Shown: positions 1-64,000 of the stretch, in pieces
Layout of the letters: each line of letters begins with the position of its first letter
Numbering within the stretch: the stretch's first letter is position 1
NCBI RefSeq assembly: GCF_026000375.1
Contig: NZ_AP026708.1
Coordinates: forward strand, 3,260,001-3,324,000
Length of the DNA stretch: 64,000 bases
Direction: 5' to 3'
From: Pseudodesulfovibrio portus
GTDB taxonomy: Bacteria; Desulfobacterota; Desulfovibrionia; Desulfovibrionales; Desulfovibrionaceae
Translations under genes and position numbers: made by a program
Notes under the pieces: model-generated
Database searches by the model: none
What the model saw: the letters and a program-made list of their open reading frames with translations, nothing else
Told to the model about the DNA's origin: nothing

Positions 1-1
1 G

Positions 2-1618
2 GCCGTGGGCGTTCGCGGCTTCAACGGCCTGCTCTCCAACAAGCACCTGGTCCTGCTCGACGGCAGGCCCATCACCTCGCCCACCACTTCCGGTGTGAAC
101 TGGGGCAGCGCCGTGCCCGTCAGCATGATCAAACGCATCGAGGTGGTTCGCGGAGTCTGGACCAGCCTGTGGGGCGCCGACTCCTTTACCGGTGTCATCA
201 ACATCATCACCAAGACCGCAGAGGAGGCCAGCGGCGGCCAGAGCGTGACCACGGTCGGGACTTCCGGGGTCGAGCAGGTGGTTCGGTATGGCGGAGAGGT
301 CGGTGACAACGGCCATGCCGTGGGATTCGGCAGGACCGCCTACGAGGACGGCGACGGCATCAAGGGAGACGGCCGGAACAGGGGGTCCCGCGACTGGAAG
401 ACCCTTCAGGGGGGCTTCCGCTACGATTGGGAAAATGCCTACACCGACTTGCTGACCCTGCAGGGCGAGATGCAGGAGTCGCGCATCCATGAAACGTCGG
501 CGGGGGTGGACCGCTTCTTCTCGCCGCGTGATTCCGTGTCGTACAACGGGTACACCCAGTTCGTCTGGGACCGGGCCACGGGCCTGGACGCGGGCGTCCG
601 GTTCAGAACCTCTTTTTCCCACGGCGGCATCCAGATGGGGGATTATACCGACATCGCCAACACCGTGGACGCGGAACTGCAATACGCGGCGGAGCAGGCG
701 GGCATTCACCGGCTGACCTGGGGCGCGGGCACACGGTATTATTGGGAAGACATCCCGGACAGGAATCGCCCCGAAAGGGATCGTGACGACCATTCCTTCT
801 CCGGCAACGCCTTTATCCAGGACAGGATCACCGTCCTGCCTGAGAGCCTGTACCTGTTCCTGGGTTCCAAGTTCGACTACCTGGGGCAGGGGAGCCTGGA
901 GATCCAGCCGTCCGTGCGGTTGCTGCACACCCGTGAGGACTCGGAATACTGGCTGGCCGTGTCCAGGGCGGTGCGCACCGACAACTGGTATCAGCAGTCC
1001 GGGGATTTTTTCATTGATTACAAGGGGAACCGGTACAGGGTCATCGCCCCCGGCGACCTGGATACGGAGGAATTGGTCGCCTACGAAGCCGGGTACAGGC
1101 ACCGATTCTCAAGGGATACGAGTCTTGACGTGTCGTTTTACGTCAACGACTACGACGACCTGATCATGTACGATTTCGATGACGCGACCAACACCGCCGT
1201 CCTGACCAATTCCCTCAAGGGAACGGCCTACGGGGTGGAGGCGCTCTATGAGTGGAGGGTCTCCGACCGGGTCACTCTGCGACCCTCCGCCAGTCTCATT
1301 TACCAGCGGCTCTACGGGCTGGACGCCATGCCCATGGGCGGGGCAATGCCGGAAGAGGGCATGGGCAGCGAGGTCAAGCTGCAGGTCATGACCAAGCCTG
1401 CGCAGGATGTCGGCCTGGACGTGCTCGCCGGGTTCATCGACAGCCCGGACAAGCGGGCTTACCCCGGTTACTTCGAGGTCGAGGCCCACGCATCCTGGCG
1501 GGCCACGGACCAGCTTCTTCTGGAGGTCATCGGTCGGAACCTGGCCGGGGCCGACAACCGGTTCTCCGAGTTGCGCGTCGACCCGAGCCTGAAATTGCGG
1601 CTGACCTGGGATTTCTGA
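2..1618 (+). CDS. TonB-dependent outer-membrane receptor, 5' end outside the window
   Basis: This is the last 538 or so residues of an outer-membrane active-transport receptor. The reading frame is open to the window edge and begins inside the plug domain (VGVRGFNG, then a plug-like GVINIITK segment near residue 65), so the GTG at position 5 is not a real start. The rest is a beta barrel of alternating aromatic and polar strands and it ends in LRLTWDF, the C-terminal Phe expected of a BamA-assembled barrel. The substrate cannot be told. Its stop overlaps the start of the YfiR-like gene (ATGA), and that gene overlaps a histidine kinase, so ligand uptake and signalling are probably transcribed together. 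Confidence 0.92.
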   Translation, partial: AVGVRGFNGLLSNKHLVLLDGRPITSPTTSGVNWGSAVPVSMIKRIEVVRGVWTSLWGADSFTGVINIITKTAEEASGGQSVTTVGTSGVEQVVRYGGEVGDNGHAVGFGRTAYEDGDGIKGDGRNRGSRDWKTLQGGFRYDWENAYTDLLTLQGEMQESRIHETSAGVDRFFSPRDSVSYNGYTQFVWDRATGLDAGVRFRTSFSHGGIQMGDYTDIANTVDAELQYAAEQAGIHRLTWGAGTRYYWEDIPDRNRPERDRDDHSFSGNAFIQDRITVLPESLYLFLGSKFDYLGQGSLEIQPSVRLLHTREDSEYWLAVSRAVRTDNWYQQSGDFFIDYKGNRYRVIAPGDLDTEELVAYEAGYRHRFSRDTSLDVSFYVNDYDDLIMYDFDDATNTAVLTNSLKGTAYGVEALYEWRVSDRVTLRPSASLIYQRLYGLDAMPMGGAMPEEGMGSEVKLQVMTKPAQDVGLDVLAGFIDSPDKRAYPGYFEVEAHASWRATDQLLLEVIGRNLAGADNRFSELRVDPSLKLRLTWDF

Positions 1619-2151
1619 TGCATCCGAGGTGGCAGGTCCTGTTCGCGTGCCTGATCTGGGCGTTTTCCCTATCAACCGCTGTCGCCGGGGGCGGCCAGGG
1701 GCTCACCGCCTCTCCCGACCGGTTGCGGGCATTGTACGTCCAGCGACTGGTCAAGTACGTCACCTGGCCCGAGGGGGCCGGGCCGGGGAAGGATGAGCCG
1801 TTCATCGTTGCCGCCGTGGACCCCGACGCGCTCAGGCCGTATTTCGCCGCCGGGGAAGCTGCCGCCCGTTTCAGGCTGGTGCAATGGCCTGCCCGGAAAT
1901 ACCACGTCCTGGTCCTGATCGGGGCCCCGCAACGGGAGGTCGCCGCCATCCTGAAAAGGGTTTCCGGGGAACCCGTGCTCACGATCTCGCAGAATCCGGT
2001 CAACCTCGGGCTGGGGAGCGTGGTGGATTTCGCCTGGAAGAACGGCAAGTTGAAACTGGAGATTAATTCCGATGCCGCCGAGGCGGCGGGGTTGACCGTC
2101 AGTTCACGCCTGTTGCAGCTGGCACGCATCTACAGGAAGGCGGAGCGATGA
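1618..2151 (+). CDS. YfiR-like periplasmic protein (DUF4154)
   Basis: A 177-residue protein with a cleavable signal peptide ending about residue 24 (AVAGGG), followed by a YfiR/DUF4154 domain: the opening LRALYVQRLVKYVTWPE, the central KYHVLVLIG strand and the end motif LTISQNPVNLGLGSVVDF are typical. YfiR proteins bind the periplasmic part of a membrane signalling partner; in Pseudomonas the partner is the CHASE8 diguanylate cyclase YfiN. Here the next gene, overlapping by ATGA, is a kinase with a CHASE8-like sensor region, so it is the obvious partner. The start is fixed by the overlap with the receptor stop. Confidence 0.85.
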   Translation: MHPRWQVLFACLIWAFSLSTAVAGGGQGLTASPDRLRALYVQRLVKYVTWPEGAGPGKDEPFIVAAVDPDALRPYFAAGEAAARFRLVQWPARKYHVLVLIGAPQREVAAILKRVSGEPVLTISQNPVNLGLGSVVDFAWKNGKLKLEINSDAAEAAGLTVSSRLLQLARIYRKAER

Positions 2152-3680
2152 CCGAACAACGCCTCAGACCCCTGGGCCGGAAGATCGTTGCCGCCATTCT
2201 GTCCATCACCCTGCTGGCCTTGGGATTGTTCTTCGTGCTGAACATCATCCCCATGATGTACGGCTTCCGTACCAATGCCGCCGACCGGGCCAGGACCCTG
2301 GCCGAACTCATGGGTTCATCCCTGTCCGCGTCCGTGGATTTCGAGGACGACGAGGCGGCCCGGGAAAACCTGGCGGCCCTGTCCCTCATCCCCGAGGTGA
2401 CCGGGGCGGCGGTCCTCCTGGACGACGGCACGGTGTTCGTCTCGTTCGAGGATGCCCCGGCAGTGGAGGATGCGTCCGATGTCTCGGTGCGCATGGGCTT
2501 GTCGGAGTTGACCGTGGCCGCGCCCGTCCCTGCGGCCCACCAGGGAAGCGTGGTGGTCATCGGCATGTCCCTGGACGGCCAGTGGTCGTTCATCCGGGGG
2601 TATTTCGTGAACGGCTGCCTCATCTCGGTGGTGGTTTTCCTGTTCTGCTTCAAGGTCGCGGGGGTGGTCAGGAGAAAGCTGGGCGGCCCCTTGCACGAGC
2701 TGACCAGGGTGGTGCACGACATCTCGCGGAGCCGGGATTATTCACGCCGGGTGGAGCATGAGAGCGATGATGAGATCGGCGTCCTGGTGGCGGAGTTCAA
2801 CTCCATGCTGGAAAAGATCGAGCACCGGGACCGGCGGTTGGGACGCCACCGGGAGATGCTGGAGCAGCGGGTCCAGGAACGGACCCTGCAACTCGAATCA
2901 AAGCAGTTGGAACTGATAAGGAACAACAACCAGTTGTATCGGGAAATCAGGAAGCGGAACCAGGCCGAGATGATCAAGGACGAGGTGGAGCGCATCAACC
3001 GGCACGACCTGAAATCCGGGTTGAGCCTGGTCATCGGGTACCCGGAGCTGCTGCTCACCGAGGGGGGCCTCACGGACAGGCAGGAGCGGTTGATCAAGCG
3101 CATCCGTTCGGCCGGGTACAGGATGCTCGACATGATCCGCAACCACCTGGACATGTTCAAGATGGAGAAGGGGGTCTATGCCCTGCATACGGGACGGATC
3201 GATCTGGTGGAGGTCCTGTGCGAGCTGGAAGAGGAGTTCATGCCGCTGCTGACCAGCCGGGGCGTGCGGTTGGACATGGCCGTCAATGGGGTCGAGGCCG
3301 TGGGAGACGAAGTCTTTCTCATCAGCGGCGAGGGGCCGCTTCTGCGCACCCTGTGCCGGAATCTCATCCAGAACGCCATCGAGGCCTCGGCCGAGGGCGA
3401 CGTGGTCACGGTGTCCCTGGACGACGGGGAGCGCAAGACGCTGACCCTCTCCAATCCGGCCCCGGTTCCCGAACCCATCCGGCGCAGGTTCTTCGACAAG
3501 TACGTCACTGCGGGCAAGGAAAACGGCACCGGCCTGGGCACTTATCACGCGGCCCTCATCGCCCGGACCCACGGAGCGAATATCTCCATGAAGACCGACG
3601 ACGCGACCGGCACGGTCATGCAGGTCGTGTTCAGGGAAAAGGGAGCCGGACAGATTTCCGTGTCAGCGGCGTCCGATTGA
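2148..3680 (+). CDS. Membrane sensor histidine kinase with CHASE8-like sensor domain
   Basis: A 510-residue inner-membrane kinase. A transmembrane segment (about residues 15-40) leads to a periplasmic CHASE8-like region (about 45-135, with ASVDFEDDEAARENLAAL and VTGAAVLLDDGTVF), a second membrane segment near 155-175, HAMP, a coiled coil, a HisKA-like region with likely phospho-acceptor His286 (NRHDLKSG), and an HATPase_c domain with the N box LCRNLIQNAIEAS and G box NGTGLGTYHA. CHASE8 is the type of domain bound by YfiR in YfiN, which fits the adjacent YfiR-like gene. No response regulator gene is adjacent, so the output is unknown. Confidence 0.9.
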   Translation: MTEQRLRPLGRKIVAAILSITLLALGLFFVLNIIPMMYGFRTNAADRARTLAELMGSSLSASVDFEDDEAARENLAALSLIPEVTGAAVLLDDGTVFVSFEDAPAVEDASDVSVRMGLSELTVAAPVPAAHQGSVVVIGMSLDGQWSFIRGYFVNGCLISVVVFLFCFKVAGVVRRKLGGPLHELTRVVHDISRSRDYSRRVEHESDDEIGVLVAEFNSMLEKIEHRDRRLGRHREMLEQRVQERTLQLESKQLELIRNNNQLYREIRKRNQAEMIKDEVERINRHDLKSGLSLVIGYPELLLTEGGLTDRQERLIKRIRSAGYRMLDMIRNHLDMFKMEKGVYALHTGRIDLVEVLCELEEEFMPLLTSRGVRLDMAVNGVEAVGDEVFLISGEGPLLRTLCRNLIQNAIEASAEGDVVTVSLDDGERKTLTLSNPAPVPEPIRRRFFDKYVTAGKENGTGLGTYHAALIARTHGANISMKTDDATGTVMQVVFREKGAGQISVSAASD

Positions 3681-3703
3681 TTCCGGATTGTCCGGGAAGC
3701 GCA

Positions 3704-4528
3704 TCACCTGCGCGCCTTTGCCAGCGCGGCAACGAGTCCTTCCGGCGTCAGTGCGTCGGCTGCGAGCCCGAGGCGGAAACCGACCTGTACCGCCTGTGGG
3801 GGGATCAGGCCGCATTGATCCAGCAGCGTGTGGTTCTCGAACAGGCCTGAAACGGACCCGTCGTATTGCTTGCGTCCCTGCCCGAGGCAGACGGCCCGGG
3901 TCATGTTCTCGGCCACGAAGTCCATGTCGTGGCTGATGGCCAGCACGATCTTGCCCCGGTCCCGGAGGGTGCGCAGCATCGCCTCCAGCAGGCCGAGCTC
4001 TCGCGGGTCGAGTCCGGCAGTGGGCTCGTCCAGGACCACGGCCCCTGTGTCCATGGCCATGACCGAGGCGATGGCCAGCCGTTTGCGTTCGCTCAGCCCC
4101 AGGTCGTGGGGGTTGCGGTCTTCCATGCCCGAAAGGTCCATGGCGGCGATGGCGGCTGCGGTCAACTCCCGAACCTTTTTCTCAGGGTATTTCAGGTTGC
4201 GCGGGCCAAAGGCCACCTCCTCAACCACCGAGCCCTTGCATATCTGGTTGTCCGGGTTCTGGAAGAGCAGGGCGACCGAACCTGCCAGTTGGGCCACCCG
4301 TTTGTCGCTGGTGGGGTCGCCGTTGATCAGGACCGCCCCGCGGGTAGGCCGGAGCAGTCCGTTGAGGTGTTTGACCAGGGTTGACTTGCCCGAGCCGTTG
4401 TGGCCGACCAGGGCCACGCATTCCCCCGGGCGCAGGCTGAGCGAAATGTCTGTGAGCGCCTCCACCCCGCCGTCGTAACGGAAGCAGATGTCTCGCATTT
4501 CTATTTTCATGGCGTTTGCTTCAGCCAT
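3704..4528 (-). CDS. ecfA: ECF transporter ATPase, first copy
   Basis: A 274-residue ABC ATPase of the energy-coupling-factor type. Walker A is GHNGSGKST, the Q loop is LLFQNPDNQI, and Walker B is GAVVLDEPTAGLD followed by the H-loop segment LAISHD. The ABC signature reads LGLSERKRLAIAS instead of LSGGQ, so the canonical Gly-Gly-Gln is missing; the other ATPase in the operon keeps it. The start overlaps the end of that gene by 8 bases. It is the last gene of the operon and converges on the histidine kinase gene across a 23-base gap with no terminator that I can see. Confidence 0.9.
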   Translation of the reverse strand: MAEANAMKIEMRDICFRYDGGVEALTDISLSLRPGECVALVGHNGSGKSTLVKHLNGLLRPTRGAVLINGDPTSDKRVAQLAGSVALLFQNPDNQICKGSVVEEVAFGPRNLKYPEKKVRELTAAAIAAMDLSGMEDRNPHDLGLSERKRLAIASVMAMDTGAVVLDEPTAGLDPRELGLLEAMLRTLRDRGKIVLAISHDMDFVAENMTRAVCLGQGRKQYDGSVSGLFENHTLLDQCGLIPPQAVQVGFRLGLAADALTPEGLVAALAKARR

Positions 4529-5366
4529 TGCCCAGCCCCTGCACGGTGTCTTCGAGGGTGGTGGGCAATCCGGCGTCCTCCGGCCAAAGGTCGCGTTCCC
4601 CTGCCAGTTCGCCGATGCGGGTGAACCGCGTCCAGTCGAGACCGATGTCCCTGATGCGCGGCGAGACCAGCACTTCCTCGGGCGCGCCGTCCAGCACGGC
4701 CTGTCCCTTGTGCAGGGCGATGACCCGGTCGGCGAACAGGGCCACGCTTTCCAGCCGCTGCTCGGCGACCACGATGGTTTTGCCCTGTTCCCCGAGTTGG
4801 CGGAGAATTGCGAAGACCGCCCGGGCGGAAGCCGGATCGAGGAATGTGGTGGGTTCGTCCAGGACCAGTATGGGCGTGTCCCCGGCCACTGCCGCAGCCA
4901 GGGCCACCTTTTGCATCTGGCCGCCGGAAAGGTGGTGGGGGGAGCGGTCGGCCAGATCGGCCAGCCCGGTCAGGGCGAGGGCCGCATCCACCCGGTCCAG
5001 CATGGACTGCCTGTCCATGCCCCGGTTTTCCAGGCCAAAGGCGATTTCGTCGCGGACCGTGAAGCGGACGCCGGACAGCTGGCTTTCCGGGTTCTGCATG
5101 ACAAGGGCGACGGATTCGGCCATCTCCGACACGCTCGTCTCGGCGCTGTCCTTGTCGCAGACGCGGACATGGCCCCGGATGCTGCCCTGGTACAGGTGGG
5201 GGATCACGCCGGTCAGGGCGTGGCACAGGCTGGTCTTGCCCGAATTGTTCGCGCCGATGACGGCCACGAACTGGCCCTGCCCGATGTCGAGGGACAGGTT
5301 GTCCAGGGCCGTGTCTTCACTGTCCGGATAGGTGTAGGAGAGGCCCGAAATATCAATAATCGCCAT
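4521..5366 (-). CDS. ecfA: ECF transporter ATPase, second copy
   Basis: A 281-residue ABC ATPase that pairs with the neighbouring ATPase to form the heterodimeric motor of an ECF transporter. It shows Walker A GANNSGKTS, Q loop LVMQNPESQLSG, the intact signature LSGGQMQKVALA and Walker B ILVLDEPTTFLD. With the neighbour's altered signature this suggests one canonical and one degenerate composite ATP site, as in many heterodimeric ABC motors. It lies 3 bases after the transmembrane T-component gene. Confidence 0.9.
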   Translation of the reverse strand: MAIIDISGLSYTYPDSEDTALDNLSLDIGQGQFVAVIGANNSGKTSLCHALTGVIPHLYQGSIRGHVRVCDKDSAETSVSEMAESVALVMQNPESQLSGVRFTVRDEIAFGLENRGMDRQSMLDRVDAALALTGLADLADRSPHHLSGGQMQKVALAAAVAGDTPILVLDEPTTFLDPASARAVFAILRQLGEQGKTIVVAEQRLESVALFADRVIALHKGQAVLDGAPEEVLVSPRIRDIGLDWTRFTRIGELAGERDLWPEDAGLPTTLEDTVQGLGNG

Positions 5367-5369
5367 TTT

Positions 5370-6149
5370 TCACCACACCATCCCATGGAGGACGAGAAAG
5401 CCGGTCGCGGCCAGGATTGCCCTGCGCACGACCCGTTGCGCGGTGGAGTCCGGGACCATCCGCAGGGAGGTCTTGGCCCCTGGCGAACGGAAGCCCCGCA
5501 GTTCCAGGGCGATGGCCCGCTCTTCGATTTCCGTGAACGCGCCCAGCACCAGCGGGGCGATCAGGGGAGGCAGGGCGCGCATCCGGCCAAGAAGGTTGCC
5601 GCCGGAATCCAGCCCCCTGGCCTGTTGTGCGGCCTTGATCACGCCGGTCCGGGCGCGCATGGCCGGCAGCATGAGCAGGGGGCTGCCCACGATGTACGCC
5701 ATGGCCGGCGGCCAGCCCGCCTTGTTCAGGGCCGCGATGAAATCCGCCGGGTGGGTGGTGAAGACGAAGAGCAGGGAGGCCGCGAGGATGGCCGCCAACT
5801 GCAACAGGATGGTCCCGCCGAAGCGCAAGCCCTCTTCGTAGAGCGTGATCCCTTGCCAGGTGAGCAGGCCGGTGTGGTTGCCCGGGTACAGGAAGCCGTG
5901 GATGGGGAGCATGAACAGGGCCAGCGGCAGGAGCGTGCGCCAGGCGAATTTCCACATGGCCGGGAAGATGCCGCCGGTGACGGCCAGGACCAGGTTCAGG
6001 CCGAGCAGCGTCGCCGCCGTGGCTGCGTTCCCCGGCTCGAAATAGGCCGCCACCCCGACGAGCAGGATGAAGAACACCTTGCCGAAGGGGTGGCAGCCGT
6101 GAAGTCGGGATCGTCCCTCGATGTAGAGGGTCGTGCCATGGGAGCTCAA
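5370..6149 (-). CDS. ecfT: ECF transporter T component (CbiQ/EcfT family)
   Basis: A 259-residue polytopic protein. The N-terminal RSRLHGCHPFGKV matches the start seen in EcfT/CbiQ proteins, where a short pre-helix (usually D-P-R-x-K) precedes the first membrane helix. Later it carries cytoplasmic coupling helices with the conserved small-residue and arginine signatures (ARTGVIKAAQQARGLDSGGN and IALELRGFRSPGAKTS). The best start is TTG at 6149; no ATG lies in frame near it. It connects the ATPases to the S component encoded just upstream. Confidence 0.85.
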   Translation of the reverse strand: MSSHGTTLYIEGRSRLHGCHPFGKVFFILLVGVAAYFEPGNAATAATLLGLNLVLAVTGGIFPAMWKFAWRTLLPLALFMLPIHGFLYPGNHTGLLTWQGITLYEEGLRFGGTILLQLAAILAASLLFVFTTHPADFIAALNKAGWPPAMAYIVGSPLLMLPAMRARTGVIKAAQQARGLDSGGNLLGRMRALPPLIAPLVLGAFTEIEERAIALELRGFRSPGAKTSLRMVPDSTAQRVVRRAILAATGFLVLHGMVW

Positions 6150-6192
6150 TGCGGTCGTCCGTTTGTTGCCGGGATGCGATTCGGGCCCGCGA

Positions 6193-6789
6193 TCAGGCGG
6201 CGGTCGGCATCGAGCCGGAGAAGCGGGTCGTGATCCGCTGGGGCAAAGCCTTGATGATGCCCCAGGCCAGGACGGCGGTGACGACCTTGTCGATGACGTT
6301 GGAGGTGAACACGGTGACCACCACGGAGCCGAACAGGTCCTTGCCCAGGGCGAGCATGTATGCGGTCACGAAGTCCGCGCCGCTGCCGGTGATGCCGCCG
6401 AACATGTAGAGACGGATGGGGACGGCCACCACGGCGTTGAACACGGTGATGATCAGACCGGCGATGATGGCCTGCCACCAGGTCTTGAACAATCCGTAAC
6501 GGGCACACAGGCCGGCCACGATACCGATGACCATGGCCACCGGGGCAAAGGCCGCGGCCACGGGGGAGCTGATCACGCCCCAGATGAGGTTGGTCAGCAG
6601 ACCGGCCAGGCCGCCGGCCCAGGGACCGGCCAGGACGCCCACCATCACCGTGCCGATGGAGTCCAGGAAAATAGGTAGTTTCAGGAGCGATACCAACTGT
6701 CCGACAACGATGTTGACCGCGATGGCGACCGCGATCAGGACCCATGTGAATGTGGTGAAATCTTTCTTGATTTGTTCGTTGATGCTCAT
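6193..6789 (-). CDS. ECF transporter S component, substrate unknown
   Basis: A 198-residue protein with about six hydrophobic helices, of the ECF substrate-binding subunit type (PIFLDSIGTVMVGVLAGPWA, then GGLAGLLTNLIWG). It would bind a vitamin, metal or small metabolite and dock on EcfT. I cannot assign the substrate: no biotin-, cobalt- or riboflavin-specific gene is nearby and no vitamin riboswitch is visible upstream. The gene follows the PPC-domain gene by 5 bases and precedes ecfT by 43 bases, so all five genes appear to form one operon. Confidence 0.82.
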   Translation of the reverse strand: MSINEQIKKDFTTFTWVLIAVAIAVNIVVGQLVSLLKLPIFLDSIGTVMVGVLAGPWAGGLAGLLTNLIWGVISSPVAAAFAPVAMVIGIVAGLCARYGLFKTWWQAIIAGLIITVFNAVVAVPIRLYMFGGITGSGADFVTAYMLALGKDLFGSVVVTVFTSNVIDKVVTAVLAWGIIKALPQRITTRFSGSMPTAA

Positions 6790-6794
6790 GTCCT

Positions 6795-7205
6795 CTACTC
6801 CTTGGTCACGGTTGTGGGTTGTATGGAAAGTTCCGGGTATCCGGTTTCCGGGTCGTGAGTGCGCAGGAAGCGGTATTCGGGCATGACCCCGACAACGATC
6901 TCGGCGGTGGTGTACACCCGGCTGCCGGGCAGCAGGTGTGCACCCACGGTCTTGCCGCTTCCGTCCGAGATGGCGATGTGCAGGTGGGAGCCGTGGCTGG
7001 AAAGGAGCCCGACCAGGGACACGATTTCAAAGTGGCCCTCAAGGGTCGTGGCTTCCGCGCAGTTGGCCATGCGCAGGACGGCACGGGTCAGGGACCCCAC
7101 GCAGGTCAGCACGCAGGCGGCCTGGATTTCCCGCTCACGTACAAGGCGTTCAAGTTCTTCGAGGACGTCGTCTCCGGGGTGCAGTCGAAGGGCGATGGGC
7201 AGCAT
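6795..7205 (-). CDS. PPC/DUF296-domain protein
   Basis: A protein of 136 residues consisting of one PPC (plant and prokaryote conserved, DUF296) domain: the LRLHPGDDVLEELERLV opening, ACVLTCVGSLTRAVLR, GLLSSHGSHLHIAISD and GAHLLPGSRVYTTAEIVV are diagnostic. Plant relatives bind DNA through an added AT hook, which is absent here; bacterial single-domain versions form trimers of unknown function. I chose ATG 7205, but an in-frame GTG at 7217 is also possible; neither has a strong ribosome-binding site. It is the first gene of the ECF operon, so it may act as ligand sensor or accessory factor for the transporter (inference). Confidence 0.85.
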   Translation of the reverse strand: MLPIALRLHPGDDVLEELERLVREREIQAACVLTCVGSLTRAVLRMANCAEATTLEGHFEIVSLVGLLSSHGSHLHIAISDGSGKTVGAHLLPGSRVYTTAEIVVGVMPEYRFLRTHDPETGYPELSIQPTTVTKE

Positions 7206-7293
7206 TGTGGTCCACACACTTTTTTAATTGTAACCGTATGATATGTTTGGTCTAGCAATTTGAATTTCTCGTTACTGACAAGCAATAGTATCA

Positions 7294-7311
7294 TTGTGAT
7301 CAATATCACAA
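7294..7311. promoter_or_regulatory. Perfect Crp/Fnr-family operator palindrome
   Basis: The sequence is TTGTGA, six bases, then TCACAA, a perfect inverted repeat with the TGTGA-N6-TCACA core of the Crp/Fnr family. From memory, the HcpR regulators of Desulfovibrio use a site of this form. It lies about 90 bases upstream of the PPC-ECF operon, and the other flanking gene points away, so the operon is the only plausible target. Whether it activates or represses cannot be read. Confidence 0.7.
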
Positions 7312-7385
7312 ATCGTTTTTATAAATGGATTAGAGCGGTATGAAATGAAAAAAGCAATACAACGGAAAGGCGGGTCCTGTTGCCG

Positions 7386-8735
7386 TTACTTCGGGTCCAC
7401 CAGGATGGCGACCACGTCCATGACGTTGGTCAGGGTCGGGCCGGTCTTGAGCAGGGTGCCCGTGTTGGTGAAGAATCGGTAGGCGTTGTTGTCCGCCAGG
7501 AATTCGCGGGCGACCATGGCCTGCGCCTCGGAGCGGGCCATGGTGTCCGGGAAGACCATGGCCCCGGCCGCGTCCGTGGGGCCGTCCGTGCCGTCGGTGC
7601 CCAGGCAGAGCACGGACATTTGCTCGCGGCAGGAATGGATTTCGGCGATCTCGATGGCCGCGGCCAGGGCGAATTCCTGGTTCCGGCCCCCTTTGCCGCG
7701 CCCCCTGACGGTCACGGTGGTCTCGCCTCCGGCCAGCAGGCAGAGGGGCGGCTTCACCTCGTGCAGGCCTTCACCGTATTCGTGCGCCAGCCGGATCATC
7801 CGGGACGCCGTGTCGCGCGCTTCGCCCGCCATGGCGTAGTCCGTCACCACCGGGGTGTAGCCCAGCTCCCGGGCCGCCTCGGCAGCCCCGTCCACGGCCA
7901 TGGCGTTGCCCGCGATGATCGTGTTCAGCACCCGGTTAAAGCAGCTGTCCCCTTTCTTGCGGGTCTCGGGCTCCTTTCCGGCGCAGCCGTCGCGGATGAC
8001 CCGGCGCACCGCGTCGGGCAGGTCCGCGCACAGCTCGTATTTGTCGAGCACCGCCTGGCAGTCCAGGAAGGTGGAGTCGTCCGGGGCCGTGGGCCCGGAG
8101 CCGATGACGTCGAGGTGGTCGCCGATGACGTCGGAGATGATCAGGGAGACGACCGTGGCCGGTTCCAGGGCCCCGGCCAGGTGGCCGCCCTTGAACCGGG
8201 AGAGGTGTTTGCGGATGGCGTTGATCTCGTTGATGGTCGCGCCGCATTCGAGCAGGCTGCGGGTGGCCGCCTGCTTGTGGCTCAGGGTCACCGGGTCGCG
8301 GGGGGCGGGCACGATGGCGCTGGCCCCGCCGGACAGCAGGCAGAAGACGAGGTCCTTTTCCGTGGTCCCCTTTGCCAGTCCGAGGATGTCCTTGGCCGCG
8401 CGTTCCCCGGCCGGGTCGGGCACCGGGTGGCCGGATTCCATGACCCGTGTCTTTTTCAGTTTCACGCCGTGGCCGTACTTGGTGGCCACCAGGCCGCCGT
8501 GCAGCCGGTCGCCCAGCACGGACTCCAGGGTTCGGGCCATGGCCGCCGACGCCTTGCCCGCACCGATGACGAAGATGCGCTCAAAAGAGGCCAGGTCGTA
8601 GGTCCGACCGTCCACGGTCAGCGTGTCGTTTTCAAGTGACAGGGCGGTCCGCATGGCCGGGTCCGGGGAGACGGCCTGCAACGCCCTGTCCGCGATGGCG
8701 CGGAGAATGCGTTCCTTTTCTTTATATACGGTCAT
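7386..8735 (-). CDS. gckA: Glycerate 2-kinase, MOFRL/GckA family
   Basis: A 449-residue enzyme of the DUF4147-MOFRL family that phosphorylates D-glycerate to 2-phosphoglycerate. Family signatures are FVIGAGKASAAMA near residue 55, ESGHPVPDPAG, LLSGGASAI near 150 with the following KQAATRSLLECGATINEINAIRKHLSRFKGG region (shown here only by its ends, KQAATRSLL and HLSRFKGG), IISDVIGD, and the C-terminal AGGETTVTVRGRGKGGRNQE segment. Its length is normal. It begins 6 bases after the stop of a hydroxypyruvate-reductase-like gene, which would supply D-glycerate. Confidence 0.92.
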   Translation of the reverse strand: MTVYKEKERILRAIADRALQAVSPDPAMRTALSLENDTLTVDGRTYDLASFERIFVIGAGKASAAMARTLESVLGDRLHGGLVATKYGHGVKLKKTRVMESGHPVPDPAGERAAKDILGLAKGTTEKDLVFCLLSGGASAIVPAPRDPVTLSHKQAATRSLLECGATINEINAIRKHLSRFKGGHLAGALEPATVVSLIISDVIGDHLDVIGSGPTAPDDSTFLDCQAVLDKYELCADLPDAVRRVIRDGCAGKEPETRKKGDSCFNRVLNTIIAGNAMAVDGAAEAARELGYTPVVTDYAMAGEARDTASRMIRLAHEYGEGLHEVKPPLCLLAGGETTVTVRGRGKGGRNQEFALAAAIEIAEIHSCREQMSVLCLGTDGTDGPTDAAGAMVFPDTMARSEAQAMVAREFLADNNAYRFFTNTGTLLKTGPTLTNVMDVVAILVDPK

Positions 8736-8741
8736 GGTCGG

Positions 8742-9722
8742 CTAGGCGAATATCTCCGGGTTGAGGCAGGTCTCCGGGCGTTGGCCCTTGAGCATGGCGA
8801 TGAGATTGCGGGCGGCCATGGTGGCCATGCCGGTCCGGGCCGATCTGGTGGCCGATCCGATGTGGGGCAGGACCACCACGTTGTCCAGCCCGGCCAGGCC
8901 GGGGGCCATGGCGGGCTCGTTCTCGTATACGTCCAGCCCCGCCCCGGCGATGTCGCCCTTGCGCAGGGCCGCGACCAGGGCGTTTTCGTCGATGACCGGC
9001 CCCCGTCCCGTGTTGATGACATAGGCCGTGTCCTTCATGCGGGAAAAGGCGTCCGCGCCGAACATGTGCTTGGTCTGCGGCGTGAGCGGGGTGTGGATGG
9101 AGATGAAGTCCGATTCTGCCAGCAATTGGTCGAAGGAGACCAGCCGGGCCGACAACTCGGATTCGAGCACCCCGTTTTTTCGTCCGGACGAACTCGTGTA
9201 GAGCACCTTCATGTCGAATCCCCGGCTCATGAGAGCCATGGCCGTGCCGATGCGGCCCGCGCCCACGATGCCGAGGGTTTTGCCGCGCACGTCGCCGCCG
9301 ATGAACTGGAGCGGCCCCCAGCCCTTCCACCTGCCCGCGCGCATGATGGTGTCGGTCTCGACCACGCGCCGGGCCACGGCAAAGAGGAGCGCCCAGGCGC
9401 ATTCCGCCGTGGCGTCGGTGAGCACGCCGGGGGTGTTGGACACGGGCAGTTTGCGCCGGGTGGCCTCGGGCACGTCGATGTTGTCGAAGCCCACGGCGTA
9501 GTTGGCGTACCCCTTGAGATTTTTGGCCGCGTCCATGAACCGGGCGTCGATCTTGTCGGTCAGCACGCCCAGTATGCCGTCGTATTCGGCGGCAACGGCC
9601 AGCAGCTCCTCCCTGCCGAGGGGGGCGTCCAACGGGTTGATGTCCACGTCCGCCACACGGCGAAGGAGGTCGATGCCCTCGCGCGGGATGCGGCGGGTGA
9701 TGTATACTTTGAACCTGTCCAT
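8742..9722 (-). CDS. D-2-hydroxyacid dehydrogenase, probable hydroxypyruvate/glyoxylate reductase
   Basis: A 326-residue NAD(P)-dependent dehydrogenase. The Rossmann motif is GIVGAGRIGTAMA, with the catalytic Arg in NTGRGPVIDE, the Glu in DVYENEPAM and the His in LPHIGSAT. It lies directly upstream of glycerate kinase, so reduction of hydroxypyruvate (or tartronate semialdehyde) to D-glycerate is the likely reaction. I placed the start at ATG 9722 (MDRFKVYITR), as in the family; upstream in-frame codons give a low-complexity extension with no support. Confidence 0.9.
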   Translation of the reverse strand: MDRFKVYITRRIPREGIDLLRRVADVDINPLDAPLGREELLAVAAEYDGILGVLTDKIDARFMDAAKNLKGYANYAVGFDNIDVPEATRRKLPVSNTPGVLTDATAECAWALLFAVARRVVETDTIMRAGRWKGWGPLQFIGGDVRGKTLGIVGAGRIGTAMALMSRGFDMKVLYTSSSGRKNGVLESELSARLVSFDQLLAESDFISIHTPLTPQTKHMFGADAFSRMKDTAYVINTGRGPVIDENALVAALRKGDIAGAGLDVYENEPAMAPGLAGLDNVVVLPHIGSATRSARTGMATMAARNLIAMLKGQRPETCLNPEIFA

Positions 9723-9858
9723 GGGGCTCTCCGGGAAATGATGCGGTTGGCGGCAGTGTCGGGGCGCGTCGGACCGTTTCCGGTGCGTCCGCGTCCACAA
9801 TCGTACACCCGCCCGCCCCGGGATGTCACCCGTGAATATCCGATTCGGCGGAGATCGC

Positions 9859-9892
9859 AAAAAAGGACTTGCCCCGACGGGGCAAGCCCTTT
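9859..9892 (-). terminator. Rho-independent terminator
   Basis: On the minus strand a GC-rich stem (GGGCTTGCCCC pairing with GGGGCAAGTCC, loop GTC) is followed by TTTTTT. It lies 22 bases after the stop of the leftward gene at 9914 and ends the sigma-54 operon. Confidence 0.9.
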
Positions 9893-9913
9893 CACGTGCC
9901 GTTCCTGGCGGGG

Positions 9914-10339
9914 TCAATTCTCGGTGGATGCGGCCGCACAGGCGGTTTTCAGCCGGTCCTTGATGTAGGAAACCAGCGGAACGTCCGATTCGTAGAGATC
10001 GAAGCAGCGGGCGTCTTCACCCATCAGCCCGCCGGGGACTTCATCGCCCAGGCCGTCGGGGTCGTCCACCAGTTCCCTGTAGAAACAGACCGACAGCCAG
10101 CGGTCGTCGGGGTCGTCGTCGATGACGTCCACCATGGCGAACAGGCCGCGCCTCGTCTGGTTGGCGTGGGATGCGCGCAGGGAGTACGTGATGCCGGGAC
10201 GGGCCACGAAGTCGAACCGGACGCCGTCCATGGTCTCGAGATGCTTCTTGAGTTGGAGAAAACAGTTTTTCGTCAGGTTCGGGTCAGTTGTCCAGGCGTC
10301 GAGAAAGGACGTCAGGTCAATGATCGGGGTCGTTTCCAT
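9914..10339 (-). CDS. Conserved-looking protein of unknown function
   Basis: A 141-residue soluble acidic protein that I do not recognise. It has no signal peptide or membrane segment. Four cysteines are scattered (in KNCFLQ, SVCFYREL, ARCFDLY and KTACAA) and do not form a metal motif. A central segment, RRGLFAMVDVIDDDPDDRWL, looks like a beta-rich fold. It sits 30 bases after the PocR gene and just before a terminator, so it is probably the last member of the sigma-54-driven operon. Confidence 0.7.
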   Translation of the reverse strand: METTPIIDLTSFLDAWTTDPNLTKNCFLQLKKHLETMDGVRFDFVARPGITYSLRASHANQTRRGLFAMVDVIDDDPDDRWLSVCFYRELVDDPDGLGDEVPGGLMGEDARCFDLYESDVPLVSYIKDRLKTACAAASTEN

Positions 10340-10369
10340 TGCGAGGATTCTCCTTGTGTTTCGGTGGTA

Positions 10370-10861
10370 CTAATGGATTTTCGAAACGAAGTCCTCAAGG
10401 AAATCGGCCATGTCCCGGGCCCGTTGCATGGTGATGGCGGGCACGTCCTTTGCCAGAGTCTCCACTGTGTCCAGCGGTACGTTGATGGCCTTGTGGATGG
10501 TGAAGGTGTCCACCTCCGAATCTTCGGGCACCCGGCCGCAACCGCCCACTATGCCGACGAACTCGCCGTCGTGGAAGACCGGAGTGCATATCTTGAGCAG
10601 GCCGCCGTCGCATTGTTCGATGACGGTGTTGCCGGAGGCCTTGGCCTGCTTGGCCATGTGCTGGTGTGCCACCGAGCAGATGGCCTGGATGCCTTCGGGG
10701 TGGGATTTGATTTCGGCGCACAGGGGATTCACGAAATTCTTGAATCCGGTGAAGGTCATGCCGTCGGCGTTGTAGGCGCAGGCGTTGACTCCCCAGTCGG
10801 TGTGCAGGGTTTGTTCCAGGGCCAGCCACTGGTCCATGGGCAGCAGGTCGGTCATGAGCAT
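10370..10861 (-). CDS. Stand-alone PocR sensory-domain protein
   Basis: A 163-residue protein made of one PocR ligand-binding domain: a leading helix (LLPMDQWLALEQTLHTDWGV), the C-containing LCAEIKSHPEGIQAICSVAHQ, the CDGGLLKICTPVFHDGE strand pair and GIVGGCGRVPED. The start at 10861 has a GAGG ribosome-binding site 8 bases away; a longer in-frame extension lacks family character. PocR domains usually sense small molecules in two-component or AraC proteins; here it stands alone, so it may modify the neighbouring activator or carry a cofactor. The cysteine set is compatible with metal binding (inference). Confidence 0.85.
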   Translation of the reverse strand: MLMTDLLPMDQWLALEQTLHTDWGVNACAYNADGMTFTGFKNFVNPLCAEIKSHPEGIQAICSVAHQHMAKQAKASGNTVIEQCDGGLLKICTPVFHDGEFVGIVGGCGRVPEDSEVDTFTIHKAINVPLDTVETLAKDVPAITMQRARDMADFLEDFVSKIH

Positions 10862-10902
10862 AGCGATATCCTCGGTTGAAAGGGTTGATGATCGGGTCGG
10901 CA

Positions 10903-11274
10903 TCAGACTTCGGGAACGTATCCTTCGGGCAGGTGGGCCGTGCCCTTGACGCAGGGGAGGCCCGCCTCGTTGATGCGGTCGGTCAGGGTTTCCATCCGGT
11001 CGCAGAATCCGCCTCCTTCCATGATCCAGACGCCGTCCGACTTGTTGGCGAACAGGCATGTCGGCAGGTGGATGGCTTCGGCTCCCTTGGCCTTCAGTAT
11101 CTTGGCCATGTTCGCGACGTCGTCCATGTCGCCCCGGCAGGTGAAGACGCCTGTGAGTTGGGTTTGGTCATAGGATGCAAATCCCTGGGCCTGCTGCGTT
11201 AGGCTGGTGATGCATCCCGTGAGCGGGCATTTCCTTTCGTTTTTTTCGCAGCGAATGACGCCGATTTTGGTCAT
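10903..11274 (-). CDS. CGGC-domain protein
   Basis: A 123-residue protein of the CGGC family, a putative metal-binding domain named for its conserved Cys and His residues. Cysteines lie in VIRCEKNERKCPLTGC, VFTCRGD, HLPTCLFANKS and GGGFCDRM. The reading frame is normal for the family. It is 26 bases after the NifU-like gene and belongs to the same operon as NifX- and NifU-like proteins, consistent with metal or iron-sulfur handling, but no specific reaction is known. Confidence 0.85.
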   Translation of the reverse strand: MTKIGVIRCEKNERKCPLTGCITSLTQQAQGFASYDQTQLTGVFTCRGDMDDVANMAKILKAKGAEAIHLPTCLFANKSDGVWIMEGGGFCDRMETLTDRINEAGLPCVKGTAHLPEGYVPEV

Positions 11275-11300
11275 GATGTCTCCGCTAAGAACCGCTGTTC

Positions 11301-11747
11301 TCAGGCTTGTTCGGTGTGGTGCAGGGTGCGTTTGTAATAGTCGCCGACCGCGTCGTGCAGGGCGTTGGCCGCCAGCCAGGCGCAGTGCTCGTCGTCCTTG
11401 AGCAGGCCGCCCAGCCGGTCGCGGACGATCTCCCCGGTAATGGCGGGCAGGTCTTCACACCGTTTGCCAAGGGCAAGTTCCGCAGCCATGGACCCGCTGA
11501 TCTGGCTTGATCCGCAGCCGTCGGTATGAAATCCCGCGTCCCGCACCGTGTCGTCCTCGATCTGGAGGAATATGGTTATGGTGTCGCCGCAGTTCCCGGT
11601 GGACGAGCCCTGGCAGTTGGCCGCAGACGGTCTGCCGCGATGGGGCGGATTGCGCCATCGGTCAAAGGCTTCTTCGCCATATGCGGTCTTGGTCTGTTCG
11701 TTCAGGGTGCTTTGCAGTTCGTCCAGGAAAGTGTCTAAGTCTGCCAT
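11301..11747 (-). CDS. NifU/IscU-like iron-sulfur scaffold
   Basis: A 148-residue NifU N-terminal-domain protein. The three expected scaffold cysteines can be picked out: GNCGDTI, DGCGSSQISGSM and GKRCEDLP, with a further one in EHCAWLA. ATG 11747 (MADLDTFLD) was chosen because the upstream in-frame extension is not family-like. It would assemble or carry an Fe-S or mixed-metal cluster for other products of this operon (inference from context). Confidence 0.85.
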   Translation of the reverse strand: MADLDTFLDELQSTLNEQTKTAYGEEAFDRWRNPPHRGRPSAANCQGSSTGNCGDTITIFLQIEDDTVRDAGFHTDGCGSSQISGSMAAELALGKRCEDLPAITGEIVRDRLGGLLKDDEHCAWLAANALHDAVGDYYKRTLHHTEQA

Positions 11748-11814
11748 TGTGCGCCTGTCTGTTTGAAAGGCGGTCGGAGGCTGTTTGCCTCCCACCGCCG
11801 TAAGGGGCTAGCCG

Positions 11815-12162
11815 TTATTCGGCGTCGTCCCCGTTCAGTTCTTCCATGCGCCGTTTCACGGAAGCCAGTTCGGCTTCAAGGAAAGCGGCGCGTTCCTCCA
11901 GGGATTCGCGGGCGTCGGGGTACACGGCGGCATAGTCGGGGGTTCCGCCCCACCATCCGCCACCGCCGCCCCATCCGCCACGGCCGCCCCGGAATCCGGG
12001 ACCGTAGCCGTAGCCGTTGCGGGCGCGCATACCGCCTCTTCGGCCGTATCCGGCTCCGTAACCCCGGTTGAGGCCCGGCGCGTTCACACCGGTGCACATC
12101 CCGAGGCCTCGACCTGTTTGCGAGCCCATACCGTTGGGTCCGGTACCATCTCTGCGTGGCAT
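11815..12162 (-). CDS. DUF5320-family Gly/Arg-rich protein
   Basis: A 115-residue protein with the DUF5320 opening MPRRDGTGPNGMGSQTGRG, a long Gly/Arg/Tyr/Trp low-complexity centre and a C-terminal coiled coil (LEERAAFLEAELASVKRRME). Proteins of this kind are repeatedly found with NifX/NifB-type cofactor genes in anaerobes, but the function is unknown. An AAGGAGG site 6 bases from ATG 12162 fixes the start. Confidence 0.85.
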   Translation of the reverse strand: MPRRDGTGPNGMGSQTGRGLGMCTGVNAPGLNRGYGAGYGRRGGMRARNGYGYGPGFRGGRGGWGGGGGWWGGTPDYAAVYPDARESLEERAAFLEAELASVKRRMEELNGDDAE

Positions 12163-12182
12163 GTCTGCCTCCTTGTTGTCGG

Positions 12183-12719
12183 TTACGCCCGCACCAGTGG
12201 TGCGTGGCAATCCGGGCATCGGTTGGCGGAGCAGGGCACGCCCGGCGTGTGGAAGACCTCGCGTCCGCAGCGTGGGCAGCGGCAAACGGCCTGTCCGCCG
12301 GCAACGGCTGAAGCCCCGAAGGGGGCATGCACGTTGTCCCGGCGGTCGCCCCGACGGCGCGTGCGCCTTCCGCGTACGCCGTTCGCCCGACCGCAGCCCG
12401 GCATGCGGAATCGGTCCTCATGCAGCCTGCCGGTCCGCCAGGCCCGCACCACGTCGTCCAATTCGCCGGTGACAAAGGGGTGCACCTCGATGTTCCGGTC
12501 GACGATGGCGTCGTGGAGTGGGCGGGAAATCGCGCCGCATACGAGGACGGACACGTGCCGTTCCAGCAGGATGGCGATGACCTCCACGGGCGAGGTCCAC
12601 CGCATGGTCACCACGTGCGGGGGGCCCTCCGTCCGCGTCCCGGTCACGACGGCCAGTCGGGACGCCGTGTCGAAAACCGGTGCTATCCGGTCCTCCCATA
12701 TGCTGAAGGCGGCGTTCAT
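12183..12719 (-). CDS. NifX/NifB-type cofactor-binding protein with C-terminal zinc-ribbon-like tail
   Basis: A 178-residue protein. Residues 1-100 match the dinitrogenase iron-molybdenum cofactor (NifX/NafY) fold (FSIWEDRIAPVFDTA, VLVCGAISRPLHDAI, HPFVTGELDDVV). The tail holds two CxxC pairs (CPRC and CPDC, with extra Cys), resembling a zinc ribbon. The start at 12719 has AAGGAG 10 bases upstream. A longer frame would begin inside or upstream of the -24/-12 promoter, which supports the shorter start. It is the first gene of the sigma-54 operon and may carry a metal cluster like the Mo/Cu orange protein family (inference). Confidence 0.85.
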   Translation of the reverse strand: MNAAFSIWEDRIAPVFDTASRLAVVTGTRTEGPPHVVTMRWTSPVEVIAILLERHVSVLVCGAISRPLHDAIVDRNIEVHPFVTGELDDVVRAWRTGRLHEDRFRMPGCGRANGVRGRRTRRRGDRRDNVHAPFGASAVAGGQAVCRCPRCGREVFHTPGVPCSANRCPDCHAPLVRA

Positions 12720-12747
12720 GTCGGCTCTGCTCCTTGCCAGGGATAAA

Positions 12748-12763
12748 AGCATCAACCGTGCCA
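12748..12763 (-). promoter_or_regulatory. Sigma-54 (-24/-12) promoter
   Basis: Read on the minus strand the sequence is TGGCACGGTTGATGCT. It keeps the TGGCACG -24 block and the TGC -12 block with exactly ten bases between the invariant GG and GC, and differs from consensus at one T. Transcription would begin about 12738, giving a leader of about 19 bases that contains the ribosome-binding site of the NifX-like gene. Confidence 0.85.
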
Positions 12764-12782
12764 GGGTGCGGGCTGGAGTGAT

Positions 12783-12801
12783 TGACGGTAATTAGCCGTC
12801 A
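12783..12801. repeat. Inverted repeat upstream of the -24/-12 promoter
   Basis: TGACGG and CCGTCA are separated by 7 bases, and another TGACG half follows at 12805. The position, 20-40 bases upstream of the -24 element, suits a regulator-binding site, but it could also be chance. Confidence 0.5.
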
Positions 12802-12843
12802 TGATTGACGAAAGCTGATGAGGAAAAAAGATGGTTTTGGGCT

Positions 12844-12865
12844 TGGGTCGCGATATCGCGACCCA
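12844..12865. repeat. 22-bp perfect palindrome, candidate activator site
   Basis: A perfect 22-bp palindrome with half-site TGGGTCGCGAT lies about 80 bases upstream of the -24 element, inside the range typical of sigma-54 enhancer sites, and just after the stop of the activator gene. It could instead fold as the activator gene's transcript end, but no T tract follows directly. Confidence 0.6.
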
Positions 12866-12890
12866 GATGGATGCAGGAGTCGCGGTTTCG

Positions 12891-14279
12891 CTACTCCGCC
12901 TGCTCCCTGTCCGGCGAGGAACGCCCGTCGCGGACAGGCGGTTTGATGGACAACTGGCGAATCTTGCGGAACAGGGTGCTCTTGTGGATGCCCAGTTCCT
13001 TGGCGGCGGCCAGGCGGTTGCCCCCGCATCGTATGATGGCGTTGAGGATGAGTTGTTTTTCCAGCCGGTTGACGGCTTCCGGCAGGGAGTCTTCCGGGGA
13101 CGGTCCGTCCAGGCCTTCCGGCCCGGGGAAGTCGGGCGGGAGGTGGCTCGGCAGGATGGACCCCTGGTGACAGACGATGAAGGCGCGCTCTATCACATTG
13201 CGCAGTTCCCGGACATTGCCGGGCCAGGAATGGAGCATGAGCAGGGACAGAGTCTCGGAACTGAGACCCTCCACCTGCTTCCCCTGCAACGCATTGAAAT
13301 GCTGTATGAAGTCCATGCAGAGAAGGGGTATGTCCTCCTTGCGTTGCCGCAGCGGCGGCAGTTCCACCCGGGCGATGTTGATGCGATAGTAAAAGTCTTC
13401 GCGGAAGGCCCCCTGCCGGACCATGTCCGTCAGGTCGCTGTGGGTGGCGGTGACGATGCGCACGTCCGCCTTTTCGGGCGTTACGGAACCCAGGGGGTCA
13501 TAGACCTGTTCCTGCAGGACCCTGAGCAGCCGCACCTGCATGGCCTGGCTGATGTTGCCGATCTCGTCCAGGAAAAGGGTTCCGCCTGCGGCCAGGGCGA
13601 AGCGGCCGGGCTTGTTACGAGTGGCTCCTGTGAAGGCCCCGGCCTTGTAGCCGAAGAGCTCCGACTCCAGCAGGGTCTCGGGCAGGGCTCCGCAGTTGAC
13701 GGCCACAAAGGGGCCGTCCCGGCGAGAACTCAATTCGTGGATGGTGCGGGCGATGAGTTCCTTGCCCGTGCCGGTCTCGCCGAGAATGAGCACCGTGCTC
13801 GAACTGGCGGCCACGGGTTCCAGGGTGGAGAAGAGGCGTTGCATGAGGGGACTGCGGCTGACCAGTTCGCCTACGCGGAACCGTCCGTCCAACTCGCTGC
13901 GCAATGCCTCCACCTCGCTGAGGTCGCGGAAGGTCTCGGCCCCGCCGATGACGGTGCCGTCCGCGTCCCGCAATACGGCGGTGGACAGGCTGATGGGAAT
14001 GCGGTTGCCCTGGGCGTCGATGATGTAGCCCGTGCGCCCGACCAGCGGTTTGCCGGTTCGTTTGGTCTCCCGCAGGCAGCATTGATCCGTGCACATGGTG
14101 GAGCGGAAGACCTCGGAGCACCGTTTGCCCAGCGCCTCCCTGCGCGGGATGCCGGTGATCTCCTCGGCGGCCCGGTTGAAGGATGTGATCCGCCATTCCC
14201 CGTCAACCGTGAAGACGCCGTCGGAAATGGACTCGAGGATGGCCCGGTAATGGGCGGATGAGGGCTTTTTATGGACCAT
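12891..14279 (-). CDS. PAS-containing sigma-54-dependent transcriptional activator
   Basis: A 462-residue enhancer-binding protein. A PAS domain (about residues 10-125) contains a Cys cluster, C54, C63, C67 and C68, which could bind a metal or Fe-S cluster. The AAA+ domain has Walker A GETGTGKE, an intact GAFTGA at 214-219, and Walker [12 protein letters not shown] Fis-type helix-turn-helix ([23 protein letters not shown]) closes the protein. It lies immediately upstream of the -24/-12 promoter of the NifX operon on the same strand and is the natural activator, with redox or metal state as the possible signal (inference). Confidence 0.93.
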
Positions 14280-14299
14280 GGCGTCGTTTTCCGTCGGGA

Positions 14300-14593
14300 C
14301 TAGGCCACTTCAGCCGCTTCAAGGGCGGCTGCGGCCGCCGCGCAGATGGCCACGGCTCCCCGGACATCCTCGGCGGCGAATTCCGCATCTGCGGTAATGA
14401 ATACCGCCTTCCACAAGGTCTGGTCAGGGCTGTTCGGGCACATGTCCGTCAATTGGAAACCGAATCCCTTGGACTCCATGAAATCGGCGACCCTCAGGGC
14501 ACAGCCGATGTCGGCGGTGGGGCGGTCCGGAAGATCGCAGTCCAGAAACCGTTCTATCCGCCGGTCTATTTCTTCCGTGGGCAGTTGCTGCAT
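14300..14593 (-). CDS. Small protein of unknown function
   Basis: A 97-residue acidic, alanine-rich protein that I do not recognise. It has no signal peptide or membrane segment. It lies between two sigma-54 activator genes, 20 bases ahead of the PAS-type one, so it is probably co-transcribed with it. Two or three cysteines (LDCDL, IGCAL, DMCPN) may matter. Codon use resembles the neighbours, which supports a real gene. Confidence 0.6.
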
Positions 14594-14705
14594 GCCGTAT
14601 CTCCTGTCGCTTCGGCGTCATGGCTTATATGAACATATTGATAATGGTGGGCGGTATTCAACCACCGATGTCCGTCGGAGTCAATTTGCAACTGGGATGG
14701 GGGCG

Positions 14706-16115
14706 TTATTTTGGGCGTTGAATGCCGTAGTGCTTGAGCAGGGCGTACAACCGGGCCCTGGACAGGCCGGACAGGGTGCAGGAATGCTTGATGTTGCCGC
14801 CGGACATTTCCATGAGTGTATGCAGATACCGCTCCTCGCTTACGGCGATCTGGTTGTCGCGGTATGTCTTGAGGTCGGGGAAATCCTCGTGCAGCACGAT
14901 GGGCTGGCAGGTCGGCCGTTCCTGGACGGCGTCCTTCTCCAGGGTCCGCCGGGCCACCTGGGCGCGGATCGCCTTGGGCAGGTGGCGGGGGTAGAGGATG
15001 GCGTCGTTCCCGGCCCGGGAAAGGGCCTGTTCGATGGTGTTGATGAGTTCGCGGATGTTCCCCGGCCAGTCGTAATTCATGAGGGCGTCCAGGAAATCCG
15101 GGGAGAATCCCTTGGACGACATCTTGAATCGTTTGGAGTGGCGTTGGATGAACTTGCAGGTCAGTTCGTTGATGTCCTCGGATATTTCCCGCAGCGGCGG
15201 GAGCTGGATGCGGATGCCGCGCAGCCGGTAGAAGAGATCCCGGCGGAATTCCCCTTTGTTGACCATGGATTCCAGGTCGCGGTTGGTGGCGGCCAGCAGC
15301 CGGAAGTCGCTTTGAATCTCCTTGACGCCGCCCACGGGCCTGAAGCTCCTTCCTTCGAGCACCCGCAAAAAGACCTTCTGCAACCCGATGGGCAGTTCTC
15401 CCACCTCGTCCAGGAACAGGGTCCCCTTGTCCGCCTGTTTGACCAGCCCCACGGAGGTGGAGTCCGCGCTGGTGTACGCTCCGCGTTCGTGACCGAAGAG
15501 CAGGTTCTCGGCCAGGGTGTCGGGCAGGGCCGCGCAGTCCACCACCACGAAGGGGCGCTTGTTCCGGGGCGAGTTCTTGTGGATGGCCCGGGCGAAGAGT
15601 TCCTTTCCCGTGCCTGTCTCGCCGACGAGAAGGACGTTGCTCTCGCCGGCCGCGGCCTGCGCCACGGAATCCAGGCACGAGAGAAGCGGACGGCTGTTGC
15701 CGATGATGCCCTGGCGTCTGAGGGAGACCGGGCATTGCCCGGAGTGGCGTTCGATGTGGTAGGCGATGACGCGTTCCAGCAGGACCAGAAGCCGCTGGAT
15801 GTTGGGAGGCTTGGTCACATAGTTCCATGCCCCGTACTGGATGGCCCGTTCGGCCACGTCCGGGTCCCGGCTGCGGGAAACGACGATGACTTCGGGGAAG
15901 GAGGGGATTTCCCGGATGGTGGACAGGTAGTCCAGGCTGTCGCCGTCGCTCAGGTCGTCGCCGAGCAGGACCGCCTTGTAGTCGCCGGTGTGCAGGAGTC
16001 CCATGGCCCGGGAAAGGGTTTCGCAACGGGCAGTTTCCAGCCCGTGTTCCGCCAGATTTCCGGACAGATCTTCGGCAAACGCCGTGTTGCCGTCTATGAT
16101 CAGAATGTCGGCCAT
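14706..16115 (-). CDS. NtrC-type regulator with degenerate receiver and GAYTSA motif
   Basis: A 469-residue protein with a receiver domain (1-120), AAA+ domain (about 130-365) and Fis-type helix-turn-helix. Walker A is GETGTGKE (165-172) and Walker B GTLFLDEVGE (231-240). Two key sites deviate: aligned with canonical receivers the phospho-acceptor position is Gly52 (LLGDDL), with Asp53 next to it, and the sigma-54 contact loop GAFTGA reads GAYTSA (212-217). The conserved receiver Lys is kept (VTKPP). It may work without phosphorylation and may bind sigma-54 weakly or not at all. It is divergent from the hdr cluster, which makes that cluster a possible target. Confidence 0.9.
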   Translation of the reverse strand: MADILIIDGNTAFAEDLSGNLAEHGLETARCETLSRAMGLLHTGDYKAVLLGDDLSDGDSLDYLSTIREIPSFPEVIVVSRSRDPDVAERAIQYGAWNYVTKPPNIQRLLVLLERVIAYHIERHSGQCPVSLRRQGIIGNSRPLLSCLDSVAQAAAGESNVLLVGETGTGKELFARAIHKNSPRNKRPFVVVDCAALPDTLAENLLFGHERGAYTSADSTSVGLVKQADKGTLFLDEVGELPIGLQKVFLRVLEGRSFRPVGGVKEIQSDFRLLAATNRDLESMVNKGEFRRDLFYRLRGIRIQLPPLREISEDINELTCKFIQRHSKRFKMSSKGFSPDFLDALMNYDWPGNIRELINTIEQALSRAGNDAILYPRHLPKAIRAQVARRTLEKDAVQERPTCQPIVLHEDFPDLKTYRDNQIAVSEERYLHTLMEMSGGNIKHSCTLSGLSRARLYALLKHYGIQRPK

Positions 16116-16242
16116 GGTCCACGCTCCTTCCGGAGTTTCCCGGGACTTACCCTATCATGTTTTCACAACAGTGTGCAATTGCCGTTGTGCCTTGATATTG
16201 TTGTATTAAATTAAAAACAAGTCCGCCTTTTCCGGTGTGGAA

Positions 16243-16454
16243 TCTTGTCGGGCAAGACAGAATCCCGGCTCGAAGCCCCTGGAGACTATGAGAGTGGCGT
16301 GAGCAATAACTCCCTGGATTTTCATTTCAGGGCCCCCGGTCCACTCTCCATCTGTTTTAAACAAGTCTTGCAGGACAAGACCCGTCTTGTCCTGCGAGAT
16401 GAAAAATGCCTGAAAAACGGCCGTTTGTGGCCCTCCGCATCACCTCCTGTCTTG
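16243..16454. repeat. Cluster of GTCTTG/CAAGAC motifs
   Basis: GTCTTG or its complement occurs in or near 16243-16259 (a TCTTG-CAAGA inverted pair), 16365-16370, 16376-16381, 16384-16389 and 16449-16454, with a near match GTCTTA at 16503. Such density of one hexamer in about 210 bases is far above chance and suggests repeated regulator half-sites. Confidence 0.5.
16367..16398. repeat. 15-bp inverted repeat
   Basis: CTTGCAGGACAAGAC and GTCTTGTCCTGCGAG face each other across two bases, with one mismatch. There is no T tract on either side, so an operator is more likely than a terminator. Confidence 0.7.
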
Positions 16455-16702
16455 GCTATCATCTCAATAAGACTCACATATGCACACTTCGGCATGCATC
16501 TTGTCTTAAGAGAGCAAGAGAGCTGTCCGAACGCAAGCGGGCCGAACCAGTGAAACGGATCATTGAACTTCGAATTCAGCGAGTTGCCTGGAACATATGA
16601 AGACAGTCGGAAGAATTCGGCACCAGCGGCGGGTCTCCTGCTCTCTATGATGGAACCACCCGCCTGGGGAGACAGGGGAAGACCGGCAAGGAGGTTCGGC
16701 TG

Positions 16703-16972
16703 ATGAGGCGCAAATGGGATGCAAAGACCAAGGCAAAGATCGTTTTGGAGGGGCTGATGGGAGGCTGCGTAAACGACCTCTGTCGGACACACGAGCTGCG
16801 GCCCGGCCAGTACTACAAGTGGCGGGGGCATTTTCTCGACAACTGCCACAAGATTTTCGAGCGGCTGCCCGGCACGCAGTCCGAGTCGGAGCTGGCGGCC
16901 GAGAACGAGGAACTCAAGAAGCTGGTGGGGGAGCTGACCCTGGAGCTTACCAGCGGAAAACCAATGCGATGA
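16703..16972 (+). pseudogene. IS3-family OrfA remnant
   Basis: An 89-codon frame whose protein (RRKWDAKTKAKIVLEGL near the start, GQYYKWRGHFL, then ENEELKKLVGELTLEL) is the helix-turn-helix plus leucine-zipper part of IS3-family OrfA transposases. It breaks off after the zipper, the catalytic OrfB is absent, and the frame ends 23 bases before the hdrA start. It is therefore a decayed insertion-sequence end that now lies directly upstream of the hdr cluster. The left boundary may be near 16600, but I could not find an inverted repeat. Confidence 0.8.
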
Positions 16973-16995
16973 TCTCCGTGTAAGGAGGAACGAAC

Positions 16996-19032
16996 ATGGC
17001 CAGGAAGATCGGTGTCTACGTCTGTCACTGCGGGTCCAACATCGCGGGCAAGGTCGACTGTGAAAACGTCGCCGCGTTCGCGGGCAACCTCAAGGATGTG
17101 GCGGTGTCGCGGGACTATCAGTTCATGTGCTCCGACCCGGGGCAGGAGATGATCATCAACGATATCCACCGCTACGGGCTTGATCGCGTGGTGGTGGCGT
17201 CCTGTTCGCCGAGGCTGCACGAGAAGACTTTCCAGAAGGCGTGCGCCCGGGCCGGACTCAACCCCTATCTCATGCAGCACTGCTGCATCCGCGAGCACTG
17301 CTCCTGGACCACGGCCGACCCGGAGGAGGCCACGGCCAAGGCGCGGCACATCGTGGAGGCTGCGGTGGAGCGCGTGGGAGAACACCGGGAACTCTTTTCA
17401 CGCGAGGTCGAGGTCCTGCCCGACGTCATGGTCGTGGGTGCGGGCATCGCGGGCATCCAGGCGGCGCTCGACATTGCCAAGTCCGGGCACAAGGTCCACC
17501 TCATCGAGAAGAGTCCGTCCATCGGCGGGCACATGGCCCAGTTCGACAAGACCTTTCCGACGCTCGACTGCGCGGCCTGTATTTCCACTCCCAAGATGGT
17601 GGCGGTCAGCCAGGAGCCGAACATCAATCTCCTGACCTGGTCCGAGGTGGAGGAGGTGACCGGGTTCGTGGGCAACTACACCGTCACGGTCCTGCGCAAG
17701 CCGCGCTACGTGAACGAGGCCGTGTGCACCGGGTGCGGCGCCTGCCTGGAGAAGTGTCCGACCAAGGCCTTCAGCGAGTTCAACGAGGGGCTGGGATTCC
17801 GCAAGGCCATCTACCGGAATTCGCCCCAGGCCGTGCCCAGCACTCCGGTCATCGACGGCTCCGTCTGCAAGAAGATCACCAAGGACAAGTGCGGCATCTG
17901 CGCCACCATCTGTCCCACCGGGGCCATCGACTACGAGATGAAGGAGCGGCGCGAGGTGTTTCATGTAGGCTCCATCGTCCTGGCCACCGGGTACGACGCC
18001 ATGGACCCGACCCCCATCCGGGAATACGGCTTCGGAAAGTACGACGAGGTGTACACGGCGCTCCAGTTCGAGCGGCTGAACAACGCGGTCGGTCCCACCG
18101 AGGGCAGGATCGTCATGAAGAACGGCCAAAAGCCGGAGTCCGTGGCCATCATCCATTGCGTGGGCAGCCGCGACAAGAACTACCACGAATACTGTTCGCG
18201 CACCTGCTGCATGTACGCGCTGAAGTACGACCACCTGATCAAGGACAAGGTGGGACACGACACCAAGGTCTACAATTTCTACATCGACATGCGCTGTTTC
18301 GGTAAGGGGTACGAGGAATTCTACAAGCGGGTCCAGGACGAGGGCGTGACCTTCATCCGGGGCCGCCCCGCCGAGATCGTGCAGGAGGACGGCAAGCTGG
18401 TCGTGGTGGGCGAGGATACCCTGCTCGGCATGAACATCCGGCTGCCCGTGGACATGGTCATCCTGTGCACGGCCATGGAGCCGCGCAAGGACACCACGGA
18501 AGTGGCCCGCATCTTCGGCGTGGCCCAGGGCCAGGACGGATTCATCCTGGAAGAGCACCCCAAGCTCGGCCCGGTGTCCACGGCCACGGACGGCGTGTTC
18601 CTGGCCGGAACCTGCCAGGGGCCCAAGGACATCCCGGATGCGGTGTCCCACGCCTCGGGCGGCGCGGCCCAGGCCATTGCCCTGGCCGCCAAGGGCACGG
18701 TCTCCATCTCGCCGACCACCTCCTGGATCAACCCGGACGTGTGCGTGGGCTGTCGGGTCTGCGTGGGGTTGTGCGCCTACTCGGCCATCGAGTTCGACGA
18801 GCGCCGCAACATTGCGGTCATCAACGAGGCCATGTGCAAGGGATGCGGCTCCTGCGCCGGGTATTGCCCCAGCGGAGCGGCCCAGATCAAGCACTTCAAC
18901 GAGACTCAGATATTCAACGAGATCGACGGGTTGCTCGGCATGATCCCGGATTGGCTGCCGCCTGTGGAGGAGCCGGAGTCCGAACCCGTGAAGATACCCG
19001 TACAGATAGACCAACCCGAGGAACGGGCATGA
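16996..19032 (+). CDS. hdrA: Heterodisulfide reductase subunit A-like flavoprotein
   Basis: A 678-residue cytoplasmic HdrA, of the length usual for methanogen-type HdrA. An N-terminal domain with VYVCHCGSNIAG is followed by an FAD Rossmann fold (VVGAGIAGIQAA from about residue 147), the Cys segment TLDCAACISTPKM (about 188-200), two inserted cluster motifs (CTGCGACLEKCP near 244, CGICATICP near 299) and a C-terminal 2[4Fe-4S] ferredoxin (CVGCRVCVGLC near 582, CKGCGSCAGYCP near 615). HdrA carries the bifurcating FAD in Hdr complexes. A TAAGGAGG site precedes the ATG. mvhD follows after 10 bases. Confidence 0.95.
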   Translation: MARKIGVYVCHCGSNIAGKVDCENVAAFAGNLKDVAVSRDYQFMCSDPGQEMIINDIHRYGLDRVVVASCSPRLHEKTFQKACARAGLNPYLMQHCCIREHCSWTTADPEEATAKARHIVEAAVERVGEHRELFSREVEVLPDVMVVGAGIAGIQAALDIAKSGHKVHLIEKSPSIGGHMAQFDKTFPTLDCAACISTPKMVAVSQEPNINLLTWSEVEEVTGFVGNYTVTVLRKPRYVNEAVCTGCGACLEKCPTKAFSEFNEGLGFRKAIYRNSPQAVPSTPVIDGSVCKKITKDKCGICATICPTGAIDYEMKERREVFHVGSIVLATGYDAMDPTPIREYGFGKYDEVYTALQFERLNNAVGPTEGRIVMKNGQKPESVAIIHCVGSRDKNYHEYCSRTCCMYALKYDHLIKDKVGHDTKVYNFYIDMRCFGKGYEEFYKRVQDEGVTFIRGRPAEIVQEDGKLVVVGEDTLLGMNIRLPVDMVILCTAMEPRKDTTEVARIFGVAQGQDGFILEEHPKLGPVSTATDGVFLAGTCQGPKDIPDAVSHASGGAAQAIALAAKGTVSISPTTSWINPDVCVGCRVCVGLCAYSAIEFDERRNIAVINEAMCKGCGSCAGYCPSGAAQIKHFNETQIFNEIDGLLGMIPDWLPPVEEPESEPVKIPVQIDQPEERA

Positions 19033-19042
19033 GGAGGCAACC

Positions 19043-19468
19043 ATGAGTCAAGAGTTCGAACCGACCATACTGGCCTTTGTCTGCAACTGGTGCACCTATA
19101 CCGCCGCCGACCTGGCCGGGACCTCGAGGATGGTGCAGCAACCCAACCTGCGGCTGGTCCGCATGATGTGTACCGGCATGGTGGACCCCAAGTACATCGT
19201 CAAGTCGCTCCTGTCCGGTGCGGACGGGGTGCTGGTGTCCGGCTGCCACCCCGGCGACTGCCACTACATCAACGGCAACTACAAGGCGCGGCGCAGGGTC
19301 AAGCTGCTCAATGAGATTCTGCCCCAGTTCGGCATCGAGAGGGAACGGGTCAAGTTGACCTGGGTGGGGGCCAGCGAGGGCAACGAGTTTGCCGCGACGG
19401 TCAACAACTTCATCAATGAAATCAGAGAGCTCGGACCCATGGACGCACGTTCCATGGCCGTGGTCTAG
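19043..19468 (+). CDS. mvhD: MvhD-like [2Fe-2S] electron-transfer subunit
   Basis: A 141-residue MvhD/FlpD-type protein. The cysteines expected to bind the cluster are in CNWCTYTAAD, MMCTGMVDP and GCHPGDCHY. In methanogens MvhD links a hydrogenase or formate dehydrogenase to HdrA. Here no hydrogenase gene is adjacent; the FrhB-like gene 21 bases downstream is the likely electron donor module. Confidence 0.93.
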   Translation: MSQEFEPTILAFVCNWCTYTAADLAGTSRMVQQPNLRLVRMMCTGMVDPKYIVKSLLSGADGVLVSGCHPGDCHYINGNYKARRRVKLLNEILPQFGIERERVKLTWVGASEGNEFAATVNNFINEIRELGPMDARSMAVV

Positions 19469-19489
19469 GCGACCCAAGGAGGGCGTGTC

Positions 19490-20620
19490 ATGGCGACCAC
19501 CGCAAAGATACAGATCGACGGTTCCGGCCCGATTCCGGCCTTGCAGGGCTTCCTGCGCGGGTTGTTGGAGAACGAGTCGCTGGGCGGGATCATGGTGCCC
19601 GTGCACCTGTTCGGCAAGGGCATGCCCATGCCGACCCTGGTCACGGACCCGGAACAGCTTTCGGGTGCGGACCCGCTGGCTCCGGCATTTCCCATGAACT
19701 CGGCCAAGCTTTTGTCCCGATTGACGAGGGGCCAGACCGGCGAGCGCATCGCCGCGGTCATGCGGCCCTGCGAGATCCGGGCGTTCGTGGAGCTGGTCAA
19801 GCTCAACCAGGGGTCCATGGAAGACCTCATCCTGGTGGGCATGGACTGTATGGGCGCGTTCGACAACGTGGCCTACAACCAGTTCCGGGGCGACGGCGAC
19901 GCCTTCGAGAAGACGCTCGAGTTCCACAAGCTGACCGCCAACGGAGGCGTGGACATCGCTCCCGCCTGCAAGACGTGCGAATATCCCGCGCCGACCAATG
20001 CGGATATCGTCATCGGCGTGGCCGGGGCGGACCTGTCCGATCACATCCCGGTCATGGCCACCAGCGCACGCGGCGAGTCCCTGCTCAACGGGCTGGGGCT
20101 GCCGGAGATCGAGTCGACCAACGGGCGCGACAAGGCCCTGGAGGCCATGGTCGCCAAGCGCACCGCCGCCCGCGACGAGATGTTCAAGCAAACCAGCGCC
20201 GCAACGGGCACCCTGACCGATCTGTCCGAGTACCTGTCGGCCTGCGTCAATTGCTACAACTGCCGTGTGGCCTGTCCGGTCTGCTACTGCAAGGAGTGCG
20301 TCTTCAACACCGACGTGTTCGAGCACAAGCCGTGGCAGTACATGGGCTGGGCCAAGCGCAAGGGCAGCCTCAAGCTGCCCACGGACACCGTCTTCTACCA
20401 TCTGACCCGCATGGCGCACATGTCCACGGCCTGCGTCGGCTGCGGCCAGTGTTCCAACGCCTGTCCCAACGACATTCCGGTCATGGAGTTGTTCCGGACT
20501 GTTTCCGCACGCACTCAGGAGAGTTTCGACTACGTGCCGGGCCGCAGCCTGGACGAGTCGCCGCCCCTGTCGGTGTTCAAGGAAGACGAGTTCCAGGAAA
20601 CGGTTTCCCACATGGCCTAA
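19490..20620 (+). CDS. FrhB/FdhB-like iron-sulfur flavoprotein
   Basis: A 376-residue protein. The N-terminal two thirds resembles the FrhB/FdhB family (coenzyme F420 hydrogenase/dehydrogenase beta subunit), with VMRPCEIRAF near residue 92 and the Cys-containing GMDCMGAF and PACKTCEYPAP segments. A C-terminal ferredoxin part holds CVNCYNCRVACPVCYCKEC near 252 and CVGCGQCSNACP near 315. FrhB proteins use FAD to exchange electrons with F420 or, in bacteria, probably NAD(P)H or ferredoxin. Between mvhD and an HdrA gene, it likely feeds electrons into the Hdr complex. The electron donor cannot be read from the sequence. Confidence 0.85.
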   Translation: MATTAKIQIDGSGPIPALQGFLRGLLENESLGGIMVPVHLFGKGMPMPTLVTDPEQLSGADPLAPAFPMNSAKLLSRLTRGQTGERIAAVMRPCEIRAFVELVKLNQGSMEDLILVGMDCMGAFDNVAYNQFRGDGDAFEKTLEFHKLTANGGVDIAPACKTCEYPAPTNADIVIGVAGADLSDHIPVMATSARGESLLNGLGLPEIESTNGRDKALEAMVAKRTAARDEMFKQTSAATGTLTDLSEYLSACVNCYNCRVACPVCYCKECVFNTDVFEHKPWQYMGWAKRKGSLKLPTDTVFYHLTRMAHMSTACVGCGQCSNACPNDIPVMELFRTVSARTQESFDYVPGRSLDESPPLSVFKEDEFQETVSHMA

Positions 20621-20644
20621 CACGCGGCTTCCCAGGAGGACGTC

Positions 20645-23600
20645 ATGAGAAAGCAATACGGCGCATTGGTGGTCGGAGCGGGCATCGGAGGCATCCGGGC
20701 GGCGCTCGACCTGGCGGTCACGGGCCACAAGGTGGCGCTCATCGACCGTCGGCCCAGCCATGGCGGGATACTCGCCCAGCTCGACCACCAGTTCCCATCC
20801 GACCACTGCGGCATGTGCAAGATGTTGCCGCTTATGTCGCGGGACTCGTCCAGCCAGTTCTGCCTGCGCAAGGGATTGTTCCACGACAATATCGATATCT
20901 ACCTGTCCACCGAAGTGGGGGAGATGGAGGGCGAGCCCGGCAAGTACCTGGTCTCCCTGACGCGGAAGTCCACGCTCATCGACCCGCAAAAGTGCGTCAG
21001 TTGCGGCAGGTGTTCCGAGGTCTGCCCCGTGCGGGTGCCCAGCGAGTTCAACGCGGGCCTGACCGAGCGGCCCGCCGTGTACCTGCCCGTGCCCTACGCC
21101 ATCCCCAACCACTACGTGCTGGACCTGGACAACTGCATACGCTGCTGGAAGTGCCATGACGCGTGCCCCACCGGAGCCATCGACTTCAAGGTGGAGGAGC
21201 GCAAGGATTTCCACATCCTGGTCGCCGACCGCGATCCGGAACTGGCGGAATTCATGCAGGCCGAACTCGAGGAGCAGAACTTCCCGCTTCATTTTGCCCG
21301 GTCGGGCCAGGAGGCGGTGGACGCGCTGGCTTCGGAACAGAGTTTCGGCCTGCTCCTGCTGGGGATGAACCTGAACGACATGGACGCCGAGCGGCTGCTG
21401 ACCCGCAGCCGGGAATTGCGCCCCGACCTGCCCGTGGTGGTCATGGCCGATTCCGGCCACGAAGAGACCGCCGCCGACCTGGTCATGCAGGGCGCGCGGG
21501 AGTACCTGGTCAAGCCGTTCACGAGCAAGCGCTTCGTGCCCTGGCTGGACAAGCTCTACATGCGCATCCTGTCCGACTCCTCCGAGGAATTGGAAGTGGG
21601 GACCGTGGTCCTGGCGGGCGGATTCGACTGCTACACCCCGGCCATGGACCCGGAGGGCGGCAACGACATCTGGGCCTATGACCATCCCAACGTGCTGACC
21701 GCCGTGGAGTTCGAGCGGCTCATGTCAGGCACCGGCCCCACGGGCGGAAAGCTCCTGCGGCCCGGGGACGGCAAGCCCGTGAAGAAGATCGCCTGGATTC
21801 AGTGCGTGGGATCGCGCGACGTCCAGAAGAACGCGGACTTCTGTTCCGGCATCTGCTGCATGTTTTCCATCAAGGAGGCCCTGCTTGCCAAGCGGATGAC
21901 CGGGGGCGAGATGGACACCACCATTTACTACATGGACATGCGTACCTCCGGAAAGGGGTACCAGCGCTACCGCCGCAACGCCGAGAAGGAACAGGGCGTG
22001 CGGTTCGTGCGCAGTCGTCCGCACACCATCTTCCCGGCGGACGACGGCCAGAGCCTCCGGGTGGACTACCTGACCGATTCCGGGGAGCTGCTGTCCGAGA
22101 CCTACGACATGATCGTGCTGGCCGCCGGCGTGCGTCCGCCCAGGGACACCGACAAGTTCGCCCTGACCATGGGTGTCGACCTCAACCGGTGGGGCTTCCT
22201 GGAAACCCAGCCCTATGCGTCCGAAAAGACGAGCAAGGTCGGCGTGTTCGCTGCCGGAGCCTTCGGGGAACCTCGGGATATCTCCGAGTCGGTCATCCAG
22301 GCCGGGGCCGCGGCCCAGGCCGCCTCGCGCATCATCAAGGCCTACGACGTGCTGGCGGGCATCGAAACAGAGTCCGAGCCGGAGTACCCGGACGTGTCGC
22401 GCGACCCGGCCCGGACCCTGGTGGCGATCTGCGCCTCCTGTCCCACCCTGGAGCAGGCCGTGGATCTGGAAGTAGTGAGCGAGCGCATGGCCCGTGTCCA
22501 TTCCGTGTGCAAGGTCATGCCCGTGGGCAGCGCCTGCACCCCACAGGGATGGAAGGACATCGAGGAGGCCGCCCTGGAATACAAGCCCAACCGCATCCTC
22601 ATCGGGGCGTGCATGCCGTACGCCTATATTCCCCGGCTCAAGGAGCTGGGCAGGGCCATCGGCCTCAACCCCGCCCTCATGGACGTGGTGGATATCTACA
22701 CCTCCACCTTCGACTCGGCCTGCGGGGCCGGTGACGAGGCGTGCAGGGCCCGGGCGGAGAAGGAAGTCTATTCCACCCTGTCCACGGCCGTGGCCCGGCT
22801 GCAGGGCGCGGACCCGTCCGGTCCGGCGGTCACCGTGGACGTGGCCCGATCCGCCCTGGTCGTGGGCGGCGGCCTGGCCGGCATGACTGCCGCCATGGCC
22901 ATCGCGGACCAGGGGTACGGCGTGTGCCTGGTGGAGACCGAGGAGCAGTTGGGCGGCACGGCCATGCGGCTGCACACCCAGCTCGACGGCTCGGACCCGC
23001 GCAAGTACATGGAGGAGCTCATAGCCCAGGTGGAGAAGCATCCCAACATCAAGGCGTTCACCGATTCGAGGGTGGTCCTCTCGCGCGGCAGCGCGGGCCG
23101 GTTCCGGTCCGCCATCGCCAGTCCGCGCGGCGTGTTCCAGCTGGAGCACGGCGTGTCCATCCTGGCCACCGGCGGCCACGAGGCCAAGGTCTACGAGTCC
23201 GGCCTGTGCGTGCACAAGACCGTCATGACCCACCTCGCCCTGGAGGAGCAGCTCGCCACCGGCCAGCTGGACGCCGGGGCCATCAAGTCTGTGGCCATGA
23301 TCCAGTGCTGGCGCAACGAGGGCGAGGAGCGCACCTTCTGCAGCAAGGTCTGCTGTCCGGAGATGCTCAAGAACGTGCTCAACCTGAAGCAGCGCAATCC
23401 CGACCTGGCTATCTATGTCTTCTACCGCGACATCATGACCCAGGGATTCATGGAGACATATTACACCCAGGCCCGCAGGGCCGGGGCCATCTTCATACGG
23501 TACGACGACGAGACCGCGCCCAAGGTGACGTTCGAGGAGAACCACCAGCCCGTGATCGCCGGGTTTGATCCCATCCTCAACAGGAAGATCGAGATTCGAC

Positions 23601-24100
23601 CGGATATTCTCTCCCTGTCCAGCGGCATCGAGCCCAACGATGTGGAGGAATTGCTGGAGGTCTTCGACGTGACCGTGGATCAGGACGGCTTCTATCAGGA
23701 GGCCGACTTCAAGTGGCGTCCCGTCGATTTCCTCAAGCAGGGCGTATTCGCCTGCGGCATCGGCCTGGCTCCCCGGCGCATGGACGAGACCATCAGTTCG
23801 GCCAAGGCCTCCGCCCAGCGCGCCCTGCGCATCCTGAACGCCGAGAAGATCGCCCGCGAGACCGTTGTGGCCTCGGTGCGGCACTCCCTGTGTTCGCTCT
23901 GCCAGGCGTGCGTCGCGGCCTGCCCGTACGGCGCGCGGGTCCTGGACATGACCGAGGAAAAGATCGTGGTGGACGAAATCCTGTGCCAGGGCTGCGGGTC
24001 CTGCGCGGCGGTCTGTCCCAACAGCGCCACCGTGCTGACCGGATTCCACGACGGGCCCATGATGTCCGTCATCGACGCGGCATTGGAAGAACCGGCCTGA
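20645..24100 (+). CDS. Giant tandem HdrA with embedded receiver-like domain
   Basis: A 1151-residue protein built as two HdrA-like halves. Half one has an FAD fold (VVGAGIGGIRAA), DHCGMCKM near residue 57, two cluster motifs (CVSCGRCSEVCP near 118, CIRCWKCHDACP near 165), then a receiver-like domain at about 188-305, then the rest of the flavoprotein. Half two starts an FAD fold near 736 (VVGGGLAGMTAA) and ends in a 2[4Fe-4S] ferredoxin (CSLCQACVAACP near 1083, CQGCGSCAAVCP near 1114). The receiver lacks its phospho-acceptor: Gly240 stands in LLLLGMNLND where Asp is expected, though YLVKP keeps the Lys. Family length is usually about 650, so this is an HdrL-like fusion. Confidence 0.9.
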   Translation: MRKQYGALVVGAGIGGIRAALDLAVTGHKVALIDRRPSHGGILAQLDHQFPSDHCGMCKMLPLMSRDSSSQFCLRKGLFHDNIDIYLSTEVGEMEGEPGKYLVSLTRKSTLIDPQKCVSCGRCSEVCPVRVPSEFNAGLTERPAVYLPVPYAIPNHYVLDLDNCIRCWKCHDACPTGAIDFKVEERKDFHILVADRDPELAEFMQAELEEQNFPLHFARSGQEAVDALASEQSFGLLLLGMNLNDMDAERLLTRSRELRPDLPVVVMADSGHEETAADLVMQGAREYLVKPFTSKRFVPWLDKLYMRILSDSSEELEVGTVVLAGGFDCYTPAMDPEGGNDIWAYDHPNVLTAVEFERLMSGTGPTGGKLLRPGDGKPVKKIAWIQCVGSRDVQKNADFCSGICCMFSIKEALLAKRMTGGEMDTTIYYMDMRTSGKGYQRYRRNAEKEQGVRFVRSRPHTIFPADDGQSLRVDYLTDSGELLSETYDMIVLAAGVRPPRDTDKFALTMGVDLNRWGFLETQPYASEKTSKVGVFAAGAFGEPRDISESVIQAGAAAQAASRIIKAYDVLAGIETESEPEYPDVSRDPARTLVAICASCPTLEQAVDLEVVSERMARVHSVCKVMPVGSACTPQGWKDIEEAALEYKPNRILIGACMPYAYIPRLKELGRAIGLNPALMDVVDIYTSTFDSACGAGDEACRARAEKEVYSTLSTAVARLQGADPSGPAVTVDVARSALVVGGGLAGMTAAMAIADQGYGVCLVETEEQLGGTAMRLHTQLDGSDPRKYMEELIAQVEKHPNIKAFTDSRVVLSRGSAGRFRSAIASPRGVFQLEHGVSILATGGHEAKVYESGLCVHKTVMTHLALEEQLATGQLDAGAIKSVAMIQCWRNEGEERTFCSKVCCPEMLKNVLNLKQRNPDLAIYVFYRDIMTQGFMETYYTQARRAGAIFIRYDDETAPKVTFEENHQPVIAGFDPILNRKIEIRPDILSLSSGIEPNDVEELLEVFDVTVDQDGFYQEADFKWRPVDFLKQGVFACGIGLAPRRMDETISSAKASAQRALRILNAEKIARETVVASVRHSLCSLCQACVAACPYGARVLDMTEEKIVVDEILCQGCGSCAAVCPNSATVLTGFHDGPMMSVIDAALEEPA

Positions 24101-24141
24101 GCCGGCTGAAGAATGGAAGACAAGAGTGCAAGGAGTGACTC

Positions 24142-24708
24142 ATGAGCGAACCAGTCAGGAAGACATGGAGTCCGGCTTCGGAGGAATACCAGTCCATTCT
24201 GGGGGGGCTTCGGGAGTCCGTGGGGGCGTGCATGCAATGCGGCACCTGCACGGCGTCCTGTCCCAACTGGCATGCCATGGACGTGACCCCCAGGGCCATG
24301 TGGCGGATGATCCAGTTCGGCATGCTCGACGAGATTCTGGAGAGCCGGACATTCTGGATGTGCTCATCCTGCTACATGTGCACGCTGCGGTGTCCGCGCG
24401 GCCTCAAGCTGACCTCTGCCATGGCCGCCTTGAAGCGGTTGGCCAGGGTGGACGGCAGTGCCGCAGCCCGCAGGAACAGCGCTTTCTACGAGGCGTTCAT
24501 GGACGATGTCGAGGCCCACGGCCGGGTGCAGGAGACGAGCATGATGCAGCGCTATTTCCTCAAGCGGAAGAGCCCGACAGTGCCGCTCGCCTTCCTGCCG
24601 CTGGGCATGAAGATGCTGAGCAAGGGCAAGGTCCACCTCCCGTCCAGGGGGCAGGGGGGCGTGCTCAAGCCGTTGTTCGCCAAGGCGCGTGAAATGGAGG
24701 GGTTGTGA
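24142..24708 (+). CDS. hdrC: Heterodisulfide reductase subunit C-like ferredoxin
   Basis: A 188-residue soluble HdrC with two [4Fe-4S] motifs, CMQCGTCTASCPN near residue 30 and CSSCYMCTLRCPRG near 74. It passes electrons from HdrA to HdrB. Its stop overlaps the start of hdrB (TGATG), the usual hdrC-hdrB coupling. Confidence 0.93.
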   Translation: MSEPVRKTWSPASEEYQSILGGLRESVGACMQCGTCTASCPNWHAMDVTPRAMWRMIQFGMLDEILESRTFWMCSSCYMCTLRCPRGLKLTSAMAALKRLARVDGSAAARRNSAFYEAFMDDVEAHGRVQETSMMQRYFLKRKSPTVPLAFLPLGMKMLSKGKVHLPSRGQGGVLKPLFAKAREMEGL

Positions 24709-25628
24709 TGAAGTATGCATACTATCCCGGATGCTCCCTGACCGAGAGCGCCCGCGAGTTCGACATCTCCACCCGGGCGGTCATGGAACGGCTCGGCGCG
24801 GAGCTGACAGAGATTCCCGACTGGACCTGCTGCGGGGCCAGCGCGGCCGAGCCTGTGAGCGAGCTCATGAACTACGTGCTGCCCGCCCGCAACCTGGCCA
24901 TCGTGGAGCAGGAGATGGACGGTATCGACGTCCTGGCGCCGTGCGCGGCCTGTTACCTGAATCTTTACAAGGTCAACCGGGAGGTGGTGGGCGACCGGCA
25001 TCTCCACGCCCGGCTCAACGAGGTCCTGGCGGCTTCGGGGCTGACCTACGGCGGCAACGTCCGGGTCCGACATCTGATCGACGTCCTCAAGAACGACGTG
25101 GGCGCAAAGATCGTGGAGCAGAAGGTCACCGACTCACTCAAGGGCATGAAGATCGCGCCCTATTACGGATGCCAGATCCTGCGGCCCTATCCGGTCTTCG
25201 ACGATCCGGGCAAGCCCGTGTCCATGGAGCCGTTCATCACCGCAATGGGCGGTGAGGTGTTCCGGTGGTCCATGTCCAACCGGTGCTGCGGGGCGTCCCT
25301 GATGGTGGCCCACCCGGAAGTGGCCGTCAAATCCGTGGCCGCGATCCTGGCCGACGCCGAGGGCGCGGACGCCATCGTCACGGTCTGCCCGCTGTGCCAG
25401 ATGAACCTGGAGGCCTACCAGGACAAGGCGGTCAAGGCGGGCGGCAAGGCGGTGCCGGTGCTGTATCTGACCCAACTGATGGGATTGGCCCTGGGGCTGG
25501 ACCAGAAGGCCATGCAGCTGGACAAGAACCTGACCCTGACCCCGTCGGTCAGGCAGGACATAAAGACCCGGGCGTGGGCGGTTCCCGAGCCCGAAACCGA
25601 TGCAGAAACGGCAGGTATGAACGGATAA
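24708..25628 (+). CDS. hdrB: Heterodisulfide reductase subunit B-like CCG protein
   Basis: A 306-residue protein with two CCG domains. The first shows YYPGCSL, WTCCGAS and CAACYLN; the second YYGCQIL, NRCCGASLM and CPLCQMN, so both cysteine sets that bind the non-cubane [4Fe-4S] clusters of HdrB are complete. It is the disulfide-reducing subunit; the natural substrate in sulfate reducers is not settled. I preferred ATG 24708 with GGAGGGG upstream over GTG 24705. Confidence 0.93.
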   Translation: MKYAYYPGCSLTESAREFDISTRAVMERLGAELTEIPDWTCCGASAAEPVSELMNYVLPARNLAIVEQEMDGIDVLAPCAACYLNLYKVNREVVGDRHLHARLNEVLAASGLTYGGNVRVRHLIDVLKNDVGAKIVEQKVTDSLKGMKIAPYYGCQILRPYPVFDDPGKPVSMEPFITAMGGEVFRWSMSNRCCGASLMVAHPEVAVKSVAAILADAEGADAIVTVCPLCQMNLEAYQDKAVKAGGKAVPVLYLTQLMGLALGLDQKAMQLDKNLTLTPSVRQDIKTRAWAVPEPETDAETAGMNG

Positions 25629-25652
25629 CCTTCAAGGAAAAGGGGGCAAGTC

Positions 25653-26564
25653 ATGTTTAAGGACATCATTGTGGGTGTCACGCCCACCGGTATCGACGAG
25701 TGCGCGGTCAAGGCAGCGGCCGAGTTCGCCACCAAGTTCGAATCCAAGCTCTACCTGACCCACGTGGCGGGCATGGAGCAGGGCTGGGGCTCCATCGAGA
25801 CCCTGGAGCCGTCCGGCGAGACCGGCCAGCTTCAGGAACGGATGACCCAGATGTACGGCAAGTATCTCGAATCCATCCCGGACTCGCAGATCAAGGTGGT
25901 GGCCGGAATTCCGCATAACGAACTGTTGCGGCTGGCCCGGCAGAAGAACACGGACCTCATCGTCATGGGCCCGCACACCAAGGAATACGAGGAAAAGCGC
26001 GCCAAGATGTGGGGCATGGCGGGCTCCACCCTCGAGCGCGTAAGCCAGCGCGCCCGGTGCCCGGTCATGATCGTGTGCAAGGACGTGGACTGCAAGGAGC
26101 CGCTGTTCCAGAACATCATCGTGGCCACGGACTTCTCCGACCAGGCCGAGTGCGCGGTGGCCTATGGCGGCCAGATGGCCCGCCAGTACAAGGCCAACCT
26201 GGTTCTCATTCACGTCACCGAGCCCGGCGGTCCGGGCAAGAGCGAGTGCATGACCCGGCTGGAAAAGGCCTACGAAGGGCGGATGGACGGCATTCAGGGT
26301 CATTCCTACAAGGTCGAGGTCGGCGAGCCCGCCATGGAGATTCTGCGGCTTGCCCGGCAGCAGGATGCGGACCTGATCATAATGGCCCACCACTCCAAGG
26401 AAAGCGACCCGGACAAGGCGTTCCTCGGCTCCACCGTTACCCAGGTGGCGCTCAATGCGCCGTGTCCGACCATGAGCGTCAACCGCTTCTTCGATCTGCG
26501 GTGCGGCCTCATGTACGACCAGACCGGTCAGGTGGTCGAGGCGGAAGCCGAAGCAGCGGTCTAG
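25653..26564 (+). CDS. Tandem universal stress protein (UspA family)
   Basis: A 303-residue protein with two UspA domains (about 1-148 and 150-292). The nucleotide-loop pattern is partly kept in each: MGPHTKEYEE with GSTLERV in the first and MAHHSKES with FLGSTVTQV in the second. It sits inside the hdr gene set, 24 bases after hdrB, and may tie that complex to energy or stress state. No enzymatic activity is implied. Confidence 0.92.
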   Translation: MFKDIIVGVTPTGIDECAVKAAAEFATKFESKLYLTHVAGMEQGWGSIETLEPSGETGQLQERMTQMYGKYLESIPDSQIKVVAGIPHNELLRLARQKNTDLIVMGPHTKEYEEKRAKMWGMAGSTLERVSQRARCPVMIVCKDVDCKEPLFQNIIVATDFSDQAECAVAYGGQMARQYKANLVLIHVTEPGGPGKSECMTRLEKAYEGRMDGIQGHSYKVEVGEPAMEILRLARQQDADLIIMAHHSKESDPDKAFLGSTVTQVALNAPCPTMSVNRFFDLRCGLMYDQTGQVVEAEAEAAV

Positions 26565-26612
26565 TCGGGTCGCCTGCCGGACCCGATGACTGGCCCTGAA
26601 CGATATAAACCG

Positions 26613-26640
26613 TTCCGGGGGCGGAAGGCCGCCCCCGGAA
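26613..26640 (+). other. Strong intergenic hairpin
   Basis: A 12-bp perfect stem (arm TTCCGGGGGCGG) with loop AAGG lies between the stress-protein gene and the selenoprotein gene. No T tract follows, so it is more likely an RNA-processing or stability element than a terminator. Confidence 0.7.
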
Positions 26641-26673
26641 TGTCCTGCGGCAAACGATTGAAAGGAGTGAGCC

Positions 26674-27972
26674 ATGGGCGAAGCAGCGGAACTGCTGGTC
26701 GAACCGAAGCAGTCTGAATTAGTTGACAAGGTCAAGGGTTTGCTGCCGGAAGATGGCAACCTGAGCATGTGCCTGACCTGCGGCGCATGTTCCTCGGGGT
26801 GTCCGGCCACCGGCATGCACGGCATGGATCCGCGCAAGTTCCTCCGCTTGGCTCTTCTGGGGCAGGAGGAGGAAATCAGGTCCACGCCGTGGGTCTGGCT
26901 CTGCACCATGTGCAGACGGTGCGTGCACGCCTGCCCCATGGGGGTGGATATCCCGCAGCTGGTCTATTACACCCGGCAGTCCTGGCCGAGGGAGGAGCGC
27001 CCCAAGGGCATCCTGGGCTCCTGCGAGCAGGCTTTGAACACGTCGGGCAACAGCGCCATGGGCGCGTCCAGCGAGGACTTCAAGTTCGTCATCGAGGATG
27101 TGCTGGAAGAGGTGCGCGAGGAACAGCCGGGCATGGAAAACCTGCAGGCGCCCATCGACAAGAAGGGGGCATACTACTTCCTGAACCAGAACTCGCGCGA
27201 ACCCGTCACCGAGCCGGACGAGATGGTCCCCCTGTGGAAGATTCTCCATCTGGTCGGGGCGGACTGGACCTATTCCACCAAGGGGTGGGCCGCCGAGAAC
27301 TACTGCATGTTCCTGGCCGACGACGAGTCATGGGAAAAGGTGGTCCGGAACAAGGCCCAGGCTGTGGAGGACCTGGGATGCAAAGTCTGGCTCAACACCG
27401 AGTGAGGACACGAATTCTACGCAGTCCGGGCCGGACTGCAAAAGTTCAATGTTGAGCACAGTTTCGGGATGGAGTCCATCATCCGCCTGTATGCGAAGTG
27501 GATTCGCGAGGGCAAGCTGCCGGTCAATTCCGACTGGAACAAGGACCTGGGCGTGACCTTCACGGTCCAGGACCCCTGCCAACTGGTCCGCAAATCCCTG
27601 CATGACCCGGTGGCCGAGGACCTGCGGTTCGTGGTCAGGTCCGTGGTCGGCGAAGAGAACTTCATCGACATGTGGCCCAACAAGTCAAACAACTATTGTT
27701 GCGGCGGCGGCGGCGGATTCCTGCAATCGGGATTCGCCGAAGAGAGGAGGCAGTACGGCAGGATCAAGCTTGATCAGATTCTTCGGACCAAGGCTGATTA
27801 CTGTATCGCCCCGTGCCACAACTGCCATTCTCAGATCCATGATCTGAGCGAACATTACGAAGCCGGGTTCCCCGTGGTCCATCTGTGGACGCTCATCTGC
27901 CTCTCCCTGGGCATACTGGGGGAAAACGAGCGGGAATATCTCGGCGAGGACCTCAAGAACGTAGGGTTGTGA
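26674..27972 (+). CDS. HdrC-HdrB fusion (HdrD-like) with predicted selenocysteine at codon 244
   Basis: Read through the TGA at 27403-27405 this is a 432-residue protein. Residues 30-95 are an HdrC-type 2[4Fe-4S] part (CLTCGACSSGCP, CTMCRRCVHACP). The rest is an HdrB-like CCG part: NTE-Sec-GHEFYAVRAG, DPCQLVRK, NNYCCGGGGG near 342 and CIAPCHNCHSQ near 376. The two halves are in the same frame, with no shift, and the downstream part has no start or ribosome-binding site of its own. The paralogue just downstream has Cys at the aligned place (MPDCGGG). A hairpin fits a bacterial SECIS. Without selenocysteine insertion the product would stop at 243 residues and lose the catalytic domain. Confidence 0.85.
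27412..27447 (+). promoter_or_regulatory. Putative bacterial SECIS element
   Basis: Starting 6 bases after the TGA, a lower stem (GAATT with AGTTC) and an upper stem (GCAGTCC with GGACTGC, 27421-27439) enclose the loop GGGCC, about 23-27 bases from the TGA. Distance, size and a G at the start of the loop agree with bacterial SECIS rules that SelB reads. Confidence 0.7.
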
Positions 27973-27998
27973 CCGTCCCGAGGCAGCGGTCATGACCT

Positions 27999-28018
27999 GG
28001 GCCCCCGGGTGGGGGCCC
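27999..28018 (+). other. Intergenic hairpin
   Basis: An 8-bp GC stem (GGGCCCCC with GGGGGCCC, loop GGGT) follows the selenoprotein stop by 26 bases. It has no T tract. Confidence 0.55.
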
Positions 28019-28045
28019 GGTCATCGATCCTGCGCGTAGGGAACC

Positions 28046-28077
28046 TTCTCCGGGAGCGGTTGTCCGCTCCCGGAGAA
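28046..28077 (+). other. Second, longer intergenic hairpin
   Basis: A perfect 14-bp stem (arm TTCTCCGGGAGCGG) with loop TTGT lies 34 bases before the next gene. It resembles the hairpin at 26613 in shape and in its TTC...GG arm but again lacks a T tract, so each HdrD-like gene is preceded by one. Confidence 0.65.
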
Positions 28078-28580
28078 CCGAACGCGCGTACATCGCGCCA
28101 AGGAGTGAGTCATGACGGTCATGCCCAAGCCCATGAACCCGGACGTCCGGGAATTCCTCGACAAGTTCGATTTCAGCGCCTGTATGTCCTGCGGGACCTG
28201 TTCCAACGGGTGCCCGGTCACCGGGACGCCCGGCATGGAGGGGTGGGACACGCGCACGGCCATGCGCATGCTTGCCTACGGCATGGTGGACGAGGTGGTG
28301 GATTCCAATTTCCCCTGGCTGTGCACCGGTTGCGGGCGGTGCGCCTACTCCTGCCCCATGGGCATCGACATCCCGGCGGTCATGGCGCACATGAAGTCCC
28401 TGCGCGACCGCGACAAGGTGCCGGGCACCCTGCATCAGGGCATGCAGAACAACGTGGATACCGGCAACAACCTGGCCATATCCAGGGAGGAATACCTGGA
28501 AGGCATGGCCGAGCTGGGGGTGGATATGGCAGAGGAGTGCCCCGGCTTCTATGTTCCGGTGGACAAGGCGAACGCCAGGA

Positions 28581-28588
28581 TATTGTTT
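28581..28588. repeat. Target-site duplication, left copy
   Basis: TATTGTTT immediately left of the IS, identical to the right copy at 29298. An 8-bp duplication is usual for IS1595-family elements. Confidence 0.95.
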
Positions 28589-29297
28589 GGGGCTGTACCA
28601 GATAACTCCGTTGGGGTATCGGTATGGCAATGCGAAAGAGCCGTTTAGGTCGCGAGAAGCAGCTCCGTTTGATTGAGCATTTTGTAGCCGGGACAACAGC
28701 ACGATGTGCCGCTGATCTGGTCGGCGTGAACTTCAAAACGGCTGCGTATTACTTTCACCGGATTCGTGAAATTATAGCCGAAGAAGAGGCCAACGAAGGA
28801 ATGGCTTTCGGCGAATTTGAAGTCGATGAAAGCTATTTCGGCGGCAGGCGAAAGGGCAAACGAGGTCGTGGGGCCGCAGGGAAAGTGCCCGTGTTCGGGA
28901 TCCTTAAAAGGGGCGGGAAGGTACACACACAGGTGATTCCCGACGCCAAAGGCAAAACGCTGATGCCGATTATCCAGGAGAAGATCCAGCCCGACAGCGT
29001 TGTTTACTCAGATTGCTGGTACGGCTACAATGTCCTCGATGTGTCCGAATTCAAGCACTTCAGGATCAACCACTCCAAGTTGTTCGCCGACAGCCAGAAT
29101 CACATCAATGGGATTGAGAACTTTTGGAACCAAGCCAAACGCCACATGAGAAAATTCAACGGCATTCCTACCAAGCATTTCCATCTCTTTTTGAAGGAAT
29201 GCGAGTGGCGCTTTAACAACAGCAATCCGCGAAGGCAACTTAAACAGTTGAAACAGTGGGTTAAGAAGCATATGGGCTAGTTATCTGGTACAGCCCC
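28589..29297 (+). mobile_element. Intact IS1595-family insertion sequence, 709 bp
   Basis: The ends are perfect 18-bp inverted repeats: GGGGCTGTACCAGATAAC at 28589-28606 and its complement at 29280-29297. One transposase gene fills the element and its stop codon overlaps the right repeat. Matching 8-bp target copies on both sides show a single clean insertion. Base composition is lower in G+C than the hdr genes around it, as expected for a recent arrival. Confidence 0.96.
28624..29280 (+). CDS. IS1595-family (ISXO2-like) transposase
   Basis: A 218-residue transposase. The ISXO2-type catalytic domain has the first Asp/Glu block DESYFGGRRKGKRGRG, the second Asp in VVYSDCWYGYN, and the third block HINGIENFWNQAKRHMRKFNG, where Asn/Glu replaces the classic third acidic residue. 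Its reading frame is complete, so the element may still move. Confidence 0.95.
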   Translation: MAMRKSRLGREKQLRLIEHFVAGTTARCAADLVGVNFKTAAYYFHRIREIIAEEEANEGMAFGEFEVDESYFGGRRKGKRGRGAAGKVPVFGILKRGGKVHTQVIPDAKGKTLMPIIQEKIQPDSVVYSDCWYGYNVLDVSEFKHFRINHSKLFADSQNHINGIENFWNQAKRHMRKFNGIPTKHFHLFLKECEWRFNNSNPRRQLKQLKQWVKKHMG

Positions 29298-29305
29298 TAT
29301 TGTTT
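29298..29305. repeat. Target-site duplication, right copy
   Basis: TATTGTTT directly right of the IS, matching 28581-28588. Confidence 0.95.
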
Positions 29306-30168
29306 TTCCCCAACTCCAAGGAAGTTTACGGCGATTTCGAAGACCAATTCTGGTGGTGGAGAATATTTTATGCCGCCCGTGAGGACTGGACCGTGCCGAG
29401 CGAGGGGTGGGAGGCCGTGGACTGGGCGTTGTTCACGGGCAACTACGCGGCCAACAGAAAACTGGCCAAGCGCAAGATCGACTTCATGCAGAAGTACAAC
29501 ATCGAGCGCATGATCATGCCGGACTGCGGCGGCGGGTCCTACGGCTGCCGCAAGGGGATGGAAACGTGTGTCGTCGAGGACCCCAACAACGAGGTGGGGT
29601 TCACCTATCTCTACGACTATCTTGTTCAGGTCATCCGCGAGGGGCGCATCAAGCTCGACAAGTCGGTCAACGCGGGCAAGCGGTTCACCTGGCACGACTC
29701 CTGTAAGCACGGTCGGGAACTGGCGCGCCATTTCGGCAAGGGGTATTACGACGAGCCCAGGTGGATCGTCCGGCAGTGCGTGGACGATTTCGCGGACATG
29801 ACGCCGAGCCGGGGACTCAATTACTGCTGCGGCGCGGGCGGCGGCATGTGGCCCATGCCCTTCGAGGACGAGTCCGCGCACCATGCCCGGCACAAGTACG
29901 AGCAGATCAAGCGCACCGGCGCGGACGTGGTGGTGGTCGGCTGTTCAAACTGCCGGGACCAGATCATGAAGCGTATCCCCAAGTATTACACTGACTACAA
30001 ATACGAGGTGAAGTACATCTGGCAACTGGTGGCCGAGACCCTGGTACTGGAGCCGTGGGAGGAGGAGATGGTCGCCCGCGCCAACGAGCTGGCCGACGCT
30101 CAGTGGAAGCAGTTCGGCGTGGACCTGGACGCCATGGAATACTGACCGGCCCAACGGCTGTGAAAAGT

Positions 30169-30207
30169 AACCCCGCCCCTCTGCGAAGAAGGGCGGGGTT
30201 TCCTTTT
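30169..30207 (+). terminator. Rho-independent terminator of the hdr region
   Basis: AACCCCGCCC pairs with GGGCGGGGTT across a 12-base loop and is followed by a T-rich run (TTTCCTTTT). It comes 23 bases after the stop of the disrupted fusion gene. Confidence 0.88.
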
Positions 30208-30228
30208 CGTGGCGTTATCCCCGGTTGG

Positions 30229-30519
30229 TTAGATGATGGCGTCGACGACGATGCCTTTGGCGTGTCCGCCGAGGACGCTGGTTTGGAAGTCATAGCTTTG
30301 GGCCATGCCGGTCTTGTCTTCCGACGAGGACCCGGGGTTCATGTAGTCCAAGGTTTTGGAAACGAGCGACGCTTCGGCGGAGACCTTGTCCACCGGGGCG
30401 AGGCTGGAGCCACTGCCTGAATCGTTCATGTAGTCCAGGGTCTTGGAAACCACGGCGGCGCCGAATGTCTCTTGATCAAAAGGCGTGTAGCCTCCAAGAC
30501 CGCCGAGTGCCATGGTCAT
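30229..30519 (-). CDS. Small repeat-containing protein of unknown function
   Basis: A 96-residue protein that I do not recognise. The motif VSKTLDYMN occurs twice (about residues 24-32 and 53-61), each followed by a Gly/Ser-rich linker. No signal peptide or membrane segment is present. A strong GGAGGG site lies 8 bases before ATG 30519, so translation is likely. It stands alone, tail-to-tail with the hdr terminator. Confidence 0.7.
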   Translation of the reverse strand: MTMALGGLGGYTPFDQETFGAAVVSKTLDYMNDSGSGSSLAPVDKVSAEASLVSKTLDYMNPGSSSEDKTGMAQSYDFQTSVLGGHAKGIVVDAII

Positions 30520-30648
30520 AAAGTGTACCCTCCCTAGCCAATAGGCCGGAAATAACGCCTATCCGCCATATCGACGGTATCCTCCATATCTTTAGGGCGA
30601 TGTTGAGAAAAAAACCGGGCCGGGTTATGCCTTGGTCATGGAGGGCTT

Positions 30649-30837
30649 ATGTCTTTCGAGGTCGGTTTTTTCGTGATGGCGGTCGTCGCCAGTCTCGGGG
30701 TCGGTGTCCTGCTGTACCGTTGGCAGCGGCCCAAGCTGACCTTGCCGTACCTGTTGCTGGCCGTCGCCGGATCGATTTTTGCGCTGTACTACATCCTGCA
30801 TGTGGTCTTCGGCTCCGGTCGGACCGGATGGCCTTGA
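30649..30837 (+). CDS. Small two-helix membrane protein
   Basis: A 62-residue protein with two hydrophobic helices (about 5-23 and 32-53) separated by the basic loop YRWQRPK. It has GGAGGG 4 bases upstream of ATG. The following 54-codon frame looks like a shortened copy of it. I do not recognise the family. Confidence 0.5.
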   Translation: MSFEVGFFVMAVVASLGVGVLLYRWQRPKLTLPYLLLAVAGSIFALYYILHVVFGSGRTGWP

Positions 30838-30853
30838 TGAGGGGAGGGAAATC

Positions 30854-31018
30854 ATGAATGAGGTCCTGATGGCGGTCATTGCCCTGGCGGTGGGCATCGC
30901 CGTGGCCGGGGGGCTGGCCTGGAAGCTCAAGAAAAGCTGTGTGCCGTGAGTCCTGATGTACACGGGCATCGGCGCAGGTGTCGCCGTCTTTTACGTTTTG
31001 AAATATGTCTTCCGCTAG
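30854..31018 (+). pseudogene. Second small two-helix membrane protein frame, interrupted by TGA
   Basis: From ATG 30854 (GGGAGGG upstream) a 31-residue helix runs to a TGA at 30947. The same frame continues with a second hydrophobic helix (YTGIGAGVAVFYVLKYVF) to a TAG at 31018. The layout of helix, basic loop (KLKKS), helix and the end YVLKYVFR mirror the gene just before (YILHVVFG), so this looks like a tandem copy broken by a nonsense codon. No SECIS-like hairpin is evident. It overlaps the mazG stop by 4 bases. Confidence 0.4.
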
Positions 31019-31815
31019 AGGGAGCCGTCTTCCTTCACCTCGTCCCAGAGCGCGTTCATGGCGTCCAGGTCCAGGTCGGGCAGCGACATGCCGCGTGATT
31101 CGGCCAGCTCTTCCATCATGCCGAAGCGTTTCAGGAATTTCTGGTTGGCAAAGGCCAGGGCCGAGTTGGCCTTGATGCCCTTGCGCCGACCGAGTTCGAC
31201 CAGGGTGAACAGGTAGTCGCCGAACTCCTCCTCGGAGGCCTCGGCGTCGCCTGCTGCCTGCGCATCCTTCCATTCCTTCCATTCCCCTTCGAGCTGCGCC
31301 TCCACGGCCTCGTCCGAATCCCAGGTGAACTTGTTGCGGGCGGCCTTGGAGTTGATGCGGTATGCCTTGAGCAGGGGGGGCAGCCCGCCGGGCAGGGAAT
31401 CGAATACGCCTTTCCTGCCGGTCTTCTTGTTTTCTTCGCGTTTGATGGCTTCCCAGGTGTCGAGGATGGCGTTGACGTCCTTGGTCTGCGCGTCCTCGAA
31501 TACGTGCGGGTGACGGCTGATCATCTTGGCCGCGCTGTATCGGATGGACTCGGCCAGGGTGTGCGCGCCGTCCCGCTCGTAGAGGGTGGCGATGAACAGG
31601 ATGATGAACATGACGTCGCCCAGCTCTTCCATGGCCTCGCGCGCGTCGCCCTGGCGGATGCCTTCGATCAGTTCGAAGGTCTCTTCGGCCAGGTAGTCGC
31701 ACATGGAGCGGGGGGTCTGCTCCTTGTCCCAGGGGCAGCCGTTCGGCGCGAGCAGGGCGTCGATGACGCCGAGAAGTTCCTGCATGGCCGCTGCGGCGTC
31801 ATGGTGATCGCTCAT
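31015..31815 (-). CDS. mazG: Nucleoside triphosphate pyrophosphohydrolase MazG
   Basis: A 266-residue MazG that hydrolyses (d)NTPs to monophosphates and pyrophosphate. CPWDKEQTPRSM and the Mg-binding helices EETFELIEGI and EELGDVMF form the N-terminal domain; a second, weaker MazG domain follows with EEEFGDYLFTLVELGR. The two-domain length is normal. Confidence 0.93.
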   Translation of the reverse strand: MSDHHDAAAAMQELLGVIDALLAPNGCPWDKEQTPRSMCDYLAEETFELIEGIRQGDAREAMEELGDVMFIILFIATLYERDGAHTLAESIRYSAAKMISRHPHVFEDAQTKDVNAILDTWEAIKREENKKTGRKGVFDSLPGGLPPLLKAYRINSKAARNKFTWDSDEAVEAQLEGEWKEWKDAQAAGDAEASEEEFGDYLFTLVELGRRKGIKANSALAFANQKFLKRFGMMEELAESRGMSLPDLDLDAMNALWDEVKEDGSL

Positions 31816-31860
31816 GGCGAGGTCTCCTTCGGAAGATGAGAGTGTGTCGGACGCCCGGAC

Positions 31861-32391
31861 CTATTCGGCCGTGTCGCCCTCGTCGATTCCCAGGACGCCC
31901 CTTGCGGAATCAAGGGCCTCCTGCGGGTTGGGAATGTCGATGTATTCCCCGAGCTTGTCAACAAGGTGCTGGGCCTGAGGCGCGATGGCCGACTGGGTGA
32001 GGATGTCCGAATTCGGGGCGAACGTCTGCAGGAACATGAGTCCGATCAGGCCGATGAGTACGCCTTCGAGCAGGCCGAACACGCCGCCTGCGGTCCGGTC
32101 GACCCAGCCGAGGAGGGTGATCTCGAGCATGGTCCTTATGAGCTTGGCAACGAGCCAGACCAGAATCAGGGTGCCCACGAATATGATGGAATACGACAGT
32201 ACGCCAACGGTCATCTCACTGTCGATGTAGAGCGCCAGGTGCGGCTGGAGCAGGTGGTCGAAGTTGGAAGCCAGGACCACGGCCAGGACAACGGCGATCA
32301 GGGACAGGATTTCCTGGACCAATCCGCGGAAGAATCCGCGCAGGAGGAACAGGGCGACGATGCAGATGAGAATGATATCGAGAAAATTCAT
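31861..32391 (-). CDS. CvpA-family membrane protein
   Basis: A 176-residue protein with four hydrophobic helices and the CvpA pattern (NFLDIILICIVALFLLRGFFRG shown by its ends NFLDIIL and RGFFRGLVQEI; LLGWVDRTAGGVFGLLEG). I set the start at ATG 32391 because the upstream extension is not family-like. E. coli CvpA is linked to colicin V production and envelope functions; the role here is unknown. Confidence 0.85.
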   Translation of the reverse strand: MNFLDIILICIVALFLLRGFFRGLVQEILSLIAVVLAVVLASNFDHLLQPHLALYIDSEMTVGVLSYSIIFVGTLILVWLVAKLIRTMLEITLLGWVDRTAGGVFGLLEGVLIGLIGLMFLQTFAPNSDILTQSAIAPQAQHLVDKLGEYIDIPNPQEALDSARGVLGIDEGDTAE

Positions 32392-32578
32392 TCGGTTCGT
32401 CCTTGGGTAGTGTGATTGCCCTCTCTGGGAATAGGGACTAGCAAACTGTCGAAGAAATGTGAACCTGAACACCGTTTTTTTTCTTTCACGGAATCTGTAA
32501 ACCGGGCGCGGGCTTGTGCCGGGAGCGGAACTCGGCTACAGGAACATCAGTCACCTGTCATTTCACAAGGAGAGGCGA

Positions 32579-33148
32579 ATGCAGGTTCACGAAACGGGTT
32601 TTTCCGGCCTTCTCGTCCTGGAGCCGAGGGTGTTCCAGGATGAGCGGGGTTTTTTCCTGGAGAGCTACAGCAGGGAAGCGTTCGGGAAGCTCGGCATCGA
32701 CTGCGAGTTTGTTCAGGACAACCACGCTTACTCAAGGGATGTCGGCGTGTTGCGCGGTTTTCACTTCCAGGCGCCCCCTGCGGCACAGGCCAAACTGGTT
32801 TGGGTGACCCGCGGCGCGGTCCTGGACGTGGTCGTGGACCTGCGAAAGGGTTCGCCGACCTTCGGCAAGTGGCGGCACGTCATCCTGAGCGCCGCCAACT
32901 TCAAGCGGATGTTCATCCCGCACGGCTTCGGCCATGCGTATGTGACCATCATGCCCGACACCGAATTCCAGTATAAGGTCGACGCGCCGTACGCCCCCGA
33001 GACCGAGGGCGGCATCGTCTGGGACGATCCCGACATCGCCATGGAGTGGGCGGTTGCCCTGCGGGGGCGCGAGCCCGTCATGTCCGAAAAGGACAAGCGG
33101 CTCCCGAGGCTGGCCGATTTCGACTCTCCTTTCATTTATGAGGATTAA
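32579..33148 (+). CDS. rfbC: dTDP-4-dehydrorhamnose 3,5-epimerase
   Basis: A 189-residue RmlC-type cupin for dTDP-L-rhamnose synthesis. The catalytic His lies in LRGFHFQ, with the conserved LVWVTRGAVLDVVVDLRKGS strand and the IPHGFGHAY segment. The start has AAGGAG 7 bases upstream. manC follows after 3 bases, so the pair may serve polysaccharide precursor supply; the other rml genes are not in the window. Confidence 0.93.
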   Translation: MQVHETGFSGLLVLEPRVFQDERGFFLESYSREAFGKLGIDCEFVQDNHAYSRDVGVLRGFHFQAPPAAQAKLVWVTRGAVLDVVVDLRKGSPTFGKWRHVILSAANFKRMFIPHGFGHAYVTIMPDTEFQYKVDAPYAPETEGGIVWDDPDIAMEWAVALRGREPVMSEKDKRLPRLADFDSPFIYED

Positions 33149-33151
33149 TTC

Positions 33152-34582
33152 ATGTCCGACGCCGAAATGAGCCGGGACGGTTTTGCCGCGCCGTGCCATG
33201 CCATCATACTTGCCGGGGGCTCAGGCACCCGGCTGTGGCCCCTGTCCCGGAACCTGATGCCCAAACAGCTTCTCGTCCTGGGCGGGGAGACCACCCTGTT
33301 GCAGCAGACGGTTTCCCGCGTGCTGGAAGCCTTTGCTCCCTCCCGCATCTGGATCGTCACCAACGAGGAGCACGTCTTCGAGGTGCGCAAGCAGGCGGCG
33401 GTCATCGACCCGGCCCTGGAGGGCCAGGTCCTTGCCGAGCCCCTTGGACGGAACACGCTGCCCGCCATCATGCTCGGCCTGGACAGGGTGGTCATGGAAG
33501 ACGAGTCCGCCCTGGCCGCGGTTTTTCCGTCCGACCATCTGGTCCGGGACACCGGTGCGTGGGTCCGGGACCTGCAACGCGCCTCCCGCCTGGCCGCCGA
33601 GAAGAAGTTCGTCACTTTCGGGGTGGAGCCGCACAAGCCGGAGACCGGCTACGGCTACATCGCCCTGGGAACGGAGCTGGGGGAGAACGCCTATACCGTG
33701 GACGGGTTCGTGGAGAAGCCGGACTATGCGACCGCCACCCGGTTCATCCAGGAAGGAAGTCATCTTTGGAATTCCGGGATGTTTCTCTTTTCGGCCCGTC
33801 ATTTCCTGACCCAGGTGGCCCGGTGCGAGCCGCAACTCTGGGATTGGTGGATGGCCCGGGAGGAAAAGCCCCTGGTGGAGGGATATCGCGATATCCCGAA
33901 TATTTCCGTGGACTACGGCGTGGTCGAAAAGATCGACAACATCTCCGTGGTCCGGGCCGGTTTCGACTGGGACGACCTCGGCAGCTGGGAGGCCATGTAC
34001 CGGCTGGGAGACAAGGACGCCGACGGCAACGTGATCAAGGGCGACGTCCTGGCCATCGACTGCAGGAACTCCCTGCTCATCAGCGAGGGCGGCAAGCTGG
34101 CCGCCGTTGGCCTATCTGATATGATTATGGTCCAGACGCGGGACGCCACCCTGACCTGTCCCATGCCGCACGTCCAGGCGGTGCGAGACGTGGTGGCGGC
34201 CCTCAAGGAGCAGGGCAGTCAACTGGTGGAAAGCCACGTCACGGTGCATCGCCCCTGGGGCAACTACACCGTGCTGGAAGAGGGGCCGCAGTACAAGATC
34301 AAGCGTATCCAGGTGCTTCCGGGAGCGCGGTTGAGTTCCCAGATGCATCATCACCGCAGCGAGCATTGGGTGGTGGTCTCGGGCACCGCCGAGGTTGAGG
34401 TGGACAACAAGCCGGTGATCCTGGTGGAAAACCAGTTCGTGGACATCCCCAAGGCGTCGCAGCATCGTCTGGCCAATCCCGGCAAGGTGTTGCTGGATAT
34501 CATCGAGATTCAGAGCGGCCCGTATCTGGAGGAGGACGACATCGTTAGATTCGATGACGTCTACGGCAGGGTCGAGAAATAA
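33152..34582 (+). CDS. manC: Mannose-1-phosphate guanylyltransferase / mannose-6-phosphate isomerase
   Basis: A 476-residue bifunctional type II enzyme that makes GDP-mannose and interconverts Man-6-P and Fru-6-P. The nucleotidyltransferase part has LAGGSGTRLWPLSR and FVEKP; the C-terminal cupin part has HRPWGNY, the metal-site region QMHHHRSEHW and the usual VVSGTAEVEV strand. It overlaps no neighbour and ends before a long promoter region. Confidence 0.93.
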   Translation: MSDAEMSRDGFAAPCHAIILAGGSGTRLWPLSRNLMPKQLLVLGGETTLLQQTVSRVLEAFAPSRIWIVTNEEHVFEVRKQAAVIDPALEGQVLAEPLGRNTLPAIMLGLDRVVMEDESALAAVFPSDHLVRDTGAWVRDLQRASRLAAEKKFVTFGVEPHKPETGYGYIALGTELGENAYTVDGFVEKPDYATATRFIQEGSHLWNSGMFLFSARHFLTQVARCEPQLWDWWMAREEKPLVEGYRDIPNISVDYGVVEKIDNISVVRAGFDWDDLGSWEAMYRLGDKDADGNVIKGDVLAIDCRNSLLISEGGKLAAVGLSDMIMVQTRDATLTCPMPHVQAVRDVVAALKEQGSQLVESHVTVHRPWGNYTVLEEGPQYKIKRIQVLPGARLSSQMHHHRSEHWVVVSGTAEVEVDNKPVILVENQFVDIPKASQHRLANPGKVLLDIIEIQSGPYLEEDDIVRFDDVYGRVEK

Positions 34583-34667
34583 CCCGATACGTGAATAATG
34601 CCGCATATTCGATTGATATGACAGTTGTTTTTCGCTTTCGAGAGATCGTGAAAATTTTCATATTCTC

Positions 34668-34697
34668 TTGACACGAAAACGATTGGTGCCGTATGGA
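34668..34697 (+). promoter_or_regulatory. Possible sigma-70 promoter of the qrc operon
   Basis: TTGACA (34668) and TATGGA (34692) are 18 bases apart, about 60 bases before the qrcA start. A 12-bp palindrome TGAAAATTTTCA lies just upstream at 34649. The -10 match is weak. Confidence 0.4.
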
Positions 34698-34754
34698 AAC
34701 GTAGTTCAATTGGTGTGATTTTCACATTAACTTTAGAGTGATGGGGCAAAGGTT

Positions 34755-35507
34755 ATGGAGGAAAGAAAAGCATCGAAACGGTGTGGAGGGGTTCTTCCCT
34801 TTATCATCGGCTTCCTGGCCACCTGCGTCTTGGGGTGGGCTGTGATCCCGGGTCTGTTCTTCGAAAAAGTCGAACAGCCTATCTGGTTCAGCCACGCCGT
34901 GCATGTGGATGGACAGGGAATGGATTGCGAAAGTTGTCACTATTTCAGGGATGACGGCTCTTATGCCGGATTCCCGACCAACGAAGTGTGCGCCGAGTGT
35001 CACGCCGTCGATCCTGAAGAAGCAATGGAAGCCATTGCCGAAGAAGGTATCGACCCGTCTGACTACGACGCCATCATGAAGGCCGGAATCGGCGCCATCG
35101 AAGACAATCTGGCTTCCGGCGACGATGACAAGTTGGCCGCCGAACGTGAGTACGTCGTCAAGTACCTCATCCAGGGCAAGGAGGTTCCCTGGCTGAATTA
35201 CCAGTACCAGCCTGACAACGTGTATTTTTCGCACGCGGCTCACAAGGACATGACCGTCGAGGACATGGCCGAGCTGAAGAAGGAACTGTCCGACGTCGTC
35301 GATCCGTCCGTGTTCGAGGCCGAGGAATTCCCCGAGCAGAACTGTAATCTGTGCCACCTGAAGGATGTCCATCTCAACGACGTGCCTCCGGCATTCGAGC
35401 GGAATATCCTTTCCGGGTACAGCAAGATGACCATGAAGATGTGGAAGTGCGAACGGTGCCACGCCCTCAAGGGCCAGCCCAACGCCTGCTACACCTGCCA
35501 TAAGTAA
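34755..35507 (+). CDS. qrcA: Menaquinone reductase multihaem cytochrome c subunit
   Basis: A 250-residue periplasmic cytochrome anchored by one N-terminal membrane helix (about 13-35). Five CXXCH haem sites are visible: CESCH, CAECH, CNLCH, CERCH and CYTCH. QrcA is described as a hexahaem protein that takes electrons from periplasmic cytochrome c3, so one haem site is missing or non-standard here. It is the first gene of qrcABCD. Confidence 0.93.
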   Translation: MEERKASKRCGGVLPFIIGFLATCVLGWAVIPGLFFEKVEQPIWFSHAVHVDGQGMDCESCHYFRDDGSYAGFPTNEVCAECHAVDPEEAMEAIAEEGIDPSDYDAIMKAGIGAIEDNLASGDDDKLAAEREYVVKYLIQGKEVPWLNYQYQPDNVYFSHAAHKDMTVEDMAELKKELSDVVDPSVFEAEEFPEQNCNLCHLKDVHLNDVPPAFERNILSGYSKMTMKMWKCERCHALKGQPNACYTCHK

Positions 35508-35520
35508 AGGGGTACTGAAA

Positions 35521-37467
35521 ATGAGCGTAGCACGCAGAGCTTTTATTCAGATGAGTGTGGGCGCCACCGTCGGTATCCTTTTTACTCCGACGGTCTGGAC
35601 CGCCCTTGATGATGTATCCATCTGGACGCAGAACTGGCCCTGGATTCCCACGCTGAAGTACGGGGAAGTCAAGGGTGTTCCTGCGGTGTCCAAGATGTGT
35701 GAATCCGGCTGTGCCGTGAAGGTCCGCACTGTTGCGGGAGAAGCCTTCGCCGTTGCCGGCAACGAAGACAACCCGCTTTCGGGCGGCGGTGTCTGCCCCC
35801 TGTGCGCCAACGGCGTTCAGGTCAAAAACTCTCCCAACCGTATCAAGGCTCCCATGCTGAACGGCGAGGAGATTTCCTGGGAAAAGGCCAAGGAAGTCGT
35901 GGCCGAGAAGCTGGAGGCCGCCGGTGCCAACGTGGCCGTCATCTCCGGCGATCAGACCGGTACCGTGAACGAGGTCTTCTCCGCGCTGCTGGCCGACAAG
36001 GGCAGCGACGCCTTCTATATGATGCCCTGCGACATGCAGGCTGCCGACAAGGCATGGACCGGCCTGATGGGCGGTTCCGGCCAGATCGGTTATGACCTGG
36101 AAGGCGCGGACGTGGTCCTGCTGGCCGGTGCCGACGCACTGGAGTCCTGGGGCCCGACGGTCGCCAACCTGGCCGCTTTCGCAGCCAACGAGTCCGGCAA
36201 GTTCATCTTTGCCGGTCCCATGCAGACCAAGACCGCTTCCGTCACCGACAAGTGGGTGCCGGTCCCGGCCGAGGGCATGGCCGCCTTCACCCTGGGCGTG
36301 GCCTACTACGTCCTGCAGGCCGGCAAGGCCGTTGACGTGGCCGATTTCGACGCGTTCAAGGCCATGGTCATGAACGACTACAGCCCGGCCAAGGTCGAAG
36401 CCGCCACCGGCGTGAAGGCCGATCAGATGGCCGAAATCGCCAAGATGCTTTTGGCCGCGTCCAATCCCGTGGTCGTGCCCGGCGGTTCCGTGGCAGCCCA
36501 CGGCGCAGCGTTCGCATTGAACCTGCTGCTTGGCGGCGCCATGAAGGCCCTTCCCGAGTTCGGCAGCGCGGTTTCCACCGCCATGACCCGTTCCGAGATG
36601 CTCAAGAAGGACATCCTGGAAGGCGTCAACGCCGACCTGCTGTTCGTCTACGAGGCCAACCCCGCCTACGCCCTGCCCGAGCAGGTCAAGGCCGGCTTCA
36701 CCGTGGCCATCGACTCCGTCAACACCGAGACCACCGCTTCCGCCGACCTGGTGCTGCCTTCCCTGCACGCCTACGAGCGGTTCGACGACCTGGCCAACCC
36801 CTACGGCGTCGCCAACGCGACGTACGTTCTGGGCGTGCCGGTCTCCAAGCCGTCCGTCAAGGCGGCCTGCGCGGCGACCTTCATTCTCGGTCTGGCCGAT
36901 CTCGGCTTCGAGACTTTCGAGGAAGTGCTGGAAGCCAAGGCCGAAGCCGTCGGTGCGGACATGGATTCGCTGACCGAAGGTTCCGCCTACGTGGTTGCCG
37001 GTGATACTCCGGTCGCTGCCGGCCTGGCCGCCAACGTCCTGGGCAAGGCCGCTGTTCCCGTCAAGGGTTCCGGCGGCGTGGGGCTCATCCCCTACACCCT
37101 GCTCAACGTCGGTACGGCCAATCAGGCTACCACCCCCAACGCACCGTGCACCATCAGCAACAATCAGTTGCTCGGCGACAACATGGTGGTGATGATGAAC
37201 TCCGCCACTGCAAAGCAGCTCGGCGTGAGCGTTGGCTCCAAGGTCAAGCTCTCCGGCGGTAACGGCGATTGCGCCGCCCTGGTCCAAATCTTCGAAGGCG
37301 TCCTGACCGGTGCCGTGGCTGCTCCGCTCGGAATGGGCCACACCGTCGGCGACGAGTTCTCGAAGGGGAAGGGCGATAATGTCTACAAGATCCTCACGGT
37401 GAGCTCCGAGGCTGCCGCTGGCGCCTCCACATGGGCCGGTTCCACTGTGAACGTCGCCAAAATCTAG
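35521..37467 (+). CDS. qrcB: Menaquinone reductase molybdopterin-oxidoreductase-like subunit
   Basis: A 648-residue member of the molybdopterin oxidoreductase family. The N-terminal RRAFIQ plus hydrophobic stretch is a Tat signal. An N-terminal Cys region (CESGCAVKV, CPLCANG) matches the family's Fe-S part. Qrc's QrcB is known for lacking a molybdenum cofactor and for passing electrons within the complex. It lies 13 bases after qrcA. Confidence 0.93.
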   Translation: MSVARRAFIQMSVGATVGILFTPTVWTALDDVSIWTQNWPWIPTLKYGEVKGVPAVSKMCESGCAVKVRTVAGEAFAVAGNEDNPLSGGGVCPLCANGVQVKNSPNRIKAPMLNGEEISWEKAKEVVAEKLEAAGANVAVISGDQTGTVNEVFSALLADKGSDAFYMMPCDMQAADKAWTGLMGGSGQIGYDLEGADVVLLAGADALESWGPTVANLAAFAANESGKFIFAGPMQTKTASVTDKWVPVPAEGMAAFTLGVAYYVLQAGKAVDVADFDAFKAMVMNDYSPAKVEAATGVKADQMAEIAKMLLAASNPVVVPGGSVAAHGAAFALNLLLGGAMKALPEFGSAVSTAMTRSEMLKKDILEGVNADLLFVYEANPAYALPEQVKAGFTVAIDSVNTETTASADLVLPSLHAYERFDDLANPYGVANATYVLGVPVSKPSVKAACAATFILGLADLGFETFEEVLEAKAEAVGADMDSLTEGSAYVVAGDTPVAAGLAANVLGKAAVPVKGSGGVGLIPYTLLNVGTANQATTPNAPCTISNNQLLGDNMVVMMNSATAKQLGVSVGSKVKLSGGNGDCAALVQIFEGVLTGAVAAPLGMGHTVGDEFSKGKGDNVYKILTVSSEAAAGASTWAGSTVNVAKI

Positions 37468-37478
37468 GGGGAACCGAC

Positions 37479-38288
37479 ATGCAAGTTAAAGAATTCAAAA
37501 TCAAGTGGGGCATGGTCATAGATATTGACAAGTGCACCGGCTGCGGCGCCTGCATGGTCGGCTGCCAGGTGGAGAACAATATCGCTCCCATGACCAAATC
37601 GGACCCCTATAATTACGTTCAGGCTCTCACCAAGGACCGCGACGACGCGTCCAACAAGCTCAAGACCCTGACCTGGATGAACGTCTACGAACTGTCCAAC
37701 GGCATGGCTTTCCCGGAACACGAGACTGCCTACCTGCCCAGGCCCTGCATGCAGTGCGGCAACCCCGCGTGCGTGCCTGTCTGCCCGGTCGTGGCCACGG
37801 ACAAGAACGAAGAGGGCGGCATCGTCTCGCAGATCTACCCCCGTTGCATCGGTTGTCGGTACTGCATGGCTGCCTGCCCCTACCACGCCCGTTACTTCAA
37901 CTGGTGGGATCCGCTCTGGCCGGAAGGCATGGACAAGGGGCTTTCCCCGGCCGCGTCTCCCCGTCCCCGCGGTGTGGTCGAGAAGTGTAACTTCTGCCAC
38001 TCCCGCTACCTTGACGCCAAGAACAAGGCTCGCATCGACGGCGAGGACCCGATGAATCTGGCCGACGGCGCTTATTCCACCGCCTGCCAGGACATCTGTC
38101 CCACCGGCGCTATCCACTTCGGCGATCTCAACAATCCCGAACATGAAGTCTACGAGCTCCACAAGAGCCCGAACGCTTTCCGCCTGCTCGAGAAACTCGG
38201 CCTGGCTCCTCAGGTCTACTACATGTCCGAGCGCGAGTGGGTCCGCAAGCAGGGCGATAACTACAACGCCGGTGGCAGCGGTCACTAA
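37479..38288 (+). CDS. qrcC: Menaquinone reductase iron-sulfur subunit
   Basis: A 269-residue ferredoxin-like subunit with four cluster motifs: CTGCGACMVGCQ, CMQCGNPACVPVC, CIGCRYCMAACP and a CNFC...CQDIC set. It joins QrcB/QrcA to the membrane subunit QrcD. There is no signal peptide, so it probably travels with QrcB through Tat (inference). The start is ATG 37479 after AGGGGG; a longer frame overlaps qrcB and is not family-like. Confidence 0.93.
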   Translation: MQVKEFKIKWGMVIDIDKCTGCGACMVGCQVENNIAPMTKSDPYNYVQALTKDRDDASNKLKTLTWMNVYELSNGMAFPEHETAYLPRPCMQCGNPACVPVCPVVATDKNEEGGIVSQIYPRCIGCRYCMAACPYHARYFNWWDPLWPEGMDKGLSPAASPRPRGVVEKCNFCHSRYLDAKNKARIDGEDPMNLADGAYSTACQDICPTGAIHFGDLNNPEHEVYELHKSPNAFRLLEKLGLAPQVYYMSEREWVRKQGDNYNAGGSGH

Positions 38289-38300
38289 GGGAGGCTGAAA

Positions 38301-39530
38301 ATGGATAGCAAACTCTTCCCCGAAGGGGTTCAGCGTTGCGGTTTTGGCCGTTTCCTCATCTGGACAGCCGTTATTCTCGGCTTCTTCACCTGGGGTCTCT
38401 ACGCCGCCGTCCTCGTACTGTATAACGGCATCGGCACCACCGGCCTGGACAACTACTTCGGGTTCGGTGCCTGGATTACCTTTGACCTTGCAGTGATCGC
38501 CCTGGGCGCCGGTGCATTCTTCACCGGTCTGCTCAAGTACATCCTCAAGATCAAACAGCTTGAGAAAATCATCAACCTGACCGTCGTGGTCGGTTTCATC
38601 TGCTACTCCGGCGCCATGCTGGTGCTGACGCTCGACATCGGCCAGCCGGGCCGCGCATGGTTCGGCTACTGGCACCCGAACGTCCACTCCATGCTGACGG
38701 AAGTTATCTTCTGCATCACCTGTTACTGCACCGTCCTGATCATCGAGTTCGTCCCGCTGGTCCTGGAGCAGAAGCAGCTGAACAAGATTCCCTTCATTCA
38801 TGCGCTGGCGCACAACATGCACGTCAACATGGCCCTGTTCGCCGGTATCGGCGCCTTCCTGTCCACCTTCCACCAGGGTTCCCTTGGCGGTATGTACGGC
38901 GTCCTGATCGGTCGTCCCTTCGCCTTCCGCGAGGGCTTCTTCATCTGGCCCTGGACGTTCTTCCTGTTCGTCCTGTCCGCCGTCGGTTCCGGCCCGGTCT
39001 TCACCGTCCTGGTCGCCACCTTCATGGAGAAGCTGACCGGCAAGAAGCTCGTGGACTTCAAGACCAAGGCCCTGATGGGCAAGATCGCGGGCACCATGCT
39101 CTGCGTCTACATGTTCTTCAAGATCCTCGACACCTGGGCATGGGCCACCGGCTACCTGCCCTCCGTCGGTCTGACCTTTGACGACATGTTCTACGGCATG
39201 ATCTACGGCAAATGGCTTCTCTGGAGCGAGATCATCCTGTGCGGCGTTGTCCCGGCCATCATGCTGGTGACCCCGTCCATCCGCAACCGTCCCGCGCTGC
39301 TGTACACCGCAGCCATCCTGGACTGCATCGGCGTATCCCTGAACCGCTACATCTTCACGGTTCAGACCATCGCCTTCCCGGCCATGCCGTTCGATTCCTG
39401 GCAGACCTACGCACCCAACTGGGTTGAGTACGCCTCGTCCATCATGATCGTGGCATACGGCTTCCTGGTTCTCAGCCTGGTCTACCGCTACCTCCCGCTC
39501 TTCCCGCAGGAGCGCGAACTGAACAGCTAG
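38301..39530 (+). CDS. qrcD: Menaquinone reductase membrane subunit (NrfD family)
   Basis: A 409-residue polytopic NrfD/PsrC-type protein with about ten hydrophobic helices, the site of menaquinone binding and reduction in Qrc. It is the last gene of the operon. In sulfate reducers Qrc links periplasmic H2 and formate oxidation, through type I cytochrome c3, to the menaquinone pool and thus to sulfate reduction via QmoABC. Confidence 0.93.
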   Translation: MDSKLFPEGVQRCGFGRFLIWTAVILGFFTWGLYAAVLVLYNGIGTTGLDNYFGFGAWITFDLAVIALGAGAFFTGLLKYILKIKQLEKIINLTVVVGFICYSGAMLVLTLDIGQPGRAWFGYWHPNVHSMLTEVIFCITCYCTVLIIEFVPLVLEQKQLNKIPFIHALAHNMHVNMALFAGIGAFLSTFHQGSLGGMYGVLIGRPFAFREGFFIWPWTFFLFVLSAVGSGPVFTVLVATFMEKLTGKKLVDFKTKALMGKIAGTMLCVYMFFKILDTWAWATGYLPSVGLTFDDMFYGMIYGKWLLWSEIILCGVVPAIMLVTPSIRNRPALLYTAAILDCIGVSLNRYIFTVQTIAFPAMPFDSWQTYAPNWVEYASSIMIVAYGFLVLSLVYRYLPLFPQERELNS

Positions 39531-39554
39531 GTCCGGACCGACCCATCACGAATA

Positions 39555-39587
39555 CAAAGGCCCCGCGCAATTGCGCGGGGCCTTTTG
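39555..39587 (+). terminator. Rho-independent terminator of qrcABCD
   Basis: AAAGGCCCCGCGCAA pairs fully with TTGCGCGGGGCCTTT, followed by TTTT, 25 bases after the qrcD stop. Confidence 0.93.
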
Positions 39588-39984
39588 CGTGGGTGGGAGC
39601 CTTCCCGGCCAGGTCTACCGGATCGGCTGCCGCGATGCCCCCGGTGCATCGTTGACGGCGGATGGCCGCCTCATAATTCTTGTTATTGCACGGCCGGGTT
39701 GAACGAACCGTCAATGGATTTTGCGCCGGGGCAGGAAACAGGCCTGAAAATGTCGATTTTGGCACTGGAAATGGTGCTTCCCCGCCACTGATGGTGTGGG
39801 CATGCCAAAAAATGACATTTGTTGCAGACTAGTCGGCAAAAATACAACTGTTCCTTGACTTTTTTCCATTTTCAGACAATGATTTCTGTCTGTTCAGGAA
39901 GCTCTGTACGCCTATCGGCGAACATGAGGACCGGCTGGACTTTTTTTTGTTATCTTCTCTTTTTATGATCGGAGTAATCGTCAA
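39588..39984. other. Gene-free region upstream of the amino-acid ABC operon
   Basis: I see no gene in these 397 bases. The right half is AT-rich and carries a plausible promoter; the left half has no recognisable signal. Confidence 0.6.
39855..39883 (+). promoter_or_regulatory. Possible sigma-70 promoter of the ABC operon
   Basis: TTGACT and AATGAT are 17 bases apart in an AT-rich setting, about 100 bases before the ATPase gene. Confidence 0.4.
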
Positions 39985-40713
39985 ATGGCAATGATCGAAG
40001 TGCAGAAGCTGCACAAGTGGTACGGCGACTTTCACGTTCTTCAAGGTATTACCGAATCCGTGAACAAGGGCGAGGTGCTGGTCATATGCGGCCCGTCCGG
40101 TTCCGGCAAATCCACCTTCATTCGTTGTATCAACCGGCTCGAGGAATATCAGAAGGGACAAATTCTCTTCGACGGCAAGGATATCCTGGACAAGGATGTC
40201 AATATCAACGACCTGCGCGCCGAAATCGGCATCGTTTTCCAGCAGTTCAACCTCTATCCGCATCTGTCAGTCCTGAAGAACGTGACCCTGGCCCCAATTA
40301 AGGTCAAGAACGTTCCCAAGGACGAGGCCGAGGAGCGCGCCCTGACTCTTCTGGAGCGGGTGGGCATCCACGACCAGGCACACAAGTATCCTGCGGAACT
40401 TTCCGGCGGCCAGCAGCAGCGAGTGGCCATCGCCCGTTCCCTGGCCATGAAGCCGAAGGTCATGCTTTTTGACGAGCCCACTTCGGCGCTTGATCCGGAA
40501 ATGATCAACGAGGTCCTGAACGTCATGAAGGACCTGGCGCGGGAGGGTATGACCATGCTCTGCGTCACCCACGAAATGGGCTTTGCCCGCGAAGTCTGCG
40601 ACCGGGTCCTGTTCATGGATGGGGGCGTGGTCGTCGAGCAGGCTCCGCCGGATGAATTCTTCAAGAATCCTCAGCATGAGCGTACAAAGAACTTCCTCAA
40701 GGAAATTCTTTAA
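39985..40713 (+). CDS. glnQ: Polar amino-acid ABC transporter ATPase
   Basis: A 242-residue ATPase of the GlnQ/HisP family. Walker A is GPSGSGKST, the signature [12 protein letters not shown], and Walker [15 protein letters not shown]. Its operon has the usual set for polar amino-acid uptake: ATPase, binding protein and two permeases. The exact amino acid (glutamine, glutamate or aspartate) cannot be read. Confidence 0.92.
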
Positions 40714-40752
40714 TTGGCATAAAAGCAAGTAACTTTAGCGAGGAGAGGTTTT

Positions 40753-41559
40753 ATGAAACGTTTGGTACTCGTTTTGGCACTGGTACTGTCTTTCGTGTTT
40801 GCCGCGAACGTCGGTTTCGCAGGCAAGATCGAAGACGTGAAGGCCAAGGGCGTTCTGGTTTGCGGCGTCAAGGACTCCGTCTACCTGTTCGGTTTCATTG
40901 ATCCCGAGACCAAGGAACTGGCCGGTCTGGACATCGACATCTGCAAATACATCGCCGACAAGCTGGGCGTGAAGGCCGAGTTCAAGACCGTTACTTCCAA
41001 GAACCGCATTCCCATGCTGGTTCAGGGTTCCGTGGACATGCTGGCCGCCACCATGACCCACAAGTTCTCCCGTGACGAACAGATCGACTTCTCCATCACC
41101 TACTTCATGGACGGTCAGAAGATCCTGGTGAAGAAGGGCGGCGGCATCGCTTCCGTTGCCGATCTGGCCAACAAGAAGGTCGGTACCGTCAAGGGTTCCA
41201 CCTCCGAGAAGAACATCAAGGCTGCTCAGCCCGCAGCACAGGTCATCTCCTTTGACGAATACCCGCAGGCCTTCATGGCTCTGAAGCAGGGCAAGGTCAA
41301 GGCCGTGACCACCGACTCCGGTATCCTGGCCGGTCTCAAGGCCTCCGACGACAATCCCGACGACTGGGAAATCGCCGGTGACTTCATCGCTTCCGAACCT
41401 TACGGCCTCGGTCTGCCCGAGAACGATTCCAAGTTCCGTGATTTCGTCAACAAGTCCCTCAACGAGATGTGGCTCGACGGCACCTACCACAAGCTGTTCA
41501 AGAAGTGGATGGGTTACGACCTGCCCGCCGGTTGGCAGCTCGAGCTCTGGCCCATGTAA
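40753..41559 (+). CDS. Amino-acid ABC transporter substrate-binding protein
   Basis: A 268-residue family 3 solute-binding protein. A signal peptide (about 1-23, ending NVGFAG) precedes the mature part, which has LVCGVKDSVYLFGFIDPETK, GLDIDICKYIA, the DQ-to-E-type binding region EQIDFSITYF and KKVGTVKGSTSE. It lies in the periplasm and gives the system its specificity. A strong terminator after it would reduce permease expression. Confidence 0.93.
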   Translation: MKRLVLVLALVLSFVFAANVGFAGKIEDVKAKGVLVCGVKDSVYLFGFIDPETKELAGLDIDICKYIADKLGVKAEFKTVTSKNRIPMLVQGSVDMLAATMTHKFSRDEQIDFSITYFMDGQKILVKKGGGIASVADLANKKVGTVKGSTSEKNIKAAQPAAQVISFDEYPQAFMALKQGKVKAVTTDSGILAGLKASDDNPDDWEIAGDFIASEPYGLGLPENDSKFRDFVNKSLNEMWLDGTYHKLFKKWMGYDLPAGWQLELWPM

Positions 41560-41582
41560 TATGGCCTGATTCGGTTTCATTT

Positions 41583-41613
41583 ACCGGGGGCGTGATGCGC
41601 GCCCCCGGTTTTT
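41583..41613 (+). terminator. Terminator between binding-protein and permease genes
   Basis: ACCGGGGGCG pairs with CGCCCCCGGT and is followed by five Ts. It lies inside the operon, 23 bases after the binding-protein stop, and would lower permease expression relative to the binding protein. Confidence 0.9.
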
Positions 41614-41646
41614 CCGAAAAATAGACATCAACAGACGGATAGTGTT

Positions 41647-42414
41647 TTGGATTACAATTTTCAATGGCATAAAATGTTTAGCGGTGAGCCTGCCCAGTGG
41701 ATGTGGGACGGGTTTGTCACCACTTTGCAGATATCGTCCATTTCCCTGATTTGCGCCATGCTGCTCGGCATCATCATCTGCGTCCTGCGGATGACGCCGT
41801 TCAAGCCCTTCCAGTGGTTCAGCCTTGCTTACACCGAGTTCTTCAGGAACACGCCGCTGCTCATACAAATTTTCTTCTGGTACAACGCGTCTCACGTGAT
41901 CATCCCGACGGCCATCAACGAGTGGATGAATGATCTCTACTATTGGTTCCCGGGTCCATTTTCCATGTTCGGCACCCAATTCGTGGGCGAGTGGGTCCTG
42001 TTCAACGTGGAGCTGATCACCGGCGTCATCGCCCTGACCGTGTACACCTCGGCCTTCATTGCCGAGGAGATTCGCGCGGGCATATTTTCCATCCCCAAGA
42101 ACCAGCTTGAAGCGTCCCGCGCCGTGGGCCTTTCCTTCCTTCAGGGGTATCGCTACGTCATCCTGCCCCAGGCCCTGCGCATCGTCATTCCGCCGCTGAT
42201 TTCACAGGCGCTCAACCTGATCAAGAACTCCTCGCTGTGCATGGTCATCGGCGTGACCGAGATGATGTTTCAGGCAACGCAGATCGAATCCTACCATGCC
42301 ATTCCGTTCGAGGCTTTCTCCGTGGCCCTCCTGATTTACATGATCATCTCCCTGATCGTTTCATTCTGCATCACCATGTACAACAAGCACTTCATGATTC
42401 AGGTCATGTATTAG
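41647..42414 (+). CDS. Amino-acid ABC transporter permease
   Basis: A 255-residue HisM/GlnP-type permease with several membrane helices and the EAA-loop (SRAVGLSFLQGYRYVILPQALRI, shown by SRAVGLSF and ILPQALRI) that contacts the ATPase. I take TTG 41647 as the start (MDYNFQWHKMF); the next ATG at 41674 would trim nine residues. The ribosome-binding site is weak for either. Confidence 0.87.
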   Translation: MDYNFQWHKMFSGEPAQWMWDGFVTTLQISSISLICAMLLGIIICVLRMTPFKPFQWFSLAYTEFFRNTPLLIQIFFWYNASHVIIPTAINEWMNDLYYWFPGPFSMFGTQFVGEWVLFNVELITGVIALTVYTSAFIAEEIRAGIFSIPKNQLEASRAVGLSFLQGYRYVILPQALRIVIPPLISQALNLIKNSSLCMVIGVTEMMFQATQIESYHAIPFEAFSVALLIYMIISLIVSFCITMYNKHFMIQVMY

Positions 42415-42426
42415 GGGAGATACGGA

Positions 42427-43143
42427 ATGCATTGGGATATAGTCATACACAATTTCGATTACTTCCTCTGGGGTCAGACCCAGTTCGACGGGGTCTTCCC
42501 GTTCATCCATGAACCGGGCGGGTTGCTGGCCGCCATCATCCTGGCCGCCATCGGCATTTTCGGCGCCTTCTGGATCGGTCTGGCCGCAGGACTCATGCGG
42601 CTGTCAAAACGGTGGTGGCTCAAGATTCCCGCTGTCTGCTATGTTGAAATGATTCGCGGCATGCCACTCTTGCTGTTGATTTTCTGGTTCTTTTTCCTGG
42701 CCCCGGTGCTCATCGGGCAGACGTTGCCCGCGTTCACCACGACCATGTTCTGCTTCATGATCTTTACCGGCGCCTATGTCGCCGAGATCGTGCGCGCGGG
42801 CGTGCTCGCATTGCCCAAGGGACAGCTTGAGGCGGCTCGAGGCTCCGGCCTGTCCCAGGTCCAGGCCATGCAGTTCGTCATCCTGCCCCAGGCGCTCAGG
42901 AACATGATCCCGTCCTTCGTCAACCAGTTCGTCTCCCTGATCAAGGATACGTCCCTGGCCGCCATCCTCGGCGTGGGCGAGTTGACGCGTACAGGCGTTC
43001 AGGTAGACAACCGTGAAATGGTCGCCTCCTTCGAGATATGGATCACCATCGCGGTGCTGTACTTCATGATCTGTTACGTGCTGACGTCCTACAGTCGGAG
43101 ATTGGAGGCCCAGCTCTCCCGCTATCAGGCCAGAGATCGCTAA
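42427..43143 (+). CDS. Amino-acid ABC transporter permease, second copy
   Basis: A 238-residue permease paralogous to the one 12 bases upstream, with the EAA-type loop (LEAARGSGLSQVQAM, ILPQALRNMIP). The two permeases form the heterodimeric membrane channel. It ends the operon. Confidence 0.9.
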   Translation: MHWDIVIHNFDYFLWGQTQFDGVFPFIHEPGGLLAAIILAAIGIFGAFWIGLAAGLMRLSKRWWLKIPAVCYVEMIRGMPLLLLIFWFFFLAPVLIGQTLPAFTTTMFCFMIFTGAYVAEIVRAGVLALPKGQLEAARGSGLSQVQAMQFVILPQALRNMIPSFVNQFVSLIKDTSLAAILGVGELTRTGVQVDNREMVASFEIWITIAVLYFMICYVLTSYSRRLEAQLSRYQARDR

Positions 43144-43190
43144 CCTGATCGGGCGTCAGCCCGGAAAAACGGTCGAAATATGTACCCCAG

Positions 43191-43232
43191 CGGTCCGGAA
43201 ATGATGTAAAATCGTTCCCGGACCGTTTGATT
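43191..43232 (+). terminator. Possible terminator after the ABC operon
   Basis: CGGTCCGG and CCGGACCG can pair across a 19-base loop and are followed by TTTGATTT. The long loop makes it a weak call. Confidence 0.4.
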
Positions 43233-43286
43233 TCGAGAGAAAAATACTTCGGAAAACACGAAAACATGTTCCTTGCGGAGGCGGTT

Positions 43287-43925
43287 TTGAGCGAGATATC
43301 TTTTCGAAACATCAAAAAACCTGAGGAAATCGAGGCCGAATCCTTTCGGATCATTGATTCCGAAGTGGCCGAGCCCCGTCCCTTTGCCGGTGCGAAATGG
43401 CATATCGTACGCAGGATGATCCACACCACGGCCGATTTCGAGCTGCTTGACCTGGTCCGGTTCTCGGGTCATGCGGTTGAAAGCGGCATCAACGCCTTGA
43501 AAGGCGGGGCCGTGATCGTCACGGATACGGAGATGGCCAAACGCGGGATTCCGGTCCGCCGCACCGACCCGCTGGGCTGCGTCGTCCACTGCCTGATGAA
43601 CGATCCTCGGGTGGTGGCGCGGGCCAAAGCCGAGGGGATAACCCGGGCGAAAGCCGCAGTGGACGTGGCCGTGGACGAGCTGAAGCCGGACATTTGGGTG
43701 GTGGGAAATGCGCCCACCGCGCTTATTCGATTGGTTGAGCACGTGGATTCCGGCATGGCGGCACCCGCATTGGTGGTGGGCATGCCTGTGGGATTCGTGA
43801 ACGCCGCCGAGTCCAAGGCGCTGCTCATGAGCCGCAAAATCCCGTATATTTCAATAGAAGGGCGCAAGGGCGGCAGCGCCTTGGCGGCCAGCGTGGTCAA
43901 CGCACTCGCAGTGTTGTGCGCCTGA
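43287..43925 (+). CDS. cbiC: Precorrin-8X / cobalt-precorrin-8 methylmutase
   Basis: A 212-residue CobH/CbiC that moves the C-11 methyl to C-12 to give (cobalt) hydrogenobyrinate in cobalamin synthesis. The catalytic His region is RRMIHTTADFE and GIPVRR, NAPTALIRL and GMPVGFVNAAESK are family signatures. TTG 43287 follows a strong CGGAGGCGG site and gives the family's normal N terminus (PEEIEAESFRII). In-frame ATG 43266 or TTG 43227 are alternatives. No other cobalamin gene is adjacent. Confidence 0.9.
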   Translation: MSEISFRNIKKPEEIEAESFRIIDSEVAEPRPFAGAKWHIVRRMIHTTADFELLDLVRFSGHAVESGINALKGGAVIVTDTEMAKRGIPVRRTDPLGCVVHCLMNDPRVVARAKAEGITRAKAAVDVAVDELKPDIWVVGNAPTALIRLVEHVDSGMAAPALVVGMPVGFVNAAESKALLMSRKIPYISIEGRKGGSALAASVVNALAVLCA

Positions 43926-43943
43926 TTCGATTTTTATCGCGGT

Positions 43944-43990
43944 AAAAAATGCGCTCAAAGGGATTTTCCTTGGGCGCATTTTGCGTTTTT
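43944..43990 (+). terminator. Rho-independent terminator after cbiC
   Basis: AAAATGCGC pairs with GCGCATTTT around an imperfect inner stem, followed by TTGCGTTTTTT, 20 bases after the stop. Confidence 0.8.
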
Positions 43991-44164
43991 TCATTTTCGT
44001 TTTGGAGCGTCGTCTGGAAAAAAATCTAAAAAGCTGGACTTGAAGCAATAACCTGTTAGGAATTCAGGTGAGTGTCGCAATTCAACAGGCGCTCGTGCGG
44101 TTTTGTTTCTGCCTGTTATTTCAGGCGATCACGAAGAGTAATCTTTCATTCGCTGGAAGGAGCT

Positions 44165-44449
44165 ATGGCCAGGAAAAACAAAGGTAACAATTCGGTCACC
44201 ATTTATCCGGACTGGTGCAAGGGCTGCGGTATCTGCGTGGAGTTCTGCCCGGGCAAGGTGCTTGAGTTGAACGACCAGGGGAAATCCACCGTGGTGCGTG
44301 AAGAGGACTGTATCGGTTGCGGCTTTTGCGAACTGCACTGTCCCGACTTCGCCATCGTGGTCAGGGGCAAGAAGCCGGTTGAGGCCGACATGGGCGACAG
44401 CGAACCGGAGCCCAAGGCAAAGAAGAAAGCAACGGGGAAGGGGGCTTAG
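44165..44449 (+). CDS. korD: 2-oxoacid:ferredoxin oxidoreductase ferredoxin (delta) subunit
   Basis: A 94-residue 2[4Fe-4S] ferredoxin subunit (CKGCGICVEFCPG, CIGCGFCELHCPD) with a Lys-rich tail. The start is ATG 44165 with AAGGAG 3 bases upstream; the longer in-frame extension is not ferredoxin-like. It heads a four-gene operon in the order delta, alpha, beta, gamma. Confidence 0.92.
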   Translation: MARKNKGNNSVTIYPDWCKGCGICVEFCPGKVLELNDQGKSTVVREEDCIGCGFCELHCPDFAIVVRGKKPVEADMGDSEPEPKAKKKATGKGA

Positions 44450-44452
44450 TCC

Positions 44453-45598
44453 ATGCCCAGACGCAAGAAACGCAAGGAAATTTTCGCGCTCGGCAACGAG
44501 GCCGTTGTCGAGGGCGCGCTGTTGGCCGGATGCACGTTCTACGGCGGGTATCCCATCACTCCGTCCTCGGAGATCATGGAGATCATGGCCGCGCGGCTGC
44601 CCAAGATCGATGATGGCGTATTCATCCAGATGGAAGACGAGATCGCTTCCATGGGTGCGGTGGTCGGCGCATCCCTGGCCGGGCGCAAGGCCATGACCGC
44701 CACCTCGGGCCCGGGCTTCTCGCTCATGCAGGAGAACCTCGGCTACGCCATCATGGCCGAAGCGCCCATGGTCCTGGTCAACGTCATGCGCGGCGGGCCG
44801 TCCACCGGGCTGCCCACCTGTCCGGCGCAGGGCGACGTGCAGCAGGCCCGCTGGGGCACGCACGGGGACCATCCCATCATCGTCCTGTCCGCTTCCAATG
44901 TGCAGGAGTGCCTGGACATGACCATCACCGCCTTCAACATGGCGGAGAAATACCGGACCCCCGTCATCCTGCTGCTCGACGAGGTCACCTCCCACACCCG
45001 GGAGAAGATCGAGATTCCCAACGAGGGCGAGTACGAGGTCTTTTCCCGCACCGTGCCCTCCATGCCGCCGGAATGGTACAAGCCCTACGAGGAGACCGTG
45101 CGCGGCGTGCCGCCCATGCCGCCCATCGGTTCGGGCTATCGTTTCCACGTCACCGGCCTGACCCATGACCGCAACGGGTTCCCCACGCAGCGCCCCGAGG
45201 AGATCGTGGAACTCATGGACCGCATCCACCGCAAGATCGACCAGTTCTTCTACGACATCCAGCTGGTGGAGGAGATCGAAACCGAGGACGCCGAGGTCTG
45301 CGTCATCGCCTACGGCTCCGTGGCCCGTTCCGCCGAACTGGCCGTGCATCAGGCGCGCGAGAACGGCGTCAAGGCGGGGCTCCTGAAACTGAAGACCCTG
45401 TTCCCGTATCCCCGCCGTCACCAGGAGAAGATTCTGGCCAAGGCGAAGACCCTCGTGGTCCCGGAGATGAACATGGGCCAGATGTCCCGCGAGGTGAAAC
45501 GCGTGAACATGGGCCGGGCCGCCGTCCGGACCATCAACCGCATCGACGGTCAGATCGTCACGCCCTCGGAAATTCTCAAGGTCATCATGCAGGGGTAG
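44453..45598 (+). CDS. korA: 2-oxoacid:ferredoxin oxidoreductase alpha subunit
   Basis: A 381-residue alpha subunit, most like 2-oxoglutarate or branched-chain 2-oxoacid enzymes. GNEAVVEGALLAGCTFYGGYPITPSSEI is the family opening (given by its parts GNEAVVEGALLAG and YPITPSSEI), with TSGPGFSLM and GGPSTGLPT. It oxidatively decarboxylates a 2-oxoacid to acyl-CoA while reducing ferredoxin. The specific substrate is uncertain; 2-oxoglutarate for biosynthesis is most likely. Confidence 0.9.
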   Translation: MPRRKKRKEIFALGNEAVVEGALLAGCTFYGGYPITPSSEIMEIMAARLPKIDDGVFIQMEDEIASMGAVVGASLAGRKAMTATSGPGFSLMQENLGYAIMAEAPMVLVNVMRGGPSTGLPTCPAQGDVQQARWGTHGDHPIIVLSASNVQECLDMTITAFNMAEKYRTPVILLLDEVTSHTREKIEIPNEGEYEVFSRTVPSMPPEWYKPYEETVRGVPPMPPIGSGYRFHVTGLTHDRNGFPTQRPEEIVELMDRIHRKIDQFFYDIQLVEEIETEDAEVCVIAYGSVARSAELAVHQARENGVKAGLLKLKTLFPYPRRHQEKILAKAKTLVVPEMNMGQMSREVKRVNMGRAAVRTINRIDGQIVTPSEILKVIMQG

Positions 45599-45602
45599 CG
45601 TC

Positions 45603-46457
45603 ATGAGCAACAACATCACCGGAAACGAAGTCATTCATCAGTATCTGAGGCACAACAAGAAATTCCCGCACGTCCTGTGCGCGGGCTGCGGCCACGGCAT
45701 CGTGCTCGGCACCCTGATCCGCTCCATCCACTCCCTGGGCATCCCCAAGGACGACGTGGTCGTGGTGGCGGGCATCGGCTGCTCGGGCCGTCTGGCCGTG
45801 TACGTGGACTTCAATACCGTCCACACCACCCATGGCCGCGCCCTGAGCTTTGCCACGGGCATCAAGATGTCCAATCCCAAGCTCAACGTCATCTGCATCA
45901 TGGGTGACGGCGACGCCCTGTCCATCGGCGGCAACCACCTGATCCACGCGGCCCGCCGCAATATCGGGGTGACCGCATTGGTCCTGAACAACAACATCTA
46001 CGGCATGACCGGCGGGCAGTCCTCACCGGCCACGCCGGAAGGCTCCACCACCATGACCAACCCCTACGGCCAGCTCGACAAGAGCTTCGACACCGTGGAG
46101 CTGGCCAAGGGCGCGGGGGCCAATTTCGTGGCCCGCGGCACGGTTTTCCACGTCAACAAGCTGGAAAAGATCATGACCCAGGCCATCGAGCGCCCCGGTT
46201 TCAGCCTGGTGGAGGCCATCACCCCGTGTCACACCCAGTTCGGGCGCAAGAACAAGTACAAGAGCCCGGTGGACATGTACAACTGGCTCAAGAAGACGGC
46301 CGTTCCGGTGGAGCGATACAACGAGCTCCCCGAAGACAAGCGCGCGGACCGCATGCCCATCGGCGTGTTCGTGGAGCGCGACCGTGCCGGATTCGAGGAG
46401 AAGTACTACGCCATGCAGCGGGGGTTCCTCAAGGCTGCGGCAAAGGGGGGCAAGTAG
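45603..46457 (+). CDS. korB: 2-oxoacid:ferredoxin oxidoreductase beta subunit (TPP)
   Basis: A 284-residue thiamine-diphosphate subunit. CAGCGHGI, GIGCSGRL and the TPP motif GDGDALSIGGNHLIHAARRN are typical, ending in NNNIYGMTGGQ. It starts 4 bases after korA. Confidence 0.93.
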   Translation: MSNNITGNEVIHQYLRHNKKFPHVLCAGCGHGIVLGTLIRSIHSLGIPKDDVVVVAGIGCSGRLAVYVDFNTVHTTHGRALSFATGIKMSNPKLNVICIMGDGDALSIGGNHLIHAARRNIGVTALVLNNNIYGMTGGQSSPATPEGSTTMTNPYGQLDKSFDTVELAKGAGANFVARGTVFHVNKLEKIMTQAIERPGFSLVEAITPCHTQFGRKNKYKSPVDMYNWLKKTAVPVERYNELPEDKRADRMPIGVFVERDRAGFEEKYYAMQRGFLKAAAKGGK

Positions 46458-47063
46458 ATGAAAGGCCAACAGGAACTCGATCGTTTTGAAATACGGTTTT
46501 CCGGCCTCGGCGGCCAGGGCATCATCACCCTGGGCAAGATCATGGGCCAGGGGCTGGCGTTGGGCCACGGCTACAACGTCACCCAGACCCAGAGCTACGG
46601 TCCCGAGGCGCGCGGCGGCTCATCCAAGTGCGACCTGGTCATCAGCTCCAGCCCCATCAGCTACCCCAAGGCGGAAAATCTGGATATCCTCGTGGCCCTG
46701 TCCCAGGAGGCGTGCAACAATTATTACCCCTACCTCAAGCCGGGCGGCGTCCTGGTGCTGGAAACGGATCTGGTCAAGCAGCCGCCTACCAACCAGTTCC
46801 TGGGGCTGCCCTACACCGCCCTGGCGCGGGACAAGGTGGGCATTGTCCAGGCCATGAACACCGTGGTCCTGGGCTCGTTGTCCATGCTCCTGCCGTTCGT
46901 GAATCAGGCGACCATGCGCAAGAGCCTGGAAGCGGCACTGCCCGCCAAGATCAGGGCCGTGAACACCAAGGCCTTCAACCTCGGCCACAGGCTGGCCAAG
47001 AAGGAATGGGGCGAGGACGCGGGAGACGTGTGGAAGGAAGAAGAAGTCCTGACTCGTCGTTAG
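46458..47063 (+). CDS. korC: 2-oxoacid:ferredoxin oxidoreductase gamma subunit
   Basis: A 201-residue gamma subunit with the opening FSGLGGQGIITLGKIMGQ and SYGPEARGGSSKCDLVIS. It starts at the base after the korB stop, so the two are tightly coupled. Confidence 0.93.
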   Translation: MKGQQELDRFEIRFSGLGGQGIITLGKIMGQGLALGHGYNVTQTQSYGPEARGGSSKCDLVISSSPISYPKAENLDILVALSQEACNNYYPYLKPGGVLVLETDLVKQPPTNQFLGLPYTALARDKVGIVQAMNTVVLGSLSMLLPFVNQATMRKSLEAALPAKIRAVNTKAFNLGHRLAKKEWGEDAGDVWKEEEVLTRR

Positions 47064-47079
47064 CCTGGACTGAACGAAT

Positions 47080-47118
47080 AAAAAAGGGGTGCCGGATTTC
47101 CGGCGCCCCTTTGTCTTT
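47080..47118. terminator. Bidirectional terminator between korC and the lipoprotein gene
   Basis: AAAAAGGGGTGCCGG pairs with CCGGCGCCCCTTT. On the plus strand TTTGTCTTTG follows; on the minus strand a TTTTTT run follows, so it serves both converging genes. Confidence 0.85.
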
Positions 47119-47123
47119 GTCGG

Positions 47124-47786
47124 CTATTCGAATTTGGTCATGACCGTGGGGGCCATGCCCTCGTCGGGATTTTTGAGCTGTGGGAGCATTTCGCGGACGT
47201 TGTCGCTGATGGGGATGGTCCAGTTGTGGGCCGAGATCACGGTGCGGTCCACCAGTCGGGTGATCTTGGCGGACAGGTATATGAAGTTGTTGCCGATGAC
47301 GTAGCTGCCGGTGAGCCGGGCCACCCTCGGGGGCAGCTTATCCGCCTTCTTGTCCGTAAGTCCCATGTAGTCGGCCTCGGAGGTGTCGCCGGCATAGAGG
47401 TAGTCGGTGCCGCCGGGCTCTCCTTCGGTGATGCGAAGCTTCTGCTGGACCAGCCGGTCCGCCACCTGCGTGGCGACGACCTGGCCGAACACGGCCGTGT
47501 CGTCGGGAGACACCTGGTTGATGAAGCGGTAGATGTAGACGGCGGAATACGAGGACAGCTCGTCACCGCCCACGTTGTCGCTCAGGATGTCGGCGGCATC
47601 GTGGTTGATTTCGATCATGGGGATTTCCGCGACGTCGTGATAGGGCACGGCCGTGGGGGCGTCGTCGAACACGTAGTTGTACGTGTTCTTGGTCAGCTTC
47701 TTGCCGTCCTCCCACATGCGGTTGCCGCATCCCGATGCGAAGAGCAGGGTGGCTGCCGCCAGAATCGTCAGTGCTGCTTTGTGCAT
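47124..47786 (-). CDS. FlgO-family outer-membrane lipoprotein
   Basis: A 220-residue lipoprotein. The signal peptide ends in a lipobox (FASGCGN, Cys near residue 19). The body matches the FlgO fold (SAVYIYRFINQ, ATQVADRLVQQ, RLTGSYVIGNNFIYLSAKITRL). FlgO proteins are associated with flagellar outer-membrane functions in Vibrio; motAB lies about 1 kb away, although the purine nucleoside phosphorylase gene intervenes. ATG 47786 gives the proper signal peptide. Confidence 0.82.
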   Translation of the reverse strand: MHKAALTILAAATLLFASGCGNRMWEDGKKLTKNTYNYVFDDAPTAVPYHDVAEIPMIEINHDAADILSDNVGGDELSSYSAVYIYRFINQVSPDDTAVFGQVVATQVADRLVQQKLRITEGEPGGTDYLYAGDTSEADYMGLTDKKADKLPPRVARLTGSYVIGNNFIYLSAKITRLVDRTVISAHNWTIPISDNVREMLPQLKNPDEGMAPTVMTKFE

Positions 47787-47863
47787 GCGCAGTCTTCCCG
47801 GTTTTGGTTCAAACACACGTGACCAGCCGTGAGCGGGATTCGCTCATGGATATGATCGGCCGT

Positions 47864-48691
47864 TTACGGGATTTCCTTTAGGACGGCCCGGATGAGTTTC
47901 GTCATGGCCGCCGAGGACTTGCCCGCCTGTCGGATGACGTCGTCCAGGGAGGCCTCCTGCATGCAGTCGGGCAGGTTCTTGTTGGTCAGGCAGGAGATGG
48001 CCAGCAACCGGATTCCCATGTGGTGGGCGGCGATGGCCTCCATGCAGGTGGACATGCCGATGGCGTCCGCGCCCATCATCCGGTACATGCGGGTCTCGGC
48101 CGGGGTCTCCATGTTCGGTCCCGTGATCTGCATGTACACTCCGCGCTCCAGCCGGATGCCGAGGGCGAGCGCCTTGTCCACGGCCAGTTGCCTGAGCGCC
48201 GGGTCGTAGACGGCACACATGTCCGGGAAGCGGTCGCCCCATTCGTCGACGTTCTCCCCGCGCAGGGGCGTTTGCCCGGTCAGGTTTATGTGGTCCTCGA
48301 TGAGCATGGGCGAGCCGGTCTCGAAGGAAGGGTTGAGAGCGCCCGCAGCGTTGGTCAGGATGAGCGTCCCGACGCCCAGCTCGCCCAGGACGCGGATGTT
48401 GTGCGTCGCCTCGAGGGGCGTGAATCCTTCGTAGAGGTGGAATCTGCCCTCCAGGGCCAGGACGGGAACCCCGTCGATGGAGCCGGATACGAGTCGTCCG
48501 GTATGGCTTTTCACGGTGGAGACCGGGAACCGGTCGATGTCGCCGAAGGGAATCGAGACCGGGTTTTCAATGGAATCGGTCAGGCCTCCCAGACCGGTGC
48601 CCGTGACCAGACCGACACATCCGTCTTGAATTTTGCCTAGCTTTTCCTGTATATATGCGGCAGAATGCTGTATCTTTCTCTGGTATTCCAT
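47864..48691 (-). CDS. Purine-nucleoside phosphorylase
   Basis: A 275-residue trimeric-type (class II) purine nucleoside phosphorylase. VGLVTGTGLGGL, GFHL-like EGRFHLYEG, TNAAGALNP and the base-binding region MQITGPNMETPAE and DAIGMSTCMEAIAA are diagnostic. It splits purine nucleosides with phosphate for salvage. An inosine or guanosine preference is likely but not proven. Confidence 0.92.
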   Translation of the reverse strand: MEYQRKIQHSAAYIQEKLGKIQDGCVGLVTGTGLGGLTDSIENPVSIPFGDIDRFPVSTVKSHTGRLVSGSIDGVPVLALEGRFHLYEGFTPLEATHNIRVLGELGVGTLILTNAAGALNPSFETGSPMLIEDHINLTGQTPLRGENVDEWGDRFPDMCAVYDPALRQLAVDKALALGIRLERGVYMQITGPNMETPAETRMYRMMGADAIGMSTCMEAIAAHHMGIRLLAISCLTNKNLPDCMQEASLDDVIRQAGKSSAAMTKLIRAVLKEIP

Positions 48692-48780
48692 GCTGGCTCC
48701 TTTGGTCGCGGCGGTTTCTGGGACGGGGGAGGGGCCTTTATCAACGGAACGTGTAGGCTTTCGAAGGACAGGCTCGTTTT

Positions 48781-49536
48781 ATGGATATAGTGACACTACT
48801 TGGTCTTGCCGTCGGGTTCTCGCTCATAATAGGCGCCATCATACTCGGTGGGGCCGTGGACGTCTTCATCAATGTCCCCGGCATGATGATCGTCGTGGGC
48901 GGGACCCTTGCCTCCATCATGGTGGCGTTCCCGTTCGAAGAGGTTATACAGGCCTTTAAGGCCGCCTTCAAGATGTTCGGGCAGCGCAAGAGCAAGACTC
49001 GCGACGTGGTCAACATCATGGTCAAGGTGGCCGAGATCAGCCGTCGCGAAGGGCTCATCGCCCTGGAAAACGTCCAGACCGAGAACATGGTCCTCAAAAA
49101 ATCCTGCCAGCTCATAGCCGATAACGCCGATCCCGACCTGATCCGCTCCACATTGTCCATCGAGATCAACTCCATGCGCCGCCGCCATCAGGTTGGGCAG
49201 GACGTCTTCAAGAGGCTGGCCGCCCTGGCCCCGGCCTTCGGAATGATGGGTACGCTCATCGGCCTGGTCCAGATGCTGACGCAGCTCGACGACCCCAAAT
49301 CCATCGGTCCGGCCATGGCCGTGGCCCTGCTGACCACCTTCTACGGGTCGGCCATGTCCACCCTGTTTTTCATTCCCATGGCGGCCAAGCTCAGGGCGCG
49401 CACCCTGCAGGAGCAGTTGCACCTGGAGGTCATTTTCGAGGGTGCCAAGTCCATACTTGAGAACAACAACCCGAGACTGGTGTACGAGAAGCTTTCTTCC
49501 TTCCTTGCACCGGTGGAGCGTGAGATTCAACGATGA
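48781..49536 (+). CDS. motA: Flagellar motor stator protein MotA
   Basis: A 251-residue MotA/PomA-type protein with four membrane helices and a cytoplasmic loop that touches the rotor. LGLAVGFSLI, VPGMMIVVGGTLAS, APAFGMMGTLIGLV and LTTFYGSAMSTLFFIP are typical. motB overlaps its end by four bases (ATGA). Confidence 0.94.
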   Translation: MDIVTLLGLAVGFSLIIGAIILGGAVDVFINVPGMMIVVGGTLASIMVAFPFEEVIQAFKAAFKMFGQRKSKTRDVVNIMVKVAEISRREGLIALENVQTENMVLKKSCQLIADNADPDLIRSTLSIEINSMRRRHQVGQDVFKRLAALAPAFGMMGTLIGLVQMLTQLDDPKSIGPAMAVALLTTFYGSAMSTLFFIPMAAKLRARTLQEQLHLEVIFEGAKSILENNNPRLVYEKLSSFLAPVEREIQR

Positions 49537-50276
49537 GCCAGGACGACGATCATCTGATTGATTACCGGGACGAGGAGGAAGGGGAAGGCCAGGAGTGGTT
49601 GACCACGTTTGCCGACCTTTCCATGCTGCTTCTGGTGTTTTTCGTCTTGCTGTACTCCATGTCCACTCTGGACACGGAGAAGTTCTCGCAGACTTTTTCG
49701 TCGGTGACCCAGGCTCTCCAGGGACGGATGAGGGAGATTTCAACCTCGCGCATTTCCCAGGAAGAGGCGGGCGTGCTCCTTGACCAGGCCCTGATGCGGC
49801 GGCAGATCATCGAATCCCAGCGCAAGGTCTTTGCCGAGGTCAAGACCCTGCAGACAAAGAAGGGCGTGGAAGGCGTGATCAGCGCCAATTTCGAGGACGG
49901 GGTGATCACCATCCGCGTGCCCGGCGACGTCATGTTCGATTCCGGCAAGGTCCAGCTGACGCCCCAGGGGGCAAGCATGGTGGCCACCCTCAAGGATTTT
50001 TTCATCAAGCACAAGGATCAGAATATCAAGATCATCGGGTATACGGACAATATCCGGCCGAGCTCGGGATCGCGTTTCAAGGACAATTGGGAGATATCGG
50101 CCCTGCGGGCGGTCAACGTCCTCAGGGAGTTGCTCAAGATGGGGCTGGAGTCCACCCGGCTGACAGCCACCGGGCTCGCCTACCTCAACCCGATCTATCC
50201 CAACACCTCGGACGAATATCGCGCCAAGAACAGGCGGGTTGAGTTCGTCCTGGAAAAAAGGGTTTCCGGCAACTGA
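49533..50276 (+). CDS. motB: Flagellar motor stator protein MotB
   Basis: A 247-residue MotB. One membrane helix holds the ion-binding Asp (TFADLSMLLLVFF), followed by a plug and a C-terminal OmpA-like peptidoglycan-binding domain (MFDSGKVQLTPQG, IIGYTDNIRP, LRAVNVLRELLKMG, RAKNRRVEFVL). The ion, proton or sodium, cannot be decided here. Confidence 0.94.
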   Translation: MSQDDDHLIDYRDEEEGEGQEWLTTFADLSMLLLVFFVLLYSMSTLDTEKFSQTFSSVTQALQGRMREISTSRISQEEAGVLLDQALMRRQIIESQRKVFAEVKTLQTKKGVEGVISANFEDGVITIRVPGDVMFDSGKVQLTPQGASMVATLKDFFIKHKDQNIKIIGYTDNIRPSSGSRFKDNWEISALRAVNVLRELLKMGLESTRLTATGLAYLNPIYPNTSDEYRAKNRRVEFVLEKRVSGN

Positions 50277-50315
50277 TAATCCGTGGCGGATGTGTAAGAG
50301 ACTTTTGGGGGAATA

Positions 50316-50696
50316 ATGGATTTTGAAATCAGCATACCGGATGAGGACGGACAACTCAGGAAGGCCTTCCGCACGAAGGTTCCCGGCCTGTCTGCCCGGT
50401 TTCCGGCCCTGGGCAGGACCCTGGGCGTCATGGACCTGAGCGCGACCGGATTCGCGGTTCTGGATCAGGACAAGGGTTTCAAGGAAAACCAGTCGCTTGA
50501 AGTGGAACTCCTGATCAAGGACAAGATTTTCCTGCGCGGGGCGAACGCCGTGGTCATGCGCGTACTGGACAACGGCATCGTCGGCATGAACTTCGTCGAT
50601 CTCGATCGGCAGAAGCAGATCAAGCTCGATAAGCTGGTCCTCGAGGTTCAGAAGCGTCTCATCGCCCTGCGCAAGAAGAAACGCGAGCAGGGCTGA
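50316..50696 (+). CDS. PilZ-domain cyclic-di-GMP-binding protein
   Basis: A 126-residue PilZ protein. Both c-di-GMP motifs are present: RxxxR at R15-R19 (RKAFR) and D/N-x-S-x-x-G in DLSATG. The tail is a basic helix (QKRLIALRKKKREQ). Next to motAB it may modulate flagellar motility in response to c-di-GMP (inference). The accC-like gene starts 2 bases after its stop. Confidence 0.9.
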   Translation: MDFEISIPDEDGQLRKAFRTKVPGLSARFPALGRTLGVMDLSATGFAVLDQDKGFKENQSLEVELLIKDKIFLRGANAVVMRVLDNGIVGMNFVDLDRQKQIKLDKLVLEVQKRLIALRKKKREQG

Positions 50697-50698
50697 CC

Positions 50699-52126
50699 GT
50701 GAATTCGAGTACGAGCGACCGTCACAAGGTCCTCATAGCCAATCGCGGCGAGATCGCCATGCGGGTCATGCAGGCCTGTCAGCGTCTCGGCCTGGATTTC
50801 GTCTGCGTCGCCACCCGTGAAGACCGCCATTCGGGGCACGTCCGTCTGGCGCGTGAACTGGGCGGCGAGAGCGCCGTCTACACCATCACATCCTATCTCG
50901 ACGCCAACGAGTTGTTTTCCGTGGCCGATGCGAGCGGGGCCACGGCGGTCCATCCCGGCTACGGCTTTTTTGCCGAGGACTTTCGTTTTGCCCGGCGGGT
51001 GGTGCGCCGTGACCGGCCCATGGAATTCATCGGCCCCTCCTGGTGGGTCATCCGCGACCTGGGGGACAAGATCAACACCAAACGCATCGCCCGCAGCCTG
51101 GGCGTGCCCACGGTGCCCGGGTCCGACCGTCCCGTGTACAGCGAGATCGAGGCGGACGAGATCGCGTCCTCCCTGTTTGAGTTCCAGGTCAGCCAGGGAA
51201 TCTCGAACGGCGTCATCATGGTCAAGGCCTCTGCCGGGGGCGGGGGCATGGGCATCGAAGAGGTCGGCGGGATCGAGGAATTCCGTTCCGTATTCCGGCG
51301 CATCCGCAACTACGCCAAGCGCAATTTCGGCGACGAGGGCGTGCTCATCGAGCAGCGAATTTTTGATTTCAACCATCTGGAAGTCCAGGTGGTGGGCGAG
51401 CGCTCCGGCAACCGCCATGTCCATTTCGGCACCCGCAACTGCTCGATCCAGTCCACGGGCAAGCAGAAGCGCATCGAGGTGGCTCCCGGCTTTGCCCCGG
51501 GCGTGGTGTCATACACCTTCGACGCCGGGCGCGTCATGGACGAGATCACCCGTCATTCCCTGGCCATGGCCGAGGAGACCCGCTACGACAACGTGGGCAC
51601 CTGGGAGTGGATCATCACCCCGCGCGGCGAGCCGTTCCTCATGGAGGTCAACACCCGCATCCAGGTGGAGAACGGCGTGTCAGCCGTCATTTCCCGCGTG
51701 AACGGCGAGCCTGTGGACATCATCACCGAGCAGCTCCGGCTGGCCTTGGGCGAACCGCTCGGGTACAATCAGGACGCCATCGGCTTCGAGGGGGTCGGCA
51801 TCGAATACCGGCTGGTGTCCGAGAACACCGACAACCGGTTTACGCCGTGCGCCGGGACCATCACGAAATTCGGCTGGCAGGACCATGAATGGCTCGACGT
51901 GTACACACAGGTGCCGACGGATTCCGCCTACGAAATCCCGATGGAATATGACCCCAACCTCGCCCTGGCCATCATCTGGGGCAAGGACCTGGCCCAGGCC
52001 AAGGAGCGGGGGCTCGTGTTCCTCGATGAGTTGGTGCTCGAGGGAAACGTTGCCGGCGCATCCGGCGGTTTTCACACCAACGTCGAGTTCCTGAAGCGCA
52101 AGACCAACGGGCTCCTGGAGTTCTGA
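50699..52126 (+). CDS. accC: Biotin carboxylase (acetyl-CoA carboxylase type)
   Basis: A 475-residue biotin carboxylase that loads bicarbonate on biotin with ATP. VLIANRGEIAMRV, HPGYGFFAED, the ATP-grasp loop VKASAGGGGMGI, the catalytic region FGTRNCSIQ and EVNTRIQVENGV are visible. The start is GTG 50699. It is followed 1 base later by the fused carboxyltransferase gene and then a biotin-carrier gene, giving a complete carboxylase. Confidence 0.93.
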   Translation: MNSSTSDRHKVLIANRGEIAMRVMQACQRLGLDFVCVATREDRHSGHVRLARELGGESAVYTITSYLDANELFSVADASGATAVHPGYGFFAEDFRFARRVVRRDRPMEFIGPSWWVIRDLGDKINTKRIARSLGVPTVPGSDRPVYSEIEADEIASSLFEFQVSQGISNGVIMVKASAGGGGMGIEEVGGIEEFRSVFRRIRNYAKRNFGDEGVLIEQRIFDFNHLEVQVVGERSGNRHVHFGTRNCSIQSTGKQKRIEVAPGFAPGVVSYTFDAGRVMDEITRHSLAMAEETRYDNVGTWEWIITPRGEPFLMEVNTRIQVENGVSAVISRVNGEPVDIITEQLRLALGEPLGYNQDAIGFEGVGIEYRLVSENTDNRFTPCAGTITKFGWQDHEWLDVYTQVPTDSAYEIPMEYDPNLALAIIWGKDLAQAKERGLVFLDELVLEGNVAGASGGFHTNVEFLKRKTNGLLEF

Positions 52127-52127
52127 C

Positions 52128-54395
52128 ATGGACGTTGACAAGAGAATTCAGTCCCTCAGGGATCGCCTGACCTACATCAGCGACATCTTCGCCGACCGCG
52201 AGGACGAGTCCGTCAGGCTGCTCACGGCCAAGTTCGGCGAGCTGCTGGAACGCCACGCGTCCCGTCCCGGCGGCGCGACCCGCGAAGAACTGATCCGCAT
52301 GGAGGATCTGTTCGATTTTTCCGAGCGCAAGCTGGACACCACCCTGACGCCCATGGATCGGGTGCGCATCGTCCGGCATCCCCAGCGGATCTGCCTCAAG
52401 GACATCCTGGAAAACGTCTACGACAACTACACCGAGATCGGCGGACGGGGCGAGTACAACATCGACCCGTCCATGCTCATCGCGCGTGCGGTCTTTTCCC
52501 GCCGGGTGGGCGAGAAGGTCATCAACCAGATGGTCATGGTCATCGGCCAGGAAAAAGGGCACGGCGAGTCCTTCCGCAACGGCGGTTCTGTCAAGCCGTG
52601 GGGCAATGCCAAGGCCCTGCACTACATGAAGGTGGCCGAGACCGAGAACATTCCGGTCCACACCTTTGTCTTCACCCCCGGCGCGTATCCGGTGGAGGAT
52701 TGGCCGGGCGCGGCCCAGCAGATCGCCCGCAATCTCTACGAACTGGCCGCGCTCAGGGTGCCCGTCATTTCGGTCTTTTCCGAGGGCGGTTCCGGCGGGG
52801 CCGAAGCCGTGGGGCTGGCCGACCGCCGCATCATGCTCTCCCACGGCTACTATTCCGTCATTTCCCCCGAGGGCGCGGCCGCCATTGAAGGCGGGCTCAA
52901 GCTCGGGGTACGCGCCACGCCGGAGCTCATCGAGAAGTGCGCCCGTCAGCTCTGCATCACCGCAACGGACAACCTGAACAACGGGTATATCGACCGGGTG
53001 CTGCAGGAGCCGCCGCTGGGCGCGCGTCCCTACCACTATGATTTCTTCCGCGAGCTCCGCCGGGAACTGGTCCAGGCAACCAATGAGACGGTCTCCGGCG
53101 TCAAGCCCATGAAGCTTTTCCGGGCCATGGCCGTGCGGGACAGCAAGTCCGACGACGCCGAGTCCATCTTCATGCGCTGGACCCTGTCCCCGACCTCGTT
53201 GAAACGGCTGGTGGAAGCGCGCCAGCGCAAGTACCGGGCCATGAGCCGCCATGCCCGCATGGACGGGACCGGCATCGTCAGCCGGGCCGTTGCCGCAGCC
53301 AAGGGGTCCATCTGGGCCACCCATTCCTTTGTCCGTTACGACCTGCTCGGACGGCAGAAGAAACGGCTGGACGCCATGTTCGAGGAGCTGGGGGCCGAGG
53401 CTCATCTGGTGCGCCGAAAGCTGCTCATGCCGCTCAAGAAGGGCGTGGACCGCATCCTGCCCGGCAACTCCATGGAGCAGGTCAGGGCGGGCGAAGAGGT
53501 CAAGGAACGGTTGACCCGGCTCTCCTGCCCGGAGGACGGGGCGTGCATCACCGGCTCGGAATGGGCGTGGATCAGTCCGCGCAGCCAGGAGGACAGGACC
53601 ATTTCCTGTCCCAATGTGCGCACCCATCATTGCCCGGACCTGTGGGTGCCCGACCTGTTCGGCGACTTCGCGGGCGTGTGCCCCTCCTGCGGCCATCATT
53701 TTCCCATGGAATACCGCTGGTACCTGGAAAACGTCTTCGACTACAAGATGTCCAAGGAATTCAACCAGCAGCTGGAGTCAGTCAATCCGCTGGGCTACGA
53801 GAAATTCGACCTCAAGCTGGACAAGGCCAAGGAAAAGACCGGGCTGAAATCGGCCTGCATCACCTTTGAGACCGCCATCGAGGACGTGGCCGCCACCGTG
53901 GCCGTGCTGTGCGCCCCATTCCGGGGCGGTTCCGTGGGCGCGGCCGAGGGCGAGAAGTTCATCCGGGCGGCGGAGCGGGCGGGGCGCAAGCGCCAGCCGT
54001 TCATCGCCTATGTCCACGGCACGGCGGGCATCCGTATCCAGGAGGGCGTCAACGGCGTCATCCAGATGCCGCGCTGCACCATCGCCGTGCGCCGGTATAT
54101 CGATGCGGGCGGCCTTTACCTCGTACTCTACGACACCAACTCCTATGCCGGTCCGGTGGCCTCTTTCCTGGGCTGCTCCCCCTATCAGTTCGCGGTCCAG
54201 TCCTCCAACATCGGCTTTGCCGGTCCGGGGGTCATCGTCGAAACCACGGGCATGCCGGTGTCGCCTGATTATCATCGCGCCTACCACGCCCTGCAGCGGG
54301 GTCACATCCACGGCATCTGGGACCGCAGGGAGGTCAAAAAGAACCTCCACCAATCCCTCTTGACCATGGGTGGGCGCAACCTATACTATCGCTGA
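52128..54395 (+). CDS. accA-accD: Fused acetyl-CoA carboxylase carboxyltransferase (alpha then beta)
   Basis: A 755-residue fusion. Residues 1 to about 400 match AccA (alpha: NQMVMVIGQEKG, SFRNGGSVKPWG, FSEGGSGGAEAVGLADR). The remainder matches AccD (beta), with a Cys-rich zinc-ribbon-like CPNVRTHHCPD and CPSCGHHFPM, then the CoA-binding part. In E. coli the two subunits are separate proteins; this order is alpha to beta. It transfers carboxyl from biotin to acetyl-CoA to make malonyl-CoA. Confidence 0.88.
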   Translation: MDVDKRIQSLRDRLTYISDIFADREDESVRLLTAKFGELLERHASRPGGATREELIRMEDLFDFSERKLDTTLTPMDRVRIVRHPQRICLKDILENVYDNYTEIGGRGEYNIDPSMLIARAVFSRRVGEKVINQMVMVIGQEKGHGESFRNGGSVKPWGNAKALHYMKVAETENIPVHTFVFTPGAYPVEDWPGAAQQIARNLYELAALRVPVISVFSEGGSGGAEAVGLADRRIMLSHGYYSVISPEGAAAIEGGLKLGVRATPELIEKCARQLCITATDNLNNGYIDRVLQEPPLGARPYHYDFFRELRRELVQATNETVSGVKPMKLFRAMAVRDSKSDDAESIFMRWTLSPTSLKRLVEARQRKYRAMSRHARMDGTGIVSRAVAAAKGSIWATHSFVRYDLLGRQKKRLDAMFEELGAEAHLVRRKLLMPLKKGVDRILPGNSMEQVRAGEEVKERLTRLSCPEDGACITGSEWAWISPRSQEDRTISCPNVRTHHCPDLWVPDLFGDFAGVCPSCGHHFPMEYRWYLENVFDYKMSKEFNQQLESVNPLGYEKFDLKLDKAKEKTGLKSACITFETAIEDVAATVAVLCAPFRGGSVGAAEGEKFIRAAERAGRKRQPFIAYVHGTAGIRIQEGVNGVIQMPRCTIAVRRYIDAGGLYLVLYDTNSYAGPVASFLGCSPYQFAVQSSNIGFAGPGVIVETTGMPVSPDYHRAYHALQRGHIHGIWDRREVKKNLHQSLLTMGGRNLYYR

Positions 54396-54466
54396 CTCTT
54401 GAGCGACACGGCAGCGTCAGGCTTGTTTAAAACACGCTGCGCCATACAGAAAGCAAAGGAAATATA

Positions 54467-55117
54467 GTGCTTAATATCAAAGAGTTACTTGATAAAGTCA
54501 AGGCATCCCCTTATCGCGAGATCGTGGTTTGCGCCCCCCATACCGGCGTGGTCGAGTTCGCCGGGCTGAAGCAGGGCGACAAGGTCCGGGGCCCCGGCGG
54601 GGACTACAAGGAAAAGCCCGGCACCCTGCTGGCCCACCTGACCCGCGAAAAGAACCGCAAGCCCATCATGGCCCCGGAAAAGGGCAACGTCGAGGTCATC
54701 CACACCCGGCATGAGGGACAGTTCGTCGAGGCCGGTGAGCCGCTGTTGACCATCAAGCATTACCTGACCCGCAAGGAAGTCATCGAGCTGATCCTCCAGG
54801 AGGCTCTGTATCTCTTTCGCGCCCCGGAGCGGGCAAAATACTATTTCGTGCCCGAGGTGGACCAGAAGCTGAAGGTTTCCGGCAAGCGGTCGGTCAAGGT
54901 CCACGAGGGGATGGAATTCCTCATCGTCTCCCGCATGAAGCGCGAGACGCCGCTGGCCTATTCCGGCCCCGAGGGAATCATCTATTCCGTATATTTCGGC
55001 CGGGGCGACAACGTGGATGAGGGCGAACCGCTCATCGGCGTCTGCCCGGAAGATCAGCTTACCGTCATTCAGGATGTGGTGGCCCGCATCCAGAGTGAAT
55101 GGGAAGAAGAGGCGTAG
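54467..55117 (+). CDS. Biotin/lipoyl-carrier-like protein, probable carboxylase partner
   Basis: A 216-residue protein with two biotinyl/lipoyl-like folds. The second (about 140-192) keeps a Met-Lys pair, RMKRE at 156-160, where biotin carriers have EAMKM, so Lys158 is the likely biotin site, followed by GPEGIIYSVYFGRGDNVDEG. The first fold (about 20-97) lacks it (EKNRKPI). It probably carries biotin for the accC and fused carboxyltransferase genes upstream. The start is GTG 54467 with AAAGGA. Confidence 0.75.
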   Translation: MLNIKELLDKVKASPYREIVVCAPHTGVVEFAGLKQGDKVRGPGGDYKEKPGTLLAHLTREKNRKPIMAPEKGNVEVIHTRHEGQFVEAGEPLLTIKHYLTRKEVIELILQEALYLFRAPERAKYYFVPEVDQKLKVSGKRSVKVHEGMEFLIVSRMKRETPLAYSGPEGIIYSVYFGRGDNVDEGEPLIGVCPEDQLTVIQDVVARIQSEWEEEA

Positions 55118-55119
55118 CC

Positions 55120-55464
55120 ATGGGCAAGTATCTCCAGATCAGGGTGTCTGCGAACACGTTCAATGAAGATGACGTGAAGAAGGCCTGGCCTTCCCTGTGG
55201 AATCTGATCTGGGATGAGGGCGGCCACAGGGTGCCCAAAAAGGGCGTCATGGAACTGGCCCTGGCCGCGTACGACGCGGTTCGTGCCGGTCTGGTGGAAG
55301 ACAGGGTGGCCGACGCCCTGAAGGACGGGGCGAATGAGGCCGATCGGCTCTACCATGCCATCGAGAAGGCCCTGGCCGACCGCGCCCCCAAAGAGGCCGA
55401 CAGGCTCAGCTACGAGCTGGAAGACTGCCTGGACAGGCTTGAAGACATTGCAAAGAAATTCTGA
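55120..55464 (+). CDS. Small helical protein of unknown function
   Basis: A 114-residue protein that I do not recognise, with no signal peptide or membrane segment. It appears mainly helical (DRVADALKDGANEADRLYHA, then LADRAPKEADRLSYELEDCL), with a C-terminal DIAKKF. ATG 55120 is 2 bases after the carrier gene stop, so it is co-transcribed with the carboxylase set. Confidence 0.75.
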   Translation: MGKYLQIRVSANTFNEDDVKKAWPSLWNLIWDEGGHRVPKKGVMELALAAYDAVRAGLVEDRVADALKDGANEADRLYHAIEKALADRAPKEADRLSYELEDCLDRLEDIAKKF

Positions 55465-55509
55465 TACTGATTTTCCCAGTATAGAGCATATTTCCCTTAA
55501 GGAGTTGAA

Positions 55510-56082
55510 ATGGCTGGCAGCATGAATAAAGTGATCCTCATCGGCAGGCTCGGGCGTGATCCCGAGTTGTCCTACACCCCCAACGGCCAGGCCCGTTGCA
55601 AGTTCTCCATCGCCACTGACGAGGGGTACCGCGACCGTCAGACCGGCCAACGCGTCGAGAAGACCGAATGGCACAATATCGTGGCCTGGCGTCAGACGGC
55701 GGAGTTCTGCGGCAACTATCTTTCCAAGGGCCGCCTGGTCATGGTCGAGGGCAAGCTGCAGACCCGCAAGTGGCAGGATCAGGCCACCGGCCAGGACCGC
55801 TACATGACCGAAATCGTGGCCGACAACGTACAGGGTCTGGACCGTGCGCCCGACGGCCAGGGCGCCCAGGCCGGCCAGCAGGGCGGCTACCAGCAGAACA
55901 ACAATTACTCGCAGGGTGCCCAGCAGGGCGGTTACCAGCAGAATCAGCCCCAGGGCGGCTACCAGCAGCCCCAGGGACGCCCGCAGGGACAGCCCCAGGG
56001 GCAGCGGCCCGCAGAGCAGGAAGAGGACCTCGGTCCCGCCTTCCCGTCAGAGGCCAGCGGCATGGACGACGTGCCGTTCTAG
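55510..56082 (+). CDS. ssb: Single-stranded DNA-binding protein
   Basis: A 190-residue SSB. The OB fold (SMNKVILIGRLGRDPELSYT, EWHNIVAW, KWQDQATGQDRYMTEIV) covers about 1-115. A long Gln/Gly-rich linker with repeated GGYQQ follows, then the acidic tip MDDVPF that recruits partner proteins. Confidence 0.96.
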   Translation: MAGSMNKVILIGRLGRDPELSYTPNGQARCKFSIATDEGYRDRQTGQRVEKTEWHNIVAWRQTAEFCGNYLSKGRLVMVEGKLQTRKWQDQATGQDRYMTEIVADNVQGLDRAPDGQGAQAGQQGGYQQNNNYSQGAQQGGYQQNQPQGGYQQPQGRPQGQPQGQRPAEQEEDLGPAFPSEASGMDDVPF

Positions 56083-56105
56083 AAAACGGGCATGCGAATC
56101 AAATG

Positions 56106-56138
56106 AAGAGGGCGGCTTTATGGCCGCCCTCTTTTTTT
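56106..56138 (+). terminator. Rho-independent terminator of ssb
   Basis: AAGAGGGCGGC pairs with GCCGCCCTCTT and is followed by TTTTT, 23 bases after the stop. Confidence 0.92.
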
Positions 56139-56142
56139 GGGA

Positions 56143-57027
56143 TCAATGTTGTCGTCGGGCGTATTTCGATGCGTTGGAATAGAAGGTGTTGTAGGTCAGG
56201 GTGAGCAGACAGGCGAAGACCGCCGCGCCGATGCCGATGGCCACGTTGTAATAGGGCGGCGCGGTCAGGGCGAGCCGGATGAGCAGCGTGGCCAGGGCGA
56301 ATCCGGAGTTGCGGAAGACCGCCCGGAATTCCGGCAGGAATCGTTGGGCGATGAGCACCAGCATGATGTCGCTGAAGATCAGCACCGTGTAGAAATTCAG
56401 GAAGAAGTGGTGTGACGCGCCGCCGCCGAGCATGTTCAGGCCGTTCTGCACGCCCATGACGACGAAGATGGCCAGGATGACCAGGGCCACCATTTTTTTG
56501 GCGGCCACGAACCGGAACAGGGTCGGGCCGCCCTTGATGGTTTCGTCCAGCTTGTTCTGGAGCAGCCTGTACAGGCCGAGCAGGGCGAAGATGACCACGG
56601 CCCCGCCTCCGTCGGTGAGGATGATCCACAATTCCTGCTCGTGCCCGGTGATGGTGATGGGCTCCGGGAAATCGGCCAGGGTCTTGAACGCGCTTCGAAG
56701 CAGGATGAGCGCCAGTATCTCGAATTGCTTGCCCACGGCCTTGGAAATGGAACAGGGCAGGGTGAAGATCAGGCTGATGACTTCCAGGACGAGGACCAGG
56801 GTGAAGGCGAGGCTGATGGCCATGTAGTGGCTGGTCGGAATCTGGTCGCCGAGTCCCCCGACGATGAGCCCCTGCCGTTTCAGTTCGATGGTGGCCAGGG
56901 CGAGCAGGAAAACGAAGATAAGAATGCCGGCCACGGTCTTTTGCGTCCTGTCGTCTTCCCAGAACCGGTGCAGGGGGTCGAAAATGAAGGTCGTGGCTTC
57001 ATAAAGGGCGATCATTGGTTCTCTCAT
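56143..57027 (-). CDS. Polytopic membrane protein of unknown function
   Basis: A 294-residue protein with six or seven hydrophobic helices (about 30-50, 70-95, 105-125, 140-155, 175-200, 208-230 and 245-275). I do not recognise a family motif. It is convergent with ssb and stands alone, 100 bases after the helicase gene on the same strand. Confidence 0.7.
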   Translation of the reverse strand: MREPMIALYEATTFIFDPLHRFWEDDRTQKTVAGILIFVFLLALATIELKRQGLIVGGLGDQIPTSHYMAISLAFTLVLVLEVISLIFTLPCSISKAVGKQFEILALILLRSAFKTLADFPEPITITGHEQELWIILTDGGGAVVIFALLGLYRLLQNKLDETIKGGPTLFRFVAAKKMVALVILAIFVVMGVQNGLNMLGGGASHHFFLNFYTVLIFSDIMLVLIAQRFLPEFRAVFRNSGFALATLLIRLALTAPPYYNVAIGIGAAVFACLLTLTYNTFYSNASKYARRQH

Positions 57028-57127
57028 GAGTATCCTGCTTTTAATACGCCAAACCTGATGGCTGGCCGTGCAGTCATCGGGATATCAGGAGCGAGGTCGG
57101 CTGTAACTAGTAGTATTTACTATTTAA

Positions 57128-60100
57128 TTAGATTTCAAACAGCATTTCCAGGTCGTCCCTGGTCAGGCTCTTGAGCGCGGACTGGCCGGGGATGATCGCT
57201 TCGGCCACGTCCTTTTTCTGTTCCTGCAGCTTGAGGATGCGCTCCTCCACCGTGTTCTGGCAGATCATCTTGTACGCGAAGACCTGGCGCTTCTGGCCGA
57301 TGCGGTGGGTGCGGTCGGTTGCCTGGTTTTCCACGGCAGGGTTCCACCACGGGTCGTAGTGGATGACGTAGTCCGCCGAGGTCAGGTTCAGGCCCGTGCC
57401 GCCCGCCTTGAGCGAGATGAGGAAGATGGGGATGTCTTCGTTGTCGTTGAACTTGTCCACCTGCTCGAAGCGGTCCTTGGACGAGCCGTCCAGGTAGGCG
57501 AACGGGATTTCCCGGATGGTCAGCCAGTTGCGGATGACGTGAAGCATCTGCACGAACTGGGAGAAGACCAGCACCTTGTGGCCGCCCTCGATGATGTCCG
57601 TGACGAGGTCCTTGAAGGCATCGAATTTGCCGGAGGGCAGGTTGGTGGACACGCCGGGCATGTCGAGTTTGAGCAGCCGCGGGTGGCAGCAGAGTTGGCG
57701 GAGTTTGAGCAGGGCGTCCAGAATGGACATCTGGCTCTTGGCCATGCCCTTTTCGTCCACGTCCCTGAGGACCTGGTCCTTGAGCTTCATGGCCAGGGCG
57801 TTGTAGAGCTCGCGCTGTTCGTCCACCAACTCGCAGTAGTGGGTGGTCTCGATCTTGGGCGGCAGGTCCTTGGCCACCTCGGACTTGGTGCGCCGCAGGA
57901 TGAACGGCTTGACCCTGGTGCGCAGGTAGTCGAGCGTCTCCTCGTCGCCGTCCTTGATGGGCTTGACGATGCCGCGCTGGAAGGAATGCTGCGAACCCAG
58001 GAAGCCGGGCATGAGAAATTCGAACAGGGACCACAACTCGAACAGGTTGTTCTCGATGGGCGTGCCCGACAGGCAGACCCGCAGTCCGGCCTCGAGCTTG
58101 CGTACGGAGCGGGCCGTGATCGTGTTGGGGTTCTTGATATTCTGGGCCTCGTCGAGAATGACCGAGGCGTATTCGTACTTGAGCAGCTCGTCCAGGTCGC
58201 GCCTGAGCAGGGCATAGGTGGTGATGATCAGGTGGGAGTCGGAGATGTGCTGGAACAGCCCTTCGCGCTTGGCTCCGTAGATGGTCAGCCGTTTCAGGTT
58301 GGGGACGAACTTCTGCGCCTCCCGCTCCCAGTTGGGCAGGACGGACGTGGGCACGATGATCAGGTTCGGCCCGGTGATGCCCTTGTCCACCAGGGACTGG
58401 ATGTAGGACAGGGTCTGGATGGTTTTTCCCAGGCCCATTTCGTCTGCCAGGATGCCGCCGAATCCGTATTCGCGCAGGAAGTTGAGGTAGCTCAAGCCCT
58501 GGACCTGATACGGGCGCAGCGTGGCCTGCAGGCTCTTGGGCTGTTCGATTATCTTGATCTGGTCGAAATTGTTGATCTTCTCTTTGAGCTTGACGAAAAA
58601 TTCGTCGGTCTGGGCCTGGGGCAGGTCGTCCAGGATCTTTTCAAGGACCGGCGCTTCGAACTGATTGAACTGCTGCTTGGGCGCCTTTTCCGGGTCAAAG
58701 CCCAGGGCCTTGAGCTTGTGGCCCAGCTTGTTGAGCCAGGATTCAGGCAGGGAAGTGTAGGAGCCGTCCTTGAGCTGGACATACCGCTTGCCCTTGGTCC
58801 ACGCCTCCCAAATAACCTCGATGGGCACTCTCTGATCGTCGTATTCCACCGACAGTTCGAGGTTGAACCACTTTTCTTCCTCGTCGGTTTCCACCTCGGC
58901 CACCACCACGGGCTGGGTGGTGCGCACCTTGTAGCGGGTCAGGTTCTGCTCGCCGAATACGCGGTAGGCCTCAACCAGCTGGGGGTAGTGATCGAGCAGG
59001 AAGTTGATGGCCTCCTCCTGCTCCATGAACCAGATGTGGTTGTTCCTGGGCTGGAAATTCATGTCCTGCAGCTCGGCGAAGAGCTGTGCCTCCTCGTCCT
59101 GGGCGCGCCGGATGAGGTAGGATTTGCCTGCCTCGTGGTAGGAGCCCGTCTGCAGGTCCGGGTTGGGGCCGGCCATGAGGTGCTCGCCGTGCTCGTTGGT
59201 GTAGATGTTCTGGATTTTGAGGACCAGCAGGGAGCCTTCCTCATCCAGGTAGAGCTTGGGATCGTAGTCGGCCTGCTGGAAAATGGGGCCGACCCGCTCC
59301 AGGAAGTCCTCCTGCCCGTAGAGGTCGCTGATGGGAATCTGGGTCCAGACGCGGTCCAGGAACTCGGACACGTCGGCGTGCGGCACGATGGGTTTCTGCT
59401 CGACCATGGACTGGACCAGCTTGGGCTCCAGGCCGGTCTGCACCGGGTAGAACGAGTTCTTGTAATACACCCACAACGGCAGGCGTCCGTAGAAATATAT
59501 TTCCTCCTCATCGGTGATGGGGAAGGGCATCTTGTCCTCGCGGGCCAGCAGTATCTCGAAGTTCAGCCCATCCTCGTTCAGGTGCGGGGAGAGCTTGAGC
59601 TGCATGGGCTTGGACTCGATGGTCACGGGCTTGTCGGATTCGCGCAGGTAGAGGTAGTACTCGTTCTTGACCGCACGGAAGAACCAGGAGTGCAGACCCG
59701 CCGGAATCTCCACCTTGTGTCCCCAGTAGTCGAGGTAGTGGCCGATTTGCTCGGCCACGCCGGGCAGGGCCGGGGAGGTGTCGCACCAGTCGGGATTTTC
59801 CACGATCTGGGCCAGGGTCACCTCGTTCTGAACCTGGGAGATGCCGGATTTGTTCTGGCGGGCGCGGAAGAAGGCCACCTGCAGTCGTCCCAGCTCCGGG
59901 TAGATGCGGTAGATGATATAGTGGCGGCCCGCCTCGGGCTCCAGTTCGGTGGCGAAAAAGGGTCTGAAGGTCTGACGCCAGTCCGTGCGCGGTGCGGGCA
60001 TCTCCTCCCCGGATTCGGTCTCCAGGGACTTCTTCAGCTTCACGGCGGTGGCTGCCACGTGGCGACAGACGCCGGAAAAGGAATCCGGGCAGTTGCAGTA

Positions 60101-60337
60101 GTAGTTGATGGTCTTTTCAGCCAGGTTCAGGCCGATTTCCGAGGTGTAGTTCTGGAAGTCGTCGCCGGCCACCTGGCCGTCGATATCCCAGTACTGGTCA
60201 CGCTTCTTGAGGTCGAGCTTGGTGACTCCATTTTCCGCAACAATTCCCTGGGCCATCTCCAGAATATAGTCGGGGATGGAGTCGCCTATGAAATCCTGCA
60301 ATATGGATTTGACTACCTGTTCTTCCGCGTTGCTCAT
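57128..60337 (-). CDS. SNF2-family DNA helicase with SWIM zinc finger
   Basis: A 1069-residue HepA/RapA-type protein. A SWIM zinc finger (YYCNCPDSFSGVCRHVAATA, near 80-100) is followed by a long middle region, then the SNF2 ATPase core: motif I ADEMGLGKTIQ near residue 632, motif II DEAQNIKN near 729, QFVQMLH, and motif VI DRTHRIGQKRQV. It would remodel protein-DNA complexes using ATP. No partner gene is adjacent. Confidence 0.93.
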   Translation of the reverse strand: MSNAEEQVVKSILQDFIGDSIPDYILEMAQGIVAENGVTKLDLKKRDQYWDIDGQVAGDDFQNYTSEIGLNLAEKTINYYCNCPDSFSGVCRHVAATAVKLKKSLETESGEEMPAPRTDWRQTFRPFFATELEPEAGRHYIIYRIYPELGRLQVAFFRARQNKSGISQVQNEVTLAQIVENPDWCDTSPALPGVAEQIGHYLDYWGHKVEIPAGLHSWFFRAVKNEYYLYLRESDKPVTIESKPMQLKLSPHLNEDGLNFEILLAREDKMPFPITDEEEIYFYGRLPLWVYYKNSFYPVQTGLEPKLVQSMVEQKPIVPHADVSEFLDRVWTQIPISDLYGQEDFLERVGPIFQQADYDPKLYLDEEGSLLVLKIQNIYTNEHGEHLMAGPNPDLQTGSYHEAGKSYLIRRAQDEEAQLFAELQDMNFQPRNNHIWFMEQEEAINFLLDHYPQLVEAYRVFGEQNLTRYKVRTTQPVVVAEVETDEEEKWFNLELSVEYDDQRVPIEVIWEAWTKGKRYVQLKDGSYTSLPESWLNKLGHKLKALGFDPEKAPKQQFNQFEAPVLEKILDDLPQAQTDEFFVKLKEKINNFDQIKIIEQPKSLQATLRPYQVQGLSYLNFLREYGFGGILADEMGLGKTIQTLSYIQSLVDKGITGPNLIIVPTSVLPNWEREAQKFVPNLKRLTIYGAKREGLFQHISDSHLIITTYALLRRDLDELLKYEYASVILDEAQNIKNPNTITARSVRKLEAGLRVCLSGTPIENNLFELWSLFEFLMPGFLGSQHSFQRGIVKPIKDGDEETLDYLRTRVKPFILRRTKSEVAKDLPPKIETTHYCELVDEQRELYNALAMKLKDQVLRDVDEKGMAKSQMSILDALLKLRQLCCHPRLLKLDMPGVSTNLPSGKFDAFKDLVTDIIEGGHKVLVFSQFVQMLHVIRNWLTIREIPFAYLDGSSKDRFEQVDKFNDNEDIPIFLISLKAGGTGLNLTSADYVIHYDPWWNPAVENQATDRTHRIGQKRQVFAYKMICQNTVEERILKLQEQKKDVAEAIIPGQSALKSLTRDDLEMLFEI

Positions 60338-60532
60338 TCGTGGGCTCGTAAATTCGGATTACGCCAAATGGACTGAACTATTTACATATAACTGAGACAA
60401 TGGGCAAGTCGTATATACATATTATATCAGCGGCACCGCTCTTGGCTTTTTGGACCCGTTGGTTCATAGTGATGAAGGCGGTTCATGCTCGTATCATTCT
60501 ATGGTCCAACAGAGCTAGTTTTGCAAGGAAAA

Positions 60533-62170
60533 ATGAGACGCACTCTTCTGTTCATCGTTACGCTTTTGCTGATAGCGCTCGCCGGGTGTTCCGATTCCGG
60601 AGGACCTGCCACGCCCGTGCCTCCGGTCACGCCCGCCGACGTTCCCGCTGCGCCGGAATATGGAGGTTCCCGGGTGGAACCCATGCTGGGCGAGCCGAGC
60701 AATCTCATCGCCATGCTTTCCTCGGACAGTGCGTCCCATGAAGTGGCTTCCCAGATATACGTCAGTCTGCTCAAGTACGACAAGGACATCAATCTCGTGC
60801 CCTACGCCGCCGAGTCCTTTGAAGTCCTTGACGGCGGCAAGCTCCTCAGGTTCAAGGTCCGGGAGGACATTCGCTGGTTCGACGGCGTCCCCCTGACTGC
60901 CGAGGACGTGGAGTTTACGTACAGGCTCATGATCGACCCCAAGACGCCCACGGCCTATGCCGGCAACTTCAAGCTGGTCAAGGAGTTCCGGCTGACCGGG
61001 AAATACACCTTCGAAGTCGTGTACGACCAGCCGTTCGCCAAGGCGCTGGTTACCTGGGCCATGGACATCCTGCCCAAGCATGCCCTGGAGAACGAGGATC
61101 TGCTGAACACGAAATACAGCCGCCAACCTCTCGGCGCAGGGCCGTACAAGCTCAGCGAATGGGTGACCGGGAGCCAGATAATCCTGGAGGCCAACCCCGA
61201 TTACTTCGAGGGCAGGCCCTATATCGACCGGATCATCTATCGGATGATTCCGGATATGGCCACGCAGTTCCTGGAACTCAAGGCGGGCAATGTGGACTCC
61301 ATGGGGCTCGACCCGCTCCAATACCTGTACCAGACCGACGGGCCCGGGTGGGACGGCAGCTTCAACAAGTTCAAGTCTCTCTCCTTTGGCTACACGTTTC
61401 TCGGGTTCAACTTCAAGCACCCGTTTTTCAAGGACCTCCGGGTGCGCCAGGCCATCGATTACGCCATCGACCGGCGGGAGATCGTCAAGGGCGTACTCTA
61501 TGGTCTGGGCGAGGCGGCCAACGGGCCCTACAAGCCCGGCACCTGGCAGTACAACGACACCATCAAGCCGCGTCCCTACGATCCCGACAAGTCCCGGCGG
61601 CTTCTGGCCGAGGCGGGGTGGACGGATACGGACGGCGACGGATGGCTGGACAAGGACGGCAAGCCGTTCTTTTTCTCCATCATCACCAACCAGGGAAACT
61701 CCCAGCGCATCAAGACCGGGGTCATCATCCAGGAACGCCTCAAGGCCGTCGGCATCAAGGTGGACCTTCGCACCGTGGAGTGGGCGGCTTTTATCAAGGA
61801 GTTCGTGGACAAGGGCCGGTTTGACGCCCTTATTTTGGGATGGAATATTTTACAAGACCCTGATATCTATAATGTCTGGCATTCGTCCATGGCGGTTGAA
61901 GGCGGGTTGAATTTCACCCGGTACATCAACCCGGAGCTGGATGAATTGTTGACGCGGGCCAGGCATCTGGTGCGGCAGGAGGAGCGCAAGCCCCTCTACG
62001 ACAAGGTCCAGCAGATTCTGCACGACGACGTGCCGTACTGCTTCCTCTACGTGCCGATGGCCCTGCCCATCGTCCAGGCCAGGATACAAAATATAAAAGC
62101 GGCCCCAGCCGGCATATCGTATAATTCGGAACGCTGGTGGATTCCGCGCACCCTGCAGATACGGCAGTAA
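60533..62170 (+). CDS. Peptide/nickel-type ABC transporter binding lipoprotein
   Basis: A 545-residue family 5 solute-binding protein anchored by a lipobox (LIALAGCSD). It has typical SBP5 features: EPSNLIAMLSSDS, FKVREDIRWFDGVPLTAEDVEFTYR (in parts DIRWFDGVPLTAEDV and EFTYRLM), LGAGPYKLSEW, and KDLRVRQAIDYAIDRREIVKG (in parts DLRVRQAIDYAIDR and IVKGVLYGLG). ATG 60533 follows AAGGAA. No permease is in the window; oligopeptides are the most likely ligand. Confidence 0.92.
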   Translation: MRRTLLFIVTLLLIALAGCSDSGGPATPVPPVTPADVPAAPEYGGSRVEPMLGEPSNLIAMLSSDSASHEVASQIYVSLLKYDKDINLVPYAAESFEVLDGGKLLRFKVREDIRWFDGVPLTAEDVEFTYRLMIDPKTPTAYAGNFKLVKEFRLTGKYTFEVVYDQPFAKALVTWAMDILPKHALENEDLLNTKYSRQPLGAGPYKLSEWVTGSQIILEANPDYFEGRPYIDRIIYRMIPDMATQFLELKAGNVDSMGLDPLQYLYQTDGPGWDGSFNKFKSLSFGYTFLGFNFKHPFFKDLRVRQAIDYAIDRREIVKGVLYGLGEAANGPYKPGTWQYNDTIKPRPYDPDKSRRLLAEAGWTDTDGDGWLDKDGKPFFFSIITNQGNSQRIKTGVIIQERLKAVGIKVDLRTVEWAAFIKEFVDKGRFDALILGWNILQDPDIYNVWHSSMAVEGGLNFTRYINPELDELLTRARHLVRQEERKPLYDKVQQILHDDVPYCFLYVPMALPIVQARIQNIKAAPAGISYNSERWWIPRTLQIRQ

Positions 62171-62181
62171 GGCACCCATAC

Positions 62182-64000
62182 ATGATTCGCATCAACGAGA
62201 TCACCGACAAGGTGGCGTCATACATCGACAACCCCGACCTGGACCTGATCCAGCGGGCGTACGTCTTTTCCGCCCAGGCCCACGACGGCGTGGTCCGCCG
62301 GTCGGGCGAGCCCTATATTTCCCACCCCATGAACGTGGCCAATCTCCTGGCCGACATGCAGCTGGACGAGGCCACGGTGGCCGCAGGGTTGCTGCACGAC
62401 ACGGTGGAGGACACCGACACCACGGTGGACGAGATCGAGGACCTGTTCGGTTCCGACGTGGCCGACATCGTGGACGGCGTGACCAAGATCAGCAAGATGG
62501 ACTTCGAGTCCAGGGCGGTGCAGCAGGCGGAGAACATCCGCAAGCTCATCCTGGCCATGGCCGAGGATATCCGCGTGCTCATGGTCAAGCTGGCCGACCG
62601 GCTGCACAACATGCGCACCCTGGAGCACATGAAGCCTGTCAAGCAGCGGCTCATCGCCCAGGAAACGCAGGACATCTACGCGCCGCTGGCCAACCGGCTC
62701 GGCCTGCACCGGGTCAAGACTGAGTTGGAGGACCTCTGTCTCCGCTACCTGAAGCCGGACGTGTTCGGCCAGCTCACCGATGCCGTCTCGGAGCACCGGG
62801 CCGCAGGCGAGCCCTACATCGAGAAGGTCGTGGGCGTGATCGAGGACATGCTCAAGAAGAACAAGATTTCGGGCGTCGTCTACGGCCGCACCAAGCATCT
62901 GCATTCCATCCATGTGAAGATGGAGCAGCAGGGGCTGACCTTCGACGAAATCTACGACCTCATCGCCTTCCGCATCATCCTGAAGTCGCTCAAGGACTGC
63001 TACGCCGTACTGGGTCTCATCCACGCGGCCTGGAGGCCCGTTCCCGGCCGGTTCAAGGACTATATTTCCATTCCCAAGGCGAACATGTACCAGTCGCTCC
63101 ACTCCACGGTCATCGGGCCGGACGGCGAGCGCATCGAGTTCCAGATCCGCACCGAGGAGATGAACCAGATCGCCGAATACGGCGTGGCCGCCCACTGGCA
63201 GTACAAGGAAGTGGGCAAGGGGGCGAAGAAGGGCAAGACCGCCGGCAGGCGCGACGCCGAGCGGTACACCTGGCTCAAGCAGATCATGGATTGGCAGCGC
63301 GAACTGTCCGACCCGCGCGAGTTCATGTCCTCCCTGCGCCTGGAGATGTTCCAGGAAGAAGTCTACGTGTTCACGCCCAACGGCGACATCAAGGAACTGC
63401 CCGACGGGGCCACGCCCGTGGACTTTGCCTATGCCATCCACTCCGAGGTGGGCGACAAGTGTGCCGGCGCCAAGGTCAACGGTCGCATCGTACCCCTGCA
63501 CACGCCGCTCAAGAACGGCGATTCCGTGGAGATCATCACGGACAAGAACCGTGTCCCCAGTCGCGACTGGCTCAAATTCGTCAAGACGGCCAAGGCCCGG
63601 ACCCGCATCAAGCAGTACATCCGCACGGTGGAAAAGGAGCGGGCCATCGCCCTGGCCAGGGAACTCCTGGAAAAGGAGGGGCGCCGGATCGGCATCAATG
63701 TCCAGAAGGCCATGAAGGAGGGTGAATTCCTCAAGCTGGCGGGCGAATTCAACTGCGGCAGCGTGGACGACCTTCTGACACAGGTCGGATTTTCCCGGTT
63801 CACCCCGCGCAAGGTGCTCAAGCGGCTGTATGCCATCACCCACGGCGAGCCCATGGACGAGCGCAAGGTCCGGAGCCGGGGCAGCGAGACGGTCGAAGAG
63901 AAAAAGAAGCCCAAGGGCGACGGGTTGAGTATTTCCGGCGTGGACAACGTCCTGGTCCGGTTCGCGAGCTGCTGCAACCCCCTGCCCGGCGAACCGATCG
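62182..64000 (+). CDS. RelA/SpoT-family (p)ppGpp synthetase/hydrolase, 3' end outside the window
   Basis: The first 606 residues of a Rel protein; the gene runs off the window. The HD hydrolase domain is intact (LLHDTVEDT near residue 70, LVKLADRLHNMRTLEHM), so hydrolase activity is likely. The synthetase domain has DLIAFRII, RFKDYISIPKANMYQSLHS and the FQIRTEEMN region. A TGS domain starts near residue 393 (VYVFTPNGDIKELPDGAT) and a C-terminal CC-type region follows (ASCCNPLPGE). It is a bifunctional Rel/SpoT type that controls the stringent response. Confidence 0.93.
   Translation, partial: MIRINEITDKVASYIDNPDLDLIQRAYVFSAQAHDGVVRRSGEPYISHPMNVANLLADMQLDEATVAAGLLHDTVEDTDTTVDEIEDLFGSDVADIVDGVTKISKMDFESRAVQQAENIRKLILAMAEDIRVLMVKLADRLHNMRTLEHMKPVKQRLIAQETQDIYAPLANRLGLHRVKTELEDLCLRYLKPDVFGQLTDAVSEHRAAGEPYIEKVVGVIEDMLKKNKISGVVYGRTKHLHSIHVKMEQQGLTFDEIYDLIAFRIILKSLKDCYAVLGLIHAAWRPVPGRFKDYISIPKANMYQSLHSTVIGPDGERIEFQIRTEEMNQIAEYGVAAHWQYKEVGKGAKKGKTAGRRDAERYTWLKQIMDWQRELSDPREFMSSLRLEMFQEEVYVFTPNGDIKELPDGATPVDFAYAIHSEVGDKCAGAKVNGRIVPLHTPLKNGDSVEIITDKNRVPSRDWLKFVKTAKARTRIKQYIRTVEKERAIALARELLEKEGRRIGINVQKAMKEGEFLKLAGEFNCGSVDDLLTQVGFSRFTPRKVLKRLYAITHGEPMDERKVRSRGSETVEEKKKPKGDGLSISGVDNVLVRFASCCNPLPGEPI

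Follow-up and report, generated by a model that had tools for sequence, protein, structure and literature searches.

Genes at the Locus

The stretch of DNA analysed here (64,000 nucleotides; the window) belongs to the genome of Pseudodesulfovibrio portus, which is complete and consists of a single contig of 3.40 Mb. It carries an operon with the gene order iron-sulfur protein with FrhB/FdhB-C domain, double HdrA-like flavoprotein with receiver domain (HdrA-REC), HdrC, HdrB, Usp, HdrD-like protein with a predicted selenocysteine (Sec) and second HdrD-like protein (HdrD2) (Table 1). The receiver domain (Response_reg, E 1e-13) is inserted in the double HdrA at residues 191–297, after the ferredoxin stretch, and may regulate the complex by phosphorylation. 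HdrB of the operon matches HdrB chains in the PDB with E values down to 4.6e-39. Usp is unexpected in an operon for electron transfer. Of 104 non-redundant loci, 100 include at least 1 kb upstream of the Sec gene; HdrB followed by Usp is found directly 5′ of this gene in 19 loci, and 19 loci have an HdrA-like gene no more than 700 bp from it. Loci and genomes other than those of the window are designated below by our L and G numbers.

The second HdrD-like gene, a Cys-type paralogue of the Sec gene, has an IS1595-type element inserted in it, which is flanked by an 8-bp target duplication (TATTGTTT, at 28581–28588 and 29298–29305). Four copies of the element with 100% identity are present in the genome, which suggests that it was recently active. 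The original prediction had assigned the Cys of the motif MPDCGGG to the open reading frame that starts at 28112. The TGC codon exists (29525–29527) but, owing to the interruption, it is found in the 3′ piece of the gene.

Table 1. Features of the operon and of the Sec gene (positions in the window).
Feature	Position	Strand	Remarks
Double HdrA-like flavoprotein	20645–24100	+	1151 aa; NF040770 HdrA2 E 8.9e-190, below cut-off
HdrC-like protein, same operon	24142–24708	+	TIGR03290 E 7.5e-23, below cut-off
HdrB-like protein, two CCG motifs, same operon	24705–25628	+	Pfam CCG 68.5 bits, two stretches
Tandem Usp gene between HdrB and Sec gene	25653–26564	+	Pfam Usp E 4.4e-39, two stretches
HdrD-like gene, predicted to contain Sec	26674–27972	+	432 aa, Sec at residue 244; translation with TGA read through
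HdrC-like Cys ligands, two cubane [4Fe-4S]	26770–26934	+	C33, C36, C39, C43, C77, C80, C83, C87
UGA, predicted selenocysteine codon, residue 244, E-U-G-H motif	27403–27405	+	TGA column conserved in homologues
SECIS hairpin	27412–27447	+	Fold, pairing in homologues, synonymous constraint
Complete C-terminal CCG motif, predicted noncubane [4Fe-4S]	27577–27825	+	C302...C342-C343...C381-x-x-C384
Second HdrD-like gene (Cys-type paralogue), interrupted, 5′ piece	28112–28588	+	
IS1595-type element	28589–29297	+	Perfect 19-bp terminal inverted repeats; transposase 28624–29280
Second HdrD-like gene, 3′ piece	29300–30145	+	PDCGGG (Cys codon 29525–29527) and CCG motif

The In-Frame UGA Codon and Its Hairpin

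In a plain list of open reading frames the Sec gene is split into two (26674–27405 and 27469–27972). Translation from the ATG at 26674 confirmed what had been proposed from the sequence, namely a single internal TGA in a frame that continues without a shift to the final stop at 27970–27972; the codon is flanked by VWLNTE on one side and by GHEFYAV on the other. The frame said to continue for 189 codons past the TGA is indeed long and open, with 188 sense codons, the 189th being the final stop.

The stem-loop predicted after the TGA proved to be real when folded. The minimum-energy fold has an upper stem of eight pairs (27421–27428/27432–27439), which begins 15 nt 3′ of the UGA and is closed by a GGC loop (27429–27431), and a lower helix (27412–27416/27443–27447). 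Its energy has a z-score of −3.2 versus dinucleotide shuffles in both trials, in which none of 200 (51 nt) and three of 200 shuffles (48 nt) folded as well. A search of the whole window with Rfam at gathering scores gave no match. Across the 104 non-redundant homologues, 94.8% of the 832 cells of the eight-pair stem hold standard pairs, as compared to 7.5–42.2% in six slid controls. Changes on both sides of a pair are a weak measure here, with 14 cells versus 0–10 in the slid controls, and the case for the hairpin therefore rests on pairing and on codon choice. The stem Arg is encoded by CGG in 102 of 102 cases (22% elsewhere in the same genes), the Val just before it, at stem position +7, by GTC in 98 of 98 (33% elsewhere), and the stem Gly by GGA in 100 and by GGG in four (GGA 16% elsewhere), kinship being ignored in all three comparisons. 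In L030/L031 Val-Arg is replaced by Phe-Leu with the pairing retained.

In at least 54 of 98 genomes, that of the window included, an in-frame TGA is present in a homologue with 60% identity or more (counted by hand among the matches listed). Residue 244 is covered by 124 tblastn alignments with 60% identity or more (fetched loci, duplicates included), in which its codon is TGA in 119, TGC in four, and TGT in one, the TGC and TGT copies being four distinct genes. The TGA is thus not confined to one strain with a decaying frame, and the expected Cys/Sec variation at this column is found, Cys replacing the TGA in a few homologues. Removal of 13 identical coding sequences from the 119 left 106, and removal of two more that were over 97% alike left the 104 non-redundant homologues; gene identity to the Pseudodesulfovibrio records (L040–L042) is 87–89%. 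For estimates of selection 15 of the 104 rows with at least 82% identity were taken, the window gene being left out. For these relatives (83–94% identity) dN past the TGA is 0.022–0.087, and dN/dS, for the 13 with a computable dS, is 0.022–0.077; in the ten for which both sides could be computed dN/dS past the TGA is equal to or lower than that of the 100 codons before it. Purifying selection on the half of the gene past the TGA is strong.

In two loci a Cys copy and a Sec copy of the protein stand in tandem (L120, 2802–5412; L055, 2655–5290), possibly as a selenium-dependent isoenzyme pair. In one of the Cys copies, that of L120 (also represented as L035), a hairpin still folds at the place of the SECIS.

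Selenocysteine Machinery

The genome of the window contains the complete machinery, whose absence would have spoken against the prediction: tRNA-Sec (83.6 bits, cut-off 47), SelA (613 bits), SelB (400 bits) and SelD (339 bits), selD itself having one in-frame TGA. In ten chosen genomes tRNA-Sec was over the cut-off in eight and counted as clear in seven; matches of 47–50 bits (77–90 nt) are doubtful, the clear ones having 90–95 nt and at least 72 bits. Among these ten, no tRNA-Sec over the cut-off was found in G154, which has a Sec-DsrK-like gene, and in G144, which has a Sec-HmcF-like gene. In the well-assembled G042, which carries TGC at the codon for residue 244, no SelB over the cut-off was found and the best tRNA-Sec match is doubtful (47.9 bits). 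SelB over the cut-off was also not found in four TGA-bearing genomes, G029, G048, G056, and G092, with a completeness of 82, 95, 67, and 53%, respectively; we take these for assembly gaps. The tRNA-Sec of G048 is clear (84.7 bits).

Taken together, the machinery, the conserved SECIS and TGA column, the few replacements by Cys and the purifying selection 3′ of the TGA argue for selenocysteine insertion, and the UGA at 27403 is almost certainly decoded by SelB with Sec-tRNA under direction of the hairpin. That suppression leads instead to insertion of a different amino acid, Trp or Cys, without selenium is very improbable: no supporting evidence was found, the genome has the full Sec machinery, the SECIS is conserved, and in the 124 alignments the TGA is swapped for TGC or TGT, the codons of Cys, and never for TGG; this reading was rejected. 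Rejected, too, and hardly credible at all is an ordinary stop, which would make the gene truncated, split, a pseudogene or two proteins with re-initiation at the ATG at 27469, as the two frames of the plain list might suggest, since the TGA and the frame are kept in nearly all alignments and in several paralogous groups, dN/dS past the TGA is only 0.02–0.08, 21 codons of conserved sequence separate the TGA from that ATG, and the hairpin is constrained at synonymous sites. What appears in the list as two fragments is most probably one gene of a selenoprotein set widespread in sulfate reducers.

Domains, Iron-Sulfur Ligands and Predicted Fold

The protein is composed of an HdrC-like domain for two [4Fe-4S]-clusters and of two HdrB-like halves of the CCG type; Pfam finds Fer4_8 at residues 30–91 and CCG at 297–388. 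In an alignment of 55 sequences (alignment A1) the eight Cys for the two cubane clusters are invariant, and the complete C-terminal CCG motif, which is encoded 3′ of the TGA and is without Sec, is present in all 55. In a profile alignment its five Cys correspond to Cys637, 672, 673, 709, and 712 of EtfD. Between residues 88 and 301, no Cys or Sec is invariant except at residue 244, where 48 rows have TGA and seven have Cys. Judged by the canonical two CCG motifs of five Cys each, the C-terminal motif is thus complete and the N-terminal one incomplete, and since residue 244 is the sole invariant Cys/Sec of the N-terminal half, the usual five-Cys cluster cannot form there. The Sec had originally been predicted to be located in the CCG domain as a ligand of the cluster or as a catalytic residue. 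It does lie in a CCG half, although in the degenerate N-terminal one, while the complete motif follows downstream without Sec; as a ligand within a canonical five-Cys CCG cluster it finds no support and was rejected, because the other N-terminal ligand positions have no invariant Cys. Other Cys mark the subfamily, namely C117 and C211 (46 of 55) and C236 (40 of 55). C211 is present in the NTEUGH group, to which the window gene belongs, and in its Cys variants, and is absent from nine other aligned paralogues.

An AF2 model calculated from alignment A1 (pLDDT 90.2, pTM 0.89) is most similar to EtfD (9ojn; Z 26.7, rmsd 3.6, 377 aligned residues), followed by HdrB chains (Z 21–22; for example 5odc_B with Z 21.3 and 254 aligned residues), and Foldseek agrees. 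The HdrC-like part matches HdrC in the PDB with an E value of 4e-12. By model and matches, the predicted protein is shown to be an HdrC-like module with two [4Fe-4S]-clusters fused to an HdrB-like module, and conservation of the ligands together with the EtfD and HdrB structures indicates that it should hold one noncubane [4Fe-4S]-cluster, at the C-terminal CCG motif.

The profile alignment places residue 244 at Cys581 of EtfD, G245 at Pro582, H246 at His583, and E247 at Cys584. In EtfD, Cys581 and Cys584 take part in binding a linear [3Fe-4S]-cluster, and the noncubane [4Fe-4S]-cluster has His583 as its last ligand in addition to the five Cys named above (PMC13083937). By this alignment the Sec would be expected next to the noncubane cluster, with H246 in contact with it. 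It should be noted that HHalign of the family with three HdrB sequences, that of the operon included, aligned only the C-terminal half, so that for the equivalence of Sec244 with a Cys of the CxxC the basis is the profile alignment with EtfD together with the predicted topology. The paralogue group of the second HdrD gene keeps the Cys but has a G where the Sec protein has the His, which is therefore not universal.

Selenocysteine at the Same Column in Paralogues

Sec at the same column is also found in a group of paralogues with the motif PEUGHAY. The pattern occurs in 64 of 395 genomes drawn from the phylum, versus none, among the matches listed, for a reversed control, and 35 genes of this type were read individually. 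Proteins similar to HmcF and TmcB can likewise have Sec there (L126–L128, L182, L184, L186), and their relatives with Cys include L180, L183, L185, and L187; L198 has Sec at this column, too. Finally, there are four DsrK-like proteins (L192–L195) with Sec in the motif GEUGHAWRA, which score 524–536 bits with the NCBIfam model of DsrK (cut-off 400), a separate search giving 537.6 bits for L193. When 12 TGA paralogues (HmcF-like, DsrK-like, L198, and L200) were folded, a hairpin was found near the expected place (fold only). Because tRNA-Sec is not over the cut-off in G154, the Sec-DsrK-like reading rests on G116, G190, and G219.

The DsrK-like genes with an in-frame TGA in GE-U-GHAWR lie in L193/L204 (G116:C337), L194/L205, L192, and L195/L203. 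In L204 the gene stands beside one for a DsrM-like subunit (188.9 bits, below cut-off); its other neighbours, some of them named by eye, encode a small CxxCH protein, a Rieske protein, a cytochrome b with a cytochrome c domain, a fumarate reductase/succinate dehydrogenase flavoprotein, and fumarase. In L206 a Sec HmcF/TmcB-like gene adjoins that of a membrane anchor similar to TmcC/HmcE (196 bits, below cut-off).

A tree was calculated from 97 of 202 matched rows, namely 65 of 72 full-length proteins outside the query group, 28 TGA rows of the query group, chosen to be diverse, and four Cys rows; outside the query group proteins more than 93% alike were removed. This tree requires at least nine changes between Sec and Cys at the column (quick search, several long branches flagged). 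The Sec paralogues were sought on purpose and their share in the tree is thus no frequency. The group of the second HdrD gene (PDCGGG, with Cys) nests within the PEUGHAY Sec group (quick tree, some forks open), from which it follows that the second HdrD of the operon probably had a Sec-containing ancestor.

It is conceivable, if still somewhat doubtful, that the residue in E-C/U-G-H is the redox-active site across the whole superfamily of DsrK-, HmcF-, TmcB-, and HdrD-like proteins and that Sec was gained there several times, including in the DsrK-like subunit of a membrane complex of the DsrMK type (L192–L195) and in respiratory subunits similar to TmcB/HmcF. To our knowledge it is not settled by what mechanism a single noncubane cluster serves DsrK-type proteins in electron transfer among quinones, cytochromes, and disulfides or persulfides. 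The repeated exchange of Sec and Cys points to a residue that may do chemistry in these proteins, and if the proposal is true, the residue replaced by Sec in these variants is the catalytic one in DsrK-type reductases, which would then work at a single noncubane cluster as opposed to the two-cluster chemistry of HdrB.

Possible Role of Sec244

We read the exchange of Sec and Cys at one column as a sign of a redox-active thiol, and the recurrence of Sec at this column favours chemistry at the residue over a structural ligand. Electrons from the HdrA/HdrBC-type partners in the operon would pass via the two cubane clusters to the noncubane cluster. The N-terminal CCG half would have lost its own cluster and retained the Sec and, two residues on, the His; next to the cluster, the selenol would make and break a bond with a substrate of the disulfide, persulfide or thiol type or with a redox protein. 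Our guess is that this substrate is a redox thiol protein or a small disulfide. Provided that Sec is right, we give a bond-making selenol beside the noncubane cluster about an even chance. An HdrD-like selenoprotein with Sec and a selenol mechanism is, as a whole, the best explanation and a likely one.

The first of two other roles, in line with the cluster ligand of the original prediction, is that Sec244 is a selenolate ligand with an Fe–Se bond to the noncubane cluster, whose potential it tunes, comparable to the bridging, displaceable Cys81 and Cys234 of HdrB. Sec244 is at a CCG ligand position, that of EtfD Cys581, and is two residues away from the equivalent of a noncubane-cluster ligand, and the bridging Cys of HdrB is displaced when substrate binds (PMC13083937). 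The C-terminal motif, however, has all its five Cys in every sequence of the alignment, and the sixth ligand in EtfD is the aligned His, so that no coordination place is obviously vacant for Sec244; nor do the other N-terminal ligand positions have an invariant Cys. We therefore consider an Fe–Se bond unlikely, but less so than the second possibility, that Sec244 forms a selenenyl-sulfide with a Cys of the subfamily, the best candidate being C211, as a two-electron redox switch in communication with the cluster. C211 is conserved throughout the NTEUGH group, Cys variants included; in the model it is positioned just past the loop after strand 198–200, which by topology would be at the same sheet edge as Sec244. 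It is missing, however, from the aligned PEUGHAY and HmcF-like Sec proteins and thus does not explain in general why the column has Sec; we consider such a switch improbable. For the bond-making selenol as for the other two roles, selenium provides a spectroscopic handle (EXAFS, 77Se EPR) with which the role of the residue can be tested.

Comparison with Known Selenoproteins and Hdr-Like Proteins

The window gene is a member of a known selenoprotein family, Fe-S oxidoreductase (GlpC) with the motif UGH, and not of a new one; the family has been in print since 2006 (PMC1794560). There it comprises five proteins, one of them, in Table 3, from Desulfovibrio vulgaris; later 47 such selenoproteins in 31 organisms were reported (PMC5029168), and the motif UGH is given for the Fe-S oxidoreductase-like family in PMC13188914 (2026), where it is credited to that paper's reference 12. 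The family corresponds to PTHR43551 (PMC1794560, PMC5029168, PMC13188914). The term "Fe-S oxidoreductase" is absent from PMC1088965. Window gene and GlpC/UGH family share the motif, the kind of iron-sulfur protein and the phylum: the gene has an in-frame UGA in a conserved UGH motif with a SECIS directly downstream, and the genome has the machinery. The Pfam domains CCG and Fer4 would be compatible with PTHR43551/COG0247. In L116 a gene of the Sec-HdrD family directly follows those for an HdrA-like flavoprotein, which has U62, and for an FlpD/MvhD protein (Pfam FlpD, 160 bits), which has U16; this arrangement matches part of the operon described in PMC1794560. The operon of the window differs from the latter in that its HdrA partner is without Sec and in its gene order. 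Selenocysteine has also been reported in hdrD4 of Desulfobacterium autotrophicum HRM2 (PMC2702500), which by description is likewise of the HdrD type (HdrC plus HdrB, without membrane part).

The best family matches are HmcF, TmcB, and DsrK (NF045711, NF045724, and NF045796), which have the motif E-C-G-H and one complete CCG motif in common with the Sec protein. The scores (173.4, 158.8, and 130.3 bits) are below the respective cut-offs (750, 735, and 400 bits), so that the Sec protein is a relative and not a member; no NCBIfam model has a cut-off that it passes. In the CC-licensed PMC literature no paper was found that treats selenocysteine jointly with DsrK.

With HdrB and HdrD (PDB 5odc, 7bkb, 8rvu) the Sec protein shares the fold, but of their two CCG motifs only one is complete, the N-terminal ligands being gone except at the Sec position. 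The closest solved structure is that of EtfD from Mycobacterium smegmatis (9ojn), a membrane protein whose second cluster is a linear [3Fe-4S]-cluster (PMC13083937). The Sec protein lacks the other ligands of this linear cluster and has Sec in place of Cys581, whereas the His that binds the noncubane cluster in EtfD aligns with H246. New here, therefore, is not the family but that Sec is located in a degenerate N-terminal CCG half as the only invariant Cys/Sec position left there, that the His two residues past it aligns with a noncubane-cluster ligand of EtfD, and that the same column has Sec in some HmcF/TmcB-like and in four DsrK-like proteins. The Sec column, the adjacent His and the recurrence together suggest that Sec244 is not an ordinary ligand but a redox-active selenol close to the noncubane cluster.
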